A stretch of DNA of 64,000 bases, taken from assembly GCF_003863355.1 (NCBI RefSeq), contig NZ_QQWG01000021.1:1-64000 (forward strand), given 5' to 3'. The notes under the pieces were generated by a model. That model saw only the letters and a list, made by a program, of their open reading frames with translations. It ran no database searches and was not told the origin of the DNA. The translations under genes were made by a program, and so were the position numbers. Source of the stretch: Ancylomarina euxina. GTDB lineage: Bacteria > Bacteroidota > Bacteroidia > Bacteroidales > Marinifilaceae. This document shows, piece by piece, positions 1 through 64,000 of the stretch. Each line of letters begins with the position of its first letter. Within the stretch, counting starts at the first letter, position 1.

Positions 1-127
1 GGTACAATACATGTAGAAGGCATTCTTCTTTAAATTATCTTTCGCCTTTAGAATACGGAAGGCTATTAAATAATCAAAAGAGAGCGGCATGACTTAACTT
101 ATTGTCCACATTTTTGTTGCAAGTCCA
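1..127 (+). mobile_element. Right end of an IS3-family insertion sequence (partial)
   Basis: The first 92 bases encode the last residues of an IS3-type transposase. About 10 bases after its stop, 103-127 reads outside-in as TGGACTTGCAACAAAAATGT followed by GGACA. This resembles the terminal inverted repeats of the IS150/IS51 branch, which have a TGnACT start and a later GTGGACA or GTTGGACA block. I infer that the element ends at 127. The left part lies outside the window, so it cannot be told whether the element is intact. Confidence 0.5.
3..92 (+). CDS. IS3-family transposase, C-terminal fragment (cut by window edge)
   Basis: Frame 3 is open from the window edge to a TGA at 90-92. It reads YNTCRRHSSLNYLSPLEY followed by about eleven residues. 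The pattern YNxxRxHSSLxYLSPxEY is the hallmark C-terminus of the DDE integrase domain (rve) of IS3-family OrfB transposases, which cut and join DNA during transposition. Only about 29 residues are visible, so the catalytic D, D and E are not seen. The call rests on this motif and on the inverted-repeat-like sequence just downstream. Confidence 0.6.
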   Translation, partial: YNTCRRHSSLNYLSPLEYGRLLNNQKRAA

Positions 128-246
128 GTGACAGGAGAATCAATTTCGAGACGCAAATGATATTTTATCTACTATAATTACTTCGAAATGATAAAAAGCA
201 AAGTTAAATAATGATTACTTTAGTAAATCGATAAAATTTATATGGA

Positions 247-867
247 ATGAAGGATAATATTTACATAAAAGCTCTTGAAATAGGGTTCAGAAATGAAACT
301 ACAGGCATTTCATTTGATGATGTTGTTAAGGAGTTAGGACTAGTAGAAAAGCTAAAAGATGAATCATTTCGAGTAAATTTTGCTATTTGGTTCTATACCA
401 ATTTCTATCATAAAGATCTTGAATCACTGGCTTTATCAAGCAAAACGGGAGGTCCAATTGGAAACCATTACAGAATTTCGAAAAGTAGAATAAAGGATGT
501 AGATGATTGCAGCGCTGATAAATCATACATTAAAGGTGAATCTATCCAGAAGTATATAGATTACTTAGAAATTAAAGAGTCAAGGGAGTCCTCACAAACA
601 GCTAAAAAGATATCGTATATCTCAATTGGAATAGCTATACTTTCGATCTTCTTGTCACCATTTATAAGTAGGATAATACCAGAAAAACCAAAGCAGGTTA
701 TAGTTACTGAGAATAGGGATAAAACAGATGATGCCGAAATTCTTGAAAGGCTTACTAAAATTGACTCTACTATCAATAGTACAATAATTAAGCTTAGTTT
801 GATTGCTGATAAGAATGTAGAAGTGCCTATTAAGAAACGGGCTAAGGTAAATTCAGTGAAACACTAG
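247..867 (+). CDS. Unknown single-pass membrane protein, partner of AbiH
   Basis: I do not recognise this 206-residue protein. Its first ~110 residues are soluble and charged. One clear hydrophobic segment at about residues 122-145 (ISIGIAILSIFLSPFI) is followed by a lysine-rich stretch and a C-terminal helix with heptad-like spacing (ILERLTKIDSTINSTIIKL), so the protein probably sits in the inner membrane with a short coiled coil. There is no signal peptide. It ends 14 bases before the AbiH-like gene on the same strand, so the two are probably co-transcribed. Base composition is visibly more AT-rich than in the housekeeping genes downstream, and an IS3-type end lies about 120 bases upstream, both consistent with acquired DNA. 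A role in phage defence is inferred from context only. Confidence 0.55.
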   Translation: MKDNIYIKALEIGFRNETTGISFDDVVKELGLVEKLKDESFRVNFAIWFYTNFYHKDLESLALSSKTGGPIGNHYRISKSRIKDVDDCSADKSYIKGESIQKYIDYLEIKESRESSQTAKKISYISIGIAILSIFLSPFISRIIPEKPKQVIVTENRDKTDDAEILERLTKIDSTINSTIIKLSLIADKNVEVPIKKRAKVNSVKH

Positions 868-881
868 AATAGAAAAATATA

Positions 882-1961
882 ATGAATAGACTAATTATAA
901 TAGGGAATGGCTTTGATTTAGCTCATGGAATGAAAACAAGTTTTAAGGATTTTATTACGGATTATTATAATAATGCTGTTAATACGTTTATAGATAAGAA
1001 TGTATATGATGACGCTCTTTTAAAAATGAGCTTTAAACAATCTAATGGTTACTTTATCGATAAACAGGTGATTAAGCTTGATGAAACATTTGATATGTTA
1101 ACTAATTTTGAAAACAAACATGAAGTTATAGTTACCCAGTCAGTTCTTTTAAAGAATATTAAATCAAAATTGGAATCTAGTAATTGGGTTGATATTGAGA
1201 TAGAATACTTTTCTCTACTTAAATCTACCACTAATAGTGCAAGGCGAGAAGTCAGAACAAAAGATTTAAACATTCAATTTGCCTGCCTAAAAGAGAAATT
1301 GATTGAATATCTGCAACGTCAAGAAAAAGAACATGCAAAAAAAGTATTTGATTTAGCCCCTATGGTTAATCGTTTCACTGAAGAAATTATTTATGAAGAA
1401 GTTTTTGATTCAGAGGATAATACGGAACCAGATTCATTGTATTTTTTAAACTTTAATTACACTAATACTCTAGAACCCTACTTTATTGAAAGTGGCAAGA
1501 GAATTAAATCTATCATCAACTACATTCATGGAAATTTGAATGGCGATTATGGAGAACCTATATTCGGTTTTGGTGATGAGTTTGATAAAGATTATTTATT
1601 GTTTGAAGATTTGAAAGACAATGACTATTACACACATATTAAATCATTTGAATATTCAAAAAATAGGAATTATTTTAAGTTATTAAGTTTTTTAGAGTCT
1701 GATGACTTCCAAGTCCATATATATGGACACTCTTGTGGATTATCTGATAGAACGATGCTTAGGACTATCTTTGAGAACAAATATTGTAGGTCTATTAAAA
1801 TATTCTTCTATGAGAAAAATGAAAAGGAAGATGATTTTACGGAAAAAACATTTGATATCTATCGACATTTTGAAGATAAAGGCGAAATGAGAAAAAAAAT
1901 TGTACCATATGATGTGTGTGACGCTATGCCACAACCAGTAAAAGAAATAGTAATGGGTTAG
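882..1961 (+). CDS. AbiH family abortive-infection protein
   Basis: The 359-residue protein begins with RLIIIGNGFDLAHGMKTSF, the characteristic N-terminus of the AbiH family (Pfam PF14253, first described as a lactococcal phage abortive-infection protein). Further family blocks are LNFNYTNTLEPYF near residue 190, YIHGNLNG near 215, IFGFGDE near 226 and the C-terminal HIYGHSCGLSDRTML near 280. The N-terminal GNGFDL loop resembles a nucleotide-binding loop. The biochemical activity of AbiH is not well established, so I claim only the family. It follows an unknown membrane protein after 14 bases and appears to end the cassette. It is AT-rich and lies next to an IS end, as is usual for defence genes that move between strains. 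Confidence 0.85.
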   Translation: MNRLIIIGNGFDLAHGMKTSFKDFITDYYNNAVNTFIDKNVYDDALLKMSFKQSNGYFIDKQVIKLDETFDMLTNFENKHEVIVTQSVLLKNIKSKLESSNWVDIEIEYFSLLKSTTNSARREVRTKDLNIQFACLKEKLIEYLQRQEKEHAKKVFDLAPMVNRFTEEIIYEEVFDSEDNTEPDSLYFLNFNYTNTLEPYFIESGKRIKSIINYIHGNLNGDYGEPIFGFGDEFDKDYLLFEDLKDNDYYTHIKSFEYSKNRNYFKLLSFLESDDFQVHIYGHSCGLSDRTMLRTIFENKYCRSIKIFFYEKNEKEDDFTEKTFDIYRHFEDKGEMRKKIVPYDVCDAMPQPVKEIVMG

Positions 1962-2064
1962 TGTTGTTATATTTCATCAACTTTTCACAGTGCACCATAG
2001 TAATCCGCCCGCTCTCTTAGATATGAGCTCTTGTGGATTTGTAATACACAGGTTGGGAGTAATT

Positions 2065-2207
2065 GGATTTGTAATCCGAAATAATTCGAATCCGAAGGAT
2101 TCGCATGTCTATAGATAAGGATATTGAAAAAAAAGATATGACTCCGAAGGAGTCAAACAAAAGGATAATCATCGTTGTGCTATAAACATGTAATCCTTTT
2201 GGGATTA
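2065..2207. repeat. Cluster of REP-like short palindromes
   Basis: Four small inverted repeats lie within 143 bases: ggatt-tgt-aatcc (2065-2077), cgaatcc-gaa-ggattcg (2087-2103), gactcc-gaa-ggagtc (2140-2154) and taatcc-ttttg-ggatta (2191-2207). Two share the core tccgaagga with different outer arms. The GGATTTGTAATCC type palindrome recurs in Bacteroidota genomes beside REP-associated tyrosine transposases, so this is probably a REP/BIME-like patch or relic. No transposase is visible here. The rest of the 1962-2461 gap holds nothing else I can support apart from the inverted repeat at 2311-2356. Confidence 0.55.
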
Positions 2208-2310
2208 AGAAATGCATTGTTTCTGTATAGTTTAAGCTTATTTATTTTGTTTAATAATTTGTGTAATCTGTGGTTCAATTTTTTTTTATTTTAAAGTTTC
2301 TCATTTTATC

Positions 2311-2356
2311 AGTTATCTGATAATTTATCATGATTAAGAAAATTCATCAGATAACT
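2311..2356. promoter_or_regulatory. 11-bp inverted repeat upstream of ppc
   Basis: agttatctgat at 2311-2321 is perfectly repeated in inverse at 2346-2356 with a 24-base AT-rich spacer. It ends about 105 bases before the PEP carboxylase start. It could be an operator or an RNA hairpin in the leader. There is no T-run, so it is not a typical terminator. Confidence 0.35.
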
Positions 2357-2461
2357 ATCTTAGGCAATGCGTCTCTTTTGAACAAAGTATCTCAAAATAC
2401 TTAAGTCTGCCCTAAAATTTGTATTTTAAGACTATTGTATCACGCTTACAATCGTCTGCTT

Positions 2462-5014
2462 ATGAAAAGCCAATCTGGAACTGAAAATACGAGTCTAAAA
2501 AAGTTTGAGAATTTAATAGAGAAGAAATACCTGGTTTATAACAGCCTATTTCTCAATTTGCCTTATCAAGGGGTTGATGTTGGGCAGCTTCTGCCTTTGC
2601 TCTCAGCTTACAGTGAAGAAAGCTTAAGGGCATCGATGAGCCCCATCGAAATCATCGATTCTTTTTTTGATACACATACCCATCTTAAAACGGAAGATGA
2701 GAGGAATGATTTTTTATTTCGAGTGATCTCTTACGTTGAGCGGCAGGTTGTTTTGTTCGATAGTATCGAAGATGCTGCTTTGCCCGCAATTCGTGAAGAT
2801 GCTGACGATTCAAGGCTATCTGATTTGATGAGTCAAAGTAAAAATGGTGGTCATGGGGAAGACATCTCTCAAAAGCTTGAAGACTTTAAAGTCCGTATTG
2901 TTTTGACGGCCCATCCCACTCAGTTCTATCAGCCTGCTGTTCTCGATATTATGAGTGAACTAAGAGGGCAGATTGTGCAGAACGACGTGAATGAGATTGA
3001 CCTATTGTTGAATCAACTAGGCCTAACATCACTGATTAATACTGAGAGTCCGACGCCTCTGGAAGAGGCCAAAAATATTATTTATTTCTGTAAGAACGTC
3101 TACTATCAGGCTATCGGGGAACTTTATAGCCGAATGAAGAGTAAAGTCACCAATTTGGATAATCCTGAGATTGTTTCCTTAGGTTTTTGGCCCGGTGGCG
3201 ATAGAGATGGGAATCCTTACGTCACCAGTGAGATAACCAAAGAAGTGGCCAATGAGTTAAGAATGACTTTAATGAAATGTTATTACTCAGATGTTAAGCG
3301 ACTTTGCAGTAAAATCACTTTCAAACATGTTGATGAGAAAATTGAAGCACTGAGAGATCAGTTATATCTGGCCATGTTTAATGCCGATTATTGTCTGACC
3401 TACCCATCTATATTAAATCCCCTGCTGGAGATCAAAAAGATTATTCAGGAAAAATATAATGCCTTATATTTAAATGAACTTCAGGATACCATTGACAAAG
3501 TGAGTATTTTCAAAACGCATTTTGCCTCTCTTGATATCCGACAGGATCATTCCGTACATAAGCAAGTCATCACTTATATTCTTAAGGAACAGGGTTTAAT
3601 CAATAAGACTCTTGAGGACTTGTCAACAGATCAATTGCTTGATATTCTTCTGAATCAGGAAATTAATCTGTCTGATTTTCAGTCCTACGATCCTCTTGTG
3701 GCTGATACAATAGCCAATATGATTCAGCTCCCATCTATTCAATTGTCGAATGGAGAGCAAGGCTGTCACCGGTATATCATTAGTAATTCTGAAGATATCT
3801 TTTCCATTTTGTTTGTCTTTGCTTTATTCAGATGGATGACTCATGATGTTCGCGATATTAATTTTGATATCATTCCACTGTTTGAAACCATGAAAGGCAT
3901 GAGTGAAGCGAGTCAGATTATGGAAACCATTTTTAATACAGAGCCTTATGCTGAACACTTAAAGCGAAGAAATAATAAGCAAACAATGATGCTGGGTTTT
4001 TCTGATGGAACCAAAGATGGTGGCTATTTAAAGGCGAACTGGTCTATATACAAAACCAAAGAAGCCCTGACCGCCTTGTGTGAGACGTATCAGATTAAAT
4101 CCATTTTCTTCGATGGAAGGGGAGGACCACCAGCTCGTGGAGGAGGAAAGACACATCGGTTCTATGCTTCACAGGGGCCCAAAATATCCAATGAAGAGAT
4201 TCAACTGACCATACAAGGACAAACCATTACCAGTACTTACGGTACCAAAGATCAATTTCAATACAGCTGTGAACAGTTGATATCAGCAGGGCTATATAAT
4301 TTCACCTATCACGATGAGGCTACTATTTCTGAAGCGTCCAGGCGCTTATTGGAAGATTTAAGTGAATTGAGTTTTAAGAAATACGATGCGCTAAAGCATC
4401 ATGAGATGTTCATTCCTTATTTGGAAAATGTCAGTCCTTTAAAATATTATTCAAAGGCTAAGATTGGAAGCCGACCTGTAAAGCGAGGGCAAAAGAAACA
4501 ACTGGAATTGACCGACTTGAGAGCCATTTCCTTTGTGGGCTCCTGGAGTTTATTGAAACAAAATATACCGGGCTACTTTGGCATTGGAACGGCTTTGAAA
4601 GGTCTCAAAGATCAGAATAGGTTGGAAGATTTAAAAACTTTATACAAAGAGGTTCCCTATTTCAAGGCTCTGATCTCAAACAGTATGATGTCCTTGTCGA
4701 AATGCTATTTTGAACTCACTGCTTATATGGAAAAAAATGATGCGTATAGCGATTTTTGGCGCATCTTGTTTGATGAATACCAGCTGTCAAAAAAGATGAT
4801 ACTTGAAATCACGGAATACGATGAACTGATGGCCGATGAACCCATCTCAAAACGATCGATAGAAAATAGGGAAGCTATTGTCTTACCCTTATTAGTGATT
4901 CAACAATATGCTTTGCAAAAATTGGCTCAGGATACGGCCAGTAAAGTGATCTTTGAGAAAATGGTGGTTCGCTCTGTCTATGGCAATATCAACGCCAGCA
5001 GAAATTCAGTCTAA
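2462..5014 (+). CDS. ppc: Phosphoenolpyruvate carboxylase
   Basis: The enzyme carboxylates phosphoenolpyruvate with bicarbonate to give oxaloacetate and phosphate, refilling the TCA cycle and feeding aspartate-family synthesis. Visible motifs are VLTAHPTQ (catalytic His region, about residue 150), GFWPGGDRDGNP (about 240), GFSDGTKDGG (about 515) and FFDGRGGPPARGGGKTHRF (about 555). The last two replace the FHGRGG and SDSxKDxG signatures of enterobacterial enzymes, and the C-terminus ends NASRNSV rather than QNTG, so this belongs to a divergent Bacteroidota branch of 850 residues. A longer reading could start at a TTG (2435). I chose ATG 2462 because family N-termini begin close to the FNLPYQG-like segment and no ribosome site supports the TTG. 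The gene stands alone, with no obvious operon partner. Confidence 0.9.
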   Translation: MKSQSGTENTSLKKFENLIEKKYLVYNSLFLNLPYQGVDVGQLLPLLSAYSEESLRASMSPIEIIDSFFDTHTHLKTEDERNDFLFRVISYVERQVVLFDSIEDAALPAIREDADDSRLSDLMSQSKNGGHGEDISQKLEDFKVRIVLTAHPTQFYQPAVLDIMSELRGQIVQNDVNEIDLLLNQLGLTSLINTESPTPLEEAKNIIYFCKNVYYQAIGELYSRMKSKVTNLDNPEIVSLGFWPGGDRDGNPYVTSEITKEVANELRMTLMKCYYSDVKRLCSKITFKHVDEKIEALRDQLYLAMFNADYCLTYPSILNPLLEIKKIIQEKYNALYLNELQDTIDKVSIFKTHFASLDIRQDHSVHKQVITYILKEQGLINKTLEDLSTDQLLDILLNQEINLSDFQSYDPLVADTIANMIQLPSIQLSNGEQGCHRYIISNSEDIFSILFVFALFRWMTHDVRDINFDIIPLFETMKGMSEASQIMETIFNTEPYAEHLKRRNNKQTMMLGFSDGTKDGGYLKANWSIYKTKEALTALCETYQIKSIFFDGRGGPPARGGGKTHRFYASQGPKISNEEIQLTIQGQTITSTYGTKDQFQYSCEQLISAGLYNFTYHDEATISEASRRLLEDLSELSFKKYDALKHHEMFIPYLENVSPLKYYSKAKIGSRPVKRGQKKQLELTDLRAISFVGSWSLLKQNIPGYFGIGTALKGLKDQNRLEDLKTLYKEVPYFKALISNSMMSLSKCYFELTAYMEKNDAYSDFWRILFDEYQLSKKMILEITEYDELMADEPISKRSIENREAIVLPLLVIQQYALQKLAQDTASKVIFEKMVVRSVYGNINASRNSV

Positions 5015-5124
5015 TTAATTACGAATTATCAATTACGAATGACAATAGATTGAAAACGAAGTCTAGATATTTAGTTGAAGAGCTATATTGAAATCACAAA
5101 CTAGATTTCCCCAATGCCCATTGA

Positions 5125-6027
5125 CTAATCACTACTAATTATCTTTTTCCAATCCACTTTATAAAGTGCTTGCGGCTGTCTGGTTTCCTCGGTATTGATG
5201 TAGAGCTCATTTTTGTCGGTAAAAACCAGGCCTTCGGTTTGGCTACCACCTAAAGATTCAAGGTCTAAACGTATAGCATCGCCGGCAAAGAAATTTTCAC
5301 CTTCAATGTTTGTAAATAACATCATATAGGTACGGTAGTTTTTATACCCCACTAAAGCGACGGTTTTACCATCGGCTGTAATATCTGCCCCAGTCACCAT
5401 AAAATCTACATCGAAGTCAGCTATTGGTTTTAACTGATAGTTGCCAGGTAGTTTCGACATGCTATACAGGCGTGTCCTTTTGTTTGCCCAGTTTTTTGTG
5501 AAAAAGTAAAGGGAATCCCCAAAGGCAAAAAAGGCCTCACAGTCGAAATCGTGTTTCATATTTCGCTTCTCAAAGTTTTGCTGATCTGCCCAGGCAAATG
5601 TGATGGAATCAATGCTTAGTTCTGTTTGTTTCTCCATGTCCGATTTCAAAACGCGAAGTACACGTAAGTCTTTTCTAGCGCCTCGATTATTTCCAAAGTC
5701 ACCAATGTAAATGTAGTTTTCATCTTCGGCCAAATCTTCCCAGTCTCTGTTATTGGTATTGCTAATGTGGATCGTCTTTTTCAGTTCACCTTTCATATTA
5801 TAAGCCAGTAGTTCGGGTGCGCAATCACTATCGTTAATCACCCAAAATAAATCCTTATGCCACACCATTCCGGATTGTTCATTCACCTTTGATGAAAGTT
5901 GATCGCTGATCAATTCAGGAGAATAGATAAGCGTTTTAAGCGCATTGGCTTGTTTGCAACACGTTTTTTGCGCCATTCCCAATGTCGAAATCAGAAGGGC
6001 TAGAAGTGTATAGCTGAAGTATCTCAT
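5125..6027 (-). CDS. Exported protein with beta-propeller-like repeats, function unknown
   Basis: The 300-residue protein starts with a typical signal peptide (positive start, SYTLLALLISTLGMA, cleavage probably near AQK at residues 19-20). The mature part is rich in short beta-type blocks with aromatic/acidic turns: SGMVWHKDLFWVINDSD, NNRDWEDLAEDENYIYIGDFG, and TEGLVFTDKNELYINTEE. These resemble blades of a six- or seven-bladed propeller such as SdiA-regulated or phytase-like esterase families. The NNRDWEDLA / GDFGNN blocks recur in uncharacterised Bacteroidota secreted proteins. Two adjacent cysteines (CC, residue ~23) follow the cleavage site, but there is no clear lipobox. It is convergent with ppc and lies 52 bases downstream of the DUF2284 gene on the same strand, so co-transcription is possible. 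Confidence 0.6.
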   Translation of the reverse strand: MRYFSYTLLALLISTLGMAQKTCCKQANALKTLIYSPELISDQLSSKVNEQSGMVWHKDLFWVINDSDCAPELLAYNMKGELKKTIHISNTNNRDWEDLAEDENYIYIGDFGNNRGARKDLRVLRVLKSDMEKQTELSIDSITFAWADQQNFEKRNMKHDFDCEAFFAFGDSLYFFTKNWANKRTRLYSMSKLPGNYQLKPIADFDVDFMVTGADITADGKTVALVGYKNYRTYMMLFTNIEGENFFAGDAIRLDLESLGGSQTEGLVFTDKNELYINTEETRQPQALYKVDWKKIISSD

Positions 6028-6079
6028 TTAGATTGTTTTTAAAAGAGTCGCTAATTTATTAAAAATAAAGCTTGATGCT

Positions 6080-6664
6080 CTATTTCTTGAATAGAATTGC
6101 ACCTACTGAACTAACATGATTGGGAACTTGTTCGGCCTTAGCCCACTCAAGTTTATGTTGGAATAAGTCTTCCATTATTTGGGTCACATTAAAACCAAAG
6201 GCGACCAAATTGTAGCGAATTAAGTGAGGCAGGTGACAGGCATCAGCTTGCGCAGCCTTGCAGATAGTACAGATCTCACATGAGTTTGGTCCAATAAAAC
6301 GTTCGGTTTCAGCTTCAGCATTTCTCAAATTCTTTTGCAATAAATCTTTTGCAAAATTATAAGCTGTTAATGCTCTTTCGTTCGATTCTATAAAGGAGAA
6401 TTGATCGCAATCGGTCTTGTATAAAATTAATTTAATGTGAGTGTGATCAGCCGCATATTCCATAAAGGTAGGGCAATGTGGAGGACAGGTCCATTTCTTC
6501 GAAAAATTCTCACATCCCGTTTGGCAATGGGCATTAAATTCTTCTGGATTCCAATAGGGGAGAATTGCTTCAAGAGGTAATTCAATTTCCTTAGTTTGAA
6601 TTTGAATGTCCTTGTCTTGAAATTGACTTTTTATATGAGGTCTGTCTACAGCTTGCATCATCAT
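6080..6664 (-). CDS. DUF2284 predicted metal-binding protein
   Basis: The 194-residue protein carries the cysteine pattern of DUF2284: CQTGCENFSKKWTCPPHCP near residues 47-65 and CEICTICKAAQADACHLP near 131-148. These clusters are thought to bind a metal or Fe-S centre; no reaction is established for the family. Several members sit beside methyltransferase or corrinoid genes, but nothing of that kind is adjacent here. Three ATG codons in a row open the frame, so the exact start may shift by two codons. There is no signal peptide, so a cytoplasmic location is inferred. Confidence 0.75.
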   Translation of the reverse strand: MMMQAVDRPHIKSQFQDKDIQIQTKEIELPLEAILPYWNPEEFNAHCQTGCENFSKKWTCPPHCPTFMEYAADHTHIKLILYKTDCDQFSFIESNERALTAYNFAKDLLQKNLRNAEAETERFIGPNSCEICTICKAAQADACHLPHLIRYNLVAFGFNVTQIMEDLFQHKLEWAKAEQVPNHVSSVGAILFKK

Positions 6665-6850
6665 TTTTTTTAGGGTAGCAAAATTACATTTATTCTCTTT
6701 AATCCGCTATTAATATTTGAGTCCTCTTGACTCGGTTCTTCGCGAATTCTCCTTCCCTATGACTTAGGCGCTCTTAGCGTGAATAAGATATGAAAGTATA
6801 TGGGATTCTCTTAACAGCAGGGAATGAGTCAATTAAGTTTTTGATAAGTT

Positions 6851-6888
6851 TTATGACTAATACAACCTCTTAATTGTATTAGTCATAA
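6851..6888. promoter_or_regulatory. Perfect 15-bp inverted repeat between divergent genes
   Basis: ttatgactaatacaa at 6851-6865 is repeated in inverse at 6874-6888 around an 8-base loop. No T-run follows on either strand, so termination is unlikely. It lies between the divergent DUF2284 gene and the SLC13-type permease, about 145 bases before the permease start, where an operator would be expected. The rest of 6665-7031 shows nothing further. Confidence 0.4.
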
Positions 6889-7031
6889 ATAAGCATAAGA
6901 ATGGGGGACTTCGCCTTAGATTTTTCGTATATTCGTATTTTAAAATACCTGCGTAAAGCTGCTTGATTGGCTTTCTGCACCTAATTCGTTCATTTGAAGC
7001 TTTTAAGAAGCGATCTTATAAATTCTACCAT

Positions 7032-8813
7032 ATGCTCAGTTTTGATGCCATTGTTGTATCAATTGTATTAATTTTTATTGTTCTATCCTTTTATAAGGAA
7101 TGGATTGGTCCTGCCTTTACTTTTCTCATCGGTGTTGTGGCTTTGGGAATTTTTGGCGTTTTAACCCCTTCAGAAATTATGGGTGGTTTTGCCAACGATC
7201 AGGTTGTGGTGATTTTAATGCTACTCTTGATTGGCGATATCATAAGAGATTTAGGTATTGTTGAGAATCTATTCGATAAGGTGTTTCAGCGAGCGAAAAC
7301 CTACCGGCAATTTATGGGGAGAATGATGCTTCTGGTAGGTGGATTCTCTGCTTTTTTGAATAATACCCCCTTGGTTGCCGTCATGATGCCCTATGTGCAC
7401 TCCTGGAGTAAACGAAATAATATTTCACCCTCAAAACTTTTGATTCCCCTTTCATACTCAGCTATTTTAGGAGGTTGTATCACGCTGATAGGAACATCAA
7501 CCAACCTAATTGTAAATGGTATGGTTGTGGATCAAAATATTATTCCAGGTCTGGAGTCTTTGGATATGTTTGACTTTGCCTATGTGGGTATTCCGATGAT
7601 GTTTATTGGTTCAGTCTACATTTTAATTGTGGGGAAGAAGCTATTACCTGATAATGCTGATACTTTGGATAAATTCTCAAAGAATTCACGTCAGTATATT
7701 GTTGAGGCTCATGTGCGTCCTGGTTCGGATTTGAATGGGAAGAGTATTGGAGAAGCCAACTTACGCAACTTGCAGGGCCTATACCTATTTCAAATCAAAA
7801 GAAACAACATTAAGCTTGCAGCTGTTTCTCCAGAATTTATCTTAGAAGAGGGCGATTGTTTATTCTTTGCAGGTGCGACTGAAACGATTGCAGATTTGAT
7901 TCTAGCAAACAAGGGATTAACCTTACCTACTGTTGGAATGTTGAGTCATAAAAAGCAACTTGAGGTGGTTGAGATTGTGGTTTCTCACAACTCGACTTTG
8001 ATATCTAAAACGGTGAAAGAAGCCAATTTCAGAGGAAAATACGATGCGGCAGTTATTGCCATTCATCGAAATGGGGAGCGAATGTCTGGTAAAATTGGTG
8101 ATGTGAAAGTTCGTGCTGGTGATGTCCTTCTTCTTTTGGGAGGGGACGATTTTACTGCAAGAACACAACGCGTTCAGGATTTCTACTTTATTTCAAAGGT
8201 GAAGGAATTTCGTAAGCAAGAGAATTACAAGATTGGTTTGTTATTGGGAGGTACAATTCTGGCTGTGATTTTATCAGCTTTAAAAATTGTGCCTTTGTTT
8301 ATGACATTGATTGTGATGATTATTGTGATTTTGGCTCTTAAGATTACTAACCCTAAGGATATTGCAGCCAGTATTGATTTTAACTTGGCGATGATTATTG
8401 CCCTCTCTCTGGCTTTTGGTACAGCTATGATTAAATCGGGTTTAGCCGAGTTGGTTGCGGACCTTCTGATATCCGTTTTTATGCCTTTAGGTCGAGTCGG
8501 TATACTTTTTGGAATCTATTTCATTACAACAGTTCTAGCTGCTTATGTTACCAATAAGGCTGCCGTTGCCATTATTTTCCCAATCTCGTTGAGCATGGCA
8601 CTCCATCTGCATCTCAATCCAGAACCTTTTGTATTGATTGTTGCCTTTGCTGCAGCTGCTAATTTCATGACACCTATTGGTTATCAAACCAACTTGATGG
8701 TTTATGGTCCGGGAGCTTATAAGTTTGGCGATTTCTTTAAAATTGGATTTCCACTGACGATCATCTATATGGTGGTTTGTGTGTCTATACTTTCCTATAT
8801 TTACTTTTATTAG
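7032..8813 (+). CDS. SLC13/DASS-type anion permease with two RCK_C domains
   Basis: The protein is a 593-residue inner-membrane carrier with two hydrophobic blocks, each containing the family NTPLVAVMMPYV or TNKAAVAIIFPI type helical hairpin and the GTSTNLIV / TPIGYQTNLMVYG substrate and sodium-site motifs. Between them (about residues 215-400) lie two TrkA-C-like regulatory domains (EAHVRPGSDLNGKSIGEANL and EIVVSHNSTLISKTVKEANF). This arrangement is typical of bacterial SodiT/SLC13-like transporters for sulfate or dicarboxylates; the substrate cannot be read from the sequence. The frame also opens upstream at a TTG (6963), but those 23 residues are polar and charged. ATG 7032 places the first membrane helix directly at the N-terminus, as in the family. 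Confidence 0.85.
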   Translation: MLSFDAIVVSIVLIFIVLSFYKEWIGPAFTFLIGVVALGIFGVLTPSEIMGGFANDQVVVILMLLLIGDIIRDLGIVENLFDKVFQRAKTYRQFMGRMMLLVGGFSAFLNNTPLVAVMMPYVHSWSKRNNISPSKLLIPLSYSAILGGCITLIGTSTNLIVNGMVVDQNIIPGLESLDMFDFAYVGIPMMFIGSVYILIVGKKLLPDNADTLDKFSKNSRQYIVEAHVRPGSDLNGKSIGEANLRNLQGLYLFQIKRNNIKLAAVSPEFILEEGDCLFFAGATETIADLILANKGLTLPTVGMLSHKKQLEVVEIVVSHNSTLISKTVKEANFRGKYDAAVIAIHRNGERMSGKIGDVKVRAGDVLLLLGGDDFTARTQRVQDFYFISKVKEFRKQENYKIGLLLGGTILAVILSALKIVPLFMTLIVMIIVILALKITNPKDIAASIDFNLAMIIALSLAFGTAMIKSGLAELVADLLISVFMPLGRVGILFGIYFITTVLAAYVTNKAAVAIIFPISLSMALHLHLNPEPFVLIVAFAAAANFMTPIGYQTNLMVYGPGAYKFGDFFKIGFPLTIIYMVVCVSILSYIYFY

Positions 8814-8899
8814 AGGAATTGCTTTTTAGTATTATTTTTGTTAAATAAATTATTTATTTTTATCAAAAAATTTATTCACATAATAATACTTGAACAAGG

Positions 8900-9721
8900 A
8901 TGAGGTCATTTTTACTTGCTATAATTTTTGTCTTTCTATTCCAATTTGGATATTCGCAAAATGATACAACGATTTATTATAAGGCAAACAATAAGCCAGC
9001 CATAGGTAAGGAGGATGCCAGCCATCTTACTAAGATTAAAAAGAAAAGTGAGAATGAGTATAAACTACTTTATTTAGTTAAGAAAGGAGATCGATGGATC
9101 AGATCAAAGCACACTAGAATACTTACTGTTGAAAATGATTCGACGATTAAAATATTGAATCAGTTTACACGAAATGAATATTATAAAACGTTTAAGCCGG
9201 TAGGTGATTACTATTATATCAAAGAATACCACAAAAATGGTAAGTTAAGAATTGAGGGGCTCTCTAAATCAAAAATATTTAAGCATTGGGAAGGGCAGGT
9301 AAAGGAGTATTATCCGTCAGGAAAATTAGAATCGATAACTAGATATAAAAACAATCAAGTAAGTGGAAATAAGAACTGGCTCGAAAATGGGGAGCCATAC
9401 ATTGATAATATTTTTGGTGAGGTTGATCTAATGCCTCAATTTCCTGGTGGAGAAATGAAATTAAAAAAATATCTAGGTGATAATCTAAAATACCCGGAAA
9501 AAGCGATAGAAAAAAGATTTTATGGAGATGTCTATGTTAGCTTTGTCATAGATGTGGATGGGTTGGTTATTGGCGCTAACATTAGTAAGTCATTGAATTC
9601 CGATTTTGATCAGGAAGCTTTAAGGGTTGTTTCTGCTATGCCGAAATGGACTGCAGGGAAGTTGGATGGTAAACCAGTGAAGGTTGGTTATACGGTTCCA
9701 ATCAAATTTAGAATGCATTAA
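8900..9721 (+). CDS. Exported protein with MORN-like repeats and TonB C-terminal domain
   Basis: A signal peptide (RSFLLAIIFVFLFQFGYSQ) precedes a 250-residue mature part. Residues ~110-165 hold two toxin-antitoxin YwqK/MORN-like units (YHKNGKLRIEG, YYPSGKLESITRYKNNQ). Residues ~180-273 form a TonB_C domain (PQFPGGEMKLKKYLGDNLKYP, then VYVSFVIDVDGLV and the closing GYTVPIKFRM). Classical TonB spans the inner membrane and drives outer-membrane receptors. This one has a cleavable signal instead of an anchor, so it is probably a periplasmic TonB-like protein rather than the energy transducer itself. The downstream cysQ starts 3 bases after its stop, so the two are likely co-transcribed. Confidence 0.8.
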   Translation: MRSFLLAIIFVFLFQFGYSQNDTTIYYKANNKPAIGKEDASHLTKIKKKSENEYKLLYLVKKGDRWIRSKHTRILTVENDSTIKILNQFTRNEYYKTFKPVGDYYYIKEYHKNGKLRIEGLSKSKIFKHWEGQVKEYYPSGKLESITRYKNNQVSGNKNWLENGEPYIDNIFGEVDLMPQFPGGEMKLKKYLGDNLKYPEKAIEKRFYGDVYVSFVIDVDGLVIGANISKSLNSDFDQEALRVVSAMPKWTAGKLDGKPVKVGYTVPIKFRMH

Positions 9722-9724
9722 ATT

Positions 9725-10531
9725 ATGAATAAAGACTATAGAAAAGAGCTTTTATCAGCAGCCATAGAGGCATGCATAAAAGCAGGGAAAGAGATATTGG
9801 AGGTTTATCAATCGGATGATTTTAATGTACAGTTGAAATCGGATGATAGTCCATTGACCATTGCAGATCAAAGAGCACATCATGCGATTGTTTCTGTTTT
9901 AGATCAATTTGAGATTCCAATTTTGAGTGAAGAGGGAACACATTTACCTTACGAAGAACGTAAAGATTGGAAAGAATGTTGGATTGTTGATCCATTGGAT
10001 GGGACCAAGGAATTTATTAAGCGTAACGATGAGTTTACGGTTAATGTTGCTTTGGTGATAGATGGGAAAGCAGTTGCAGGTGTTATTTATGTGCCCGTAT
10101 ATCAGCAGCTTTATTTTGCCGATGAACTTTTAGGTGCTTTTCGTTGTGATGAGATAACAGAAAGTACTCAGCTTGAGGTTTTGATGTCTGTATCAAAGAA
10201 CTTACCTCTTGAACAAAAGAAAAGGGGCATACGTGTTGTGGGATCACGATCGCATATGAATGAAGAGACTCGCTTATTTATTGAATCCTTGCGAGATAAT
10301 GGAGATGAGGTTGAAATGGTTTCAAAGGGAAGTTCGCTGAAGCTGTGTTTAATTGCTGAAGGATCTGCTGATGTTTATCCACGTTATGCACCAACTATGG
10401 AGTGGGATATCGCTGCTGGTCATGCTATCGTCTCGGCTTCGGGTGCCGTAATTAAACAACTGGGATCTGGAGAAGATTTAGTCTACAATAAGGCTGATTT
10501 ATTGAATCCTTACTTTATCTGTAAACGATAA
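9725..10531 (+). CDS. cysQ: 3'(2'),5'-bisphosphate nucleotidase CysQ
   Basis: This 268-residue member of the inositol monophosphatase superfamily removes the 3'-phosphate from PAP/PAPS, recycling the by-product of sulfate assimilation and sulfotransfer. The metal-binding motifs are visible: LSEEG near residue 65, WIVDPLDGTKEF near 87 with the family D-P-L-D-G-T, and MEWDIAAGHAIV near 220. Length and the KxFxxRNxEFTVNVAL-type segment after the DPLDG motif match CysQ rather than SuhB. It is cytoplasmic. It follows the TonB-C gene almost without a gap, and no sulfate-assimilation genes are nearby. Confidence 0.9.
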   Translation: MNKDYRKELLSAAIEACIKAGKEILEVYQSDDFNVQLKSDDSPLTIADQRAHHAIVSVLDQFEIPILSEEGTHLPYEERKDWKECWIVDPLDGTKEFIKRNDEFTVNVALVIDGKAVAGVIYVPVYQQLYFADELLGAFRCDEITESTQLEVLMSVSKNLPLEQKKRGIRVVGSRSHMNEETRLFIESLRDNGDEVEMVSKGSSLKLCLIAEGSADVYPRYAPTMEWDIAAGHAIVSASGAVIKQLGSGEDLVYNKADLLNPYFICKR

Positions 10532-10673
10532 TCCAAAATATGAATGCCTAAAAAGTAAATGAATCGCCCAGAATGGCATAATTTTCAGAATGGACATGCC
10601 GAATTGTTTTGATCTGTTAAGAATGCAAATTCAGTAATTGAGTGATTTTTTTTGATAGGATAGATATAAAATG

Positions 10674-10707
10674 AAAAGGGTGCTAAAATATTTTAGACAC
10701 CCTTTTT
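10674..10707. terminator. Bidirectional intrinsic terminator
   Basis: The arms aaaagggtg and cacccttttt enclose a second, palindromic ctaaaatattttag. A-runs and T-runs flank both sides. It sits between the convergent cysQ (+) and the last gene of the Phe/Tyr operon (-), so it can end both transcripts. Confidence 0.85.
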
Positions 10708-10726
10708 CTATTTTGAAGTATGAAAT

Positions 10727-11794
10727 TTATTTCTTCACGTTCATAACTTCAGTTTGGTGAGCGATAGATTCTTCGTGAATCGCTTTGAAAAGCTTACTGA
10801 TAAAACGTTCGCTAAGGTTGGTGTCTTTAGATTGAGCCAAATGCTTCTTCAAAATATTTTCCCAACGTCCAGACTGAAGAATGGTCATGTGATTAGCTTT
10901 CTTATATTGCCCAATTGCATTGGCTGCTTCCATTCTCTTTTGAAGAATAGCCATGACTTCATTGTCGTATTGGTCAATTTTGAAACGTAAATCTTCAAGA
11001 GTGTCCAAAGAGATACCATCAGGATGCTCCACACGTAACTCCAGATTAGAACGAAGCTGTGTGAGTTGAGTTGGAGTGATTTGCTGCTGAGCATCACTCC
11101 ATGCTTCATCTGGTGTAGGATGCGTTTCAATCATCAAACCATCGAAGTTAAGGTCCATGGCTTTTTGAGAAACCGATTGTAATAATTCACGATTACCACA
11201 AATATGGCTTGGATCACAAATAATTGGCATATTAGGCATTCGTCTTTTTAGCTCAATCGGAATTTGCCATTGTGGAATATTTCTGTAAATACTATGTTCG
11301 TAGCTCGAGAATCCACGGTGAATTGCACCAAGTTGTTTCAATCCTGCTTTTTCCAATCTTTCTAAAGCACCCATCCATAATTCAACATCAGGGTTCACTG
11401 GATTTTTCACCAAAACAGGAATGTCAACACCTTTAAGCGCATCCGCAATTTCTTGCATGGCAAAAGGATTGGCTGAAGTCCTTGCTCCAATCCATAAGAT
11501 ATCAACTCCATATTTAAGAGCCTCGAAAACGTGGTTGACATTGGCTACCTCAGTAGCTGTTTGCATACCTGTTTCCTTTTGAACTGTTTTAAGCCATTCT
11601 AAGCCTTCAGTACCAACACCTTCAAAACAATTTGGACGGGTACGTGGTTTCCAAATACCAGCGCGGAATATATTAATGCCCTCTTGCTGCAATAAACGTG
11701 CAGAGTTGAGAACTTGTTCTTCGGTTTCGGCACTACATGGGCCAGCAATAATTAATGGTCTTTCAATCTTGTTTAAATCTAACTTACTTTTCAT
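10727..11794 (-). CDS. Bifunctional DAHP synthase / chorismate mutase
   Basis: The N-terminal ~255 residues are a DAHP synthase of the KDO8P-synthase-like (type I-beta) class: PLIIAGPCSAETEEQV, FRAGIWKPRTRPNCFEG, IGARTSANPF, VKNPVNPD and ICDPSHICG. This domain condenses PEP and erythrose-4-phosphate, the first step of the shikimate pathway. Residues ~265-345 are an AroQ-type chorismate mutase (LRFKIDQYDNEVMAILQKRMEAANAIGQYK), which makes prephenate. The fusion is common in Bacteroidota. It is the last gene of the pheA operon, so one transcript makes the entry enzyme, the branch-point mutase and both end branches. The gap to tyrA is 76 bases, and a terminator follows. Confidence 0.93.
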   Translation of the reverse strand: MKSKLDLNKIERPLIIAGPCSAETEEQVLNSARLLQQEGINIFRAGIWKPRTRPNCFEGVGTEGLEWLKTVQKETGMQTATEVANVNHVFEALKYGVDILWIGARTSANPFAMQEIADALKGVDIPVLVKNPVNPDVELWMGALERLEKAGLKQLGAIHRGFSSYEHSIYRNIPQWQIPIELKRRMPNMPIICDPSHICGNRELLQSVSQKAMDLNFDGLMIETHPTPDEAWSDAQQQITPTQLTQLRSNLELRVEHPDGISLDTLEDLRFKIDQYDNEVMAILQKRMEAANAIGQYKKANHMTILQSGRWENILKKHLAQSKDTNLSERFISKLFKAIHEESIAHQTEVMNVKK

Positions 11795-11870
11795 TTCTTC
11801 TGTAATTTAGCTGATAGTTAGCAATTTTTCATCACTAATTAAAATATGAACGTATAATTTACTTGTGGTT

Positions 11871-12713
11871 TTATTCTCTTAGTGCTCTTTTTATTCGATT
11901 TGCCTTTGAAATCATGTTGACTAAACCATCTCGATCTCTATTTTCGATCGCTGTTTTAAACCTATTTAAACTCTCTATATAGGTGTTGAGAACCGTTAAA
12001 ACATTCTCAGCGTTATGATTGAAAATAGGCGCCCACATCTCGGCATCACTCTTGGCTAATCGTACGGTTGAATCGAAACCACCACTGGCCAAGTCAAAAA
12101 TATTTTTTTCATTTTTTTCCTTCTCTAAAACTGTTAGAGCTAATGCAAATGAGCTGATATGTGAAATATGAGAAATATAGGCTGCATGCACATCATGATT
12201 GAAACCACTCATATAAAGCACTCGCATGTTGAGGTACTCATACATTTTGTGAACCGTTTGCAGCACGTTTTCATCACTATCTTCGGCATCGCAAAATATG
12301 GTTGCTTTTCCGTCGAAAAGGCCTGCTTTTGCAGCCCAAGGTCCCGAATGCTCAGTTCCAGCCATTGGGTGAGTCGCAACGAATTGCTTACGATTTTGGT
12401 GATACTTAACTCTTTCACAAATCTGACTTTTTATGGAAGCAACATCACAAACAACCTGAGTACTGATTTTATCCAATACTTTAGGTAAAAGCTTAAGCGT
12501 TGCATCTCCGGGTATAGCCAATACAATTAACTCACTTTCATCAATTAGCTCATCCATGTTGCTGACTGAATCAATTAAACCAAATTTGAGTGCTGTTTCA
12601 GCGTGAAGCTTACTTGAATCGTGGCCTAATATTTTGGAAGCAAATCCACGTTTTCGCAAATCTGTAGCTATTGAACCACCTATTAAACCAAGACCTATTA
12701 TTCCTACTTTCAT
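11871..12713 (-). CDS. tyrA: Prephenate dehydrogenase
   Basis: The enzyme oxidatively decarboxylates prephenate to 4-hydroxyphenylpyruvate, the tyrosine branch. KVGIIGLGLIGGSIA is the Rossmann NAD(P)-binding start, and HPMAGTEHSG near residue 125 is the family active-site segment. No ACT domain follows (280 residues), so allosteric control may rest on other enzymes and on the leader attenuators. The frame opens nine codons upstream, but I chose ATG at 12713 because AAAGGAA lies about six bases before it and the Rossmann motif begins at residue 2. It starts 13 bases after the aminotransferase stop. Confidence 0.9.
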   Translation of the reverse strand: MKVGIIGLGLIGGSIATDLRKRGFASKILGHDSSKLHAETALKFGLIDSVSNMDELIDESELIVLAIPGDATLKLLPKVLDKISTQVVCDVASIKSQICERVKYHQNRKQFVATHPMAGTEHSGPWAAKAGLFDGKATIFCDAEDSDENVLQTVHKMYEYLNMRVLYMSGFNHDVHAAYISHISHISSFALALTVLEKEKNEKNIFDLASGGFDSTVRLAKSDAEMWAPIFNHNAENVLTVLNTYIESLNRFKTAIENRDRDGLVNMISKANRIKRALRE

Positions 12714-12726
12714 TGTATTTCCTTTT

Positions 12727-13905
12727 TCAAATATTAACAAGTGTTTCTACATTCTTTTCGCATCTCTCGATTGCTTTTATTATAGTTTCCTCTGTGGCAC
12801 AGAGTGAAAATCGAATGTATTTTTTCCCTTCCTGCCCGAATACTATACCTGGTGTAGCGAATACACTTTTGTTGTAGAGTAAATGATCAGAAAAATCCTC
12901 TCCTGAATTGTATTCGTCAGGAATTTTAGCCCAAACGAACATGCCAACACTATTTTTTTTGTATTTGCAGTTTAGCTTATCTGCCAAGCTCCAAACTAAA
13001 TTTCTACGTTTTTGGTAGTTGATATTTAGTTCTTTATACCAGCTTGTATCTAATGCTAGAGCTTTACTTGCGGCTAATTGTATGGGTTTATACATACCTG
13101 AATCGAAATTGCTTTTTATTTTTAAAACGTGATTGATATTTTTTTCCGATCCGCAAAGCATTCCCACTCTAAAGCCTGCCATATTGTGGGATTTGCTCAA
13201 TGAATTCATTTCTAATACAAATTCACTAACCCCTTCAACCTTTAGTAAACTCTCTGGTTTGTCATTTAATATCAAACTATATGGGTTATCATTAACGACA
13301 AGGATATTCTTCTTTTTAGCTAGGTCAACCAGTTGTTTGAAGACTTCCATATTCCCATTTGCACCCGTTGGCATATGAGGGTAGTTGGTCCAGATCATCC
13401 GACAAGAATCATCACACAGAGATTCGATCTCTTCCATATTGGGTAACCAATTGTTTTCTTCTTTTAGATTATAAAACTTGAGGTTTATGTTTAAAAGTTT
13501 GGCTGCTGATAAATAAGCGGGATAACATGGATTCGGAACAAGAACTGTTTCTCCGGGGTTACAAAAAGCCATTGAAACGTGCATGATGCCTTCTTTAGAT
13601 CCCATTAGTGGCAATATTTCCTTGCTAGCATCCAATTCAACATCGTAGATTGACTTATACCAGTGTGCAATGGCTTGGCGAAAACTTTCTAAACCTCTGT
13701 ACGATTGATAATGGTTACTTCCTGTTTGATCGCAGGCATAAACCAATTCCTTTTTTACATCGGGGTGTGGAGGCATATCTGGGCTTCCAATTCCCAAGTT
13801 GATAATATCGGCTCCATTTTCTTTGAGTTGTGCCACTTCAGCTAATTTCTTTGAAAAGTAGTATTCTTCAACTCGCAATAATCTATCTGCTGTTCTAATT
13901 GTCAT
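12727..13905 (-). CDS. Class I/II PLP aminotransferase, probably aromatic
   Basis: A 392-residue fold-type I aminotransferase. Visible elements are INLGIGSPDMPPHPDV near the N-terminus, the YxxYRGLESFR segment, the PLP-lysine motif NSLSKSHNMAGFRVG and the substrate arginine region YIRFSLCA near the C-terminus. Being between pheA and tyrA it most probably transaminates phenylpyruvate and 4-hydroxyphenylpyruvate to Phe and Tyr. Aspartate or LL-diaminopimelate aminotransferase is the alternative from sequence alone. ATG 13905 overlaps the last 11 bases of pheA (ATGACAATTAG), which implies translational coupling. The longer frame to 13950 would overlap pheA by 56 bases. Confidence 0.85.
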   Translation of the reverse strand: MTIRTADRLLRVEEYYFSKKLAEVAQLKENGADIINLGIGSPDMPPHPDVKKELVYACDQTGSNHYQSYRGLESFRQAIAHWYKSIYDVELDASKEILPLMGSKEGIMHVSMAFCNPGETVLVPNPCYPAYLSAAKLLNINLKFYNLKEENNWLPNMEEIESLCDDSCRMIWTNYPHMPTGANGNMEVFKQLVDLAKKKNILVVNDNPYSLILNDKPESLLKVEGVSEFVLEMNSLSKSHNMAGFRVGMLCGSEKNINHVLKIKSNFDSGMYKPIQLAASKALALDTSWYKELNINYQKRRNLVWSLADKLNCKYKKNSVGMFVWAKIPDEYNSGEDFSDHLLYNKSVFATPGIVFGQEGKKYIRFSLCATEETIIKAIERCEKNVETLVNI

Positions 13906-14743
13906 GGTGATGTATTTTTGAGTAAGATTGATTGCCATTGGTGTATTCACCTAATATATCTATTCTATCAAGCTTGCTACTTATTTCAGTAATCATGTTG
14001 TGATACTTGCTTTTATCATCGAAAAGAACGTCGAGATAAAATTGATAATGCCAGGGTTCACCAACCAAAGGCACGGATTCAATTTTGCTTAAATCGATAT
14101 TGTGAGAGGCAATAATCGATAATATTTCAGCTAAACTTCCTAGATGGTTATCAAGAACCAAGGCCATTGAAGCTTTATTGCTATCATTCTTATTCCAGGT
14201 TTCTTTATTTCTTAAAATCAGGAAACGTGTGTAGTTCTTTTTATTCGTCTCAATACTTTCTGCAAGTACTTCAAGATCGTAGTGTTCAGCTGCTAAGAGA
14301 CTTCCAATGGCACCTCTCTTGTCAAGATTGTTTTCTGCAATCTCTTTCATACTTAAAGCGGTATCAATTGAATCTACAAGGTGAACATTGGGGTGTTGCT
14401 TAAAGAATTTTCTTGTTTGGTTAATAGCCATATAGTGAGAATGAACTTCATTAAGATCTTCTATTTTAGTTCCTTTTTTAGCAACCAAATTTTGTCTTAT
14501 TCTAAGATATTCTTCACCACAAACAACGAGTTTGTGCTCACGAATTAAATTGAGATTGGCGTGAATGGTACCTGAAATGGTATTTTCTACAGCCATGATT
14601 CCATAGTCGCAGTCTCCGTTTTGAACAGATTCTGCCAGATCGGAGAAATGAAGCATAGGTAGAATTTCGATATCATTTCCGAAATAATTTCGAGCTGCCA
14701 CTTCGTGGAATGCACCTTTTACACCTTGTATAGCTACTTGCAT
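13895..14743 (-). CDS. pheA: Prephenate dehydratase
   Basis: This enzyme converts prephenate to phenylpyruvate. Motifs: QVAIQGVKGAFHEVAARNYFG at the N-terminus, GIMAVENTISGTIHANL near residue 66, the catalytic-site TRF in NYTRFLIL near 175, and a C-terminal ACT domain (ALVLDNHLGSLAEILSIIA). The ACT domain carries ESVP where many enzymes have ESRP, so Phe feedback may differ. The frame runs 28 codons further upstream, but that part translates the attenuator hairpin (14786-14820), so ATG 14743 is the credible start. It is the first enzyme gene of the Phe/Tyr operon, about 43 bases after the second attenuator. Confidence 0.93.
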   Translation of the reverse strand: MQVAIQGVKGAFHEVAARNYFGNDIEILPMLHFSDLAESVQNGDCDYGIMAVENTISGTIHANLNLIREHKLVVCGEEYLRIRQNLVAKKGTKIEDLNEVHSHYMAINQTRKFFKQHPNVHLVDSIDTALSMKEIAENNLDKRGAIGSLLAAEHYDLEVLAESIETNKKNYTRFLILRNKETWNKNDSNKASMALVLDNHLGSLAEILSIIASHNIDLSKIESVPLVGEPWHYQFYLDVLFDDKSKYHNMITEISSKLDRIDILGEYTNGNQSYSKIHHHDN

Positions 14744-14785
14744 TGTGATTAAATTCTGATGGTTGTTTTTATAATTTTGGCTAAT

Positions 14786-14820
14786 AAAAAAAGCGTCTCG
14801 TGGATTTCCCCGAGACGCTT
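14786..14820 (-). terminator. Proximal attenuator terminator of the Phe/Tyr operon
   Basis: On the minus strand aagcgtctcg (14811-14820) pairs with cgagacgctt (14791-14800) across a 10-base loop and is followed by seven T. The segment ccgagac inside the upstream leader ORF (plus 14865-14871) is perfectly complementary to gtctcgg in the 5' arm (plus 14810-14816), giving a possible antiterminator. This is the arrangement expected of ribosome-controlled attenuation. Confidence 0.85.
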
Positions 14821-14847
14821 TGCACATTATTCTGATATATTATTAGT

Positions 14848-14934
14848 TCAGATGATGTCATACAGTCTCGGATCGCTTCTAAAATAGAAGAACCAGAAAT
14901 AAAAGAAATAGTTATATGATATTGATGTATTCAT
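14848..14934 (-). CDS. Phe/Tyr leader peptide 2 (28 residues)
   Basis: An ATG at 14934 opens 28 codons to a TGA. Residues 7-18 read YNYFFYFWFFYF: seven Phe and four Tyr codons in a run of twelve, with one Trp. This composition is far outside chance and matches a regulatory leader peptide whose translation slows when charged tRNA-Phe or tRNA-Tyr is scarce. The stalled ribosome would leave the ccgagac segment of codons 22-24 free to pair with the 5' arm of the terminator at 14786-14820 and allow read-through into pheA. The peptide itself probably has no function. Confidence 0.88.
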   Translation of the reverse strand: MNTSISYNYFFYFWFFYFRSDPRLYDII

Positions 14935-14958
14935 TCTGTTGTATTGAAATTTTGATCT

Positions 14959-14991
14959 AAAAAAAAAGGCTTCGCATTTAGCGAAGCCTTT
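14959..14991 (-). terminator. Distal attenuator terminator of the Phe/Tyr operon
   Basis: On the minus strand aaaggcttcgc (14981-14991) pairs with gcgaagccttt (14965-14975) around a five-base loop and runs into nine T. It follows leader ORF 1 by about 40 bases. The segment gcggaacc just after that ORF could pair with ggcttcgc of the 5' arm with one mismatch and one G-U, a weaker antiterminator than in the proximal copy. Confidence 0.82.
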
Positions 14992-15033
14992 AAAATATTT
15001 TGTTGTAATATTTACATATCAGGTTCCGCTCTA

Positions 15034-15084
15034 TCATTTGATAAAGTAAAAATAGAACCAGAAATATGAATTTAATACAGTCAT
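15034..15084 (-). CDS. Phe/Tyr leader peptide 1 (16 residues)
   Basis: ATG at 15084 opens MTVLNSYFWFYFYFIK and ends in TGA. Residues 7-14 (YFWFYFYF) contain four Phe, three Tyr and one Trp codon. It precedes its own terminator, which is in turn followed by leader peptide 2 with its terminator, giving two attenuators in series ahead of pheA. The shared SYxxF / YFWF core suggests that one module arose by duplication of the other. Confidence 0.85.
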   Translation of the reverse strand: MTVLNSYFWFYFYFIK

Positions 15085-15104
15085 TTTGTTTTATTTGTTG
15101 CTCG

Positions 15105-15134
15105 CAATGTAGGAGGGATTTTTTTATCATGCAA
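15105..15134 (-). promoter_or_regulatory. Candidate promoter of the Phe/Tyr operon
   Basis: On the minus strand a TTG (15132-15134) is followed after 20 bases by TACATTGC-like sequence (15105-15111), a partial match to the Bacteroidota TTTG / TAnnTTTG promoter. It lies about 20 bases before the start of leader peptide 1. This is a suggestion from spacing and position only. Confidence 0.3.
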
Positions 15135-15336
15135 GAAAAAAATGTAATTAATTTATGAAAACGTTTGCAGGCTGAGGCTTAATTGAATTGACTCTATGTT
15201 TGATAAATTACTTATATTCAGATGAGTAATCATTCATTTAAATTTCATAAAGCATATGGTCAGGATATCTCTTTAAAATTATATAAATTAGAGCACTTGC
15301 AAAAAAAATAAGACTTGCTGTCCCTAAAAATTACGA

Positions 15337-18300
15337 ATGAACGAATCAGTTTTAAATGCTTTAATGAAATTGTTTGCCATCATTGTTGATGAGCAAAAAC
15401 ACGGTTTTGAACTGGCTGCACGCGATGTGGTTGCCAATTATTTAGAAACCAGATTCAATAAAGAATGGCAGGAGAGGTATTTAAGCGATTTTGACACCTT
15501 TTTAAAAGCATCCTATTACGATAACGGAAATTTGGATTATATACAGACCAAGCATAAGCAATTGACTGAAGTTTGTGTTAGCTTATTGGAAGAAGTTGAT
15601 CAGGAACAAAAGGTCTGGATCATGCTTCAATTGCTCGAATTTATTGATGATTCGGAATTCGTTGGGGATGAGATTCTTAAATTTGTTCAAACCGTTTCAA
15701 GTACATTTAAAATTTCAGATGAGGAATTTGAATATGCACAGCAATTTATTTTAGGAGATGAATATTCTATTCCATTTAATGAACATTTATTGCTCATTGA
15801 TAGTAACGAGGATTTTAAAGATGAGCTTGTTAAGCATATTTATGTGCCAAAGCTTCGTGGGCGGGTTTTTGTCCTTCGAATCAAGAGTACCAATACCTAT
15901 TTAATCAAATATTTTGGAGAATATAATCTCTTCCTAAATGGCCATAATATCAAGATTGACAGAAGCTACTTGATCACTTTCGGGTCCGTTATTCGTTCTT
16001 CACGTATCGATCCGATCTATTATTCTCAAATTGTTGCTGAGTTTATTGTACTGAAAAATCGTTCTCAGATTAATCTAGTTGCTAAGGATATTGAATTTAA
16101 GTTTAAGGGGACTGAAAATGGTATTCATTCATTCAGTTTTAAAGCTGAATCTGGCCAGTTGATTGGGATTATGGGGGGGAGTGGTACTGGAAAATCAACT
16201 CTTCTGAATGTTCTCAACGGTAATTTGCCTTTGAATTCAGGGAATATATGGATTAATGGTTACGATATACATAAGCAGAAAGACAAGCTTGCAGGTGTTA
16301 TAGGTTATGTGCCTCAAGATGATTTATTACTTGAAGAATTAACTGTATTCGAGAATTTATATTATAATTCTAAGCTGTGTTTCGATAAGTTTTCCGAAGA
16401 TGATATTCTTAATATTATTGAGGATACACTTGAGAAATTCGATTTGATTGAGGCTAGAGATTTAAAGGTTGGCGATCCTATTAATAAAATATTGAGTGGC
16501 GGTCAGCGTAAGCGCTTGAATATCGCCTTGGAAATGATGCGACGACCATCCATCTTATTTGTTGATGAGCCGACTTCGGGTTTGTCAAGTATGGATTCGG
16601 AGAAGGTGATGCTTTTATTGAAACGCCAGACTCTTAGAGGACGATTGGTCATGTGTAATATTCATCAACCTTCATCCGATATATTCAAATTGCTTGATGT
16701 TTTGATTATTATGGATCAGGGAGGAAGAGTTATATATTCCGGAAATCCTGTTGAAGCCATTGTTTATTTTAAGACCCAGAGTCATTTCGTGAATGCAGAC
16801 GAAAGTGAGTGTTTGACTTGTGGTAATGTTAGCTCTGAGCAGATTCTGAAGATTGTTGAGACCAAAATGACGAACGAATATGGCAAACAAATTCGTAAGC
16901 GCAAAAGAGGATCAGAGGAGTGGTATGCTTATTATAAAGAGAAAATAGAAAGTAAGAAAGCAATTCAAACACCTAAGAAGAAAACAGTCCTGCCAGATAA
17001 TTATTTTCAAATTCCACAACGCTATCAGCAGTTGAAAATCTATTTGTCGAGAGATATTAATTCCAAATTGAGTAATATTCAGTACATGATGATTACGCTC
17101 TTTGAAGCACCTCTTTTGGCTGTGATATTGGGTTATTTCACTAAGTATATTATTGGAACAATTGATGATCCGTCGACCTATATATTTGCAGAAAATGAAA
17201 ATTTACCATCCTATATTTTTATGGCAGTAGTGGTGGCACTATTCCTAGGTCTGATTATTTCAGCAGAGGAAATACTTCACGATAGACGTATTATTAAACG
17301 TGAGTCATTTCTTAATTTGAGTCGTCTGAGTTATATTAATTCCAAAGTTCTTGTAATGCTTGGAATTTCAGCTATTCAAAGTTTCTTTTTTGTGATTATT
17401 GCTAATTCAATTCTGGAAATTAAAGGTTTAAATTTTGAGTATTGGTTGATGTTGTATACGGTATCTGCCTGTGCTAATCTCATAGGTTTAAATCTGTCTG
17501 CTTCCCTGAATTCGGTAGTAGCTGTTTATGTTTCTATCCCATTTATTTTGGTTCCTCAGCTTTTATTCTCTGGTGTTATTGTGAGTTACAATAAGCTTCA
17601 TCCGAGTATCACAACTCAAAAATATGTACCTGTTTGCGGCGATTTAATGACTTCAAGATGGGCTTATGAGGCTTTAATGGTGGAGCAGTTTAGTAAGAAT
17701 GAATTTGAGAAACAATTTTTTGATTTGGAAAAGGAGATGAGCGATGCCTCATATAAAGCGTCATTTTTAATTCCTGAACTATCAAGACGATTCAAAGCCT
17801 ATGTGCGCCTTACTCATAAGAATCAGAATGGAGAGAAAAAGCTTAAACTAATTCGAAGTGAGTTTGCTAAATTGTCTGATATAGATGCGATTCCTAAAGA
17901 TATTTCTGTTTCTAATGCTGATTCGGTTAATCAATGGCTCGATGATTTACAACAAGTTTTCCGTGGTAGGTATTCTCGTGCATCTACTAAGCGAGATAAG
18001 GCTTACCATGATTTGCTTAAAGAATATGGCGGTTCAGATGAACTATTTGCTTTTAAGCAGAGATACCACAACAAAGCCATTGAAAAGGTTGTGCTTAATA
18101 AAAGGGAATTAACCAAATTCACCGAGTATAAGGGGGAATTGGTTCGGTTAAAAGATCCGATATTTAAATCACCTGAGCATAAAGTGGGCCGAGCACACTT
18201 TTATGCAGCTGAAAAGCGTTTAGGAAATTACTTAATTGAAACTTTCTGGTTCAATTTGGGTTTCATCTGGCTGACAACAGCTTTCTTTTATCTGACCTTA

Positions 18301-18399
18301 TATTTTGATTTTTTCAGAAGGTTCTTTGTTCATGCAGAACGATTGTGGTTGAAGCTTATGCCACATGGTGATTTTATAATGCGACTGAAAAGATTATAA
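15337..18399 (+). CDS. Large ABCG-like ABC half-transporter with N-terminal regulatory region
   Basis: This is a 1020-residue fused protein. Residues 1-~180 are helical and acidic, resembling a TerB-like or tellurite-resistance-type helical domain. Residues ~195-245 form a small beta domain that could be FHA-like. The ATPase follows: Walker A GIMGGSGTGKST near 277, signature LSGGQRKR near 385, Walker B ILFVDEPTSGLSS near 406 and the H-loop NIHQPSSD. A linker carries CLTCGN. ABC2-type membrane helices lie at ~585-800 and ~975-1005, separated by a long soluble insert. ABCG-like proteins of this order export lipids or drugs; the substrate is unknown. A close paralogue lies at 60612-63665 on the other strand. 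The gene is monocistronic with a terminator shared with trpA. Confidence 0.8.
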   Translation: MNESVLNALMKLFAIIVDEQKHGFELAARDVVANYLETRFNKEWQERYLSDFDTFLKASYYDNGNLDYIQTKHKQLTEVCVSLLEEVDQEQKVWIMLQLLEFIDDSEFVGDEILKFVQTVSSTFKISDEEFEYAQQFILGDEYSIPFNEHLLLIDSNEDFKDELVKHIYVPKLRGRVFVLRIKSTNTYLIKYFGEYNLFLNGHNIKIDRSYLITFGSVIRSSRIDPIYYSQIVAEFIVLKNRSQINLVAKDIEFKFKGTENGIHSFSFKAESGQLIGIMGGSGTGKSTLLNVLNGNLPLNSGNIWINGYDIHKQKDKLAGVIGYVPQDDLLLEELTVFENLYYNSKLCFDKFSEDDILNIIEDTLEKFDLIEARDLKVGDPINKILSGGQRKRLNIALEMMRRPSILFVDEPTSGLSSMDSEKVMLLLKRQTLRGRLVMCNIHQPSSDIFKLLDVLIIMDQGGRVIYSGNPVEAIVYFKTQSHFVNADESECLTCGNVSSEQILKIVETKMTNEYGKQIRKRKRGSEEWYAYYKEKIESKKAIQTPKKKTVLPDNYFQIPQRYQQLKIYLSRDINSKLSNIQYMMITLFEAPLLAVILGYFTKYIIGTIDDPSTYIFAENENLPSYIFMAVVVALFLGLIISAEEILHDRRIIKRESFLNLSRLSYINSKVLVMLGISAIQSFFFVIIANSILEIKGLNFEYWLMLYTVSACANLIGLNLSASLNSVVAVYVSIPFILVPQLLFSGVIVSYNKLHPSITTQKYVPVCGDLMTSRWAYEALMVEQFSKNEFEKQFFDLEKEMSDASYKASFLIPELSRRFKAYVRLTHKNQNGEKKLKLIRSEFAKLSDIDAIPKDISVSNADSVNQWLDDLQQVFRGRYSRASTKRDKAYHDLLKEYGGSDELFAFKQRYHNKAIEKVVLNKRELTKFTEYKGELVRLKDPIFKSPEHKVGRAHFYAAEKRLGNYLIETFWFNLGFIWLTTAFFYLTLYFDFFRRFFVHAERLWLKLMPHGDFIMRLKRL

Positions 18400-18420
18400 A
18401 TTTGAATTGATTAAATACAA

Positions 18421-18462
18421 AAAAAGCAATGCTTTCTCTTATTTGAGTCGCAGTGCTTTTCT
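18421..18462. terminator. Terminator between convergent ABC gene and trp operon
   Basis: aaaagca-a-tgc pairs with gca-g-tgctttt around a loop of about 18 bases, with A-runs on the left and T-rich sequence on the right. It is imperfect but lies exactly between two convergent stop codons. Confidence 0.6.
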
Positions 18463-18479
18463 GTTTTAATATTAGAATC

Positions 18480-19229
18480 TTATTTTATTTTTTTGATGAA
18501 ATCTTTTGCCTTATTTTTTTTTAATGCTTTAATAAAGGCCGTGCCAACAATAGCCCCGTTGGCATACTGGCAAGCATAATTGAAACTCTCTTTGTTATTT
18601 ATTCCAAAACCAATAAGGCTAGGAGTTTCAATTTTTTTGATTCGGTTAAAGTAAGCCTTATGTTCTTCATCAAGCTTCACGCTTCCGCCTGTTGTTGCTG
18701 ATGATGATACCAAATAAAGAAAGCCTTGAGTGGCAGTAATCAGTTTTTGAAAACGAACTTCATCGGTTTCAGGACAAGCCAGTAGGACATTATAAATGCC
18801 ATACTCCTCAAAATCGGACTTGTAATGAGCCTCAAATTCCTCTAATGGTAAATCTGGAATGATTAAGCCATCGATACCAATCTTTTTACAATCTTTTAGA
18901 AATTGATCAACTCCATAACGATATATTGTATTCCAGTAGCCCATAAGGATTAGTGGCATGCTGACTGTCTGTCGTGCGTCTTTTAACTGTTCAAAAAGCA
19001 ATCGAAGCTTCATGCCATTATCAAGAGATTGCTTTGCTGCGGCTTGAATAGCCGAACCATCGGCCAAAGGATCAGAAAAAGGAATACCAATTTCGACCAT
19101 ATCTACGCCAGCGGTTTGTAATAATTCTAAATTAGGTACTGTATCGTTTAAGTTGGGATACCCAGCAGGAAAATAGATGGATAATATATCTTGTTTTTTA
19201 TTCTGAAACAAATTGTCTATTCTGTTCAT
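18480..19229 (-). CDS. trpA: Tryptophan synthase alpha subunit
   Basis: TrpA cleaves indole-3-glycerol phosphate to indole and glyceraldehyde-3-phosphate and channels indole to TrpB. The 249-residue TIM barrel has VEIGIPFSDPLADGSAIQ near residue 46 (catalytic Glu and Asp), GLIIPDLPLEEF near 125, and the phosphate-binding VSSSATTGG and IGFGINNKE segments. It is the last gene of the trpEGDCFBA operon, 70 bases after trpB. It ends just before the shared terminator. The spacer before its start is one of three CACATCA/CACATTA-rich tracts in this operon. Confidence 0.95.
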   Translation of the reverse strand: MNRIDNLFQNKKQDILSIYFPAGYPNLNDTVPNLELLQTAGVDMVEIGIPFSDPLADGSAIQAAAKQSLDNGMKLRLLFEQLKDARQTVSMPLILMGYWNTIYRYGVDQFLKDCKKIGIDGLIIPDLPLEEFEAHYKSDFEEYGIYNVLLACPETDEVRFQKLITATQGFLYLVSSSATTGGSVKLDEEHKAYFNRIKKIETPSLIGFGINNKESFNYACQYANGAIVGTAFIKALKKNKAKDFIKKIK

Positions 19230-19299
19230 GAGGTGATGTGTTGATCTGTTAATGAGATGATGTGTTAGATTTATAAAATCAAAAATTATAAATATGAAA

Positions 19300-20472
19300 T
19301 TATAAATTGTTCATATAGGTTTCCATATCCTTATCACCACGACCTGATACAATGACAACTACAATGTCATCCTTTTTGAATTGTATTTTGTCGAGAGCAG
19401 TAAGTGCGTGAGCTGATTCCAGGGCTGGAATAATACCTTCATTCAGAGCCAAAACCTTCGCAGAATTAAGAGCATCATCATCAGTAGCGCTGATGTAATT
19501 CACGCGACCTGTTTCAGCCAGATGTGCATGAATAGGCCCAACACCTGGATAATCTAAACCTGCTGAAATAGAATAAGGTTCAATGATCTGGCCATCATCA
19601 TCTTGCATCAACAAGGTTTTACTTCCATGTATAAACCCTGTGGATCCTATCGTGATAGTCGCTGCCGTTTCAGATGAATCAATTCCTTTGCCAGCTGCTT
19701 CAACCGCTATAAGCTCAACCTCTTTTTCGTCGAGAAAATGGTAGAATGCACCTGCAGCATTACTGCCTCCACCTACGCAAGCTACCACATAGTTTGGATT
19801 CGGATTTCCTTGTTCTTTATTCAGCTGTTCTTTAATTTCCTCCGAAATTATAGATTGTAAGCGACTCACCATATCAGGATAAGGATGGGGACCAACTACA
19901 GATCCGATTAGGTAGAAGGAGTGGGGATTGGCAATCCAGTCACGAATGGCTTCATTGGTTGCATCTTTTAGGGTTTGATTACCCGAGGTAGAAGGAATAA
20001 CGGTGGCACCCAACATCTTCATTCGAGCCACATTAGGAGCTTGTCTTTCCACATCAAGCGCACCCATATGAACGACACATTCTAGTCCGAAAAGTGCACA
20101 AACAGTTGCTGTTGCAACCCCATGTTGTCCTGCTCCGGTTTCAGCAATGATTCTTTTCTTTCCCAGTCGTTTTGCCACAAGAATCTGTCCAATTGTATTA
20201 TTTATTTTATGTGCTCCCGTATGGTTTAAATCCTCACGTTTCAAATATACCTGAGTTTGATATTTTGCTGATAAATTGTTCGCAAAAGTGAGGGGAGTAG
20301 GTCGGCCAACGTAGTTGTTGAGTAGGCGTGCAAACTCTGTTTTGAAATCTTCCGATTCTAAAATATCTAAATAGGCATTTTCGAGTTCATCTATATTTCT
20401 ACGTAAAAGTTCAGGGATGTAGGCTCCTCCAAATTTGCCGTAAAAACCTTTATTGTCTGCTTGATAATTCAT
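19300..20472 (-). CDS. trpB: Tryptophan synthase beta subunit
   Basis: TrpB condenses indole with serine to tryptophan using PLP. The 390-residue protein shows GKFGGAYIPELL at the start, the PLP lysine in EDLNHTGAHKINN near residue 86, AETGAGQHGVATA near 108, and the phosphate-binding VGGGSNAAGAF near 232. It is the TrpB1 type that pairs with TrpA. It sits between trpF and trpA, 50 bases after trpF. Confidence 0.96.
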   Translation of the reverse strand: MNYQADNKGFYGKFGGAYIPELLRRNIDELENAYLDILESEDFKTEFARLLNNYVGRPTPLTFANNLSAKYQTQVYLKREDLNHTGAHKINNTIGQILVAKRLGKKRIIAETGAGQHGVATATVCALFGLECVVHMGALDVERQAPNVARMKMLGATVIPSTSGNQTLKDATNEAIRDWIANPHSFYLIGSVVGPHPYPDMVSRLQSIISEEIKEQLNKEQGNPNPNYVVACVGGGSNAAGAFYHFLDEKEVELIAVEAAGKGIDSSETAATITIGSTGFIHGSKTLLMQDDDGQIIEPYSISAGLDYPGVGPIHAHLAETGRVNYISATDDDALNSAKVLALNEGIIPALESAHALTALDKIQFKKDDIVVVIVSGRGDKDMETYMNNL

Positions 20473-20522
20473 GATGAGTTAATGTGTTGATGAGCGAATT
20501 TGTTAATGTGTGATTATTATTT

Positions 20523-21170
20523 TCACTCGTTAATATTTGAAGTTTGATTTAGGTTTTCACAGAACGTCTTAATAGATTCGATATTTTTTAAACCAGGTTC
20601 ATCTTCAAATCGCGAATTGATGTCGATGGCGTAAAATTGAGGGTGATTAAAGTTTTGTAATTGTTTGACATCCTCTGGTTTCATGCCTCCACTCAAAAAG
20701 AAGGGTTTATTACCCTGATATTTATTGAGCAGAGTCCAATCGAATTTTTGTCCGCTTCCGCCATAATTTTTCGAGGATGTATCGAATAAATAGTAGTCCA
20801 CAACCGACTCATAAGCTTTTAATTGACTGAAATCGAATTCTTCATCCATTTGAAAGGCTTTGATGATTCCAAATCCCATCTTTTTCAAGTCCTGACAGAA
20901 TTCTGGCGTTTCATCCCCATGGCATTGAATGTAGTTGAACTTTGAGTCGTAATCTTTCAAAGTCCATAGGATATCTTCTGATCTTGCATTCACAAATACA
21001 GCTATCTTTTTGATCTGATTTGGGATGGTCTTTATGATCTCTTTGCTTAGTGTATCAGCAACAAATCGTTTGGATAGTTCAAAGAAGATAAAGCCCATGA
21101 AATCAATATTAAGCTTTGTTAGTTGTTCTATATTTTCTGGACTTTTAAGCCCGCATACTTTTAGTTTCAT
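20523..21170 (-). CDS. trpF: Phosphoribosylanthranilate isomerase
   Basis: TrpF isomerises N-(5-phosphoribosyl)anthranilate to the enol carboxyphenylamino-deoxyribulose phosphate. The 215-residue barrel begins KVCGLKSPENI with the catalytic Cys, contains QCHGDETPEF near residue 82, YLFDTSSKNYGGSGQKFDW near 128 with the catalytic Asp, and the phosphate-binding FLSGGMKPEDV near 157. It starts 4 bases after the trpC stop, so the two are tightly coupled. Confidence 0.95.
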   Translation of the reverse strand: MKLKVCGLKSPENIEQLTKLNIDFMGFIFFELSKRFVADTLSKEIIKTIPNQIKKIAVFVNARSEDILWTLKDYDSKFNYIQCHGDETPEFCQDLKKMGFGIIKAFQMDEEFDFSQLKAYESVVDYYLFDTSSKNYGGSGQKFDWTLLNKYQGNKPFFLSGGMKPEDVKQLQNFNHPQFYAIDINSRFEDEPGLKNIESIKTFCENLNQTSNINE

Positions 21171-21174
21171 CTTG

Positions 21175-21969
21175 TTAATTATTAAAAGCTATGTTTTGAA
21201 TTAATTCAGAGCAGGCTTTGCCCGGATCGCCCTGTTTCATAAAATATTCACCAATAAGAAAGGCTTGAAAACCATTCGTTTTTAGAAATTGAATATCATC
21301 TTCTCCTTTGATGCCGCTTTCGGCAACTTTTACGAAACGATCTGGAATTTGTTTTGAAAGACGAATAGAATGATTCAAGTCTACAGAAAAATCTTTCAGA
21401 TTGCGATTATTAATACCAACTAAATCAATTAAAGGATTGATGTGCTTTAGCTCCGACTCATCGTGAATCTCCAAAAGAATTTCTAAACCCAGATCTTTAG
21501 CAATTCGGCTCATTTTCTCAACCTCTTTAGGAGTCAGTATAGCTGCTATCAAAAGAATCAGATCAGCTCCCATAGCCTTGCTTTGATATATTTGATAGGG
21601 ATCTACTAAAAAATCTTTACGCAAAAGAGGTAAGTTTAAATACTCTCGAGCTTTCATAAAATCATCATTATGAGCTCCAAAAAAATGCGTGTCGCTTAAT
21701 ACTGAAACAACAGAAACATTGGCTTTTTGATAGGCTTGAACAACGGTTTTAATATCTACATCAGGATTAATAGGTCCTTTTTTAGGCGATCGTCTTTTAA
21801 ACTCAGAAATAATGCCTGAACTGTTATCAGTTGTTATAGCAGCTTTAGCTGAATAACAAGTGCGACTAAAGAGCTGCGCTTGTTTCAAATCATTAATAGA
21901 ATATTGACTTTGAAGCAACTCAACTTCTTTATGTTTTTGTTCGATTATGGTGCGTAATATATCGTGCAT
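21175..21969 (-). CDS. trpC: Indole-3-glycerol phosphate synthase
   Basis: TrpC closes the indole ring. The 264-residue TIM barrel shows IISEFKRRSPKKGPI near residue 53 with catalytic lysine, VSVLSDTHFFGA, LPLLRKDFLVDPYQIYQS near 112, and VAESGIKGEDDI near 215. It is a stand-alone enzyme, not fused to TrpF as in Escherichia coli. It follows trpD by 9 bases and precedes trpF by 4 bases. Confidence 0.95.
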   Translation of the reverse strand: MHDILRTIIEQKHKEVELLQSQYSINDLKQAQLFSRTCYSAKAAITTDNSSGIISEFKRRSPKKGPINPDVDIKTVVQAYQKANVSVVSVLSDTHFFGAHNDDFMKAREYLNLPLLRKDFLVDPYQIYQSKAMGADLILLIAAILTPKEVEKMSRIAKDLGLEILLEIHDESELKHINPLIDLVGINNRNLKDFSVDLNHSIRLSKQIPDRFVKVAESGIKGEDDIQFLKTNGFQAFLIGEYFMKQGDPGKACSELIQNIAFNN

Positions 21970-21978
21970 GACTTATTC

Positions 21979-22974
21979 TTAAATAGTTCTTTTTACAAGT
22001 TTGTTAAGTGCCAATAAAGCTTTACCAGATTCCAGGGAAACTCTAGCTCTATCCATAGCATCTTCTCTTGAAATTTCAGGATGCAGGCAGTGTATGGCTA
22101 GACCGGCATTGGCAATACACACCGAGTTTTGAGCTTCACTACCTTTTCCTTTCAGGATCTTAACAAAGAGTTTGGCTGCCTCTTCAACTGACTCTCCACC
22201 ATAAATCTCTTCAGGAGCTAGTGTACGGAATCCTAAATCATATGGACTAAGAATTTCTTCTCGTTCATTTGAAATGAGTTTCACTTTATCAGTTAGGGCA
22301 ATTTCATCGTAACCATCAATATTGTGAATAATAGTATAACGCGTGTTCGTTTCTTGCAAGACATATTGATAAAGTCGGGCCAGTTCGAGATCGTAAACGC
22401 CCACAATTTGATTCTTGGGTTGTGATGGATTTACAAGGGGACCTAACATGTTAAAGAAAGTTCGGATACCAAGGTTTCTTCTAATTGAAGCAACATTTTT
22501 CATTGCTGTATTAAAACGAGGTGCATGTAAAAAACAGATTCCCGATCGTTCTAAATCTTCTTGTAATTCACTTTCAGTATCTTTGAATTGGTAACCTAAA
22601 TATTCAATAAGATTGGATGATCCACAAAAAGAAGAAACACTGTAGTTACCATGTTTACTGACCATATTGCCAGATCCAGCCACAATAAAAGAAGCCAAGG
22701 TTGAGATATTAAAGGTGTTTTTGTTATCACCACCTGTACCACAAAGGTCAATGCAATTGTATGCTGACAAGTCAATGGGAATTCCCATTTTGAGTAAGGC
22801 ATTTCTAAATCCACTCAGTTCGTCAACGGTGATACTTCGCATTTGAAAGACGGTTAAAAAGGCAATAATTTGAGCCTCATTGTATTTCCCCTCAGTGATT
22901 TTAACCAAAACAGTCTCAGCCTCTGGTTTTGTCAGGGTTTTATATTCGAATAAATGATGTAGTATATTTTGCAT
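21979..22974 (-). CDS. trpD: Anthranilate phosphoribosyltransferase
   Basis: TrpD transfers phosphoribose from PRPP to anthranilate. Key motifs are the PRPP-binding CGTGGDNKNTFNIST near residue 78, KHGNYSVSSFCGSSNLIE near 105, and the metal-binding DEIAL near 225. The frame opens at 23001, but the reading MQNILHHLFEYKTLTKPEAE from 22974 matches the usual family N-terminus, so I chose that start; the upstream ATG cannot be excluded. It lies between trpG and trpC and is not fused to TrpG. Confidence 0.93.
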   Translation of the reverse strand: MQNILHHLFEYKTLTKPEAETVLVKITEGKYNEAQIIAFLTVFQMRSITVDELSGFRNALLKMGIPIDLSAYNCIDLCGTGGDNKNTFNISTLASFIVAGSGNMVSKHGNYSVSSFCGSSNLIEYLGYQFKDTESELQEDLERSGICFLHAPRFNTAMKNVASIRRNLGIRTFFNMLGPLVNPSQPKNQIVGVYDLELARLYQYVLQETNTRYTIIHNIDGYDEIALTDKVKLISNEREEILSPYDLGFRTLAPEEIYGGESVEEAAKLFVKILKGKGSEAQNSVCIANAGLAIHCLHPEISREDAMDRARVSLESGKALLALNKLVKRTI

Positions 22975-23025
22975 CGGTTTATATTTTTTTCGATTTAACA
23001 TGAATTCTTAGGATAGATTTTTCCA

Positions 23026-23598
23026 TTAATATTCTTTTAACCAATTCATAATCATTTGTAAACCCTGGGGAGTAAGTATAGATTCAGGGTGGAATTGAAT
23101 ACCTTCCACATCAAATTGTTTATGTCGTAAACCCATAATCATTCCATCTTCATCTCTACATGTGATTTCAAGAGAATCGGGTAAGTCATTCTCTGATACA
23201 TTCCATGAATGGTAACGTCCCGCTTTAAATTCAGAAGGAATTCCATTTAGAATTTTTGAGTTATCGCTGCATCGATTTATATCGGATGCTATGCCGTGAT
23301 ACACTTTTAAAGGGTTTTCCAGTTCAGCGCCAAAAACTTCAGCTATAGCTTGATGGCCTAAGCAGATCCCTAGAATTGATTTTGTAGGCGCATATTTTTT
23401 GATCAGTGCTTTTAGAATACCTGCTTCCTCTGGTATTCCAGGGCCAGGTGAAAGAAGAATTTTATCAAATTTCTCAATTTCGTTTAAATCAATTTCTTTA
23501 TTTCTGTGGATTTCAATTTCACCAGGATTCAGTTGGCGTAAATATTCTACCAAATTGTAGGTGAATGAATCGTAATTATCCAGAACAAGTATTTTCAT
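23026..23598 (-). CDS. trpG: Anthranilate synthase glutamine amidotransferase subunit
   Basis: TrpG releases ammonia from glutamine for TrpE. The 190-residue class I amidotransferase opens with ILVLDNYDSFTYNLV and has LSPGPGIP near 52, the nucleophile cysteine in ILGICLGHQAIAE near 77 and the His-Glu of IQFHPESILTPQG near 168. It follows trpE by 66 bases. PabA-type activity for folate is possible in organisms with a single amidotransferase, but the trp context decides the call. Confidence 0.95.
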   Translation of the reverse strand: MKILVLDNYDSFTYNLVEYLRQLNPGEIEIHRNKEIDLNEIEKFDKILLSPGPGIPEEAGILKALIKKYAPTKSILGICLGHQAIAEVFGAELENPLKVYHGIASDINRCSDNSKILNGIPSEFKAGRYHSWNVSENDLPDSLEITCRDEDGMIMGLRHKQFDVEGIQFHPESILTPQGLQMIMNWLKEY

Positions 23599-23664
23599 GA
23601 TGTTGATGTGCTAATGTGATGATTTGAAGATGTTTTTCCGAAGAAGATAACTGACTACACCCTT

Positions 23665-25071
23665 TTACTTACCTATGTTTTCTGCTATTTTCATTGCTTT
23701 TCTCAGTGCGGCTAGCTTATTATCAACTTCATTTAGTTCACTTTCAGGAACTGATTTTTCGACTACACCAGCACCTGCTTGGTAGTACAAGGTGTTATTC
23801 TTACTTAGGAAAGTTCGAATCATGATAGCCTGATTTACCTCACCATTAAATCCAATCGAACCAATACAGCCTCCATAAAATCCACGACTTGTGGGTTCAT
23901 ATCTATCGATGAGTTCCATCGCTTTATATTTGGGTGCTCCAGATAAAGTCCCAGCAGGAAAAGTATTCCCGATTAAATCAAACGTGTTGTAATCCTTTGA
24001 TAGTTCCCCTGAAACCTTCGATACTAAATGAATGACATGAGAATAGAATTGGACTTCGCGGAAAGTTTCGATTTTTATATTCGTCGCATTACGACTCAGG
24101 TCATTTCTAGCTAAATCTACAAGCATCACATGTTCGCTTTGTTCCTTTTCATCCGCCTCTAACTGTTTTGCCAATTCAATATCCTGTAAGGCGTCACCCG
24201 ATCGACGGAAAGTTCCAGCAATTGGATGAATGTAAGCCTTATTATTTTTCACTTCAATTTGTGCTTCGGGCGATGAACCCATAATTCTAAATGAACCACA
24301 ATCGAAATAGAATAAATAGGGTGATGGGTTGACAGATCGAAGAGCTCTGTAGAGGTTGAAATCATCACCTTGATAGCCTTGTGAAAAAGATCGTGAAAGA
24401 ACAATCTGAAAAACATCGCCACGTCGGCAATGTTGGATACCTTTTTCAACAATATCAAGATACTCCTGATCGCTCATATTAGTTTTCTCTTCTTCGTCTT
24501 TCAATGAGAAAGAAAAACTTGGAATATTGTGATTAAGAAGTAAGTCTTCAATCTCTTTGATTCTTGATTCTTCACCATTCTGACTTAGCTCAACGATTTT
24601 AAGTGTATTATTAAAATGATTAACCTCGATAATAAATCGATAGAGAGAATAGGAGAGTTGTGGGATTTTCTGACCCGTTTTTTCAATAAAATTCAAGCTT
24701 TCGAATCCGGGTACTGCATCAAAGGACGTATAACCAAATAAAGCATTGGCCTTATTAATCTCATTTTTGTCTTCAAGATCAAATTGTTTGACAAAGGATT
24801 CTAGTTGATTTGCGAGGAAGCCAACTGGTTGATCTTTGATATGGGTTTCTTTTCTGTGAGCTCCAATGCTTTCAATAAGCAGATTGTCTTTTAAACAGAT
24901 GTTAGCGATTGGCTCTAGCGCAATGAAAGAGCTTGCATTTTCAGGACTGTGATAATCTGAGCTCTCCAGAAGTATGCTTTGAGGGAATCGATCTCGGAGT
25001 TTCAGATACATACTTACTGGTGTTATAACATCGGCAAGCATTTCTTTTTTATAATGTTTGAATTTGATCAT
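23665..25071 (-). CDS. trpE: Anthranilate synthase component I
   Basis: TrpE turns chorismate into anthranilate, the committed step of tryptophan synthesis. The 468-residue protein has the tryptophan feedback site SILLESSDYHS near residue 34 (family LLES motif), the FQIVLSRSFSQ segment, SPYLFYFDCG near 250, HPIAGTFRRSGDA near 283, and FPAGTLSGAPKYKAMELID near 363. LLES indicates end-product inhibition, which would work alongside the leader attenuator upstream. It is the first gene of the operon. Its start lies about 20 bases after the attenuator terminator. Confidence 0.95.
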   Translation of the reverse strand: MIKFKHYKKEMLADVITPVSMYLKLRDRFPQSILLESSDYHSPENASSFIALEPIANICLKDNLLIESIGAHRKETHIKDQPVGFLANQLESFVKQFDLEDKNEINKANALFGYTSFDAVPGFESLNFIEKTGQKIPQLSYSLYRFIIEVNHFNNTLKIVELSQNGEESRIKEIEDLLLNHNIPSFSFSLKDEEEKTNMSDQEYLDIVEKGIQHCRRGDVFQIVLSRSFSQGYQGDDFNLYRALRSVNPSPYLFYFDCGSFRIMGSSPEAQIEVKNNKAYIHPIAGTFRRSGDALQDIELAKQLEADEKEQSEHVMLVDLARNDLSRNATNIKIETFREVQFYSHVIHLVSKVSGELSKDYNTFDLIGNTFPAGTLSGAPKYKAMELIDRYEPTSRGFYGGCIGSIGFNGEVNQAIMIRTFLSKNNTLYYQAGAGVVEKSVPESELNEVDNKLAALRKAMKIAENIGK

Positions 25072-25088
25072 GACTAGGAAAAATGGGT

Positions 25089-25127
25089 TAAAAAAAAGCG
25101 ACCTACTGAGAAATCAGTAGGTCGCTT
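25089..25127 (-). terminator. trp operon attenuator terminator
   Basis: On the minus strand aagcgacctactga (25114-25127 complement) pairs perfectly over 14 bases with tcagtaggtcgctt (25096-25109 complement) around a four-base loop, followed by eight T. It lies between the Trp-rich leader ORF and trpE. I did not find a convincing antiterminator partner by eye. Confidence 0.88.
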
Positions 25128-25154
25128 AATGCTGTTTTTATCTTTATTAAAGGC

Positions 25155-25247
25155 TTAAAAATTGCATATAGGGCGGACGTTTCTGCTCAGGGTATATGAG
25201 AGATTAGTATTGTGCCACCACCAAAATTTGCAAACTGAAGCGTTCAT
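25155..25247 (-). CDS. trpL: trp operon leader peptide (30 residues)
   Basis: ATG at 25247 opens 30 codons to TAA. It begins MNASVCKFWWWHNTN: three consecutive Trp codons at positions 9-11. Trp is rare, so a triplet in a 30-codon ORF directly ahead of a terminator and trpE is strong evidence of a trp leader peptide. Ribosome stalling at the triplet when Trp-tRNA is short would let transcription continue. The long tail after the Trp codons (19 residues) is longer than in the enterobacterial leader. Confidence 0.9.
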   Translation of the reverse strand: MNASVCKFWWWHNTNLSYTLSRNVRPICNF

Positions 25248-25371
25248 GGTTTTTTCTTATTAGATTTTGACAAATGTATCGAATTTTAAAATTAAAATCC
25301 AAATTGTTTTTGGTTAATAGTTAAATGTTTGGATCTAAATAAGATTGTAATAGTCAGATAATCAGCATTTA

Positions 25372-26532
25372 CTATTTTTTAATATCATATGAAAAAAATG
25401 ATTTTGCAATCAATCTAAGGTTATAATTTGATGCCATTACTTCTCCATATGCTCCTGTTGAGCGAATTGCAATCAGATCATTTCTCTTCGTTTTTGGTAA
25501 GGAAACCGCTTTACCAAAACAATCTGATGATTCACAAATAGGACCGACGACATCGTAGTTTTCTGGCAGATCTTTTGAACTTAAATTCTCAATTTTATGG
25601 TATGCCTGATAAAGAGCTGGACGTAATAATTCAGTCATCCCTGCATCTAGTATTGTAAAATTGGTATTGATCCCATTTTTGACATATAGCACGCGTGAAA
25701 TTAAGCTCCCGCACTGTCCAACTATTGATCTTCCTAATTCAAAATGAAGCTCCTGGTTAGCTTTTAGGCTCAGAAATTCATTGAAAAGTGCAAAGTAGTT
25801 TTTAAAGTCAGGTATAGGTTCTTCATCAGGCTTGTGATAGTTAATGCCAAAGCCACCGCCAACATTAATATGGTCGACAATAATTTGATGGTCAAGAAAC
25901 CAATCTTGAATTTCATTGATACGTAAGCAAAGACTTTTAAAAACACTCAAGTCTACAATTTGAGAACCAATATGAAAATGTAATCCAATCAGGTTTATAT
26001 TCTCGGAGTTTTCTAATAATTGGAGTATCTCTTCGAATTCCCAAGGATTTATCCCGAATTTATTTTCAGCTATTCCCGTTGTGATGTAATGATGTGTATT
26101 GGCATTAACATTAGGGTTAATGCGCAAGGCAATGTTCGCAATCTTGTTTTTTGACTTGGCTATTTCATCTATCACCTCAATTTCGGGGATAGACTCGCAG
26201 TTGAAACAAAAAATATGGGCATCAAGAGCAATTTCAATTTCTTTATCAGATTTGCCCACACCAGCGTAGACAATTTTATTTGCAGGGAAGTCATTTTCCA
26301 ATGCTCTTTTTATCTCGTTGCCACTGACACAGTCAGCTCCCAAACCAAAAGTTTGTATTAATGATAATATTCTTGGATTTGCATTGGCTTTTATGGCATA
26401 ATGGACGTGATAATTATATTGTGCAGCCTCTTCTTTAATGCTTTTTAATGTGGAATTAAGTAGCTCCAAGTCGTAATAGTAGAATGGCGTCTCCTGTGAA
26501 TTTAAGTAATTGTATGTCGTTGAATTTATCAT
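25372..26532 (-). CDS. lysA: Diaminopimelate decarboxylase
   Basis: LysA decarboxylates meso-diaminopimelate to lysine, the last step of the pathway, using PLP. The 386-residue fold-type III enzyme has the PLP lysine in HYAIKANANPRIL near residue 45, GLHFHIGSQI near 195, NVGGGFGINY near 230 and the active-site Cys in GPICESSDCFGK near 330, plus GAYGEVMASNYN near the end. It follows lysC by 49 bases and ends the operon. Its absence of a separate promoter-like sequence fits co-transcription. Confidence 0.93.
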   Translation of the reverse strand: MINSTTYNYLNSQETPFYYYDLELLNSTLKSIKEEAAQYNYHVHYAIKANANPRILSLIQTFGLGADCVSGNEIKRALENDFPANKIVYAGVGKSDKEIEIALDAHIFCFNCESIPEIEVIDEIAKSKNKIANIALRINPNVNANTHHYITTGIAENKFGINPWEFEEILQLLENSENINLIGLHFHIGSQIVDLSVFKSLCLRINEIQDWFLDHQIIVDHINVGGGFGINYHKPDEEPIPDFKNYFALFNEFLSLKANQELHFELGRSIVGQCGSLISRVLYVKNGINTNFTILDAGMTELLRPALYQAYHKIENLSSKDLPENYDVVGPICESSDCFGKAVSLPKTKRNDLIAIRSTGAYGEVMASNYNLRLIAKSFFSYDIKK

Positions 26533-26581
26533 GAGTTTTCTATGTTTAGAAGTTGATTCAATAAGTAAACAAATGCATTTT

Positions 26582-27892
26582 CTAGCTAAATAGTTTGTTT
26601 AGTGATTTTAAGGCTTCTACCTTATTTTCTTGATCAACTAATACTGAAATATTGTGACTACTACCTCCATATGAAATCATTCTGAGTGGTATTTTGTCTA
26701 GGGCTTCAAGAACCAATTTTGCTGAACCTGCTGCTTCAGAAATGAAATCACCAACAATACATATAATAGATTGATTCTTGTCGATTTCAACAGTCCCAAA
26801 TTTTTTCAGTTCATTTTCAATTTCTTCAAGTCTACTGGTATCGTCAATTGTTAGAGATACAGCTACCTCGGAAGTGGTAATCATGTCGATAGGCGTCTTG
26901 TAAATCTCAAAAACCTCAAATATTTTCCTAAGAAAGCCATAGGCTAGAAGCATACGCCCCGATTTGATTTTTACGGCTGTAATTCCATCTTTAGCTGCAA
27001 CGGCTTTAATACGCTTGCGCTCTAATTTATTCGATATAAGAGTCCCTACATCACAAGGACTTAAGGTGTTTTTAAGGCGTACTGGAATATTATTCAGTTT
27101 GCAGGGTAATACACTGGCTGGGTGCATAATTTTTGCTCCAAAATAGGCTAGTTCGGCTGCTTCGTCGAAAGAGAGCTCACTGATAGCCTGTGTCTGTTCT
27201 ACAAAACGAGGGTCGTTATTGTGAAAACCATCAATATCGGTCCAAATTTGAACTTCATCAGCAGAAATAGCAGCCCCTATAAGCGACGCAGAATAGTCGC
27301 TACCTCCTCGGTGTAGGTTGTCAACCTCGCCGTACGCATTCCTACAAATATAACCTTGCGTTATAAATAGCTTGTCTTGTGGGGTTCGACAAATTTCTCT
27401 TTTAAGGTTTTCCTGGATGTAATAACTATCGGGTTCGCCATCCTTATCAATCCTCATAAAATTAAGGGCTGGAAGTAGCACTGAATCAATATTATTTTCT
27501 GATAGGTGATAGTGAAACATGGCTGTCGAAATTAATTCGCCTTGAGCCAGTACTGCTTTTTCTTGAAGCTGTGTAAAAGTCTTGTGAACAAAGTTGCGGA
27601 TGTAGATAAAATGTGAACTGATTAATTCAAGTCCTTTATTCAAATACTCATCACTTGTAAAGAGCTCATTAACCCTGGAAATATAGCTTTGCTCGAGGAC
27701 TTCAATTTTAATAAGTGAGTTTTCGTTATCGCCTTTATATAGTAATTCGGTAATTTCAACCAGTGCATTGGTCGTGCCTGCCATAGCGGACAGTACGACA
27801 ATACAAGGCTCTTCGCTCTGAACAATTTGGGCTAGGTTTTGAATACGTTCAGGAGTACCAACGGAGGTGCCGCCAAATTTTAGGATTTTCAT
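26582..27892 (-). CDS. lysC: Aspartate kinase
   Basis: Aspartokinase phosphorylates aspartate, the entry step for Lys, Thr and Met. The N-terminus MKILKFGGTSVGTPERI is the family nucleotide-binding start. RGGSDYSASLIGAAISADEVQIWTD near residue 205 is the substrate region. Two ACT domains fill ~300-436 (AVKIKSGRMLLAYG, IICIVGDFISEAAG), so feedback by an amino acid is expected. The 436-residue length and the absence of a homoserine dehydrogenase domain mark it as monofunctional; its pairing with lysA suggests the lysine-directed isozyme. The frame extends to 27940, but ATG 27892 gives the standard N-terminus. Confidence 0.92.
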   Translation of the reverse strand: MKILKFGGTSVGTPERIQNLAQIVQSEEPCIVVLSAMAGTTNALVEITELLYKGDNENSLIKIEVLEQSYISRVNELFTSDEYLNKGLELISSHFIYIRNFVHKTFTQLQEKAVLAQGELISTAMFHYHLSENNIDSVLLPALNFMRIDKDGEPDSYYIQENLKREICRTPQDKLFITQGYICRNAYGEVDNLHRGGSDYSASLIGAAISADEVQIWTDIDGFHNNDPRFVEQTQAISELSFDEAAELAYFGAKIMHPASVLPCKLNNIPVRLKNTLSPCDVGTLISNKLERKRIKAVAAKDGITAVKIKSGRMLLAYGFLRKIFEVFEIYKTPIDMITTSEVAVSLTIDDTSRLEEIENELKKFGTVEIDKNQSIICIVGDFISEAAGSAKLVLEALDKIPLRMISYGGSSHNISVLVDQENKVEALKSLNKLFS

Positions 27893-27975
27893 GGTTTTTG
27901 TTTTGTAATAGTTAGAAAAATTGAATTCTAAGCTTGTCATCAGGATGAAACTTTAATTCGCTCATATATTTTCAC

Positions 27976-28008
27976 AAAAAAAGCCTGCAGAACTTCTGCA
28001 GGCTTTTT
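27976..28008 (-). terminator. Attenuator-like terminator ahead of lysC
   Basis: Perfect 15-bp palindromic stem aaaaagcctgcagaa / ttctgcaggcttttt (27978-27992 and 27994-28008). On the minus strand the T-run continues toward lysC. Its position, about 84 bases before the lysC start and 41 bases after a small leader ORF, mirrors the Phe/Tyr and trp attenuators. Confidence 0.8.
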
Positions 28009-28048
28009 AATATTTTAAAGCTTAACATGATTCCACATAGATACTAAC

Positions 28049-28105
28049 TCAATAGTGTTTATTGTGTTTTATCTGTTTATTTAATGTGGTCAATGGCAAG
28101 TTCAT
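28049..28105 (-). CDS. Putative Lys-responsive leader peptide (18 residues)
   Basis: ATG at 28105 opens 18 codons to TGA: MNLPLTTLNKQIKHNKHY. Lys codons stand at positions 10, 13 and 16, directly before the terminator ahead of lysC-lysA. The composition is less extreme than in the Phe/Tyr and Trp leaders, and AAA is a common codon in this AT-rich DNA. I therefore rate it on its position and on the two clear precedents nearby. Thr-Thr at 6-7 would also fit control by threonine. Confidence 0.5.
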   Translation of the reverse strand: MNLPLTTLNKQIKHNKHY

Positions 28106-28364
28106 TTTTTCAAATTTTATAGGTGCAAATATGATGAAAATATTGATATAAAAAAACAAAATCGAATAAAATTAAACAATTGGTCGAATATTGAATGAAT
28201 TGTTTAAAATTAAACACCATGTAGATGTGTTGGCATTTCAACTTAGCAACTGAGATATTGTTCAGTTTTCTAATATTTATTACAGCCTAATGTAACAGTG
28301 ATGTAACAGGATAGAAAAGGACTTGTGGAATTAATGATATTGCGGCTAACTTGAGATTCTTATA

Positions 28365-28488
28365 AAAAAGAAAAAACTCAGGTCCCCACCTGAGTTTTCT
28401 TACTAACCTAAATCTAACCTATGAAAAAATTGACCAAGCTCTTTTGGAGTTGAGCTTAGAACTAACTTTGGATTGTTAGTTTGTTTCA
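28365..28488 (-). ncRNA. Candidate small RNA, copy 1
   Basis: On the minus strand a TACATTTG box (28495-28502) matching the Bacteroidota -7 consensus would start a transcript near 28488. The following ~120 bases can fold into ctaac/gttag, aagctc/gagctt and a perfect 11-bp aaaactcaggt/acctgagtttt hairpin (28373-28398) followed by TTTTTTCTTTTTT, an intrinsic terminator. Between the second and third hairpin an unpaired ttcataggttag segment is conserved in all copies. On the plus strand the same DNA has only a ten-codon ORF (MKKLTKLFWS) and a poorer T-run, so I favour a minus-strand RNA. Transcription has not been shown. Confidence 0.5.
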
Positions 28489-28644
28489 ACACTACAAATG
28501 TAGAGCTTTCTTTAGTTAAGGGGAGTCAACACAAGTTAAAGAACGTTAAGCTTTCTTTTTATGGCGGTTTTTGAAATGATGGTCCAGATATTTAAAACCA
28601 GATTCAATAAATGATGTATGGAGTAGAGTTAATCTGAGATTCTT

Positions 28645-28770
28645 ATAAAAAGAAAAAACTCAGGTCCCCACCTGAGTTTTCTTACTAACCTAAATCTAAC
28701 CTATGAAAAAATTGACTAAGCTCTTTTGGAGTTGAGCTTAGAACTAACTTTGGATTGTTAGTTTGTTTCA
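28645..28770 (-). ncRNA. Candidate small RNA, copy 2
   Basis: This copy is nearly identical to copy 1: TACATTTG box at 28777-28784, the same three hairpins, terminator stem at 28655-28680 and the same unpaired ttcataggttag. Differences are single bases mostly in loops and upstream spacer. No other coding capacity is visible. Confidence 0.5.
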
Positions 28771-28904
28771 ACATTACAAATGTAGTGCTTTCTTTAGTTA
28801 ATGGGAGTCAACACAAGTTAAAGAACGTTAAGCTTCTGTTTTTATGGAATTGTGATAGAATAGACAGTGGATGTCGGTTGGAATTAGGTTGGTGAGAAGT
28901 TCCT

Positions 28905-29028
28905 ATAAAAGAAAAAACTCAGGTCCCCACCTGAGTTTTCTTACTAACCTAAATCTAACCTATGAAAACGACTAAACTCATGTGATTCAGAGTTTAGAAT
29001 TGATCTTAGAAATCAATTTTGTTTTTAA
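28905..29028 (-). ncRNA. Candidate small RNA, copy 3 (diverged)
   Basis: The promoter-like box is TATGTTTG (29035-29042), still TAnnTTTG, with a TTTG 21 bases upstream on the same strand. The first two stems have changed sequence but keep pairing: attgat/atcaat instead of ctaac/gttag, and taaactc/gagttta instead of aagctc/gagctt. The terminator hairpin (28914-28939) and the ttttcataggttagatttagg segment are unchanged. Retained pairing despite changed bases supports a structured RNA. Confidence 0.5.
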
Positions 29029-29214
29029 CTACTACAAACATACAGCTTTAATCTTTTTTGAAACAAAAAACTAAGTTAAAGAAGGTTAAAAGCATGTGAA
29101 TTGAATGAATTATAACTGCCTTAAAACCAGTATGATTTGATATTGTATGTTAGACTGAATGTTCTGAAAAGCCTCGTTTTACTAGTGAAAAGGAGTTGTG
29201 TTTTACGCAGAGGT

Positions 29215-29556
29215 CTATGGTTTTCTAAAGGTTCCCACTCCTGTTATAATAGCTTTAGCCATTTTTTCCTCTTCGCTACCATCTGATTGTGATAAGTGAT
29301 ACATGGAGTGGATAACAACACCTAAGTCATCAACTTCAACACGCCCTGTCCAACAAGCGATTGAACCATATTGACCAAAATCAACCATGAAAGCAATGAC
29401 GTTGTCTTTAAGACGTCCAATAATTTCAAATTTTTCTTCAAAATTTGGAAGTCCTATTCCAGTTTGGAAAGTTCCTGTGATGTTCTGACCATCAATACTT
29501 AAATTCATTTCAGAATTATACTGATTTCGCCAGCGTCCGTTTAAATTTATGTTCAT
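29215..29556 (-). CDS. Avidin/streptavidin-like beta-barrel protein
   Basis: The 113-residue protein aligns by eye to the avidin family along its length: GRWRNQYNSEMNLSIDG for the GTWYNQLGS strand, GTFQTGIG for GTYESAVG, a CWTGRV strand for TWSGQY, and ITGVGTFRK for VGHDTFTK at the end. Avidins bind biotin in an eight-stranded barrel. Several ligand residues are changed: the last-strand Asp of streptavidin (D128) is Gly here, and the dimer-lid Trp of NTQWLLTSG is replaced in SMYHLSQSDG. Biotin affinity may therefore be low or the ligand different. There is no signal peptide. Its start region (cctaacctATGAA) is complementary to the conserved segment of the small-RNA-like repeats next door. Confidence 0.72.
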   Translation of the reverse strand: MNINLNGRWRNQYNSEMNLSIDGQNITGTFQTGIGLPNFEEKFEIIGRLKDNVIAFMVDFGQYGSIACWTGRVEVDDLGVVIHSMYHLSQSDGSEEEKMAKAIITGVGTFRKP

Positions 29557-29852
29557 AGGTTAGGTTTTTTATATCAGAAACATTTCTTAGAAAGCCTTGT
29601 TCCTTGATGATGTAAGTAAATAGAACGAATATTTTAAATTAATATAGTCGAAATAAGTGATTTTTACAAGATTTCTAGACTTTGAAAATATGTTTTTTTG
29701 GAATTCATGTTATCTTTGCGAATTCGAATATTGGTATTGATCTGCTGATTGAAAGATTGGAGTGACTAATTTTGAATTATTTTAATTTCATGCGGAACTA
29801 AAATGAACTAGTTGAGACTATCAATTTTATTTCCCGAACAAAGAATTTCCAA

Positions 29853-31646
29853 ATGAGTATTGAAAGTATTATTAAAGGTAAAGTAGTAGAGGCCATAAGT
29901 GCATGCTATGGTCAAAAAGTTGAAGAGGATAGTGTTCAGATTCAAAAGACCAGACGCGAATTTGAGGGAGATTTAACTGTTGTTGTATTCCCATTTTTAC
30001 GCTTCTCTAAGAAATCACCTGAAGAAACTGCTAATGACCTTGGAAATTTTCTACAAGAAAATATCGATGCCATTCCTTCATTTAATATCGTAAAGGGTTT
30101 CTTGAATTTGGTTATCGACAATTCATATTGGCTTTCAGTTTTGAATGAGGCTGTGATAACTGACAATTACGGTTTTATACCTTTGACTGAAGGAGCTAAA
30201 AAAGTGATGATTGAGTACTCATCTCCTAATACAAATAAGCCGCTTCATTTAGGACATATCAGAAATAACTTATTAGGTTATTCTGTAGCTCAAATCTTAA
30301 AAGCGAATGGTCTTGAAGTGATCAAGGTAAATCTTGTGAACGATAGAGGAATTCATATTTGTAAGTCGATGCTGGCTTGGTTGCGTTTTGGTGAAGGTGA
30401 AACTCCAGAATCGACAGGCATTAAGGGTGATCACTTAGTTGGAAAATACTATGTGAGATTCGACCAGGAATATAAAAAAGAGATAGAGGCTTTAATAGCT
30501 GGCGGCATGGATGCTGATGAGGCTAAGAAAAAAGCACCTCTTTTGCTTGAAGCTCAGGAAATGCTTGTGAAGTGGGAAGCTGGTGACGAAGAAACGGTTG
30601 CTCTTTGGCGTAAAATGAATGATTGGGTGTTAGCTGGATTCGAAATCACTTATAAAACCATGGGGGTAGATTTCGATAAAGTTTACTTCGAATCGGATAC
30701 ATATAAGAAAGGGAAAGCAATTGTGATGCGAGGCCTGGATGAAGGTGTTTTGTATCAGAAAGAAACGGGATCGGTTTGGGCTGATCTTGAATCGGATGGC
30801 TTAGATCATAAGTTATTGCTTCGCGATGATGGAACCTCGGTATATATGACTCAAGATATTGGAACGGCTTATGAGCGTTTCAATGAATTTCATATCGATG
30901 AGCATATTTATGTTGTGGGTAATGAGCAAAACTATCATTTTCAGGTGCTTTCTTTAATTATGGGCAAACTGGGATACGAATGGCACGATAAGATTCACCA
31001 CCTGTCATATGGAATGGTTGAGTTACCTGAAGGTAAAATGAAATCTCGTGAGGGGACTGTTGTTGATGCTGACGATTTGATGAAAGAGATGGTGAATACA
31101 GCTCGCGAAACTTCAGAAGAATTAGGTAAGCTAGCTGGTTATTCGAAAGAAGAAGCCGAAGATGTATATAACAAGGTTGCAATGGGAGCATTGAAATATT
31201 TTATTCTTAAGGTTGATCCTAAGAAGAATATGATGTTTAATCCAAAGGATTCGATTGATTTTAACGGTAATACAGGCCCATTTATTCAATATACATACAC
31301 ACGTATTCAGTCAGTATTGCGTAAGGCAACTGAAAGTGGTATGGAAATACCAGAATTGGCTATAGCTGATTTAAATATTTCTGAAAAAGAATCATTCTTA
31401 ATCCAGATATTAGCAAATTATCCAAACGTAATAAAAGATGCAGGTCGTGACACTAGTCCAGCCTTAATTTCGAACTATGTTTACGATTTGTCTAAGGAGT
31501 ATAATCAGTTTTATCACGATTTCCCTATGAACAAAGAGGAAAACGAAGATTTGAGAAATTTCCGCTTTATCTTGTCTAAGCAAGTAGCAGGAATCATTAA
31601 ATCGGGTATGAGCTTATTAGGTGTAAGTTTGCCAGAGAGAATGTAA
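29853..31646 (+). CDS. argS: Arginyl-tRNA synthetase
   Basis: This class I synthetase charges tRNA-Arg. The 597-residue protein has an N-terminal Arg-N domain (~1-90), the HIGH signature in SSPNTNKPLHLGHIRNNLLG near residue 117, the KMSK counterpart in EGKMKSREGTVV near 392, and a C-terminal DALR anticodon-binding domain (about 475-597, NTGPFIQYTYTRIQSVLRK at its start). Length matches Bacteroidota ArgRS. A TATCTTTG sequence at 29711-29718 could be its -7 box. It reads toward ffh and folD, but the gaps of 227 and 111 bases with hairpins suggest separate transcripts. Confidence 0.96.
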   Translation: MSIESIIKGKVVEAISACYGQKVEEDSVQIQKTRREFEGDLTVVVFPFLRFSKKSPEETANDLGNFLQENIDAIPSFNIVKGFLNLVIDNSYWLSVLNEAVITDNYGFIPLTEGAKKVMIEYSSPNTNKPLHLGHIRNNLLGYSVAQILKANGLEVIKVNLVNDRGIHICKSMLAWLRFGEGETPESTGIKGDHLVGKYYVRFDQEYKKEIEALIAGGMDADEAKKKAPLLLEAQEMLVKWEAGDEETVALWRKMNDWVLAGFEITYKTMGVDFDKVYFESDTYKKGKAIVMRGLDEGVLYQKETGSVWADLESDGLDHKLLLRDDGTSVYMTQDIGTAYERFNEFHIDEHIYVVGNEQNYHFQVLSLIMGKLGYEWHDKIHHLSYGMVELPEGKMKSREGTVVDADDLMKEMVNTARETSEELGKLAGYSKEEAEDVYNKVAMGALKYFILKVDPKKNMMFNPKDSIDFNGNTGPFIQYTYTRIQSVLRKATESGMEIPELAIADLNISEKESFLIQILANYPNVIKDAGRDTSPALISNYVYDLSKEYNQFYHDFPMNKEENEDLRNFRFILSKQVAGIIKSGMSLLGVSLPERM

Positions 31647-31700
31647 TACGATGATAAGGAGCGACTTTTATTGGTTGCCGATATTATAAATTATAAAAAT

Positions 31701-31728
31701 GAGTCTTGGTTCTGATGAGCCAAGACTC
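31701..31728 (+). terminator. Hairpin after argS
   Basis: gagtcttgg (31701-31709) pairs with ccaagactc (31720-31728). It is followed by an AT-rich sequence without a real T-run, so termination is plausible but weak. Confidence 0.45.
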
Positions 31729-31873
31729 TATAGAATATAATTATTCAAATGAATCGAAAATAGGAACTCTGAATAATGGCTTAAATGGATCTTATTAAAA
31801 GATGCTTTGATATAAGAGCAAATACAGAGATTTTTTTATTTTTGCAGGAAACTAAAAATAATCCGGAAATACA

Positions 31874-33208
31874 ATGTTTGAAAATCTTAATGAAAGACTT
31901 GAGCGGTCCTTTCAGTTGTTGAAAGGACATGGAAAGATCACCGAAATAAATGTAGCTGAAACTTTAAAGGATGTTCGTCGTGCTTTACTTGATGCCGATG
32001 TCAATTTTAAAATCGCCAAGTCGTTTACTGCAACAGTAAAAGAAAAAGCATTAGGACAAAATGTATTGACTTCATTGAAGCCAAATCAATTAATGGTGAA
32101 AATTGTTCACGATGAATTGGCTGAATTGATGGGGGGAGAGAACGTTGATATCGATATCAAAGGAAATCCTGCGGTTATTTTAATTGCTGGTCTTCAAGGT
32201 TCAGGAAAGACAACTTTCTCAGGAAAGTTAGCTCACCTACTTAAAACAAAGCGTTCAAAAAATCCTCTCTTAGTTGCTGGAGACGTTTATCGTCCAGCTG
32301 CGATAGATCAGTTGCACGTATTGGGCGAGCAAATTGGAGTACCTGTTTATTCTGATAAGGATAATAAAAACCCAGTTAAAATTGCTGAAGCTGCAATTAA
32401 AGAAGCAAAAGCAAAAGGTTATGATTTAGTAATTGTCGATACGGCTGGTCGTTTAGCTGTTGACGAAGAGATGATGAAGGAAATTGAAGCTGTTAAAAAG
32501 GCAATTAAACCTTCTGAAATTTTATTCGTAGTTGACTCAATGACTGGTCAGGATGCTGTAAATACAGCTAAGGAGTTTAATGATAGATTAGACTTTGACG
32601 GTGTTGTTTTAACAAAACTTGATGGTGATACCCGTGGTGGTGCTGCTTTATCTATTCGTTCAGTTGTAGACAAACCGATTAAGTTTGTAGGTACAGGTGA
32701 GAAAATGGAAGCTTTAGATGTTTTCCATCCATCTCGTATGGCTGACCGTATTTTGGGTATGGGTGATATCGTTTCTCTTGTAGAGCGTGCTCAAGAGCAG
32801 TTCGATGCTGACGAAGCTCGTAACCTACAAAAGAAGATTGCTAAGAACCAGTTTAATTTTAACGATTTCCTTTCTCAGATTTCTCAGATTAAGAAAATGG
32901 GTAATCTTAAGGATTTAGCTTCGATGATTCCTGGTGTTGGAAAAGCACTTAAGAATATAGATATCGATGATGATGCCTTTAAGGGGATTGAAGCGATTAT
33001 TTATTCAATGACACCACTAGAGCGTGAGAACCCAACTTTATTGAATGGATCTCGTCGTAAGCGTATTGCTGATGGTAGTGGTTCTAATATTCAAGATGTG
33101 AATCGACTAATTAAGCAGTTTGATGAAACGCGAAAGTTGATGAAAATGATGTCGAAAGGCGGAAAGATGTCTCGAATGATGGGAAATCTTCCAATGAAAA
33201 AGCGATAG
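31874..33208 (+). CDS. ffh: Signal recognition particle protein Ffh
   Basis: Ffh binds signal sequences and 4.5S RNA and docks ribosomes at FtsY. The 444-residue protein has the N-domain helix bundle, then GTPase motifs LIAGLQGSGKTTFSGKLA (G1, near residue 104), GDVYRPAAIDQL, VDTAGRL (G3, near 189), TKLDGDTRGGAAL (G4, near 247) and GTGEK, followed by the Met-rich M domain (MSKGGKMSRMMGNLPMKKR at the end). The SRP RNA gene was not found in this window. Confidence 0.96.
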   Translation: MFENLNERLERSFQLLKGHGKITEINVAETLKDVRRALLDADVNFKIAKSFTATVKEKALGQNVLTSLKPNQLMVKIVHDELAELMGGENVDIDIKGNPAVILIAGLQGSGKTTFSGKLAHLLKTKRSKNPLLVAGDVYRPAAIDQLHVLGEQIGVPVYSDKDNKNPVKIAEAAIKEAKAKGYDLVIVDTAGRLAVDEEMMKEIEAVKKAIKPSEILFVVDSMTGQDAVNTAKEFNDRLDFDGVVLTKLDGDTRGGAALSIRSVVDKPIKFVGTGEKMEALDVFHPSRMADRILGMGDIVSLVERAQEQFDADEARNLQKKIAKNQFNFNDFLSQISQIKKMGNLKDLASMIPGVGKALKNIDIDDDAFKGIEAIIYSMTPLERENPTLLNGSRRKRIADGSGSNIQDVNRLIKQFDETRKLMKMMSKGGKMSRMMGNLPMKKR

Positions 33209-33220
33209 ATAAAATATGAA

Positions 33221-33250
33221 AATGCTTGACTCTATAGTCAGGCATTTTTC
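33221..33250 (+). terminator. Terminator after ffh
   Basis: aatgcttgact pairs with agtcaggcatt (one G-U) around a short ctat loop, followed by ttttt. It begins 12 bases after the ffh stop. Confidence 0.75.
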
Positions 33251-33319
33251 TTAAAAAAGAATGTCTTGTAGCTATAGATTCAAGCTGCAAATTACTTATC
33301 ACAGATACAAAACATAGTC

Positions 33320-34201
33320 ATGGAATTAATCGATGGAAAAAAGATTTCGGCTGAGGTGAAGCAGGAAATTGCTGCTGAAGTTGAAGGGATTATTAAAAAT
33401 GGTGGTAAAAAGCCACATCTTGCGGCTATTATTGTCGGACATGATGGCGCCAGCGAAACCTATGTTGCTGCAAAAGTTAAAGCTTGTCATCAGGTAGGTT
33501 TTGATTCTTCTGAATTCAGATTTGAAGATGATATCACAGAAGCTGAACTATTAGCTGAAATTGAGAAAGTGAATCAGGATGATTCAATCGATGGTTTAAT
33601 TGTTCAGTTGCCATTGCCTAAGCATATTTCAGAATCTAAAGTGATCGAAACCATTCGCCCAGAGAAAGATGTCGATGGATTCCATCCGATGAACGTAGGT
33701 AAGATGGTCGCAAGTTTACCAACCTACTTGCCAGCTACTCCAGCAGGGATTGTTGAGTTGTTGAAACGATATAAGATTGAAACTTCAGGTAAGAACTGTG
33801 TTGTTATCGGTCGTAGTAATATTGTTGGTACACCAATGAGTGTATTAATGTCGCGTAAAGCTTCTCATGGTGATTGTACAGTAACACTATGCCACAGTCG
33901 TACTAAGAATATTCCTGAGATTACCCGTGAAGCAGATATCATTATTGTTGCTCTTGGTATGCCAGAATTCTTATCAGGAGATATGGTTAAGCCTGGTGCA
34001 GTCGTAATTGACGTAGGAATCCACAGAATCAAATCCGATAAGACTAAATCGGGTTGGAAATTGATAGGAGATGTTAATTTTGATGAAGTGTCTCCTAAAT
34101 GTTCATTCATCACACCAGTTCCTGGTGGCGTTGGTCCAATGACGATTGTGTCATTACTCCAAAACACTTTAATCGCATCGAAAAAAGAGATTTACTCATA
34201 A
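33320..34201 (+). CDS. folD: Methylenetetrahydrofolate dehydrogenase/cyclohydrolase
   Basis: FolD interconverts 5,10-methylene-, methenyl- and 10-formyl-tetrahydrofolate with NAD(P). The 293-residue protein begins [17 protein letters not shown] and shows [15 protein letters not shown] near residue 48 (catalytic Tyr and Lys), [12 protein letters not shown] near 93, [14 protein letters not shown] near 166 (nucleotide binding) and [19 protein letters not shown] near 265. It is the last of three housekeeping genes on this strand, followed by a strong terminator. Confidence 0.96.
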
Positions 34202-34226
34202 AAGTTTAAATCAAAAAAAAAATATG

Positions 34227-34261
34227 AAGGGATGATTCTTAATTGAATCATCCCTTTTTTT
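34227..34261 (+). terminator. Terminator after folD
   Basis: aagggatgattc pairs with gaatcatccctt around ttaatt, followed by seven T. It begins 26 bases after the folD stop. Confidence 0.85.
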
Positions 34262-34617
34262 ATGTCTAAAGTGTTCTGGGAATTCTTTTTTCCGATTGCT
34301 TTTATATGGTTTTAGCTTTAAATCGGTGGTATAAAGAGCATATTGATTTTATAAGATGAGATTGTTATGTAGTGGATGAATTTTGTAAAACGATTTGAAG
34401 TTTTAGTCTTGTTTTAAATAGTGTATTTAGATGAATTATAAATAGTAGGGCCAAAGGAAGTCTTATAAGTTAAATGAGATATGTAGATGTATGGAGCTGA
34501 CTATCTCTATTAGCTTGATTATTAAAATATAAAATAATAATAGAATGCTTGTGTATGTAATAGGAAACATAAAAAAGATCTTTAGTTTTATAGGAAATGC
34601 TGACAAAAATTATGTGT

Positions 34618-34653
34618 GTTAACATCAGTTAAATGCATGTTAATATTTGTTAA
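34618..34653. promoter_or_regulatory. Four GTTAA boxes with helical phasing
   Basis: GTTAA occurs at 34618, 34628, 34639 and 34649, spaced 10, 11 and 10 bases, so all four face the same side of the helix. The last box overlaps the predicted -33 TTTG of the susC promoter. This looks like a binding array for an activator or an upstream promoter element. A similar 10-base phased set lies upstream of the small-RNA-like repeats. The rest of 34262-34617 shows nothing else. Confidence 0.45.
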
Positions 34654-34676
34654 AATCAATATATATGCTAAATTTA
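34646..34676 (+). promoter_or_regulatory. Candidate promoter of the susC-susD pair
   Basis: TTTG (34646-34649) followed after 19 bases by TAAATTTA (34669-34676) matches the Bacteroidota TTTG/TAnnTTTG consensus at all but the last base. It predicts a leader of about 57 bases before the susC ATG. Confidence 0.55.
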
Positions 34677-34739
34677 GCATCGATTATTACCATTAAACCA
34701 TTTGCATCTTTACTTAATTACTAACTAAAAAGAATTTTT

Positions 34740-37700
34740 ATGAAAAAATTAATTGGACTATTTGTCTTTCTACTTATAGTAGGGACCCAAATAGTGACTG
34801 CGCAAAGCAAGCAAATTACCGGTACGGTAACCAGTGCTGACGACGGGCTCGGAATGCCTGGTGTATCTGTTGTTCTTAAAGGTACGACTATAGGTGCGAG
34901 TACTGATATTGACGGGAAATATTCCTTAGAAGCTAAGGCTTCAGATGTTTTGATCTTTAGTTTCGTCGGTATGGTAACCAAGGAGATTAAAGTTGGGGAA
35001 CAAACTGTGATTAACATGGTTCTTGAAACTGAATCTATAGGTATGGATGAAGTTGTTGTTACTGCATTAGGTATTACTAGAGAGAAAAAATCACTGGGTT
35101 ATGCTTCTCAGGCAGTAACTAGTGAAGAAGTTACAGCTGTTAAGACGGATAACGTTGTGAATGCACTGTCTGGAAAAGTAGCTGGTGTACAAATTAAAAG
35201 AAATACAAATATGGGTGGATCTACAAACATCCTTATTCGTGGTAATACATCTTTAACTGGTGATAACCAAGCTCTATTTGTTGTTGATGGTGTTCCAATG
35301 AGTAACGCTAACTTAAATGGATCTAGTCAGCAAACAGCAAGAGGTGGATACGACTATGGTAATTTCGCTTCGGATATCAACGCTGATGACGTTGAGTCAA
35401 TTAACGTACTAAAAGGTGCTGCCGCTACTGCTCTTTATGGTTCTAGAGCTGCAAATGGTGCCATTATTATTACAACTAAAAAAGGTTCTAAAGGGAATAA
35501 AGTAGAGATTACAGTGAATTCAGGTATTACTATAGGTTCTATCGATAAGTCTACCTTCCCAGAATACCAAAAACAGTATGGATCAGGTTATGGTCCTTAT
35601 TACGGAAGTACAGGGGATTTTGATGAAGCCGATGTTGACGGTGACGGAACTGTTGATTTAATTGTTCCTCTTACTGAAGATGCTTCTTTTGGTGGTAAAT
35701 TTGATCCAAACTTGAACGTATTTCATTGGAATTCTTTAGATCCTGCATCTGAACATTATTTAAAAAAACGTCCTTGGGTTGCCGCTAAGAATGGTCCAAT
35801 TGAGTTTTTTGAAACACCGGTTTCTTATTCGAATAACGTTTCTATGTCTGGAAGTACTGATACAGGGAACTATCGTTTTTCTTATACCAACTTTCAACAA
35901 AATGGTTTAATGCCTAATAGTGATTTGGAAAGAAATACATTCGCATTAAATGCTTCGAGCAAACTTACAGATAAGTTAACCGTTTCAGCAGGTGCAAACT
36001 ATGTTTTAACTGATGCTAAAGGTCGTAACGAAACAGGTTATAGCGATAACATGGTTTCTTCATTCAGACAATGGTGGCAAACTAACGTAGATGTTAAGGA
36101 GTTAGAAAATATCTACCATAAGACAAAAAGAAATGTAACTTGGAATCCATCATCATATGATGATCCTTCTCCAATATATTGGGATAATCCATATTGGGCT
36201 CGTTATGAGAATTATGAAACTGATACTAGAAATCGTTTCTTTGGTAATATGGCTTTGAACTATAAAATTAATGATTGGTTAACTGCTGAAGGAAAGGTTT
36301 CTGTAGATACTTATTCTTATATACAAGAAGAGAGAATCAATAATGGAAGTAATCCTGTATCTAAATACACTCGTTACGAAGCTGATTTTACAGAAAAGAA
36401 TTACGATTTCATGTTATCTTTTAACAAAGATTTAACAGAGAGAATTAATTTAAATGGAGTTGTAGGTGTAAACAAAAGACGTACTTCTTTCAGATCTATT
36501 TATGCTGAAACAAATGGGGGGTTAATTGTTGATCGTTTATTTGCTATTTCTAACTCACAAAGTGTTCCATTGGCACCAACTGAAAGAGCCACTGAAATTG
36601 GAGTTGATGGTATTTATGGGATGGCCTCTTTTGGTTATGACAAAACGTTTTTTGTTGACGTAACCGCCAGACAGGATCACTCTTCAACATTACCATCAAA
36701 CGAGAGTAAGTTTTTTTACCCATCTGTTGCAACTAGTATGATTTTCTCTGAATTTGTAGATGTTAGCTGGTTATCATTTGGTAAAATTCGCGCTAACTAT
36801 GCAGAAGTAGGAAGTAGTGCTGATTTTGCAAGAATTAGTGATGTTTTAACTAAACCATCTCCTTTTGGCTCAACACATATCTATTCTATAAATAGTACTA
36901 AGAACAATCCAAACTTAAAGCCTGAAAGAACAAAAAGTATTGAAGCTGGTTTGGAGATGCACTTTTTTAACAAGCGTTTTGGGTTTGATTTCTCTTGGTA
37001 CAAAACAAATTCTGAAGACCAAATTATGCCTGTTTCTATATCTAGAGCAAGTGGTTACTCTTCAAAGTATGTTAATGCTGGTGAAATAGAGAACAGAGGT
37101 GTAGAACTTACATTATTCGCAACTCCTGTTAAGACTAAGGATTTTCAGTGGGATGTAAATGTAAACTTTGCGAAAAATAAAAACGAAGTTATCTCATTAT
37201 TTGAGGATGTTAAGAATCTACAGTTAGGGTCTTTCCAGGGGGGTATTACTATTAATGCTACTATTGGTGAATCTTATGGTACAATTCAAGGATCTGATTT
37301 TGTTTATACAGATGGTCAACGTACGATCACTTCTTCAGGTTACTATATGAAGTCAAGTACGACCGATAATGTTATTGGTAATATGAATCCAGACTGGAAT
37401 GGTGGTATCAGCAATAAATTAAGATACAAGAATTTTAATCTTAGTTTCTTGATTGATATACAAAAAGGTGGTGATATTTTCTCTCTTGATACATGGTATG
37501 GTAATGCTACAGGTCTATATGCAAATAGTGTTGGTAAAAATGCTAGAGGTATTGAAAGACGTGAGACATTAGCTAATGGTGGTGGTGTTCTTTTCAACGG
37601 TGTACAAGCCGATGGTTCTAAGAATACTGTTTATGGACGAGGTGACTATTATGGCAATGGTTCTGGTTATGCTAGAGCTCCTAATGCTTTACATATATAC

Positions 37701-37946
37701 GATGCTTCTTATATCAAATTAAGAGAGGTTGCTTTCTCTTACACTCTTCCTTCTAATTTATTAAAGAACACATTTATTAGCTCAGCACAAGTAAGTGTTG
37801 TTGGGTCTAACCTATGGATTATTCACAAGAATCTACCTTATGCTGACCCTGAAGCAGGTTTAAGTTCAGGAAATTTACAAGGTTACCAAAGTGGAGTAAT
37901 GCCTACAACTCGTGACATAGGAGTTAATGTGAAAATTAAATTTTAA
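34740..37946 (+). CDS. SusC/RagA-family TonB-dependent outer-membrane transporter
   Basis: The 1068-residue protein imports a ligand handed over by the SusD lipoprotein, driven by TonB. A signal peptide (LIGLFVFLLIVGTQIVTAQ) precedes a carboxypeptidase-D-like regulatory domain (ITGTVTSADDGLGMPGVSV, residues ~26-105). The TonB box MDEVVVTALG follows near 108. The plug domain (~115-235) contains GVQIKRNTNMGGSTNILIRG, ALFVVDGVPM and AATALYGSRAANGAIIITTKKG. The rest is a 22-strand beta barrel ending VKIKF. It is followed 12 bases later by susD. No glycosidase, peptidase, or sigma/anti-sigma gene is adjacent, so the substrate is unknown. Confidence 0.95.
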   Translation: MKKLIGLFVFLLIVGTQIVTAQSKQITGTVTSADDGLGMPGVSVVLKGTTIGASTDIDGKYSLEAKASDVLIFSFVGMVTKEIKVGEQTVINMVLETESIGMDEVVVTALGITREKKSLGYASQAVTSEEVTAVKTDNVVNALSGKVAGVQIKRNTNMGGSTNILIRGNTSLTGDNQALFVVDGVPMSNANLNGSSQQTARGGYDYGNFASDINADDVESINVLKGAAATALYGSRAANGAIIITTKKGSKGNKVEITVNSGITIGSIDKSTFPEYQKQYGSGYGPYYGSTGDFDEADVDGDGTVDLIVPLTEDASFGGKFDPNLNVFHWNSLDPASEHYLKKRPWVAAKNGPIEFFETPVSYSNNVSMSGSTDTGNYRFSYTNFQQNGLMPNSDLERNTFALNASSKLTDKLTVSAGANYVLTDAKGRNETGYSDNMVSSFRQWWQTNVDVKELENIYHKTKRNVTWNPSSYDDPSPIYWDNPYWARYENYETDTRNRFFGNMALNYKINDWLTAEGKVSVDTYSYIQEERINNGSNPVSKYTRYEADFTEKNYDFMLSFNKDLTERINLNGVVGVNKRRTSFRSIYAETNGGLIVDRLFAISNSQSVPLAPTERATEIGVDGIYGMASFGYDKTFFVDVTARQDHSSTLPSNESKFFYPSVATSMIFSEFVDVSWLSFGKIRANYAEVGSSADFARISDVLTKPSPFGSTHIYSINSTKNNPNLKPERTKSIEAGLEMHFFNKRFGFDFSWYKTNSEDQIMPVSISRASGYSSKYVNAGEIENRGVELTLFATPVKTKDFQWDVNVNFAKNKNEVISLFEDVKNLQLGSFQGGITINATIGESYGTIQGSDFVYTDGQRTITSSGYYMKSSTTDNVIGNMNPDWNGGISNKLRYKNFNLSFLIDIQKGGDIFSLDTWYGNATGLYANSVGKNARGIERRETLANGGGVLFNGVQADGSKNTVYGRGDYYGNGSGYARAPNALHIYDASYIKLREVAFSYTLPSNLLKNTFISSAQVSVVGSNLWIIHKNLPYADPEAGLSSGNLQGYQSGVMPTTRDIGVNVKIKF

Positions 37947-37958
37947 TAATAGACGATT

Positions 37959-39410
37959 ATGAAAAGAATATCAATTATATTATTAACTCTATTTTTAGCA
38001 TACTCTTGTACTGACAATCTAGAGGATCGAAATGTAGATACAAAGAATGCGGCCACGGCTGCAGGAGAGACCTTTTTTACAGGTGCTCAGAAGAACTTGA
38101 CTGACGACATGGCTAGTATTAACGTTAATACAAATGTTTGGAGACAATTTGTTCAGCAAATTACTTCAACAACGTATAACGATGAAGCCAACTATAATAT
38201 TGCAAATAGAAAAGTGCCAGATGGTTTATGGGCAACTATGTACCGTGATGTACTTAATGATTTAGCTGAAAGTGAGCGAATTATTAAAGAGGCACCTGCT
38301 GCACCGGTTGGAATTGGAGGTACTAATGTTCAAAAGAATCAATTAGCAATGATTGAGGTGATGAATGTTTATGCCTATGCTATATTAGTTGAAACATTTG
38401 GCGATATTCCTTATACAGAAGCCTTAGATATAACTAATGTTTTACCAAAATATGATGATGGTCAGACTGTTTATGCAGATCTAATTGCTCGCTTGTCGGC
38501 TGCTATTGCTAATATGGATGTAGCAGAAGATAGTTTCGGTGGTGCAGATCTTATTTATGGTGGAGATGTTGCTCTATGGAAAAAATTTGCAAATTCATTT
38601 AAATTGAGAATGGGTCTTGTAATGTACGATGTAGATGCAACTCTAGGTACAGCAACAGTGCAAGAAGCTATTGCTTCGGGTGTATTTGCTTCTAATTTAG
38701 ATAATGCTACGTTTGAGTACCTGGATGCAACACCAAATACTAACCCAATGTGGGAAGATTTAGTGCAAAGTGGTCGTAAAGACTTTATTGTTGCAAAACC
38801 TTTTGTTGATGTATTGAATACTTTAAATGATCCAAGACGTACTGTTTATTTTGATGATAATATTGAGGATGGTTATGTTGGTGCTGTTTACGGGCTAAAT
38901 AGTAGCTATGGAGATTTTTCTCATATTGGGGGTATTTTCTATGAAGCGACATTACCGCACGTACTTTTGGACTATGCAAATGTTGAGTTTATGATGGCAG
39001 AGGCAGCTGAGCTTTCTTTAGTTGGTACTCCTGCTGATGCTGCTGCTCATTATGATGAGGCAATTACGGCTTCTTTTGATTACTATGAAGTTGCTGATGT
39101 TGCTACTTATCTTGCTCAGCCAAGTGTTGCCTATGCTACTGCTACTGGTACTTGGAAAGAGAAGATCGGAACTCAAAAGTGGATTTCTTTGTATAACCAA
39201 GGATTTTTAGCATGGACTGAATTCAGAAGATTAGATTATCCAGCTTTAGTTGCTCCGGATACAGCTGACGATGCTGCTGAAGGCTTTGTTCCAAGAAGAT
39301 TCACTTATCCAATTGGAGAGCAAACATTAAATGGTGATAATTATACAACTGCAGCTGCTGCTGTTGGTGGTGATAAATTAAGCACTAAACTATTCTGGGA
39401 TAAATTCTAA
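37959..39410 (+). CDS. SusD/RagB-family outer-membrane lipoprotein
   Basis: This 483-residue protein is the surface lid of the SusC barrel and binds the nutrient. The lipobox LAYSC puts the lipidated Cys at residue 17. The NVNTNVWRQFVQQITSTTYNDEANY start and the YADLIARLSAAIANMD and WISLYNQGFLAWTEFRRLDYP blocks place it with the SusD-like_2 subgroup (tetratricopeptide-like helices) rather than with classical SusD. That subgroup often lacks linked glycosidases and is associated with peptide or other non-glycan substrates. It is co-transcribed with susC and ends before a hairpin. Confidence 0.92.
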   Translation: MKRISIILLTLFLAYSCTDNLEDRNVDTKNAATAAGETFFTGAQKNLTDDMASINVNTNVWRQFVQQITSTTYNDEANYNIANRKVPDGLWATMYRDVLNDLAESERIIKEAPAAPVGIGGTNVQKNQLAMIEVMNVYAYAILVETFGDIPYTEALDITNVLPKYDDGQTVYADLIARLSAAIANMDVAEDSFGGADLIYGGDVALWKKFANSFKLRMGLVMYDVDATLGTATVQEAIASGVFASNLDNATFEYLDATPNTNPMWEDLVQSGRKDFIVAKPFVDVLNTLNDPRRTVYFDDNIEDGYVGAVYGLNSSYGDFSHIGGIFYEATLPHVLLDYANVEFMMAEAAELSLVGTPADAAAHYDEAITASFDYYEVADVATYLAQPSVAYATATGTWKEKIGTQKWISLYNQGFLAWTEFRRLDYPALVAPDTADDAAEGFVPRRFTYPIGEQTLNGDNYTTAAAAVGGDKLSTKLFWDKF

Positions 39411-39427
39411 TTTCCTATAAATTAATC

Positions 39428-39459
39428 TAAGAGAGCTAGTCGTATGGTCAGCTCTCTTA
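39428..39459 (+). terminator. Hairpin after susD
   Basis: taagagagct (39428-39437) pairs perfectly with agctctctta (39450-39459). No T-run follows, so it may act with the next hairpin. Confidence 0.5.
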
Positions 39460-39468
39460 TTACACAAA

Positions 39469-39503
39469 AAATCCCAAGCCTCAATTTGAAGCTTGGGATT
39501 TAT
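39469..39503. terminator. Bidirectional terminator between susD and helicase gene
   Basis: aaatcccaagc (39469-39479) pairs with gcttgggattt (39491-39501) around an 11-base loop, with an A-run on the left and T-rich bases on the right. It lies between convergent genes. Confidence 0.75.
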
Positions 39504-39533
39504 TATTCTCTATATCTCATGAAGATGATTAGA

Positions 39534-40856
39534 TTAGTAACTCACTGCCATCTTTACCTTCTTTTTCTTGATGCGTTCGTCTTTTAGTTTTCTAAGTAGT
39601 TTTGTTGCTGAATTGCGTTTTACAGCTACAAAAGAAGCATGATCTAAAACTTCAACTTTTCCCAATTCATCTTTTTCAAGCTCACCTTTCTTCATGAAGA
39701 AACCAACAATATCCATTCTGTTGATCTTATCCTTTTTACCTGCATCTATATAGATGGTTAGCCATTCTGGATCTTCAGGAAGGACAATATTATCTGGGAT
39801 GATAAGTTCTTCAATATTCTGATTGATGAATTCTGGAAGGTAATCACTATCTGCCATTACAAAATAAGAACAACCCGATGCATCCATCCTTGCTGTTCGA
39901 CCGTTACGGTGTGTGTAAGCATCTGCCGTTGTTGGCAACTGATAATGTATCACATGTTTAATTGAGGGGATGTCAAGCCCTCTGGATGCTAAATCAGTTG
40001 TAATTAAAATATGATGAGATCCATTTCTGAATTTTATCAAAGCCTTTTCACGATCTTCCTGTTTTAATCCTCCATGAAAGGTGTCGTGTTGAAGATGTGA
40101 GTCTTTTAGAAGGTCACTGATTCTATCAACGGTATCACGATGATTACAAAACACCAAAGTTGCTTCGTTGCCATTGTGACAAATTAAATTGAACAGAGCG
40201 GCCAATTTATCTTTACCATCAGCTCTAACAATTTTCTCGACTAAAGTGTCTTTAGGAGCATCAACTAAGTAATTAATCTCAAAAGGATTTTTTACTCCAG
40301 TGAAGTCAGGTATACTCTCACTTTTTGTTGCTGATGTTAGAATTCTTTTTTTGATAAACTCTAATTGTTCAATAATTTGGCCCATTTCTCTATGGAAACC
40401 AAGTTCCAGAGATTTATCAAACTCATCTAAAATGATGGTGTTAATACTATCTGGAGAAAAATTTTCACGACGAAGATGGTCAGCAATTCGTCCAGGTGTT
40501 CCAATAAGAACAGCGGGAGGAGTAGCAAGGCTGTTTTTTTCTATTTTCATAGCATGACCACCATAGCAGCAGTTCACTTTGAAAGGTGTTGTTAAGCTCT
40601 TAAAAACCGACTCTATTTGGATTGCAAGTTCGCGAGATGGAGCTAAAATCAACGCTTGAACGCCATTTTTATTTTCATCAAGTTGATTAAGAAGAGGAAG
40701 TAGAAATGCCAATGTTTTTCCTGACCCGGTAGGGGACAGAAGAATAATGTCATCATTCTTTTCCCATGCTTCAATGCATTTCTCTTGCATTGGTTTTAAG
40801 GCTTTAATTCCTAGTTTCCTTAAAATCTCTTGTGTGTTAATCTTATTTTCCTGCAT
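39534..40856 (-). CDS. DbpA-like DEAD-box RNA helicase
   Basis: The 440-residue protein unwinds RNA, probably during ribosome assembly. Motifs: Q motif region GIKALKPMQEKCI, Walker A SPTGSGKT near residue 41, PSREL, TPGR near 121, motif II reads DEFD rather than DEAD (ILDEFDKSLELGF), SAT as TSATKS, RGLDIPSIKHVIHYQLP and HRNGRTARM. The C-terminal ~75 residues (WLTIYIDAGKKDKINRMDIVGFF onward) match the DbpA RNA-binding domain that recognises 23S rRNA helix 92. The DEFD variant keeps the catalytic D and E. The gene is monocistronic. Confidence 0.88.
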   Translation of the reverse strand: MQENKINTQEILRKLGIKALKPMQEKCIEAWEKNDDIILLSPTGSGKTLAFLLPLLNQLDENKNGVQALILAPSRELAIQIESVFKSLTTPFKVNCCYGGHAMKIEKNSLATPPAVLIGTPGRIADHLRRENFSPDSINTIILDEFDKSLELGFHREMGQIIEQLEFIKKRILTSATKSESIPDFTGVKNPFEINYLVDAPKDTLVEKIVRADGKDKLAALFNLICHNGNEATLVFCNHRDTVDRISDLLKDSHLQHDTFHGGLKQEDREKALIKFRNGSHHILITTDLASRGLDIPSIKHVIHYQLPTTADAYTHRNGRTARMDASGCSYFVMADSDYLPEFINQNIEELIIPDNIVLPEDPEWLTIYIDAGKKDKINRMDIVGFFMKKGELEKDELGKVEVLDHASFVAVKRNSATKLLRKLKDERIKKKKVKMAVSY

Positions 40857-40999
40857 GCGGCAAAAGTAATTCTAATTTCCTAATAAATGGTATTTCCAAT
40901 AATCTAAGCTGATTATTATACTAACTCATTTTAAATTGGCTTCAGAATCGATAGCCTAGGAACTTTCTCTTATTTTTGGCAATCTTAAAGAAAGGAATT

Positions 41000-41782
41000 A
41001 TGGAGACTGTTAAAAAAACAAAAACGGAACAGGACAAGAAAGATGAGTGTTTTCAGAGAAAGGTTGCGAAACGAATGGGTAAAGCCATTAGCGATTTCGA
41101 ACTGATAGAGGATGGTGATAGAATTATGGTGGGTGTTTCTGGAGGTAAAGATTCTCTTGCTTTGCTCGAACTCCTAGCCTTGAGGCGTAAATTTAATAAA
41201 CAGAATTTTGAAGTTGTTGCTGTTCATATCAATGTATTAGAATTGCCTTATGAAGTCGACCGAGAATTTTTAAAAGGGTTTTGTGAAAAATTGGATGTGC
41301 CTTTAATTTATCGTGATATCAATGTTGATTTTGACCGACCCAGTAAAAAGCCAGCATGTTTTCGTTGTTCCTGGCACCGAAGAACAACTCTTTTTAAAAT
41401 GACTGATGAATTTAAATGCAATAAGCTTGCTTTAGGACATCATATGGATGATGCCATTGAAACGCTGTTGATGAATATGATGTATCAGGGAGCAGTTTGT
41501 AGTATGCCAGCCAAATTGAGTATGTTTCAAGGGAATATCATTTTAATACGACCATTGATTCTTTTGAAAGATGCAGAAATGAGAGAATACAGTCGTATTC
41601 GTAAGTTTGTATTGGAAAAAGAACTTTGTCCACACGAAGATGTCACCAAGCGTAAGGAGACAACTAAGATGATAGAGCGTATTGCTGGTGATGATTCGCG
41701 TATCAGAACCAATATGTTTCGATCAATGAGTAATGTGCAATCAGAGTATTTACCTATTATTCCTGAAAAAAAACTAAACTAG
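41000..41782 (+). CDS. TtcA-like PP-loop tRNA thiolation enzyme
   Basis: The 260-residue protein contains the PP-loop MVGVSGGKDSLALLELL near residue 37, the CxxC pair in ACFRCSWHRRTTLF near 118, LGHHMDDAIETLLMNMMYQG near 140 and a third Cys in ELCPHED near 205. Three cysteines in this order match TtcA, which holds a [4Fe-4S] cluster and makes 2-thiocytidine at tRNA position 32. TtuA-type enzymes are the alternative. The frame opens at a TTG (40976), but ATG 41000 is preceded by AAAGGAA, a convincing ribosome site. It is upstream of an exonuclease gene on the same strand after 95 bases. Confidence 0.8.
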   Translation: METVKKTKTEQDKKDECFQRKVAKRMGKAISDFELIEDGDRIMVGVSGGKDSLALLELLALRRKFNKQNFEVVAVHINVLELPYEVDREFLKGFCEKLDVPLIYRDINVDFDRPSKKPACFRCSWHRRTTLFKMTDEFKCNKLALGHHMDDAIETLLMNMMYQGAVCSMPAKLSMFQGNIILIRPLILLKDAEMREYSRIRKFVLEKELCPHEDVTKRKETTKMIERIAGDDSRIRTNMFRSMSNVQSEYLPIIPEKKLN

Positions 41783-41877
41783 ATATCATATTTCTGGTTT
41801 GATTCGCTTATTTTTATTCTTCAAAGTTGCCCAATTTAAAATGGGGAACTTTTGGTTTTACACATTAAACTATTTGT

Positions 41878-42453
41878 ATGGCTAAAGAGATATTAGTATT
41901 AGATATAGAAACCACTGGCTTTTTGAATCAGGGTGGAAAAATTGTTGAAATTGGAATTGTTAAGCTTGATTTAGATTCGGGTGATGTTACTCCTGTTTAC
42001 GATTCACTGATAAAGGAGGATGGACTTAATTCTTCTCATACCCGAGGAGGTTTTGGATGGATCTTTCAAAATTCAGATCTGCGGTTCGAAGATCTGCTAG
42101 AAGCTCCAAGCCTTGATAGTCAGAAAGAAGAAATTCAGGATTTATTAGATCGATATAGAGTGACCGCTTATAATAAGGCTTTTGATTTTGGATTTCTTAA
42201 GGATCGAGGCTTTCATGTTAAGGAGTTAGATTGCCCCATGCATCTTTCAACTCCAATTGTGAAATTACCTGCACCTAATGGTCGTAGAGGTTTTAAATGG
42301 CCTAAAGTGGAGGAGGCTTGGGATTATTTCTTTGGAGATACAGGCTATATTGAAGCACACCGAGGACTTGATGATGCCATTCATGAAGCTAAAATTGTTC
42401 ATAAGCTATATCAAATGGGTGAATTCCCATATACCGTAAGCTTGTTCGATTAG
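41878..42453 (+). CDS. DnaQ-like 3'-5' exonuclease
   Basis: The 191-residue protein has Exo I ILVLDIETTGFLNQGG with the D-x-E pair at the N-terminus, Exo II near YNKAFDFGFLKDRGF (N-x-x-x-D) at about residue 98, and Exo III HRGLDDAIHEAKIVHKL near 160 with the H-x(4)-D spacing of DEDDh nucleases. It is a stand-alone domain such as those found in proofreading subunits or RNase T-like enzymes; the substrate is not clear. A terminator hairpin shared with the convergent yigZ gene follows. Confidence 0.82.
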   Translation: MAKEILVLDIETTGFLNQGGKIVEIGIVKLDLDSGDVTPVYDSLIKEDGLNSSHTRGGFGWIFQNSDLRFEDLLEAPSLDSQKEEIQDLLDRYRVTAYNKAFDFGFLKDRGFHVKELDCPMHLSTPIVKLPAPNGRRGFKWPKVEEAWDYFFGDTGYIEAHRGLDDAIHEAKIVHKLYQMGEFPYTVSLFD

Positions 42454-42460
42454 AAATATG

Positions 42461-42494
42461 AATTCCATCTTTAAATAAAGGTGGAATTTTTTTT
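42461..42494. terminator. Terminator between exonuclease and YigZ genes
   Basis: aattccatcttta pairs with taaaggtggaatt (one G-U) around two bases and is followed by eight T that run into the yigZ stop codon. It is 7 bases after the exonuclease stop. Confidence 0.8.
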
Positions 42495-43107
42495 ATTCTG
42501 TTCTGATATGATCCAATTTGATACTATCAATCTTATTAAAGCGTTCTATAATCTTCTCTACTTCACTTTGTCTGATGCTTAAGGTGATTTTACAAGTCAA
42601 ATTAAAATCCTGATCAATTTGAAGAGGTTCTTCTTCCTTAATAATTCTCATAACATCATTCATAACCAGATAGTCGAAATGAATATCATAGATGTCATTC
42701 ACCGTTTTTTCAATGATTTCAGCATTTGAAATCGCATCAAAAGCAGCCGTTTTATAAGCATGAATTAAACCACTAACTCCCAGTTTTGTTCCACCAAAAT
42801 AGCGAACGACAACAATTAAAATATTGGTGAGATCAGACGATAGTATTTGACCTAATATAGGCTTTCCTGCAGTAGATGAAGGTTCTCCATCATCGTTGGC
42901 ACGAAAGTCCTTCTTATCGGCTCCCAGTATGTAGGCATAGCAATGATGACGGGCATCGTAATATTCTTTTTTGAGTTTGTCAATTTCTGTTTTAATATCT
43001 TCTTCACAAGTCACAGGAAAAGCATAAGCAATAAACTTACTTCCTTTTTCTTTATAAATACCCTCTGAGATAGTTTCTATAGTTCTGTAATTATCTGTTT
43101 GCATCAT
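42493..43107 (-). CDS. YigZ/IMPACT family protein
   Basis: The 204-residue protein has the UPF0029 core: KGSKFIAYAFPV, YYDARHHCYAYILGADKKDFRANDDGEPSSTAGKPIL near residues 48-85, and VVRYFGGTKLGVSGLIHAYKTAA near 100. The C-terminal ~65 residues match the associated DUF1949 domain. The family is structurally like ribosomal S5/EF-G folds and is related to eukaryotic IMPACT, a regulator of Gcn2; bacterial function is unsettled. It lies 27 bases after the EamA transporter gene, probably in one transcript. Confidence 0.88.
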   Translation of the reverse strand: MMQTDNYRTIETISEGIYKEKGSKFIAYAFPVTCEEDIKTEIDKLKKEYYDARHHCYAYILGADKKDFRANDDGEPSSTAGKPILGQILSSDLTNILIVVVRYFGGTKLGVSGLIHAYKTAAFDAISNAEIIEKTVNDIYDIHFDYLVMNDVMRIIKEEEPLQIDQDFNLTCKITLSIRQSEVEKIIERFNKIDSIKLDHIRTE

Positions 43108-43134
43108 GCACCAGTTTAGGATGATTTCTTTTGA

Positions 43135-43995
43135 CTATTGAGCTAATATAATTATCGCAACAAATGCCAAAGCGATTCCAAAGTAGTTAAGCTTGCTAAT
43201 TTTTTCTTTATAGATGAAAAGTCCAAATATAAGAGATAAGGCAACAATACCAATGTTTACCATGCTAAAAACAACAGAGCTTTTAAATCCTGAACTGTTT
43301 AGGGCCGCAATTAAATAATATAAAGACCCAAAGTTAGCGATACCTAAAATACTGCCTCCAATTAAGGTGTTGATAGAAACTAATTGTTTAAGCGATCTTT
43401 TTTGAATATACAAGCTGATAAAGCCTGCTACAGCTGCAATAGCAAAAAGAACCAGCGAGAATAACTCTGATCCGCCATTGGTTAAGAAAGTTTCTTGCGA
43501 GTATTTGACCAAGGTATCAACAAGTCCTGCTCCAAGAAAGAGTGAAATAGGTAGCCAAATATGTTTGATTTTACGAGTTTTATCAGATGGTTTATACACA
43601 GCTAGTATAATTGATGATATAGCAAGTACAAAGCCTAAAAACATCATCAGGTTTACCGATTCTTTAAAATACAAGATCGAAAATAAGAGAGGTATAATAA
43701 AAGACATTTTACTGGCTAAACTCGTTATCGTAATTCCTGCTTTTTGAGATGATTTACCAATAATAAAGAATACAACAATAAATAATAAACCAATCAGTAA
43801 GGCAAGACCTATCCAACTTTGTTCTGAAAGTTTTTGCAATGAAGTGGATTTATCAGATAGGAGATAACTCATAAGGCCAGCAATAATATAATTGATGACT
43901 ATGGCAGGAAGAATTTCAATCTTGAATTTTTCAAAACTTTTGAAACAAATAAAGATTCCTGTTGAGGCTAGTATGGCAAATAGGATGAGTAACAT
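43135..43995 (-). CDS. EamA/DMT-superfamily permease
   Basis: The 286-residue inner-membrane protein has ten hydrophobic helices in two similar five-helix halves, the second starting near residue 150 (LPISLFLGAGLVDTLVKY). The closing VFSMVNIGIVALSLIFGLFIYKEKISKLNYFGIALAFVAIIILA is the conserved EamA end, with the charged YKEK turn. The family moves metabolites such as amino acids; the substrate is unknown. It lies downstream of dnaA beyond a terminator. Confidence 0.85.
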   Translation of the reverse strand: MLLILFAILASTGIFICFKSFEKFKIEILPAIVINYIIAGLMSYLLSDKSTSLQKLSEQSWIGLALLIGLLFIVVFFIIGKSSQKAGITITSLASKMSFIIPLLFSILYFKESVNLMMFLGFVLAISSIILAVYKPSDKTRKIKHIWLPISLFLGAGLVDTLVKYSQETFLTNGGSELFSLVLFAIAAVAGFISLYIQKRSLKQLVSINTLIGGSILGIANFGSLYYLIAALNSSGFKSSVVFSMVNIGIVALSLIFGLFIYKEKISKLNYFGIALAFVAIIILAQ

Positions 43996-44021
43996 TTTCG
44001 TATTTAGTTGGTTAGTGTTTC

Positions 44022-44057
44022 AAAAAAAAGGAGCTGCTCTTTTTAGAACAGCTCCTT
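44022..44057 (-). terminator. Terminator after dnaA
   Basis: On the minus strand aaggagctg (44049-44057 complement) pairs with cagctcctt (44028-44036 complement), extended by partial inner pairing, and runs into eight T. It begins about 34 bases after the dnaA stop. Confidence 0.85.
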
Positions 44058-44090
44058 GTTATGTTGAAAAAATGGAAGGCCTGTTGGCAA

Positions 44091-45521
44091 TTACATTTTT
44101 AATTTTTTATTTATTTCGTCAATTTGAGTTTTAAAAGCTCTATCGGTATCTATTAGATTGTTAACTGTTTTACATGCATGTAGTACCGTAGCGTGGTCTT
44201 TCTTGCCAATTTGTGAACCAATAGTTGATAAAGATGCCTTGGTCATTGATTTTGAAAAATACATGGCGATTTGACGAGCTTGCACAATTTCACGCTTTCT
44301 AGTTTTGGCTTGAAGTAAATCAATTGCCATATTGAAATGGTCACAAACTATCTTTTGAATATAGTCTATTGAAATTTCACGTTTGGTATTTTTTACCAAT
44401 TTATCGATGATTTCGATGGCCAATTCTAGATTTAATTCTTTTTTGTTCAGAGTTGACTGAGCTAATAATGAAATAAGAGCTCCTTCAAGTTCACGAACAT
44501 TATTAATAACATGTGTTGCAATATATTCAATCACATCATTTTCTAGAATAATACCATCTTTATATGCTTTTTGTTGCAAAATACGAACTCTGGTTTCATA
44601 ATCTGGATTTTGCAAATCAGCTGACAATCCCCATTTAAAACGAGAAAGTAAGCGATTCTCCATACCTTTCAATTCAATTGGTGCCTTATCAGAAGTCAAA
44701 ATTAATTGCTTCCCCGATTGGTGCAGGTGATTGAAAATATGGAAAAATGTATTTTGTGTTTTTTCCTTACCCGCTAATTCCTGGATATCGTCAATAATCA
44801 AGATGTCGATCATTTGGTAAAAATGAAGGAAATCGTTTTTGTTATTATTTCGAATAGCTTCAGTAAACTGAGTTTGGAATTTTTGTGAACTAACGTATAA
44901 AACAGTCTTTTCAGGATGAAGCTCTTTTGCTTTTAATCCGATTGATTGAGCCAAGTGAGTTTTTCCTAATCCAGAATCTCCATATAATACAAGAGGGTTG
45001 AATGCTGTTCCTCCAGGATTTTCTGAAACGGCCCAGCCAGCAGAGCGAGCCAAACGGTTACAGTCACCTTCAATAAAATTAGAAAAAGTATAATCAGGAT
45101 TTAGCTGAGAATCGATTTGTAACTTTTTAATACCAGGTATAACAAATGGGTTTTTTATACTTGGTTCCTCTTGAGAAAAAGGATTCTTAACTGGGCGGTT
45201 TTTGGTGTTAGCAGGATTGTTTCCTGGAACGATTACAGATAAAGGTTTCACATTGGCCATGTGATTATTCTCCATAACCACGTTGTACTCTAATTTTGCA
45301 TTAGAACCCAATTCTTTTCTTAAAGTCTTTCTAAGAAGATCAATATATTTCTCTTCCAGGTACTCATAGAAGAAATGGCTAGGTACCTGTAAAGTAAGAA
45401 TTTCGTTCTCCAACTTTAATGGTACGATAGGTTGAAACCATGTACTGTAGCTAATTGGCGAAACATTATCCTTAATTACGGTTAAGCAATTTTCCCAGAT
45501 TTGGAAGTGATTATTGTTCAT
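44091..45521 (-). CDS. dnaA: Chromosomal replication initiator DnaA
   Basis: DnaA binds origin boxes and opens oriC. In 476 residues the four domains are visible: domain I (IWENCLTVIKDNVSPISYSTWFQPI), a variable linker, the AAA+ core with Walker A LYGDSGLGKTHLAQSIG near 182, Walker B ILIIDDIQELAGK near 240 and the box VII RLLSRFKWGL, and domain IV ending REIVQARQIAMYFSKSMTKASLSTIGSQIGKKDHATVLHACKTV, the box-binding helix-turn-helix. It is monocistronic and divergent from the SPFH gene. Confidence 0.97.
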   Translation of the reverse strand: MNNNHFQIWENCLTVIKDNVSPISYSTWFQPIVPLKLENEILTLQVPSHFFYEYLEEKYIDLLRKTLRKELGSNAKLEYNVVMENNHMANVKPLSVIVPGNNPANTKNRPVKNPFSQEEPSIKNPFVIPGIKKLQIDSQLNPDYTFSNFIEGDCNRLARSAGWAVSENPGGTAFNPLVLYGDSGLGKTHLAQSIGLKAKELHPEKTVLYVSSQKFQTQFTEAIRNNNKNDFLHFYQMIDILIIDDIQELAGKEKTQNTFFHIFNHLHQSGKQLILTSDKAPIELKGMENRLLSRFKWGLSADLQNPDYETRVRILQQKAYKDGIILENDVIEYIATHVINNVRELEGALISLLAQSTLNKKELNLELAIEIIDKLVKNTKREISIDYIQKIVCDHFNMAIDLLQAKTRKREIVQARQIAMYFSKSMTKASLSTIGSQIGKKDHATVLHACKTVNNLIDTDRAFKTQIDEINKKLKM

Positions 45522-46042
45522 TTCTTGTTCAGAATTTTAAGTCGTTTTAATGGTTAGTTTTTATTGGGTCATGCAAATTTGGATAAAAAAAATCTGTAAA
45601 AAAAATGAATTTAAACTTGACTTTTAAAAAAGATGATTTAAGCCTTGAAACATCAGCTGTTAGAGAATGAAAAAAAATAAATAAAAGTTAATTGTCAGTG
45701 TGTCAACATATTGTGTTTATGTGTAGTCTTAAGTGTCTGGTTAGTAGAGTTTTTTATAATTCCAAGTTTAATTAATTTAAATAAGAAAGTCTTTATTTGG
45801 CAGTTAGCATAATTTAGTATTTTCAATATGTAATATTGTGTGTAAATCATTTGATTTTTGTAATAATTCTCACAGTTGTGAATGATCATAATTTGTCGAG
45901 TGAAGAGGTGAAATTTTATTGATAATCATAGTTTTTGTTAGATATTGAGAATAAAACGATTAGCTCTTCGAAAACGAAGACTTGTGCAAGTGGAATATAT
46001 TTTATAGTTTTGATATCAAAATAATATCAAAAACATATAATT
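45522..46042. other. AT-rich gap upstream of dnaA; no clear oriC
   Basis: The 521 bases between dnaA and the SPFH gene are strongly AT-rich. I see no exact DnaA box (TTATnCACA). The best is TGTGAATGA (45877-45885), which has one mismatch on the reverse strand, next to the palindrome atgatcat. An origin here is therefore not supported. Promoters for both flanking genes must lie in this gap, but none is clear enough to call. Confidence 0.5.
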
Positions 46043-46897
46043 ATGACACAGGAAAGAAGTTTTGTACCAATATCAGGCTATTTTGGCGTTTTTTTAGTTC
46101 TGATTTTAATTTTAGCTGGGGTTTTTGGACTTGCAGTTATTCATCATCCAGCTTTTATTATTGCACTTTTGGTAGGTGTGTTTATGCTGCCAGGATTTGT
46201 AGTTGTGAATCCAAACCAGTCGGTTGTTTTAATTTTATTTGGAGAATATAAAGGAACCGTAAAGGCTAATGGTTTTTTTTGGGTTAATCCATTTTTCTCA
46301 AAGAGAAAAGTATCTTTACGAGCAAGAAATCTTGATAGTGACCCAATTAAAGTTAATGATAAGATTGGTAACCCAATTATGATCGGTGTTGTTTTGGTTT
46401 GGCGTGTGAATGATACATTTAAAGCGACTTTTGATGTTAATGATTATTCAAATTTTGTAGCAATTCAGTCTGAGGCTGCTATTAGAGGAATGGCAGGTTC
46501 GTATCCATACGATAATTTTGAGGATGAACAGGCTGAGATAACTTTGCGTTCTGGTGGGAATGAGGTGAGTGAATTGCTTGAAAGAGAACTTGCAGAAAGA
46601 TTGGAGATCGCAGGAATTGAAGTTATGGAAGCGAGAATCAACTATTTAGCTTATGCTTCAGAAATTGCAGGCGCAATGTTGCGTCGTCAACAAGCAACTG
46701 CGGTTGTTGCTGCAAGATTCAAAATAGTTGAAGGTGCCGTAAGTATGGTTGAAATGGCCCTTGAACAACTAAAAGAAAAAGATGTAATTGAACTTGATGA
46801 AGAAAAGAAAGCTACAATGGTGAGTAGTTTAATGGTTGTTCTTTGTTCAGACAAGGATGTAACTCCCGTCATAAATACGGGTAGTTTATATCAATAG
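46043..46897 (+). CDS. SPFH/Band 7 domain membrane protein
   Basis: The 284-residue protein has two N-terminal hydrophobic segments (FGVFLVLILILAGVFGLAVI and AFIIALLVGVFMLPGFVVV) and then a Band 7 domain (PNQSVVLILFGEYKGTV, LRARNLDSDPIKVNDKIGNPI, EAAIRGMAGSYPYD, ELAERLEIAGIEVMEARINYLAYASEIAGAMLRRQQA). SPFH proteins oligomerise at the inner membrane in lipid microdomains and often control proteases. The 10-base gap to a small Arc-like gene, a pairing also seen in other bacteria, suggests they form a unit. Confidence 0.88.
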   Translation: MTQERSFVPISGYFGVFLVLILILAGVFGLAVIHHPAFIIALLVGVFMLPGFVVVNPNQSVVLILFGEYKGTVKANGFFWVNPFFSKRKVSLRARNLDSDPIKVNDKIGNPIMIGVVLVWRVNDTFKATFDVNDYSNFVAIQSEAAIRGMAGSYPYDNFEDEQAEITLRSGGNEVSELLERELAERLEIAGIEVMEARINYLAYASEIAGAMLRRQQATAVVAARFKIVEGAVSMVEMALEQLKEKDVIELDEEKKATMVSSLMVVLCSDKDVTPVINTGSLYQ

Positions 46898-46907
46898 TAT
46901 ATAAAAT

Positions 46908-47099
46908 ATGACAAAAAAGAAATCCTTTGTTTTGCGATTAAATCCCGAAATTTATAAGAAATTAGAGAAGTGGGCTGCTGATGAATTTCGGAGTGCTAAT
47001 GGGCAAATTGAATGGATTATTGATAAAGCCCTTAAAGAGTCTGGGCGAATAAAAAAAGATGCTCCAGATTCAGAAAAAATCAATGAGCCTGAAGATTAA
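46908..47099 (+). CDS. Arc-like ribbon-helix-helix protein
   Basis: The 63-residue basic protein (KKKSFVLRLNPEIYKKLEKWA, then SANGQIEWIIDKALKESGR) fits the Arc/MetJ ribbon-helix-helix fold: a short beta strand FVLRL, helix A and helix B with N-x-Q-I-E-x-I-I. Such dimers bind operators. It begins 10 bases after the SPFH stop, so it is probably co-transcribed and may autoregulate. Membership of Arc-type families is by eye. Confidence 0.78.
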   Translation: MTKKKSFVLRLNPEIYKKLEKWAADEFRSANGQIEWIIDKALKESGRIKKDAPDSEKINEPED

Positions 47100-47107
47100 G
47101 AGAATCT

Positions 47108-47141
47108 AAAGAGGTTATTGCAAGTCAATAGCCTCTTTTTT
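47108..47141 (+). terminator. Terminator after the SPFH-Arc pair
   Basis: aaagaggttattg pairs with caatagcctcttt (one G-U) around a five-base loop, followed by a T-run. It begins 8 bases after the stop codon. Confidence 0.85.
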
Positions 47142-47235
47142 AATGATTAGCTATATTCTAATTAAGAATTGACTTCATTCAATGAGAATGATCATTTTGT
47201 TTTTTTTTTATAAATATTGCATAGCTTTGCAGTTA

Positions 47236-47416
47236 ATTAGGTTTCCTAAAAAGGAATTAAAAGGGAATCCGGTTTAATGCCGGAGCTGTTCCCGCAGCTG
47301 TATGTCCTATTCGTTAAGTCGAATTGTATGTTCAAACGATAGAGCCACTATTTACTTCTCATGAATTTGAGGGAAATGGGAAGGCGTTTGAATGGATAAG
47401 CCAGAAGACCTGCCTT
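47236..47416 (+). promoter_or_regulatory. Cobalamin (B12) riboswitch
   Basis: Conserved blocks of the adenosylcobalamin aptamer are clear: AAAAGGGAATCCGGT at 47260-47274, the B12 box-type GCCGGAGCTGTTCCCGCAGC around 47280-47298, GCCACT at 47344-47349, GGGAAGGC at 47378-47385 and AGCCAGAAGACCTGCC at 47399-47414. The P1 helix can form between ttaggt (about 47238) and acctgcctta. It lies about 95 bases before the B12-type binding-protein gene. High B12 should switch the importer off. Confidence 0.95.
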
Positions 47417-47480
47417 AAGATATTTATATTCGTAACTTCGGGAGTTGAGTAACGAGATTATGGCTGTTTGCTTATATCTT
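47417..47480 (+). promoter_or_regulatory. Possible expression platform of the B12 riboswitch
   Basis: aagatat (47417-47423) can pair with atatctt (47474-47480), enclosing an inner hairpin aact-tcgg-agtt type element near 47432-47446. The second arm lies about 30 bases before the ATG, so a translation-level switch is possible. There is no T-run, so this is not an obvious terminator. Confidence 0.4.
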
Positions 47481-47510
47481 CTTTTCTACTTCCCATTCTA
47501 ATTTTATGCA

Positions 47511-48692
47511 ATGGGTATTCGCCAATTATTGATCCTAAGCACTATGCTTAGTTTATTCTTAATCCTATCTTGTGGGAAATCTGCAAACAAGAAAACTGTT
47601 TCTAAATCGGAATCACTTAAAGAGATAGTTGACTCGTCTTTTTATTTTAGATCAAATATTAAGCATGCAAAAGGTTTTACAATCGAAATTCGTGAAGGAT
47701 ATAAAGAGATTTCTGTTCTTGATCCATGGAATAAAGGGCAAGTTTTTCAGAAGTACTATCTTGTCCCTCGAGGAAAAGAGAAAAGCAGCAGTATACCAAC
47801 CGATGGTCAGATTATTGAAGTGCCAGTTAGAAGCATTGCTGCTCTGTCGAGTACTCAAATTGGGATATTGAATTTTTTGGGTGTTCTGGATAAAGTCGTT
47901 GCCGTTTCTTTGCCTGATAGAGTTTATAATGGAAAACTCTCGAAAAGAGTTGAAAGCGGTAAAGTAATCGGAGTTGGGCATGGAGCAACTTTAGATTTTG
48001 AAAGAATTCTTGATTTATCTCCTGAACTTGTGATGGTTGCAGGATTTATGAAGATATCCAATGATGAAACGAAATTGATAAATGCAGGTCTGCCAGTTGC
48101 TTTTAATATTGAATGGATGGAGAGTAGTCCACTTGCACGTGCTGAGTGGGCTAAGTTTATCGCAGTTTTTTTTAATATGGAGCAAAGAGCTGACGATTTA
48201 TTTTCTGAACTGGAAAACCGATATTCTAGTATTAAATCAAAAATTAAAGAAGTTGAAGATAAGCCAGATGTTATTTCTGGTTATCATTATAAAGGGGTTT
48301 GGTATATGCCAGGTGGACAAAGTTATTTAGCTCAATTGTTACGTGATGCTAAGGGTGAATATTGTTGGTTTTCTGACTCAACACAAGGGAGTATTCCGCT
48401 AAGTTTCGAAGTTGTTCTTGAGAAACAGTCTGGAGCCAAAATATGGTTTGGTCCAGCACACTGTCAAAGCCTTAAGGAAATGAAAGATTTAGATGAAAGA
48501 TATACCTTGTTTCAAGCCTATAAAGATGGACAAGTCTATTCTGTAACTAAGCGAACAAATGAAAATGGAGCTAATGATTATTATGAATCGGGAGTGATAT
48601 GTCCGGATTTATTGCTGAAGGATGTGGCTAAAGTTTTACATCCAGAGTTGTTTCTAGATCATGATCTGTTTTTTTATCAGAAATTAGACTAA
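47511..48692 (+). CDS. B12-type ABC importer substrate-binding lipoprotein (BtuF-like)
   Basis: The 393-residue protein has a lipoprotein signal (LLILSTMLSLFLILSC, lipid Cys near residue 21). The mature part shows the type II periplasmic-binding fold of the Fe/B12 class: PVRSIAALSSTQIGILNFLGVLDKVVAVS, DFERILDLSPELVMVAG near 165, a long alpha-helical backbone and the closing LAQLLRDAKGEYCWF. It binds the corrinoid and delivers it to the permease. The cobalamin riboswitch upstream and permease/ATPase genes downstream define an importer operon. Some Bacteroidota homologues bind haem or siderophores; the riboswitch decides for B12. Confidence 0.9.
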   Translation: MGIRQLLILSTMLSLFLILSCGKSANKKTVSKSESLKEIVDSSFYFRSNIKHAKGFTIEIREGYKEISVLDPWNKGQVFQKYYLVPRGKEKSSSIPTDGQIIEVPVRSIAALSSTQIGILNFLGVLDKVVAVSLPDRVYNGKLSKRVESGKVIGVGHGATLDFERILDLSPELVMVAGFMKISNDETKLINAGLPVAFNIEWMESSPLARAEWAKFIAVFFNMEQRADDLFSELENRYSSIKSKIKEVEDKPDVISGYHYKGVWYMPGGQSYLAQLLRDAKGEYCWFSDSTQGSIPLSFEVVLEKQSGAKIWFGPAHCQSLKEMKDLDERYTLFQAYKDGQVYSVTKRTNENGANDYYESGVICPDLLLKDVAKVLHPELFLDHDLFFYQKLD

Positions 48693-48734
48693 GAGATTGT
48701 GAATTTTTACCGAAAAAAATAATTGAATTTAGAA

Positions 48735-49775
48735 ATGCAGAATAAAACAAAAATTATACTCTTTGTAGGTCTTTTTATCTTGATAGCCCTATTTCTAATA
48801 GTTGATCTTGTCCTGGGGAGTGTCAGTATTCCTTCCGAAAAAATTATGTCAATTTTGATGGGGGAGGATGTTAAAACATCTTGGAATTATATCATACTGA
48901 ATTTTAGATTACCTAAGGCTATAACTGCTATTTTGGTTGGAGCTGGTTTGTCTGTCTCTGGATTGATGATGCAAACTCTATTTCGGAACCCATTAGCAGG
49001 TCCATACGTCTTAGGGATTAGTTCTGGTGCTAGTTTGGGGGTCGCATTAATGGTTATGGCATCTGTATTGCTACCCGGTGTTTTTGGAGTTATTTATAGT
49101 TTTCTTGGTAGTTGGGCTCTTGTAGTATCTGCTATTGCTGGTGCTTCAATTATATTTGTGATTATAGGAATGGCTTCAATCCGTATTTCTGATAGTGTTT
49201 CTCTCTTGATTATTGGAATCATGTTTGGAAGTATAACAGGTGCTGTAGTGAATATTCTGCAATATTTTAGTGATCCAGAACAACTGCAAAGTTTTATAGT
49301 ATGGACTTTTGGGAGTCTTAGTGGTGTTACTTGGAACGAGATGAACTTAATGGCTCCTGTTGTCGTTATAGGGTTGTTGATGTCTTTTGTGTTGATAAAA
49401 CCGCTGGATGCATTATTATTAGGTGAAAATTATGCTCGAGGTGTTGGTATATCTGTAAACAGAACTCGAATTTGGGTTATTATTAGTACAGCTCTTGTAG
49501 CAGGTACTTTAACGGCATTTACAGGCCCTATTGCCTTTATTGGAGTAGCTGTTCCACATATGGCTCGAGCAATCTTTGGGACTGCTAGTCATAAGGTTTT
49601 ATTGCCTGCTGTTGTTCTTATAGGTGCAGCTCTAATGTTGATTTGTGATATTCTGTCACAAGTTCCAGGAAATCAAACAACATTGCCGATAAATTCAGTA
49701 ACTGCTATATTTGGCGGCCCTGTTGTAATCTGGGTAATAATTAGAAGTAGAAGTGTTAAGGCTTCTTTTTCATGA
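48735..49775 (+). CDS. B12-type ABC importer permease (BtuC-like)
   Basis: The 346-residue membrane protein has about ten helices. FecCD/BtuC hallmarks: LNFRLPKAITAILVGAGLSVSGLMMQTLFRNPLAGPYVLGISSGASLG near residue 50-95, TFGSLSGVTWNE near 195, and GPIAFIGVAVPHMAR near 265, which contacts the ATPase. The frame starts at a TTG (48723). I chose ATG 48735, because the residues from it (MQNKTKIILFVGLFILIAL) open the first helix. It lies 42 bases after the binding-protein gene. Confidence 0.92.
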   Translation: MQNKTKIILFVGLFILIALFLIVDLVLGSVSIPSEKIMSILMGEDVKTSWNYIILNFRLPKAITAILVGAGLSVSGLMMQTLFRNPLAGPYVLGISSGASLGVALMVMASVLLPGVFGVIYSFLGSWALVVSAIAGASIIFVIIGMASIRISDSVSLLIIGIMFGSITGAVVNILQYFSDPEQLQSFIVWTFGSLSGVTWNEMNLMAPVVVIGLLMSFVLIKPLDALLLGENYARGVGISVNRTRIWVIISTALVAGTLTAFTGPIAFIGVAVPHMARAIFGTASHKVLLPAVVLIGAALMLICDILSQVPGNQTTLPINSVTAIFGGPVVIWVIIRSRSVKASFS

Positions 49776-49825
49776 AAATAACCTATACAAAGCCTAAGAT
49801 TTAAATTATTACTAAGAAACAAATA

Positions 49826-50851
49826 TTGATTGTGAGTCAAAATTATTTTAAAGATATATTAGAAACAGATGGCTTGTCGATAGGATATAAGCAAAGGAGG
49901 GGTGAGGATTTATGTCTTTTATCTGATCTTAATTTAACGGTTCGAAGAGGTGAGTTGGTTTGTTTGTTAGGCCCTAATGGTTCAGGGAAATCTACCTTGA
50001 TGCGAACAATAGCAGGATTACAAGCTCCATTAAAAGGACGAACTCTAGTTGAGGGAGTCCCAATTCGTGAACGTAATTTTGGTGAAATTGCACGTTTACT
50101 TAGTATCGTTTTGACTGAAAGATTGCAGGTCGGTAATCTTTCAGTTTATCACATTGTTTCTCTTGGGAGACATCCTTATACGTCGTGGATGGGAAGATTA
50201 TCGGATAAGGATGAATCAATGATTAAGTGGGCACTTGAGCAAGTCGGTTTATGGAAGTATGCAAATAAGTTTATTAATCAACTGAGCGATGGTGAGCGAC
50301 AGCGAGTGATGATTGCAAAAGCATTGGCTCAGGATACGCCTTTGATCATGCTAGATGAGCCAACAGCCCATTTGGATTTACCCAATCGAGTTGAGATTAT
50401 GCGATTGCTTAGGAATTTAGCTAAAGAGACCGATAAAGCTATTCTTCTTTCAACTCATGAGCTTGATTTGGCATTGCAAGCTGCTGATATTATTTGGTTA
50501 ATGTCTAAAAACAATGATTTGAAAATTGGTGCTCCTGAAGATTTAGTTCTCTCTGGTAGTATTGAAGATACATTTAAGAATAAATCATTCAGTTTTGATA
50601 GAAAAACTGGGAATTTTATCATGAATTATCAGAAAAAGCAGAAAATACAATTAGTAGGTAATGATGTGATGGGATTTTGGACACAAAGAGCACTTTCCCG
50701 TGAAGGTTATCAAGTTACTCGAGAGAAAACAGATTATTGCTCTATACATTTGATTGAGGATAGAATGGAGTGGGAGATTCATAGTAATGGAGAGGTGACC
50801 AATTGTAAGAGTATACAAGATCTACTACTTGGCTTAAATACATATTTGTAA
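49826..50851 (+). CDS. B12-type ABC importer ATPase (BtuD-like) with C-terminal extension
   Basis: The ATPase (residues ~10-255) has Walker A LLGPNGSGKSTLMRTIAGL near 50, the Q-loop region SIVLTERL, signature LSDGERQRVMIAKAL near 152, Walker B TPLIMLDEPTAHLDL near 170 and the switch His in LLSTHELD near 208. About 80 further residues follow (KKQKIQLVGNDVMGFWTQRAL to the end), an extension absent from plain BtuD/FecE proteins. The first start codon is TTG (49826) and a GTG lies two codons later; no ATG is near, so the exact start is uncertain. This is the last gene of the operon. Confidence 0.9.
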   Translation: MIVSQNYFKDILETDGLSIGYKQRRGEDLCLLSDLNLTVRRGELVCLLGPNGSGKSTLMRTIAGLQAPLKGRTLVEGVPIRERNFGEIARLLSIVLTERLQVGNLSVYHIVSLGRHPYTSWMGRLSDKDESMIKWALEQVGLWKYANKFINQLSDGERQRVMIAKALAQDTPLIMLDEPTAHLDLPNRVEIMRLLRNLAKETDKAILLSTHELDLALQAADIIWLMSKNNDLKIGAPEDLVLSGSIEDTFKNKSFSFDRKTGNFIMNYQKKQKIQLVGNDVMGFWTQRALSREGYQVTREKTDYCSIHLIEDRMEWEIHSNGEVTNCKSIQDLLLGLNTYL

Positions 50852-51165
50852 GGATTAAAAATAAGCTGTTCGTGTAAGCTTCATACTACTCAGGTTCCCT
50901 GAGTAAAGATTAAGTTTAATATCTAGGTGATTACTAAGGGAGTATATAGATGTTTATTCTCGCTCGTGCTTGATAATCAGTGTTCAAGGCTGTTTTGAGA
51001 GGTTGTGATACAAACCATTTTTTGTTGAAGAAATTTAACTCAGGCAGAGTTTTTTGAAAAATATATACGTTTTATTACTCTACAATGCTGTGTATATAGG
51101 GGGTGTGTATATTATTATGTTGACACTTTAAAATCATAAAAAAATGAAATTTTTATGCTCTGAAA
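50852..51165. other. Gap after the B12 importer with one small hairpin
   Basis: actcagg-ttc-cctgagt (50888-50904) is a perfect 7-bp hairpin 37 bases after the ATPase stop and may end the operon, although no T-run follows. Its stem has the same sequence as the inner part of the hairpins in the 28.3-29.0 kb repeats. The rest of the gap is AT-rich with no ORF that I can support. Confidence 0.45.
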
Positions 51166-51196
51166 TTTGCAAAGCTTAATAAAACCGTTATATTTG
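51166..51196 (+). promoter_or_regulatory. Promoter of the HU gene
   Basis: TTTG (51166-51169), a 19-base spacer, and TATATTTG (51189-51196) match the Bacteroidota vegetative promoter exactly. Transcription should start near 51203, giving a leader of about 46 bases. Confidence 0.75.
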
Positions 51197-51248
51197 TGTG
51201 TGATTCAGATAAAAAAACATTTTTATTAACCCAAAAAACTTATAAATT

Positions 51249-51521
51249 ATGAACAAGGCTCAATTAATTGAAGCAATGGCTAACAAAGCCGGTTTAACTA
51301 AGGCTGATGCAAAAAAAGCTCTTGATGCTTTTATCGAAACTACTTCTGAAGCTCTTAAAGGTGAAGATAGAGTCGCTCTTATCGGATTTGGTTCATTCTC
51401 TGTTTCAACTCGTGAAGCTAGAACTGGAAGAAACCCTCAAACTGGTAAGCCAATTGATATTCCAGCTAAAAAAGTTATTAAATTCAAAGCAGGTTCTGAG
51501 CTTGTTGATGTAATTCAATAA
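51249..51521 (+). CDS. HU-family DNA-binding protein
   Basis: The 90-residue nucleoid protein bends DNA without sequence specificity. NKAQLIEAMANKAGLTKADAKKALDAF forms the helical dimer part. The core GEDRVALIGFGSFSVSTREARTGRNPQTGKPIDIPAK contains the G-F-G-S-F turn and the R-x-G-R-N-P-Q-T-G arm that inserts Pro into the minor groove. It matches the usual HU length, sits alone between a perfect promoter and a strong terminator, and is probably highly expressed. Confidence 0.96.
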   Translation: MNKAQLIEAMANKAGLTKADAKKALDAFIETTSEALKGEDRVALIGFGSFSVSTREARTGRNPQTGKPIDIPAKKVIKFKAGSELVDVIQ

Positions 51522-51540
51522 TTTAAGAATAAGAAATTTT

Positions 51541-51571
51541 AAGGAGGTTATCTTTTAACCTCCTTTTTTTA
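51541..51571 (+). terminator. Terminator after the HU gene
   Basis: aaggaggtta (51541-51550) pairs with taacctcctt (51556-51565) around five bases and is followed by a T-run. It begins 20 bases after the stop. Confidence 0.88.
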
Positions 51572-51649
51572 TATCATTTTGGTTAGAGAATAACCTGAAT
51601 TTAGAATAGCGGTAGTTTCGATTATCGCTATTTTTAATTTTAAGCAGAT

Positions 51650-52330
51650 ATGAATTTTAAACAGAAAAAAGATTTGATTCAATTTCTTGAAACAGTAATG
51701 CTTGAAGAAAGAATTGAATTGATTGAAAAAAATGTAAATGAACGAACAAGATATGTTACTGTTGTTCTAGAAAACATATTTCAGCCTCAGAATGCAAGTG
51801 CAGTCATGCGTTCTTGTGATTGTTTTGGGGTACAAGATTTACATGTGATTGAAAATTCAAATAAATATGAGATTAATCCTGATGTGGTTATGGGTTCATC
51901 AAAATGGATTGATCTGAAAAGATACAATTTTAAGGATGAGAATACGCTTGATGCAATAAACAGTTTGAAGAAGGAGGGGTACAGAATTGTTGCAACAACA
52001 CCACACACTAATGATGTTTTGCTTCCGGATTTTGACCTAACAAAAGGTAAATCAGCTTTCTTTTTTGGAACTGAACGTAGGGGGTTGTCAGATGTTGTAA
52101 TGGACCATGCCGATGAGTTTGTCAAAATTCCGATGTATGGTTTTACAGAAAGTTTTAATATCTCTGTGTCTGCCTCACTTGTTTTAAGTCATTTGGCATC
52201 CGCACTTCGTCGTTCAGATGTAGATTGGCAATTAACTGAGGAAGAGAAGTTAGATTTGAAATTAGAGTGGTATAAGAGATCAATAAAAAGTAGCGAAAAA
52301 ATGATTGAACGCTTTAAAAAACATCTGTAA
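51650..52330 (+). CDS. TrmH-type SpoU tRNA 2'-O-methyltransferase
   Basis: The 226-residue SPOUT enzyme shows motif 1 ENIFQPQNASAVMRSCDCFGV near residue 42 (catalytic Arg), motif 2 FFFGTERRGLSD near 132 and motif 3 IPMYGFTESFNISVSASLVLSHL near 158, forming the trefoil knot that binds S-adenosylmethionine. The length and the C-terminal basic helix (WYKRSIKSSEKMIERFKK) match TrmH, which methylates G18 of tRNAs. Other SpoU methylases cannot be excluded. Confidence 0.88.
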   Translation: MNFKQKKDLIQFLETVMLEERIELIEKNVNERTRYVTVVLENIFQPQNASAVMRSCDCFGVQDLHVIENSNKYEINPDVVMGSSKWIDLKRYNFKDENTLDAINSLKKEGYRIVATTPHTNDVLLPDFDLTKGKSAFFFGTERRGLSDVVMDHADEFVKIPMYGFTESFNISVSASLVLSHLASALRRSDVDWQLTEEEKLDLKLEWYKRSIKSSEKMIERFKKHL

Positions 52331-52507
52331 TCGCAATAAAATGAACCGATTTGTTTACTTTCTCGCATTATTTGGTTAAGTTTATCTAGTGATAATGATA
52401 TTTTTTTTCTTCATTCACGAAAAGATTATTAAATTTGGTCACAGAAATTTAAGTGTTCGTAAATTCTTAAGTTTTTATTTTAAAATTGATATAATAAATT
52501 TAATCAT

Positions 52508-53221
52508 ATGAATTGTGTTGTAATTGATGACGATAAACTTTCAAGAAAAGTAGTTGAAAGTTATATTGAAAGAACAGATTATCTGACACTTATTGCTTCT
52601 TATCCAAGTGCAATTGAGGCTATTAATGAGATTAAGAAAAATGATCCTATTGATTTGATTTTTCTTGATGTTGAAATGCCTGAAATGACCGGGATGGAGT
52701 TTTTGAATAGTTTGAATACAACACCTCAAGTTATTATTATCTCATCCAAAGAGCAATATGCATTAGAAGCTTTTGAGTATGATGTATCAGATTATTTGTT
52801 AAAACCAATTTCTTATAGCCGCTTTTTTAAAGCTGTAAATAAGGTTAATAGCCGTGTCGAGAAAAATGGAAATGCAATAATTACCCCAGAAAATAATGAA
52901 ATATTTATTAAGAGTAATTCAACTCTTGTAAAACTTCATTATGATGATATTCTTTGGGTTGAAGCGCTTGAAAACTACGTGGTAGTTAATACTTTTACAG
53001 ATAAGTATACGATCCATTTTACGATGAAAGCAATTGAAGATAAGATGCCTTCTCATCTATTCTCAAGAATTCATCGTTCATACGTTGTGAATTTAAAGAA
53101 GATTGAAATGATAGAGGATAATTCAGTGGTTATCACAACTGATGGCGGATCTAAGTCAATTCCTATAGGGAAATCTTACCGTGAAAAATTGATGGGAGAT
53201 ATCAACTTGATGACTCGCTAA
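52508..53221 (+). CDS. LytTR-family response regulator
   Basis: The 237-residue protein has a receiver domain (1-~118: VVIDDDKLS acidic pair, phosphoacceptor Asp in LIFLDVEMPEMTGMEFL near 54, ISSKEQ and KPIS lysine) and a C-terminal LytTR DNA-binding domain (~135-232: VKLHYDDILWVEALENYVVVNT, FSRIHRSYVVNLKKIE, IPIGKSYREKL). LytTR regulators bind two direct repeats upstream of their targets. No histidine kinase is adjacent, so the cognate kinase lies elsewhere. It is monocistronic and followed by a terminator. Confidence 0.93.
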   Translation: MNCVVIDDDKLSRKVVESYIERTDYLTLIASYPSAIEAINEIKKNDPIDLIFLDVEMPEMTGMEFLNSLNTTPQVIIISSKEQYALEAFEYDVSDYLLKPISYSRFFKAVNKVNSRVEKNGNAIITPENNEIFIKSNSTLVKLHYDDILWVEALENYVVVNTFTDKYTIHFTMKAIEDKMPSHLFSRIHRSYVVNLKKIEMIEDNSVVITTDGGSKSIPIGKSYREKLMGDINLMTR

Positions 53222-53242
53222 GTATTTATCATAAAAAAATAT

Positions 53243-53271
53243 AAAGGGTTTGCACAAGCAAGCCCTTTTTT
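53243..53271 (+). terminator. Terminator after the LytTR regulator gene
   Basis: aagggtttgc pairs with gcaagccctt (one G-U) around acaa and is followed by six T. Confidence 0.85.
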
Positions 53272-53426
53272 CGTATCATCTCACTATATGAATAGATTTA
53301 TTTTAACTGTCGGCTTACTTTTAAAATCTGTATTTTTACATCTCAAGGATAACTGATATTTTTATACGTATCATTTCCTTTTGGCCGGAATTTTTAAGAT
53401 TTTTGTAATCTATTAAATTTAAGTTT

Positions 53427-54620
53427 ATGATTTCCAATCGACAATTATTTCTACAACACGTTGCAACGACCTCTGACTATCCTATTTCACTTGAAATTGA
53501 AAGGGCCGAGGGGATATATATGTACAGCCCAGAAGGAAAAAGATACCTCGATCTTGTATCGGGTGTATCAGTTAGTAATCTTGGTCATGGTCACCCTCGT
53601 GTAAAACAGGCTGTGAAAGATCAGGTGGATAAGTATATGCACTTGATGGTTTATGGTGAATTTATTGAATCACCACAAGTCAAGTTAGCCAAGTTGTTGG
53701 TTGATAATCTACCCGAGAAACTGGATTCAGTTTATTTTGTGAATTCAGGTAGTGAAGCAAATGAAGGGGCTATTAAATTAGCTAAGCGATATACAGGCCG
53801 AAGTGAAATTGTTCACTTTAATAATGCCTATCATGGTAGCACACATGGGACATTAAGCGTATTGGGTGATGAAGAAATGAAAAATGCATATCGTCCACTT
53901 TTGCCCGATGTTCGTCAGATTGAGTTCGATAATATTGTTGATCTTCAAAAGATCACAGACAAAACAGCTTGTGTGATTTTAGAACCTATTCAATCAGAAG
54001 CAGGCTTAATCATTCCTACCCAAGAGTTCTTAGATACTTTACGCAAGCGTTGTGACAAAACCGGTGCACTTCTAATTTTTGATGAAGTGCAAATGGGTTT
54101 TGGACGTACAGGTAAGTTGTTCGCTTTTGAGCATTTCAATGTAATTCCTGATATTCTAACTCTTGCTAAAGCTATGGGGGCTGGCATGCCAATTGGAGCC
54201 TTTATTTCTAAAAAAGAAATTTTAGACAGCTTTAAATCAAACCCGATGTTAGGGCATATCACTACTTTTGGTGGTCATCCTGTTTCTTGTGCTGCTGCTC
54301 TGGCAGGACTTGAAGTTCTCCTTGAGGATAAGATTATTGACGATGTTAAAAGAAAAGGTGAATTATTTATTTCTCTTCTAAAAGATCATCCATTGATTAA
54401 AGGTTTTCGACAGAAGGGCCTTTTTATTGCTGTAAATGTGGAAAATCAGGATGTTATGCTTGAGATAATGAAGCATGCTTACGCACTTGGTATTGTTATG
54501 GATCCATTCTTATTTTATCCCGGGGCATTTCGTATTGCACCCCCATTAGTGATTACTGACGAAGAGATTCATGAAGCCTGTGAGCTTTTAATTCAGGCTA
54601 TGGATGCTGTAAAAATCTAA
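53427..54620 (+). CDS. Class III PLP aminotransferase (acetylornithine-type)
   Basis: The 397-residue enzyme has SGVSVSNLGHGHPRVKQAV near residue 42, YFVNSGSEANEGAIKLAKRYTGR near 105, the YHGSTHGTLS segment, LIFDEVQMGFGRTGKLFAFEH near 218 with the PLP Asp, and the Schiff-base lysine in ILTLAKAMGAGMPIGAFI near 250. Motifs fit the acetylornithine/ornithine aminotransferase group, but no arginine genes are nearby, so the substrate is uncertain; annotation as a broad omega-amino-acid aminotransferase is safer. The next gene's ATG abuts its stop codon directly. Confidence 0.88.
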   Translation: MISNRQLFLQHVATTSDYPISLEIERAEGIYMYSPEGKRYLDLVSGVSVSNLGHGHPRVKQAVKDQVDKYMHLMVYGEFIESPQVKLAKLLVDNLPEKLDSVYFVNSGSEANEGAIKLAKRYTGRSEIVHFNNAYHGSTHGTLSVLGDEEMKNAYRPLLPDVRQIEFDNIVDLQKITDKTACVILEPIQSEAGLIIPTQEFLDTLRKRCDKTGALLIFDEVQMGFGRTGKLFAFEHFNVIPDILTLAKAMGAGMPIGAFISKKEILDSFKSNPMLGHITTFGGHPVSCAAALAGLEVLLEDKIIDDVKRKGELFISLLKDHPLIKGFRQKGLFIAVNVENQDVMLEIMKHAYALGIVMDPFLFYPGAFRIAPPLVITDEEIHEACELLIQAMDAVKI

Positions 54621-55445
54621 ATGATGGTCTTGAAACGATTTCTTATTCTACTGTTGTTCTTTTGTTTAAGTCACGGCTTAATTGCGCAGTCTAAGTTTGC
54701 AGATTCAGAACAATTATTGAATGCTCATTTTGAGGATTTAAAAATGGCATCTAATGACTCATTGAAGTCGAATATTTCTCAAAATATAATGAGAGACCTA
54801 AGGAAGAGCCTGGAAAAGAAAGGAAGTTTTACTTATTCTTATAACGAGATTGTAAATTTAGGGAAAGTGACCTCGTCTGATGAGCAGTTGAGAATTTTTT
54901 CTTGGAATTATACCCTTGAGAATGGTGCTTATAGGTATTTTGCTCTTCTTCAGAAAAGGGATGGACGAAAAATTGCATTGATTGAATTGCATCAAAACCT
55001 GGAGTTGGAAGTCAATATGGAGACTAAGCTTTCAGCAAATCAATGGTTGGGAGCTTTGTATTATCAAATTGTTCCTTTCACACACAATAAAAGAAACTTG
55101 TATCTACTGCTTGGATGGGATGGCAATAAGGATAGAACAAATAAAAAGGTGATAGAGATCATTGGTTTTTCAAAGACAGGTGAGCCCGAACTAGGATTAC
55201 CTGTTATTAATTGGAGAGGGAAACGTTTATCCCGTGTCATTTTTGAGTACTCAAAGCAGGTACAAATGAAGTTGAAATATCACGAGAGAGAGAATTGTGT
55301 TGTTTTTGATCACCTTTCACCGTCGGAATCACGCTATATCAATCAATTTGAATATTACGGACCAGATTTTTCATACGATGCCTTAGAATTTAAAAATGGC
55401 ATATGGCATTTGGTTGAAGAATTTGATGTGAAGAATCTGAATTAA
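54621..55445 (+). CDS. Exported protein of unknown function
   Basis: The 274-residue protein has a signal peptide (LKRFLILLLFFCLSHGLIAQS). The mature part is mixed alpha/beta with aromatic-rich blocks (YTLENGAYRYFALLQKRDGRK, QWLGALYYQIVPF, RNLYLLLGWDGNKDRTNKKVIEI, VFDHLSPSESRYINQFEYYGPDFSYDALEF). I do not recognise a characterised family; similar exported proteins occur in Bacteroidota. The ATG begins at the base after the aminotransferase stop, so the two are translationally linked. The reason for this pairing is not known. Confidence 0.6.
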   Translation: MMVLKRFLILLLFFCLSHGLIAQSKFADSEQLLNAHFEDLKMASNDSLKSNISQNIMRDLRKSLEKKGSFTYSYNEIVNLGKVTSSDEQLRIFSWNYTLENGAYRYFALLQKRDGRKIALIELHQNLELEVNMETKLSANQWLGALYYQIVPFTHNKRNLYLLLGWDGNKDRTNKKVIEIIGFSKTGEPELGLPVINWRGKRLSRVIFEYSKQVQMKLKYHERENCVVFDHLSPSESRYINQFEYYGPDFSYDALEFKNGIWHLVEEFDVKNLN

Positions 55446-55536
55446 TTTTACTTCTCTAAAAATATAATGAACCATTTGAAATGCAGTAGTATTGGTTTTA
55501 TTAATCACTATTACCGATAAAAATATATCTAAAATT

Positions 55537-57501
55537 ATGGCAGAACAATTTATATATCAAACCGAGCAGTTTGCTGATATTAAAATATTAAGATATCAGG
55601 TACCTGGCTTCGAGGACTTGTCTCTTCAACAAAAGGAGCTGATCTATTATTTATCGGAGGCCGCACATTGTGGCCGTGATATTTTGTTCGATCAGAATAA
55701 TAAATACAATCTTAAAGTCCGACGTACTTTAGAAGCCATCCTCTTGTCATACGATGGGGATAGAGAGTGTGAGGATTTTAAGAAATTTGAGGTTTATATC
55801 AAACGAATTTGGTTTTCAAATGGTATACATCATCATTATTCTATGGATAAGATGATGCCAGAATTCACAGAGGAATATTTTGGCGAATTGATTGCTAACT
55901 CCAACTATGAGATGATGCCTTTAATGGCTTCAGAAGATGAAGTTGATCTGGTTCTTCGTTTAACTGATGTTATTTTTAGCGAAGAAGAACAAGCCAAACG
56001 TGTTGTGCTTAATCCTGGAATGGATTTAATTGAGAATTCAGCGAATAACTATTATGAAGGCGTTTCTCAGAAAGAGGTCGAAGAATTCTACAAAGAATTA
56101 GACAAAGGAGATGTCGATCGTCCAATATCAACTGGTTTAAACTCCAAGCTTGTCAAAGAGAACGGTGAGCTAAAAGAGAAGACCTGGAAAGTTGGTGGAA
56201 TGTATACCGAAGCTATCGAAGAGATTGTATTTTGGTTAGAAAAAGCTCTTCCTGTTGCAGATAGTGAATTGCAGCAAGAGGCCTTGATTAAACTGATTGA
56301 ATTCTATAAAACAGGTGATTTAAGCGTATTCGATGACTATTCTATCCTTTGGGTTAAGGATTTGGATGCTCATGTTGATGTTGTAAATGGCTTTATTGAA
56401 GTTTATGGTGACGCTCTTGCCATAAAAGGTAGTTGGGAATCAGTCGTGAATTTTGAAGATGTTGAGGGAAGTAAACGAACTAAAATCATTTCGGATAATG
56501 CGCAATGGTTCGAAGATAATTCTCCTGTTGATTCACGTTTCAAGAAAGATGTTGTAAAAGGTGTAAGTGCCAAAGTGATTACGGTTGCTATGTTGGGTGG
56601 TGATTGTCATCCTGCGACTCCGATTGGAATCAATTTGCCGAATGCGGAATGGATTAGAAAGGAACATGGTAGTAAATCGGTGACGATTGATAATATTACA
56701 CATGCTTACCATCAGGCATCCTTAAAGGGTGGCATGCTTGAAGAGTTTGCTTATAGCGAAGAAGAGATTGCCCGTTCCAAAGCTTTTGGACATCTTGGTG
56801 GGAACTTACATACCGATTTGCATGAGTGTTTAGGGCATGGTTCAGGACAACTACTTCCTGGTGTTGGCATGGATGCTTTGAAAAATTACCATTCTACACT
56901 TGAAGAAGCCCGAGCCGATTTATTTGCCTTGTATTACATTATGGATGAAAAGCTGATTGAGATTGGCTTGGTTCCTTCTTTAGAGGTAGGTAAGGCAGAG
57001 TATGACGGTTACATCCGTAATGGTCTATTAACTCAATTGACTCGAGTTGAGTTGGGCAAAGAGATCGAAGAATCTCATATGAGAAATCGTCAGTTAGTTG
57101 CAAAGTGGGTTTTCGAAAAAGGTGCAGATGATAAAGTCATAGAACGCGTAGAGAAGGAGGGGAAAGTTTATTTTGTGGTTCGTGATTACCATAAATTAAG
57201 AACGCTTTTCGGCGAATTGTTAGAAGAGGTTCAGCGTATTAAATCAGAAGGCGATTTTGAAGCAGGAAAACTTTTGGTAGAGAATTATGCCGTTAAAGTT
57301 GATGAAGCTATTCACAAGCAAGTGAAAGAGCGTTTCGCAAAATTGAACTTGGCTGCTTATGCTGGTTTTATTAATCCAGAATACCACCCTATTTATCAAG
57401 AAGGAATTATTGTAGATGTTGAGATCTCATACCCTATGGATTTTTCAGAGCAAATGTTACATTATTCTGATAAGTATTCATTTTTACCTCACGAAAACTA
57501 A
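55537..57501 (+). CDS. Dipeptidyl peptidase III (M49 family)
   Basis: The 654-residue zinc peptidase removes dipeptides from the N-terminus of short peptides. The M49 signature is HECLGH (about residues 429-434) with the third zinc ligand in EEARADLFALYY (about 456), fitting the family HExxGH and EExRAD motifs. Substrate-side blocks such as GIHHHYSMDKMMPEF and DNITHAYHQASLKGG are also typical. There is no signal peptide, so it is probably cytoplasmic. The frame extends upstream to a TTG (55492), but ATG 55537 is the natural start (MAEQFIYQTEQFADIKI). Confidence 0.92.
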   Translation: MAEQFIYQTEQFADIKILRYQVPGFEDLSLQQKELIYYLSEAAHCGRDILFDQNNKYNLKVRRTLEAILLSYDGDRECEDFKKFEVYIKRIWFSNGIHHHYSMDKMMPEFTEEYFGELIANSNYEMMPLMASEDEVDLVLRLTDVIFSEEEQAKRVVLNPGMDLIENSANNYYEGVSQKEVEEFYKELDKGDVDRPISTGLNSKLVKENGELKEKTWKVGGMYTEAIEEIVFWLEKALPVADSELQQEALIKLIEFYKTGDLSVFDDYSILWVKDLDAHVDVVNGFIEVYGDALAIKGSWESVVNFEDVEGSKRTKIISDNAQWFEDNSPVDSRFKKDVVKGVSAKVITVAMLGGDCHPATPIGINLPNAEWIRKEHGSKSVTIDNITHAYHQASLKGGMLEEFAYSEEEIARSKAFGHLGGNLHTDLHECLGHGSGQLLPGVGMDALKNYHSTLEEARADLFALYYIMDEKLIEIGLVPSLEVGKAEYDGYIRNGLLTQLTRVELGKEIEESHMRNRQLVAKWVFEKGADDKVIERVEKEGKVYFVVRDYHKLRTLFGELLEEVQRIKSEGDFEAGKLLVENYAVKVDEAIHKQVKERFAKLNLAAYAGFINPEYHPIYQEGIIVDVEISYPMDFSEQMLHYSDKYSFLPHEN

Positions 57502-57517
57502 TCTATAAGAGATCTCA

Positions 57518-58198
57518 ATGGTTGGAACGATTGTTAATGTAGGAGCTGTGATTTTAGGAAGTGCTATTGGTTTAGCTTTTCGTTCACGTATTCCCAAACG
57601 CCTTTTCGAGATTGTATTTCAGGCTATAGGATTGTTTACAATTTGTTTAGGTCTGGTCATGGCTTTTAAAGCCAATAATATGTTGATAATGGTCTTCAGT
57701 TTAGTGACAGGATCCTTAATGGGGGAGTGGATTAATATTGAAAAAGGTACCGAGCGACTAAGTGATAAAATTAAGCACAAGCTTGGCAAAGGAGATGACG
57801 CGTCTTTTTCAACAGGGATGATTACAGCCTTCCTATTGTTCTGCATGGGAAGTATGTCTATTTTAGGTTGTTTTGAAGAAGGAATGGGGAAGGGTTCAAG
57901 CCTTTTATTCACCAAATCTATTATGGATGGATTTTCAGCAATTGCGCTAACAGCTGCTTTTGGTATAGGCGTTATGTTCTCGTCCATCCCTTTGTTTATT
58001 TATCAGGCTTCTTTAACTTTATTGGCGATCTTATTCGGGAATATTATGCCTGATGCAATTATTGTTGAATTGACTGGCATAGGTGGTATCTTAATTCTCG
58101 GTTTAGGCATTACTATTCTTGATATTAAAAAGATTCGTGTCTTAAATATGTTGCCAGCCTTGCTCATTGAAGTTGTCTTGTGTTATTTCTTTTTGTAA
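57518..58198 (+). CDS. DUF554 membrane protein
   Basis: The 226-residue inner-membrane protein has about six to seven helices. Family features are the opening VGTIVNVGAVILGSAIGLAF, the SLVTGSLMGEWINIEKGTERL turn, the central FSTGMITAFLLFCMGSMSILGCFEEG and the SLLFTKSIMDGFSAIALTAAFGIGV block of DUF554 (YdfK-like). Function is unknown. It starts 16 bases after the DPP III stop and is followed 43 bases later by the kinase-RapZ fusion. Confidence 0.88.
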   Translation: MVGTIVNVGAVILGSAIGLAFRSRIPKRLFEIVFQAIGLFTICLGLVMAFKANNMLIMVFSLVTGSLMGEWINIEKGTERLSDKIKHKLGKGDDASFSTGMITAFLLFCMGSMSILGCFEEGMGKGSSLLFTKSIMDGFSAIALTAAFGIGVMFSSIPLFIYQASLTLLAILFGNIMPDAIIVELTGIGGILILGLGITILDIKKIRVLNMLPALLIEVVLCYFFL

Positions 58199-58241
58199 TC
58201 AAGAAGCTTTATTTTTATTGATCGTGAAATCATTATTCTTT

Positions 58242-59663
58242 ATGAAGAAAACTATAAAACAAAATATCATCAATCTTTTTGAGCAGTGGTCGGGTGATCA
58301 GTTTGTGAGAACAGAGTTGATACCACCATCAGGATCATATCGTGAATACATTCGTATTATTGGCGAAGAGAAAACAGCGATGGGTGTTTACAATACCGAT
58401 AAAAAGGAAAATAATGCATTTGTAACCTTTAGCCGTCATTTTAAATCCAAAGGTTTACCAGTTGCTGAAATTTTAGCTGTAGATGAATCTAAGGATATTT
58501 ATTTGCAAGATGATTTCGGCGATACCATGCTTTTCGATTATATCCAAATGGAGCGAAAAGGGGATTATTTTCCTGCTTCTCTTATTCTGATCTTAAAAAA
58601 GACGATTAAAGAACTGGTTCGATTTCAAATTGAAGGTCATGAAGGTTTAGACTATTCAGTTGCATACCCACGGGCTGCTTTTGATAAGCAATCTATGATG
58701 TGGGATTTAAATTATTTTAAATACTACTTTTTAAAGCTTGCCAAAATCCCTTTCGATGAACAATTGCTTGAGGATGACTATCTGAAATTTACGGATTACT
58801 TATTGCAGGCTCCAAGTGACTATTTCCTTTATAGGGATTTCCAATCGAGAAATGTCATGTTAAAGGATGGAGAACCTAAATTTATAGACTACCAAGGGGG
58901 AAGAAAAGGTGCTTTACCTTATGACTTAGCTTCACTCTTATACGATGCTAAAGCAGATTTTCCCGAAGCTTTACGAGAAGAGCTTTTAGCTTATTATTTG
59001 GAAGAGTTGAGTCATTATAATCATATCGATATTGAAGGCTTTAAATCGCTTTATTATGCTTTTGTTTTGATACGTATGATGCAGGCTATGGGGGCTTTTG
59101 GTTTTAGAGGTTTTTACGAAAAAAAGGAGCATTTTTTGCAATCAATTCCTTATGCCTTACGTGATTTAAAAGAGGTTTTACAACATTTAGATTTTCCAGT
59201 TCAACTCCCAGAGTTAATGACTGCTTTGGAGAGAGTCTGCGATTCGGAGTTTCTTAAAACGGTTGGTGTGAGCAAAGAGGACAAATTGAATGTATTTATT
59301 CAAAGTTTCTCATATCGAAGAGGGATTCATCCTAATGGTTTTGTTTTCGATTGCCGTATAATTGACGACCCTGTTGGCGATATTCGTTTTGAAGAAAGTC
59401 ATATGAATTCTGAGTTTCTTCCAACATTTTTCAAAGAAGAAACGTGCATGCATGCTTTTCTTAAGTCGATATGTGCTGTTATTGATATTGCTATTGAAAA
59501 ATCACAAAAACAGCAAAATAAACAATTGGATATCTATTTTGGTTGTGTCGGTGGTCAACATCGATCTGTCTATGCTGCAGGATTTATGGCAGAATATATA
59601 AATAAAAAATATGATATTGAAGTTAATTTAAGACATCAAGAACTTGATAATGTAGAGGCTTAA
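58242..59663 (+). CDS. Sugar-kinase-like phosphotransferase fused to RapZ C-terminal domain
   Basis: The 473-residue protein has two parts. Residues ~10-300 form an aminoglycoside-phosphotransferase-like kinase similar to AmgK (anomeric MurNAc/GlcNAc kinase): LQDDFGDTMLFDYI, the catalytic YRDFQSRNVMLKDGEPKFIDYQGGRKGALPYDLASLLYDAK. Residues ~345-470 match the RapZ C-terminal domain (SFSYRRGIHPNGFVFDCRIID and FGCVGGQHRSVYAAGFMAEYI), the part of RapZ that binds GlcN6P and RNA. The P-loop N-terminal half of RapZ is missing. The nucleotidyltransferase downstream supports a MurNAc recycling role. The frame opens upstream inside DUF554 (58167); ATG 58242 is the real start. Confidence 0.85.
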   Translation: MKKTIKQNIINLFEQWSGDQFVRTELIPPSGSYREYIRIIGEEKTAMGVYNTDKKENNAFVTFSRHFKSKGLPVAEILAVDESKDIYLQDDFGDTMLFDYIQMERKGDYFPASLILILKKTIKELVRFQIEGHEGLDYSVAYPRAAFDKQSMMWDLNYFKYYFLKLAKIPFDEQLLEDDYLKFTDYLLQAPSDYFLYRDFQSRNVMLKDGEPKFIDYQGGRKGALPYDLASLLYDAKADFPEALREELLAYYLEELSHYNHIDIEGFKSLYYAFVLIRMMQAMGAFGFRGFYEKKEHFLQSIPYALRDLKEVLQHLDFPVQLPELMTALERVCDSEFLKTVGVSKEDKLNVFIQSFSYRRGIHPNGFVFDCRIIDDPVGDIRFEESHMNSEFLPTFFKEETCMHAFLKSICAVIDIAIEKSQKQQNKQLDIYFGCVGGQHRSVYAAGFMAEYINKKYDIEVNLRHQELDNVEA

Positions 59664-59668
59664 AAGCA

Positions 59669-59818
59669 ATGGGGAAGAAGCGTTGTAAATTATCGAAAAC
59701 TGAATATGCCGATAAGCTATGTAAAGGCGGAGAGAGATACGTGTGTATAAAGTGTGCTCGTGTTGCTAAGAAAGTGAAAAGGCTTTGTGATGCAAAAGAA
59801 ATAAAAAAAACAACATGA
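59669..59818 (+). CDS. 49-residue cysteine-rich basic protein
   Basis: ATG at 59669, 6 bases after the fusion gene's stop, opens 49 codons to TGA at 59816-59818. The protein starts MGKKRCKLSKTEYADKLC and contains RYVCIKCARVAKKVKRLC. Cys residues lie at 6, 18, 26, 29 and 40, a C-x(2)-C with flanking Cys that could bind zinc or a cluster. More than a quarter of residues are Lys/Arg. The TGA overlaps the ATG of the next gene by four bases (ATGA), a clear sign of coupled translation and evidence that the ORF is real. No family is recognised. Confidence 0.7.
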   Translation: MGKKRCKLSKTEYADKLCKGGERYVCIKCARVAKKVKRLCDAKEIKKTT

Positions 59819-60552
59819 TTAATGCGATGATTTTTGCAGCAGGTCTTGGAACCAGACTGCAACATTACACCAAGAATTGTCCTAAAGCATTAGTTAGCTT
59901 GGATGGAAAACCTTTGTTGGAACATTGTATTTTAAAGCTTAAAGCTTTTGGTGTAGATCGAATCGTGATTAATGTGCACCATTACGCAGATCAAATAGAA
60001 GCTTTTCTAAAATTGAAAGATAATTTTGGAATGGATATTTTGATTTCTGATGAAAGAGAGCTTTTGTTGGATACTGGAGGAGCCATTAAAAAAGCAAAGT
60101 CTCTTTTCATTCCCAATGCTCCCATCTTAATTTATAATGTAGATATTTTGAGTTCATTAAACTTAGAGGATCTTCTAGAAGCTCATGAAAGCAAACAGGC
60201 TTTGGCGACTTTGAATCTAAGAGCCAAGAATACCAATAGACATTTGTGCTTTAATCAGCAAGGTTTGTTGTGTGCCTGGAAGAATGATGCCACTCAAGAA
60301 GTGAAAAATGTGAATGAAAGTCATCTTAATTCTAGTGCTTATAGTTTCTCAGGAATTCATGTTATTGATTCTAGCCTATTGGATTTGATTGAAGAAGAAG
60401 GTGTTTTTTCTATCATCGATTTGTATCTGCGTCTGGCAAAAGATTATCCTATTGCTGGATATTATGATGACTCCGATGTCTGGATGGATCTTGGAAAACC
60501 TGAAGAATTATTAAAGGCAGAGACCATTCTTAAAAAATTAAGTAAGGATTAG
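59815..60552 (+). CDS. MurU-like sugar-1-phosphate nucleotidyltransferase
   Basis: The 245-residue enzyme opens with INAMIFAAGLGTRLQHYTKNCPKAL, the GxGTRL-x-P-K nucleotide-binding signature of NTP transferases. Next come LLEHCILKLKAFGVDRIVINVHHYADQI, a TGGAIKKAK segment and the VDILSSLNL metal site. Short NTases of this type next to a kinase of the AmgK class are MurU, which converts MurNAc-alpha-1-phosphate to UDP-MurNAc and so bypasses de novo MurA/MurB. Mannose-1-phosphate guanylyltransferase-like activity is the alternative. It overlaps the Cys-rich mini-gene by four bases. Confidence 0.82.
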   Translation: MINAMIFAAGLGTRLQHYTKNCPKALVSLDGKPLLEHCILKLKAFGVDRIVINVHHYADQIEAFLKLKDNFGMDILISDERELLLDTGGAIKKAKSLFIPNAPILIYNVDILSSLNLEDLLEAHESKQALATLNLRAKNTNRHLCFNQQGLLCAWKNDATQEVKNVNESHLNSSAYSFSGIHVIDSSLLDLIEEEGVFSIIDLYLRLAKDYPIAGYYDDSDVWMDLGKPEELLKAETILKKLSKD

Positions 60553-60575
60553 TCATTTGATTTAGATTAGGTATA

Positions 60576-60609
60576 AAAAAAAATCCATTCTTAAGAATGG
60601 ATTTTTTTT
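60576..60609. terminator. Bidirectional terminator
   Basis: aaatccattctt and aagaatggattt form a 12-bp perfect palindrome with A-run on the left and eight T on the right. It lies between convergent genes. Confidence 0.88.
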
Positions 60610-60611
60610 GT

Positions 60612-63600
60612 TTATGTAAGCTTTAATATAATTCTGCGTTCTAATGAATTCAAAAATCGTTTAAATAATCCGAAATATAAGATGAAATATAGCGAGAAGG
60701 TCATTGTCCAGATGACAATTAAATTGACCCAATAGGTGTCATATTCCCGATTGAATATCTTTTTTCGAGGGGCATAAAAGTGTGATTTTAAGAAGGCACT
60801 TTCACCATCTCTAAAAATGGGATCAATTCTTTGGTATAAACGATCTTTATATTCTACGATACGTTCTATGTCAGTAGTATTTTTAACGAACTCAGTAAGT
60901 CTATCGTTATCATACGATTTCTTCATGTTTACGAAGCTATCTTTATCTGGATATTTGCTTTGCAAGGCGAGCAATTCTTCGTCTTTTTTCTTGTTTGCGG
61001 CATTATAAAGCATGATATAATGACGATTAAGATCGTTGAGATACATTTTGAGTTCTTTAAGCAGAACTATATTCGTAGGGTTTCTATCAAAAAGATCCAG
61101 CTTCTCAAAACTTAAAGGAAGAGCATTGCTTTTAAGTTCGTTATAAATCAATTTCAAATTGGATTGATATTTATCATCAATTTGTCCTTTCAATAAAACT
61201 TTTTCACAATCGTGAAGTTTATTTTTCAGGATAGGTAACCAGTAATTCTTTTTATAATCAGCCTGGCTCATAATCTTATCAAATAAATAGAAATTACTTT
61301 CGTATTCATTTGCAGTGAACTGTTCTACAGCCAAAGCTTCGTAAGCCCATCGTGCTGTTATGATCTCACCATACCATGGAATTCTGTTAGGATGAGAGAT
61401 ACTAGGGTTGATTTTATCAAATTTTACAATAACACCACTCAATATTAGTTGAGGGATTAATATAAACGGTATTAAGATATAGATATTTATGACCGTTTTA
61501 AAGCTGTCTGAAATAACTAATCCTAGCATGTTTGCAAAACACCACGAGCTAAAAAGAACAAGCCAGTAGGTGAAATACATGCCTTTTATTTCGAGTATAT
61601 AATTGCCAATAATTACGAAAATAAAAGCTTGAAACGCAGATACTGAGAAAAGAATAACAACCTTTGAAAGATAGTAACTGGATCTACTTAGATTAAGGAA
61701 ACGTTCACGTTTTAATATTTTCCTATCTTTTATTATTTCCTCTGCACTTAGTGTTAATCCAATAAAAAGTGCGACAATCACAGCCATAAAAATATAGACA
61801 GGTATATTGCTGTTGTTGCTAAATGTATAGCCCAGTTCGTTGGCTTTATCAATATTATAGAATTTAATAATATACGATAAGATGAACGCTAAAAGGGGTG
61901 TTTCTAATAAGTTTATAAGCAAATACTGAGGATTTGCTAATTTCGAAATAAGATCTCGTTTAACAAAAACGTTAAACTGTTTAAGTTGTTTAGGCACTTT
62001 AAAACTAATCTGAGGTAGTTCTTTGGCGTCTTTAATTTTCTTTTGAGAAATATTGCTTTCCAGAAATTTTTTACCCCATTGTTCAGGTCTTACTTTTCGA
62101 ACTTGAGTTGGAATACCATATTCATCAAGAACTTCAGATTCAACCATATTAAAAATCTGGTCAGCATCGATATTGCCACAGGCTTCACATTCGTTGCCGC
62201 TACGGTTAGCTTGCTGGGTTTGTGATTTGAAGTAAGTAATGGCATCCAGAGGGTTCCCATTGAAAATCATATAACCTCCTAAGTCAAGAAAAATAAGACG
62301 ATCAAACATTTTGAATGTCTCACTTGAAGGTTGATGAACAACGACAAATATTAATTTACCTTTTAAAGCTAGGTTTTTTAGGAGATCCATTATTTTAGAA
62401 GAATCCCGAGAAGACAAGCCTGATGTCGGTTCATCAAGAAAGAGAACTGCCGGTTCTCGAATTAACTCCAGGGCTATATTCAGTCGTTTACGTTGACCAC
62501 CACTAATTTTTTTATCGAGAGGGTTTCCAACTTTTAAGTTTCGAGCTTCAAAGAGACCCAGATCGGTTAAAACTTTATAAACGAGTCTGATAATCTGAAA
62601 AGAAGAATGTTTATCGAAACAAAGTTTGGCGTTAAAGTAAAGGTTCTCAAAAACAGTTAAAGAATCGATAAGAAGATCATCTTGTGAAACATGACCAATT
62701 ACCCCCTCGATAGATTCTTTTTCGAGGTAGATGTCGCGACCATTTATTAGAACTTGACCTTTTTGAGGAGCTAATGAACCATTAAGGATGTTAAGAAGTG
62801 TCGTTTTACCCGCACCACTTGACCCCATGATCCCAACCATTTTTCCAGATTCTTCTTTGAAAGAATTTTGATGAACACCCTGGTCATTCTCTTTAAATCG
62901 AAATTCAATATTCTTAGTCTCGAATACAACACGTTCGCTGTTAGCATCTCGATTAAATGTACTTAAAACATCACTAAAATAGATGGGTTCAATTTTAGGA
63001 TTACGAACAGAGGATCCTTGAGTGAGAATATGAACGCGATTAGGCTTAAGTGCTAAGCCATTCATAAATAACTCATTTAAACCTTGGAATCGTAATACGA
63101 AAAGATCAACTCTAACGAGTCGAAGAATTTTAATTTCCCCTACTATCCCTTCAGAATAGATATGTTCTCCTTCGCGACTATATTCCTTTTTGTTGTTGAT
63201 TGTTAGGAGACGATCAGATTCTGTAATATCATCAAAATTTGATAGCATAAAATCTTGCAGTCTGATATAACCATCAATTGGTAAATTAAAAGTATCAGCT
63301 ACAGTTTCAACGAATTCCTTTTCACCTTCAGTAATTTCATCGCCCTCCATTAAGAATTCAAGAAGTTGAATAACGATAATAATTTTTTGTCGAGCTACAA
63401 GCTCTTTGTTCATTTCACTGCAGATACGAAGAACACGAACAGATCGAGATGAGGTGACTTGTTTTCTTTTAGATCGTTTATTATTTCTATCGATGGTATC
63501 CTTATAATATTCATCGTATAAGTTCAGGTATTCCTGAGCAGAATCTTGATCAAGTTGGCGATATAAATATTTTACAACCATTGCACGGCGTTTATCTCCT

Positions 63601-63665
63601 GATCCTTCAGGATGCGCAATGATTGCGAATAATTGCATTAAGGCTTTGAGAATTCTTTCGCTCAT
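60612..63665 (-). CDS. Large ABCG-like ABC half-transporter, paralogue of the 15.3-kb gene
   Basis: The 1017-residue protein has the same order as the protein at 15337-18399. It has an N-terminal acidic helical region (~1-190), a small beta domain (~205-245), an ATPase with Walker A GIMGSSGAGKTTLLNILNG, LSGG-like ISGGQRKRLNIAL, VLFLDEPTSGLSSRDS and VVHQPSSE, a linker with CEACGN, and ABC2-type membrane helices interrupted by a long soluble insert. The two proteins are clearly homologous throughout, with family-defining CxxCGN in the same place. Substrate unknown. It follows a truncated gene on the same strand by 36 bases, so the two may be one operon. Confidence 0.82.
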   Translation of the reverse strand: MSERILKALMQLFAIIAHPEGSGDKRRAMVVKYLYRQLDQDSAQEYLNLYDEYYKDTIDRNNKRSKRKQVTSSRSVRVLRICSEMNKELVARQKIIIVIQLLEFLMEGDEITEGEKEFVETVADTFNLPIDGYIRLQDFMLSNFDDITESDRLLTINNKKEYSREGEHIYSEGIVGEIKILRLVRVDLFVLRFQGLNELFMNGLALKPNRVHILTQGSSVRNPKIEPIYFSDVLSTFNRDANSERVVFETKNIEFRFKENDQGVHQNSFKEESGKMVGIMGSSGAGKTTLLNILNGSLAPQKGQVLINGRDIYLEKESIEGVIGHVSQDDLLIDSLTVFENLYFNAKLCFDKHSSFQIIRLVYKVLTDLGLFEARNLKVGNPLDKKISGGQRKRLNIALELIREPAVLFLDEPTSGLSSRDSSKIMDLLKNLALKGKLIFVVVHQPSSETFKMFDRLIFLDLGGYMIFNGNPLDAITYFKSQTQQANRSGNECEACGNIDADQIFNMVESEVLDEYGIPTQVRKVRPEQWGKKFLESNISQKKIKDAKELPQISFKVPKQLKQFNVFVKRDLISKLANPQYLLINLLETPLLAFILSYIIKFYNIDKANELGYTFSNNSNIPVYIFMAVIVALFIGLTLSAEEIIKDRKILKRERFLNLSRSSYYLSKVVILFSVSAFQAFIFVIIGNYILEIKGMYFTYWLVLFSSWCFANMLGLVISDSFKTVINIYILIPFILIPQLILSGVIVKFDKINPSISHPNRIPWYGEIITARWAYEALAVEQFTANEYESNFYLFDKIMSQADYKKNYWLPILKNKLHDCEKVLLKGQIDDKYQSNLKLIYNELKSNALPLSFEKLDLFDRNPTNIVLLKELKMYLNDLNRHYIMLYNAANKKKDEELLALQSKYPDKDSFVNMKKSYDNDRLTEFVKNTTDIERIVEYKDRLYQRIDPIFRDGESAFLKSHFYAPRKKIFNREYDTYWVNLIVIWTMTFSLYFILYFGLFKRFLNSLERRIILKLT

Positions 63666-63701
63666 GTATAAAGAGGAATTGGTAGGATTTAGGTAGAGGT
63701 A

Positions 63702-64000
63702 TTACTGCTTGAAGCCAATCAGTAATAAAATTGATCCTGGCTTTTTCGCCTTGGAGATGTATTGAACTTTAATGGTACAATTTAGAGTGCTTTCAAATTC
63801 AAAGTCCCAATATGGAGTTGAACCATACTTAATATTGGTGAATAAAACTCTATTTTCTTGATCATAAATGGTGAAGATTAGTTGGCTGTCTTTTTGGTTG
63901 CTAACTCCTGCAATTCTATAATGATTTCCAGAATAGAATGTTGTGTGAAATTCGGACGATTCTCCAGAGTTTAATTCGGCTTTGTATTCCTGTCCATCTG
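63702..64000 (-). CDS. Unknown protein upstream of ABC gene, C-terminal part
   Basis: On the minus strand a frame runs from the window edge to TAA at 63702-63704. Its last ~99 residues begin DGQEYKAELNSGESSEFHTT and end GSILLLIGFKQ, with beta-type blocks (SGNHYRIAGVSNQ, LIFTIYDQENRVLFTNI, FEFESTLNCTIKVQYI). They resemble a jelly-roll or pre-peptidase-like beta domain often found in exported proteins. The N-terminus is outside the window. Its stop is 36 bases before the ABC gene start, so it may be an accessory factor of that transporter. No family is recognised. Confidence 0.6.
   Translation of the reverse strand, partial: DGQEYKAELNSGESSEFHTTFYSGNHYRIAGVSNQKDSQLIFTIYDQENRVLFTNIKYGSTPYWDFEFESTLNCTIKVQYISKAKKPGSILLLIGFKQ

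What the first reader, a model, noticed from the sequence alone, without database searches (positions are those of the whole stretch)
28365..29042. Triplicated candidate small RNA with preserved hairpins
Three repeat units each have a TAnnTTTG box on the minus strand, two internal hairpins, a conserved unpaired segment, and a perfect 11-bp terminator hairpin with T-run. In copy 3 both internal stems changed sequence but still pair, which indicates selection on RNA structure. The conserved linker and terminator have not changed at all. I do not recognise the family. Tandem sRNA copies often act as a redundant or dosage-tuned regulator.
Basis: partly seen in the sequence, partly recalled or inferred. 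Interest (0 to 1): 0.75.

Follow-up and report, generated by a model that had tools for sequence, protein, structure and literature searches.

The report
Tandem sRNAs aimed at SusC transporters
Three side-by-side copies of a small RNA gene in a marine Ancylomarina bacterium belong to a multicopy family, found again in related genera, whose conserved segment is antisense to the start sites of many sugar-transporter (SusC) messages, so they probably turn down glycan uptake much as FopS RNAs do in gut Bacteroides.

Summary
On the minus strand lie three tandem units, each with a -7 box, two 5' hairpins, a conserved ~30-nt segment and a strong terminator; a fourth copy sits beside two tRNA-Asp genes on another contig. 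The RNA recurs in 25 of 56 genomes of its family (5 of 5 of the genus), often in tandem; hairpins and terminator covary. The conserved segment matches the R1' seed of Bacteroides FopS sRNAs: the four copies are the genome's best FopS hits (E 0.0035-0.034) but score below Rfam's cut-off (at best 34.8 against 56 bits); a model of this family recovers FopS in 30 of 30 loci tried. The seed is complementary to translation starts of the genome's 27 susC genes (median -17.2 against -10.7 kcal/mol for 336 control genes, p 4e-9), only in the window spanning the start codon; Marinifilum flexuosum shows the same. Best reading: a FopS-like sister family repressing SusC translation. Differences make it a new variant: a covarying two-hairpin arm (Ancylomarina), a promoter with TTAAC repeats every 10 bp, and no RRM-domain protein (the RbpB class) in 12 of 12 genomes tested. 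Nothing here shows expression or regulation directly.

The parts
28365..28490 (-). sRNA copy 1 (about 125 nt; 5' end inferred from the -7 box)
28495..28549 (-). copy 1 promoter: four TTRAC half-sites every 10 bp, then -7 box TACATTTG (28495-28502)
28460..28481 (-). copy 1 hairpin 1
28434..28459 (-). copy 1 hairpin 2
28399..28429 (-). copy 1 seed segment TTTTTTCATAGGTTAGATTTAGGTTAGTAAG, unpaired in the MFE fold
28371..28400 (-). copy 1 intrinsic terminator
28647..28772 (-). sRNA copy 2 (5' end inferred)
28777..28831 (-). copy 2 promoter: four TTRAC half-sites every 10 bp, then -7 box TACATTTG (28777-28784)
28742..28763 (-). copy 2 hairpin 1
28716..28741 (-). copy 2 hairpin 2
28681..28711 (-). 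copy 2 seed segment, unpaired in the MFE fold
28653..28682 (-). copy 2 intrinsic terminator
28907..29030 (-). sRNA copy 3 (5' end inferred)
29035..29042 (-). copy 3 -7 box TATGTTTG
29073..29089 (-). copy 3: the two distal TTAAC half-sites (the two nearer ones are not there)
28998..29018 (-). copy 3 hairpin 1, compensated stem (arm folded alone)
28972..28997 (-). copy 3 hairpin 2, compensated stem
28940..28968 (-). copy 3 seed segment (partly paired in the full-length MFE fold)
28912..28941 (-). copy 3 intrinsic terminator
34740..37946 (+). susC gene in the window; its start region is a predicted target (-17.7 kcal/mol); a susD-like gene follows at 37959-39410 (named from its place and sequence, not searched)
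29215..29556 (-). neighbouring avidin-family gene; start region has a 12-nt perfect complement to the seed (29552-29563), not conserved in three relatives

Best explanation
The three units are tandem genes of a multicopy trans-acting sRNA, a FopS-like sister family in Marinifilaceae. Each is made from its own promoter, probably switched on by a dedicated DNA-binding activator that reads TTAAC half-sites on one face of the helix, and ends at its own terminator. The 5' hairpins probably protect the RNA or present the seed. The seed (UUUUUUCAUAGGUUAGAUUUAGGUUAGUAAG) pairs across the start codon and 5' leader of many susC mRNAs and blocks ribosome entry, lowering SusC glycan transporters together. 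Several copies give dose. Shown here by computation: the gene anatomy, structure, conservation, promoter element, seed-susC complementarity, no RRM protein found. Inferred: transcription, pairing in the cell, repression, the activator, dosage.
For: Family in 25 of 56 genomes of the same GTDB family, 8 of 17 genera, 5 of 5 of the genus. Terminator stem: both-side changes at 8 of 8 pairs over 32 cores; Ancylomarina copies 12 of 26 pairs. FopS model: the four copies rank 1-4 in the genome, E 0.0035-0.034; this family's model R2 hits the FopS site in 30 of 30 loci (the best-scoring ones), E 6e-5 to 0.026. Seed against susC starts: 27 susC median -17.2, 336 controls -10.7, p 4.4e-9; against 37 controls that also begin ATGAAA p 1.5e-4; upstream part only p 4.2e-4, and 0.015 against the ATGAAA controls; hairpin part of the same RNA p 0.17. 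Of 12 windows along the genes only -45..+30 shows the dip, in both species. 15 of 27 susC pass the 5% control threshold. M. flexuosum: 29 susC against 256 controls, p 1.5e-9. In B. thetaiotaomicron FopS pairs at susC starts and blocks translation (PMC11697453; abstract and sections 8, 12, 13, 14 read).
Against: No expression data. FopS score below Rfam's gathering cut-off (34.8 against 56 bits). 12 of 27 susC do not pass the 5% threshold. susC genes are paralogues with alike start regions, so p-values overstate independence. Duplex energies ignore accessibility, and the seed is partly paired in the MFE folds of copies 3 and 4. Some other genes score as well, up to -20.2. RbpB, the partner in Bacteroides, has no RRM homologue here. 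31 of 56 genomes of the same GTDB family gave no hit.
Confidence: 0.7

Rival explanations
1. Local control: the array regulates the neighbouring avidin-family gene (29215-29556), whose start site has a 12-nt perfect complement to the seed.
For: CTAACCTATG occurs 8 times in the genome: 4 in sRNA copies, and 2 of the other 4 at start codons, the avidin gene and a gene resembling glycoside hydrolase family 17 (the GH17 name is recalled from the sequence, not searched). Avidin has the longest complement run (12) of 336 control genes. The gene stays next to the sRNAs in three relatives.
Against: In the three relatives the start region reads CCTGCCCTATG or CCTGCCATATG, so the complement is lost while the seed is kept. 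The GH17 start differs in 6 of 6 relatives looked at, with partial likeness in two. Other copies and arrays lie elsewhere.
Confidence: 0.08
2. Protein sponge: the repeated AGGUUAG motifs titrate an RNA-binding protein, and the susC relation reflects shared start-site composition.
For: AGGUUAG occurs twice in the seed of this genome's copies, and many seeds of other genera add UAGUGGUUAG. FopS RNAs bind RbpB (PMC11697453).
Against: The signal is complementarity to susC starts, confined to the start-codon window and lost with 60 and 40 shuffled seeds. No RRM protein found in the genome. Other RNA-binding proteins were not searched.
Confidence: 0.08
3. Convergence: the RNAs are not related to FopS by descent; both families were selected to match the same kind of susC start.
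For: The shared signal lies mostly in the seed and the score is below the Rfam cut-off. 5' arms, upstream elements and copy layout differ.
Against: Shared order seed-spacer-terminator, closely alike seeds, reciprocal model recovery in 30 of 30 loci, and FopS above cut-off in 55 of 295 genomes of the order, in at least 17 family labels among the matches listed. The Bacteroides seed fits local susC starts less well than the local seed (p 0.003 against 4e-9), so targets alone need not dictate it.
Confidence: 0.15
4. Repeat debris or a mobile element with hairpins, without function.
For: Tandem units, two of them nearly identical.
Against: Compensatory changes, conserved seed among diverged arms, recurrence across genera, promoter and terminator per unit.
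Confidence: 0.02

Closest known systems
FopS sRNAs (Rfam RF04319), Bacteroides thetaiotaomicron
   Same: Multicopy; TAnnTTTG promoter; seed UUUUUCAU-G-UUAGAUUU-AGGUUA; seed followed by an intrinsic terminator; complementarity to susC translation starts.
   Different: Scores 30-35 bits against a cut-off of 56. Seed is internal, behind two hairpins in Ancylomarina or a short leader in other genera, not 5'-terminal. Often in tandem arrays. TTAAC-repeat promoter. No RRM protein in the 12 genomes tested.
GibS sRNA (BTnc035), B. thetaiotaomicron
   Same: Carries the R1 seed and pairs at translation starts (passages of PMC7366714; PMC11697453).
   Different: 145 nt, a second seed R2, another promoter (PM2); its two known targets are not susC.
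BTnc231 sRNA (Rfam RF04180)
   Same: Weak model hits in the relatives (31.1 bits at best, cut-off 80.4).
   Different: Far below cut-off; a separate sRNA whose function I did not look up.
Multicopy sRNAs such as LhrC1-7 or OmrA/B (named in the discussion of PMC11697453)
   Same: Paralogous copies that share a seed (recalled).
   Different: Other phyla, unrelated in sequence, other partner proteins (recalled, not compared here).

Membership tests
FopS (RF04319) | Score at or above Rfam gathering cut-off (56 bits) | tested here: not met
   34.8, 33.6, 33.4 and 29.7 bits; best hits of the genome, E 0.0035-0.034
FopS (RF04319) | R1' seed in a predicted single-stranded stretch | tested here: inconclusive
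   Seed aligned to the model; unpaired in the MFE folds of copies 1 and 2, partly paired in copies 3 and 4
FopS (RF04319) | Seed at the 5' end of a 65-70-nt RNA | tested here: not met
   Seed starts 64-67 nt after the -7 box in 12 Ancylomarina copies and 21-30 nt after it in 13 copies of other genera
FopS (RF04319) | Intrinsic terminator after the seed | tested here: met
FopS (RF04319) | Multicopy family | tested here: met
   4 clear copies here; up to 13 matches in a genome
FopS (RF04319) | Complementarity to susC translation starts | tested here: met
FopS (RF04319) | Association with and antagonism by the RRM-1 protein RbpB | tested here: not met
   Only the presence of an RRM_1 protein was tested: none in 12 of 12 genomes of the same GTDB family; present in 11 of 14 FopS genomes
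FopS (RF04319) | Represses SusC translation | not testable with these tools
   needs an experiment
GibS | Second seed R2 and PM2 promoter | not tested
   R2 and PM2 sequences were not retrieved

The most novel reading that the evidence does not exclude
Antisense control of SusC transporters by multicopy sRNAs is older and wider than the Bacteroidaceae FopS-RbpB circuit: the Marinifilaceae run an RRM-free branch, driven by its own regulator through TTAAC repeats, kept in tandem arrays for dose, with seeds that co-evolve with the local susC starts. In Ancylomarina an ancestral seed decayed into a hairpin loop ((U)UUUCAU still shown in 9 of 19 loops, at the place where other genera have their seed) while a second full seed took over downstream.
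Probability: 0.4. Interest if true: 0.72.

Novelty: new variant of a known kind. Interest (0 to 1): 0.6.

Why it matters
SusCD systems are the main glycan uptake route of Bacteroidota, marine ones included, and post-transcriptional control of them outside Bacteroides is, as far as I recall, hardly studied. If right, one sRNA family sets many SusC transporters at once in Marinifilaceae without the RRM protein thought central in Bacteroides, which makes it testable whether RbpB is an add-on to an older RNA-only mechanism. It also gives a family, a covariance model and a ranked list of susC targets to test.

Tried and rejected
Rfam at curated cut-offs gave only a cobalamin riboswitch at 47222-47431. 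The other low-scoring Rfam hits in the region (bglG-cis-reg, DLEU2_2 and more) and in relatives (MicC 35.6 bits against 90) I took for chance. I first took BTnc231 to be GibS from memory; the 2020 paper shows GibS is BTnc035, so I dropped that link. The avidin and GH17-like start-site matches looked like the targets at first; both fail or weaken in relatives. The exact seed pattern has 0 matches in viral contigs. A 28-bit FopS match on contig C13 and a 28-bit R2 match at 60547-60610 were only read.

Selection and dropped rows. Cores for model R2 were found by requiring TTTTCAT and trimmed at TTTTCATAG, so that stretch is invariant by construction; one match (L105:1556-1667, with CGTAG) was dropped for lacking it; 32 of 57 distinct cores were aligned. 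In one search I gave 45 of the 87 matches (several of those 87 are weak and on the opposite strand); a -7 box was required there and all 45 passed; the TTAA columns were not required. One search had the window's own susC among its 337 controls; it was removed. One search used 24 rows from 23 of the 30 FopS loci. The automatic stem count gave 13 of 19 because a 2-bp cap inside hairpin 2 breaks the stem in 6; the dot-brackets show two hairpins in 19 of 19 arms folded alone. A first count of an upstream palindrome in FopS genes used too short a spacer (8 of 24); with six bases it is 15 of 24. In M. flexuosum the ATGAAA and upstream-only tests gave p 1.2e-6 and 5.8e-5.

Full report
What is there. 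On the minus strand of 28365-29042 lie three tandem units. Each has a Bacteroidota-type -7 box (TACATTTG, TACATTTG, TATGTTTG), two hairpins, a conserved stretch of about 30 nt and a terminator; all three terminators found in the region are on the minus strand. A search of the 4.40-Mb genome finds a fourth copy at C15:84594-84785, next to two tRNA-Asp genes, and a diverged fifth candidate at C36:285329-285443 with 38 bits (30 bits, E 0.024 with the core model).

Where it occurs. The exact seed pattern matched 21 stretches in the collection of 84,980 named species genomes, all titled Ancylomarina, Marinifilum, Labilibaculum or 'Marinifilaceae bacterium'; Ancylomarina is in Marinifilaceae. G001-G004 are listed as the same genus as the window, which is therefore from an Ancylomarina species (inference). 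A covariance model of the four copies (R1) hits 25 of 56 genomes of the same GTDB family at E <= 0.01, in 8 of 17 genera and 5 of 5 of the genus, with up to 13 matches per genome; the match list of that call was capped. Of the 20 stretches I fetched, chosen mostly where matches cluster, 17 hold two or more copies, in many cases 180-220 nt apart. 31 of 56 genomes had no match.

Structure. Over 20 Ancylomarina copies 12 of 26 pairs show changes on both sides, against a mean of 5.6 in shuffles, 0 of 500 reaching it; this alignment was fitted to the structure. On an unfitted MAFFT alignment of 19 copies RNAalifold gives hairpin 2 with 5 of 7 pairs compensated, but not hairpin 1. Over 32 core sequences the terminator stem has both-side changes in 8 of 8 pairs. 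The two-hairpin arm was seen only in Ancylomarina; most other copies read have a short leader, and one (L103) a single short hairpin. Seed and terminator are what the genera share. In the full-length MFE folds the seed is free in copies 1 and 2 and partly paired in copies 3 and 4.

Kinship with FopS. Rfam RF04319, the 14-member FopS family of B. thetaiotaomicron, gives the four copies the four best scores of the genome (34.8, 33.6, 33.4, 29.7 bits; E 0.0035 to 0.034), all below the curated cut-off of 56. In the reverse direction, model R2, built only from cores of this GTDB family, finds the FopS site in 30 of 30 loci, the best-scoring ones of a FopS search of the order (E 6e-5 to 0.026). FopS reaches its cut-off in 55 of 295 genomes drawn from the order, in at least 17 family labels among the matches listed, wider than the Bacteroidaceae discussed in the 2025 paper (PMC11697453; abstract and sections 8, 12, 13 and 14 read, passages of others). 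I conclude a FopS-like sister family, not a formal member. Descent rather than convergence is likely but not proved, since most shared signal is in the seed.

What the seed pairs with. The reverse complement of the seed reads like a translation start (CTTACTAACCTAAATCTAACCTATGAAAAAA). I compared it with starts of the genome's 27 susC genes over the TIGR04056 cut-off and with 336 genes of at least 100 codons from the window and a 400-kb sample; start codons are the most upstream ATG, not curated. Median duplex energy is -17.2 against -10.7 kcal/mol (p 4.4e-9); against 37 controls that also begin ATGAAA p is 1.5e-4; with only the upstream part p is 4.2e-4, or 0.015 against the ATGAAA controls; 40 shuffled seeds give a mean difference of 0.46 (sd 0.83) against -6.5; the hairpin part of the same RNA gives p 0.17. 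Of 12 windows of 75 nt along the genes only the one from -45 to +30 shows the effect. 15 of 27 susC lie below the 5% control threshold. In M. flexuosum, with its own seed, 29 susC against 256 controls give p 1.5e-9 and one susC reaches -34.8 kcal/mol. The Bacteroides seed does less well on both genomes (p 0.003 and 0.02), as expected if seeds follow local targets. susC genes are paralogues, so these p-values overstate independent evidence.

Promoter. Counting from the -7 box, 45 chosen copies from several genera share TTA at -47 (44 to 45 of 45 per column), TTAAC at -37 (42 to 45), TT at -27 with A at -24 (38 to 43) and TTAAC at -17 (37 to 42): a 10-bp period. The full element plus -7 box, with up to 3 mismatches, occurs in this genome only at copies 1, 2 and 4, and 0 times for the reversed control pattern; copy 3 keeps the two distal repeats. 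FopS genes show TTAA-N6-TTAA in 1 of 24 rows and instead TGT-N6-ACA in 15 of 24. This suggests a dedicated activator; which one is unknown.

RbpB. RRM_1 (PF00076) has no match in this genome (99.99% complete) nor in 11 other genomes of the same GTDB family that carry the RNA, while 11 of 14 FopS genomes have it, one of them only in a long open frame. So the RbpB part of the Bacteroides circuit seems absent here; three FopS genomes also lack it. Other chaperones were not searched.

A possible origin of the 5' arm. In 9 of 19 Ancylomarina copies the loop of hairpin 1 shows (U)UUUCAU inside UUUUUUCAUAA(U/A)UAG, close to the seed itself. It starts 18-20 nt after the -7 box, where 12 of the 13 copies of other genera that I measured have the U-run of their seed at 19-23 nt (30 in the other, L103). 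It may be an old seed turned into a hairpin loop. This is inference.

Print. Papers holding FopS, Bacteroides and sRNA: 2, of which I read parts of one. Marinifilaceae with sRNA: 0 papers. For Ancylomarina with small RNA the ten papers listed first hold only the second term, so by the tool's ranking none holds both. In a broader search (1,259 papers, 10 listed) only the FopS paper was to the point; of 75 papers for GibS (12 listed) I read passages of one. Only open-licence PMC papers are searched.

Not shown. No transcript, no binding and no regulation has been seen; accessibility was not modelled; taxonomy rests on named relatives.

Noticed in passing
29215-29556 (-): Avidin-family gene (Pfam PF01382, E 4.4e-13) next to the array; conserved beside it in three relatives at 93-95% identity.
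   Followed up: partly
47222-47431 (+): Cobalamin riboswitch, 92.5 bits.
   Followed up: no
G000:C36:285329-285443 (L005), also G001:C1:303734, G003:C12:487936 and perhaps G002:C213:9494: A diverged relative with GGTTAG motifs and, in L005, the same GGTGGGGACC terminator loop; 35-39 bits with R1.
   Followed up: partly
upstream of FopS genes, L206-L235: A TGT-N6-ACA palindrome such as TGTTTTATAACA in 15 of 24 rows, possibly the site of the unknown FopS regulator; some matches lie further upstream and may be chance.
   Followed up: partly
L239-L242: Exact FopS seed in four IMG/VR viral contigs, in line with the phage-borne FopS of the 2025 paper.
   Followed up: no
L209 and L234: FopS copies also occur in tandem: three R2 matches each within about 1.2 kb.
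   Followed up: no
window 60547-60610 (+): R2 match, 28.3 bits, E 0.049: ATTTAGATTAGG followed by a terminator; may be chance or an sRNA from a gene end.
   Followed up: partly
G000:C47:220963-223972 (L013): Gene resembling GH17 with CTAACCTATG at its start codon, differing in 6 of 6 relatives.
   Followed up: partly
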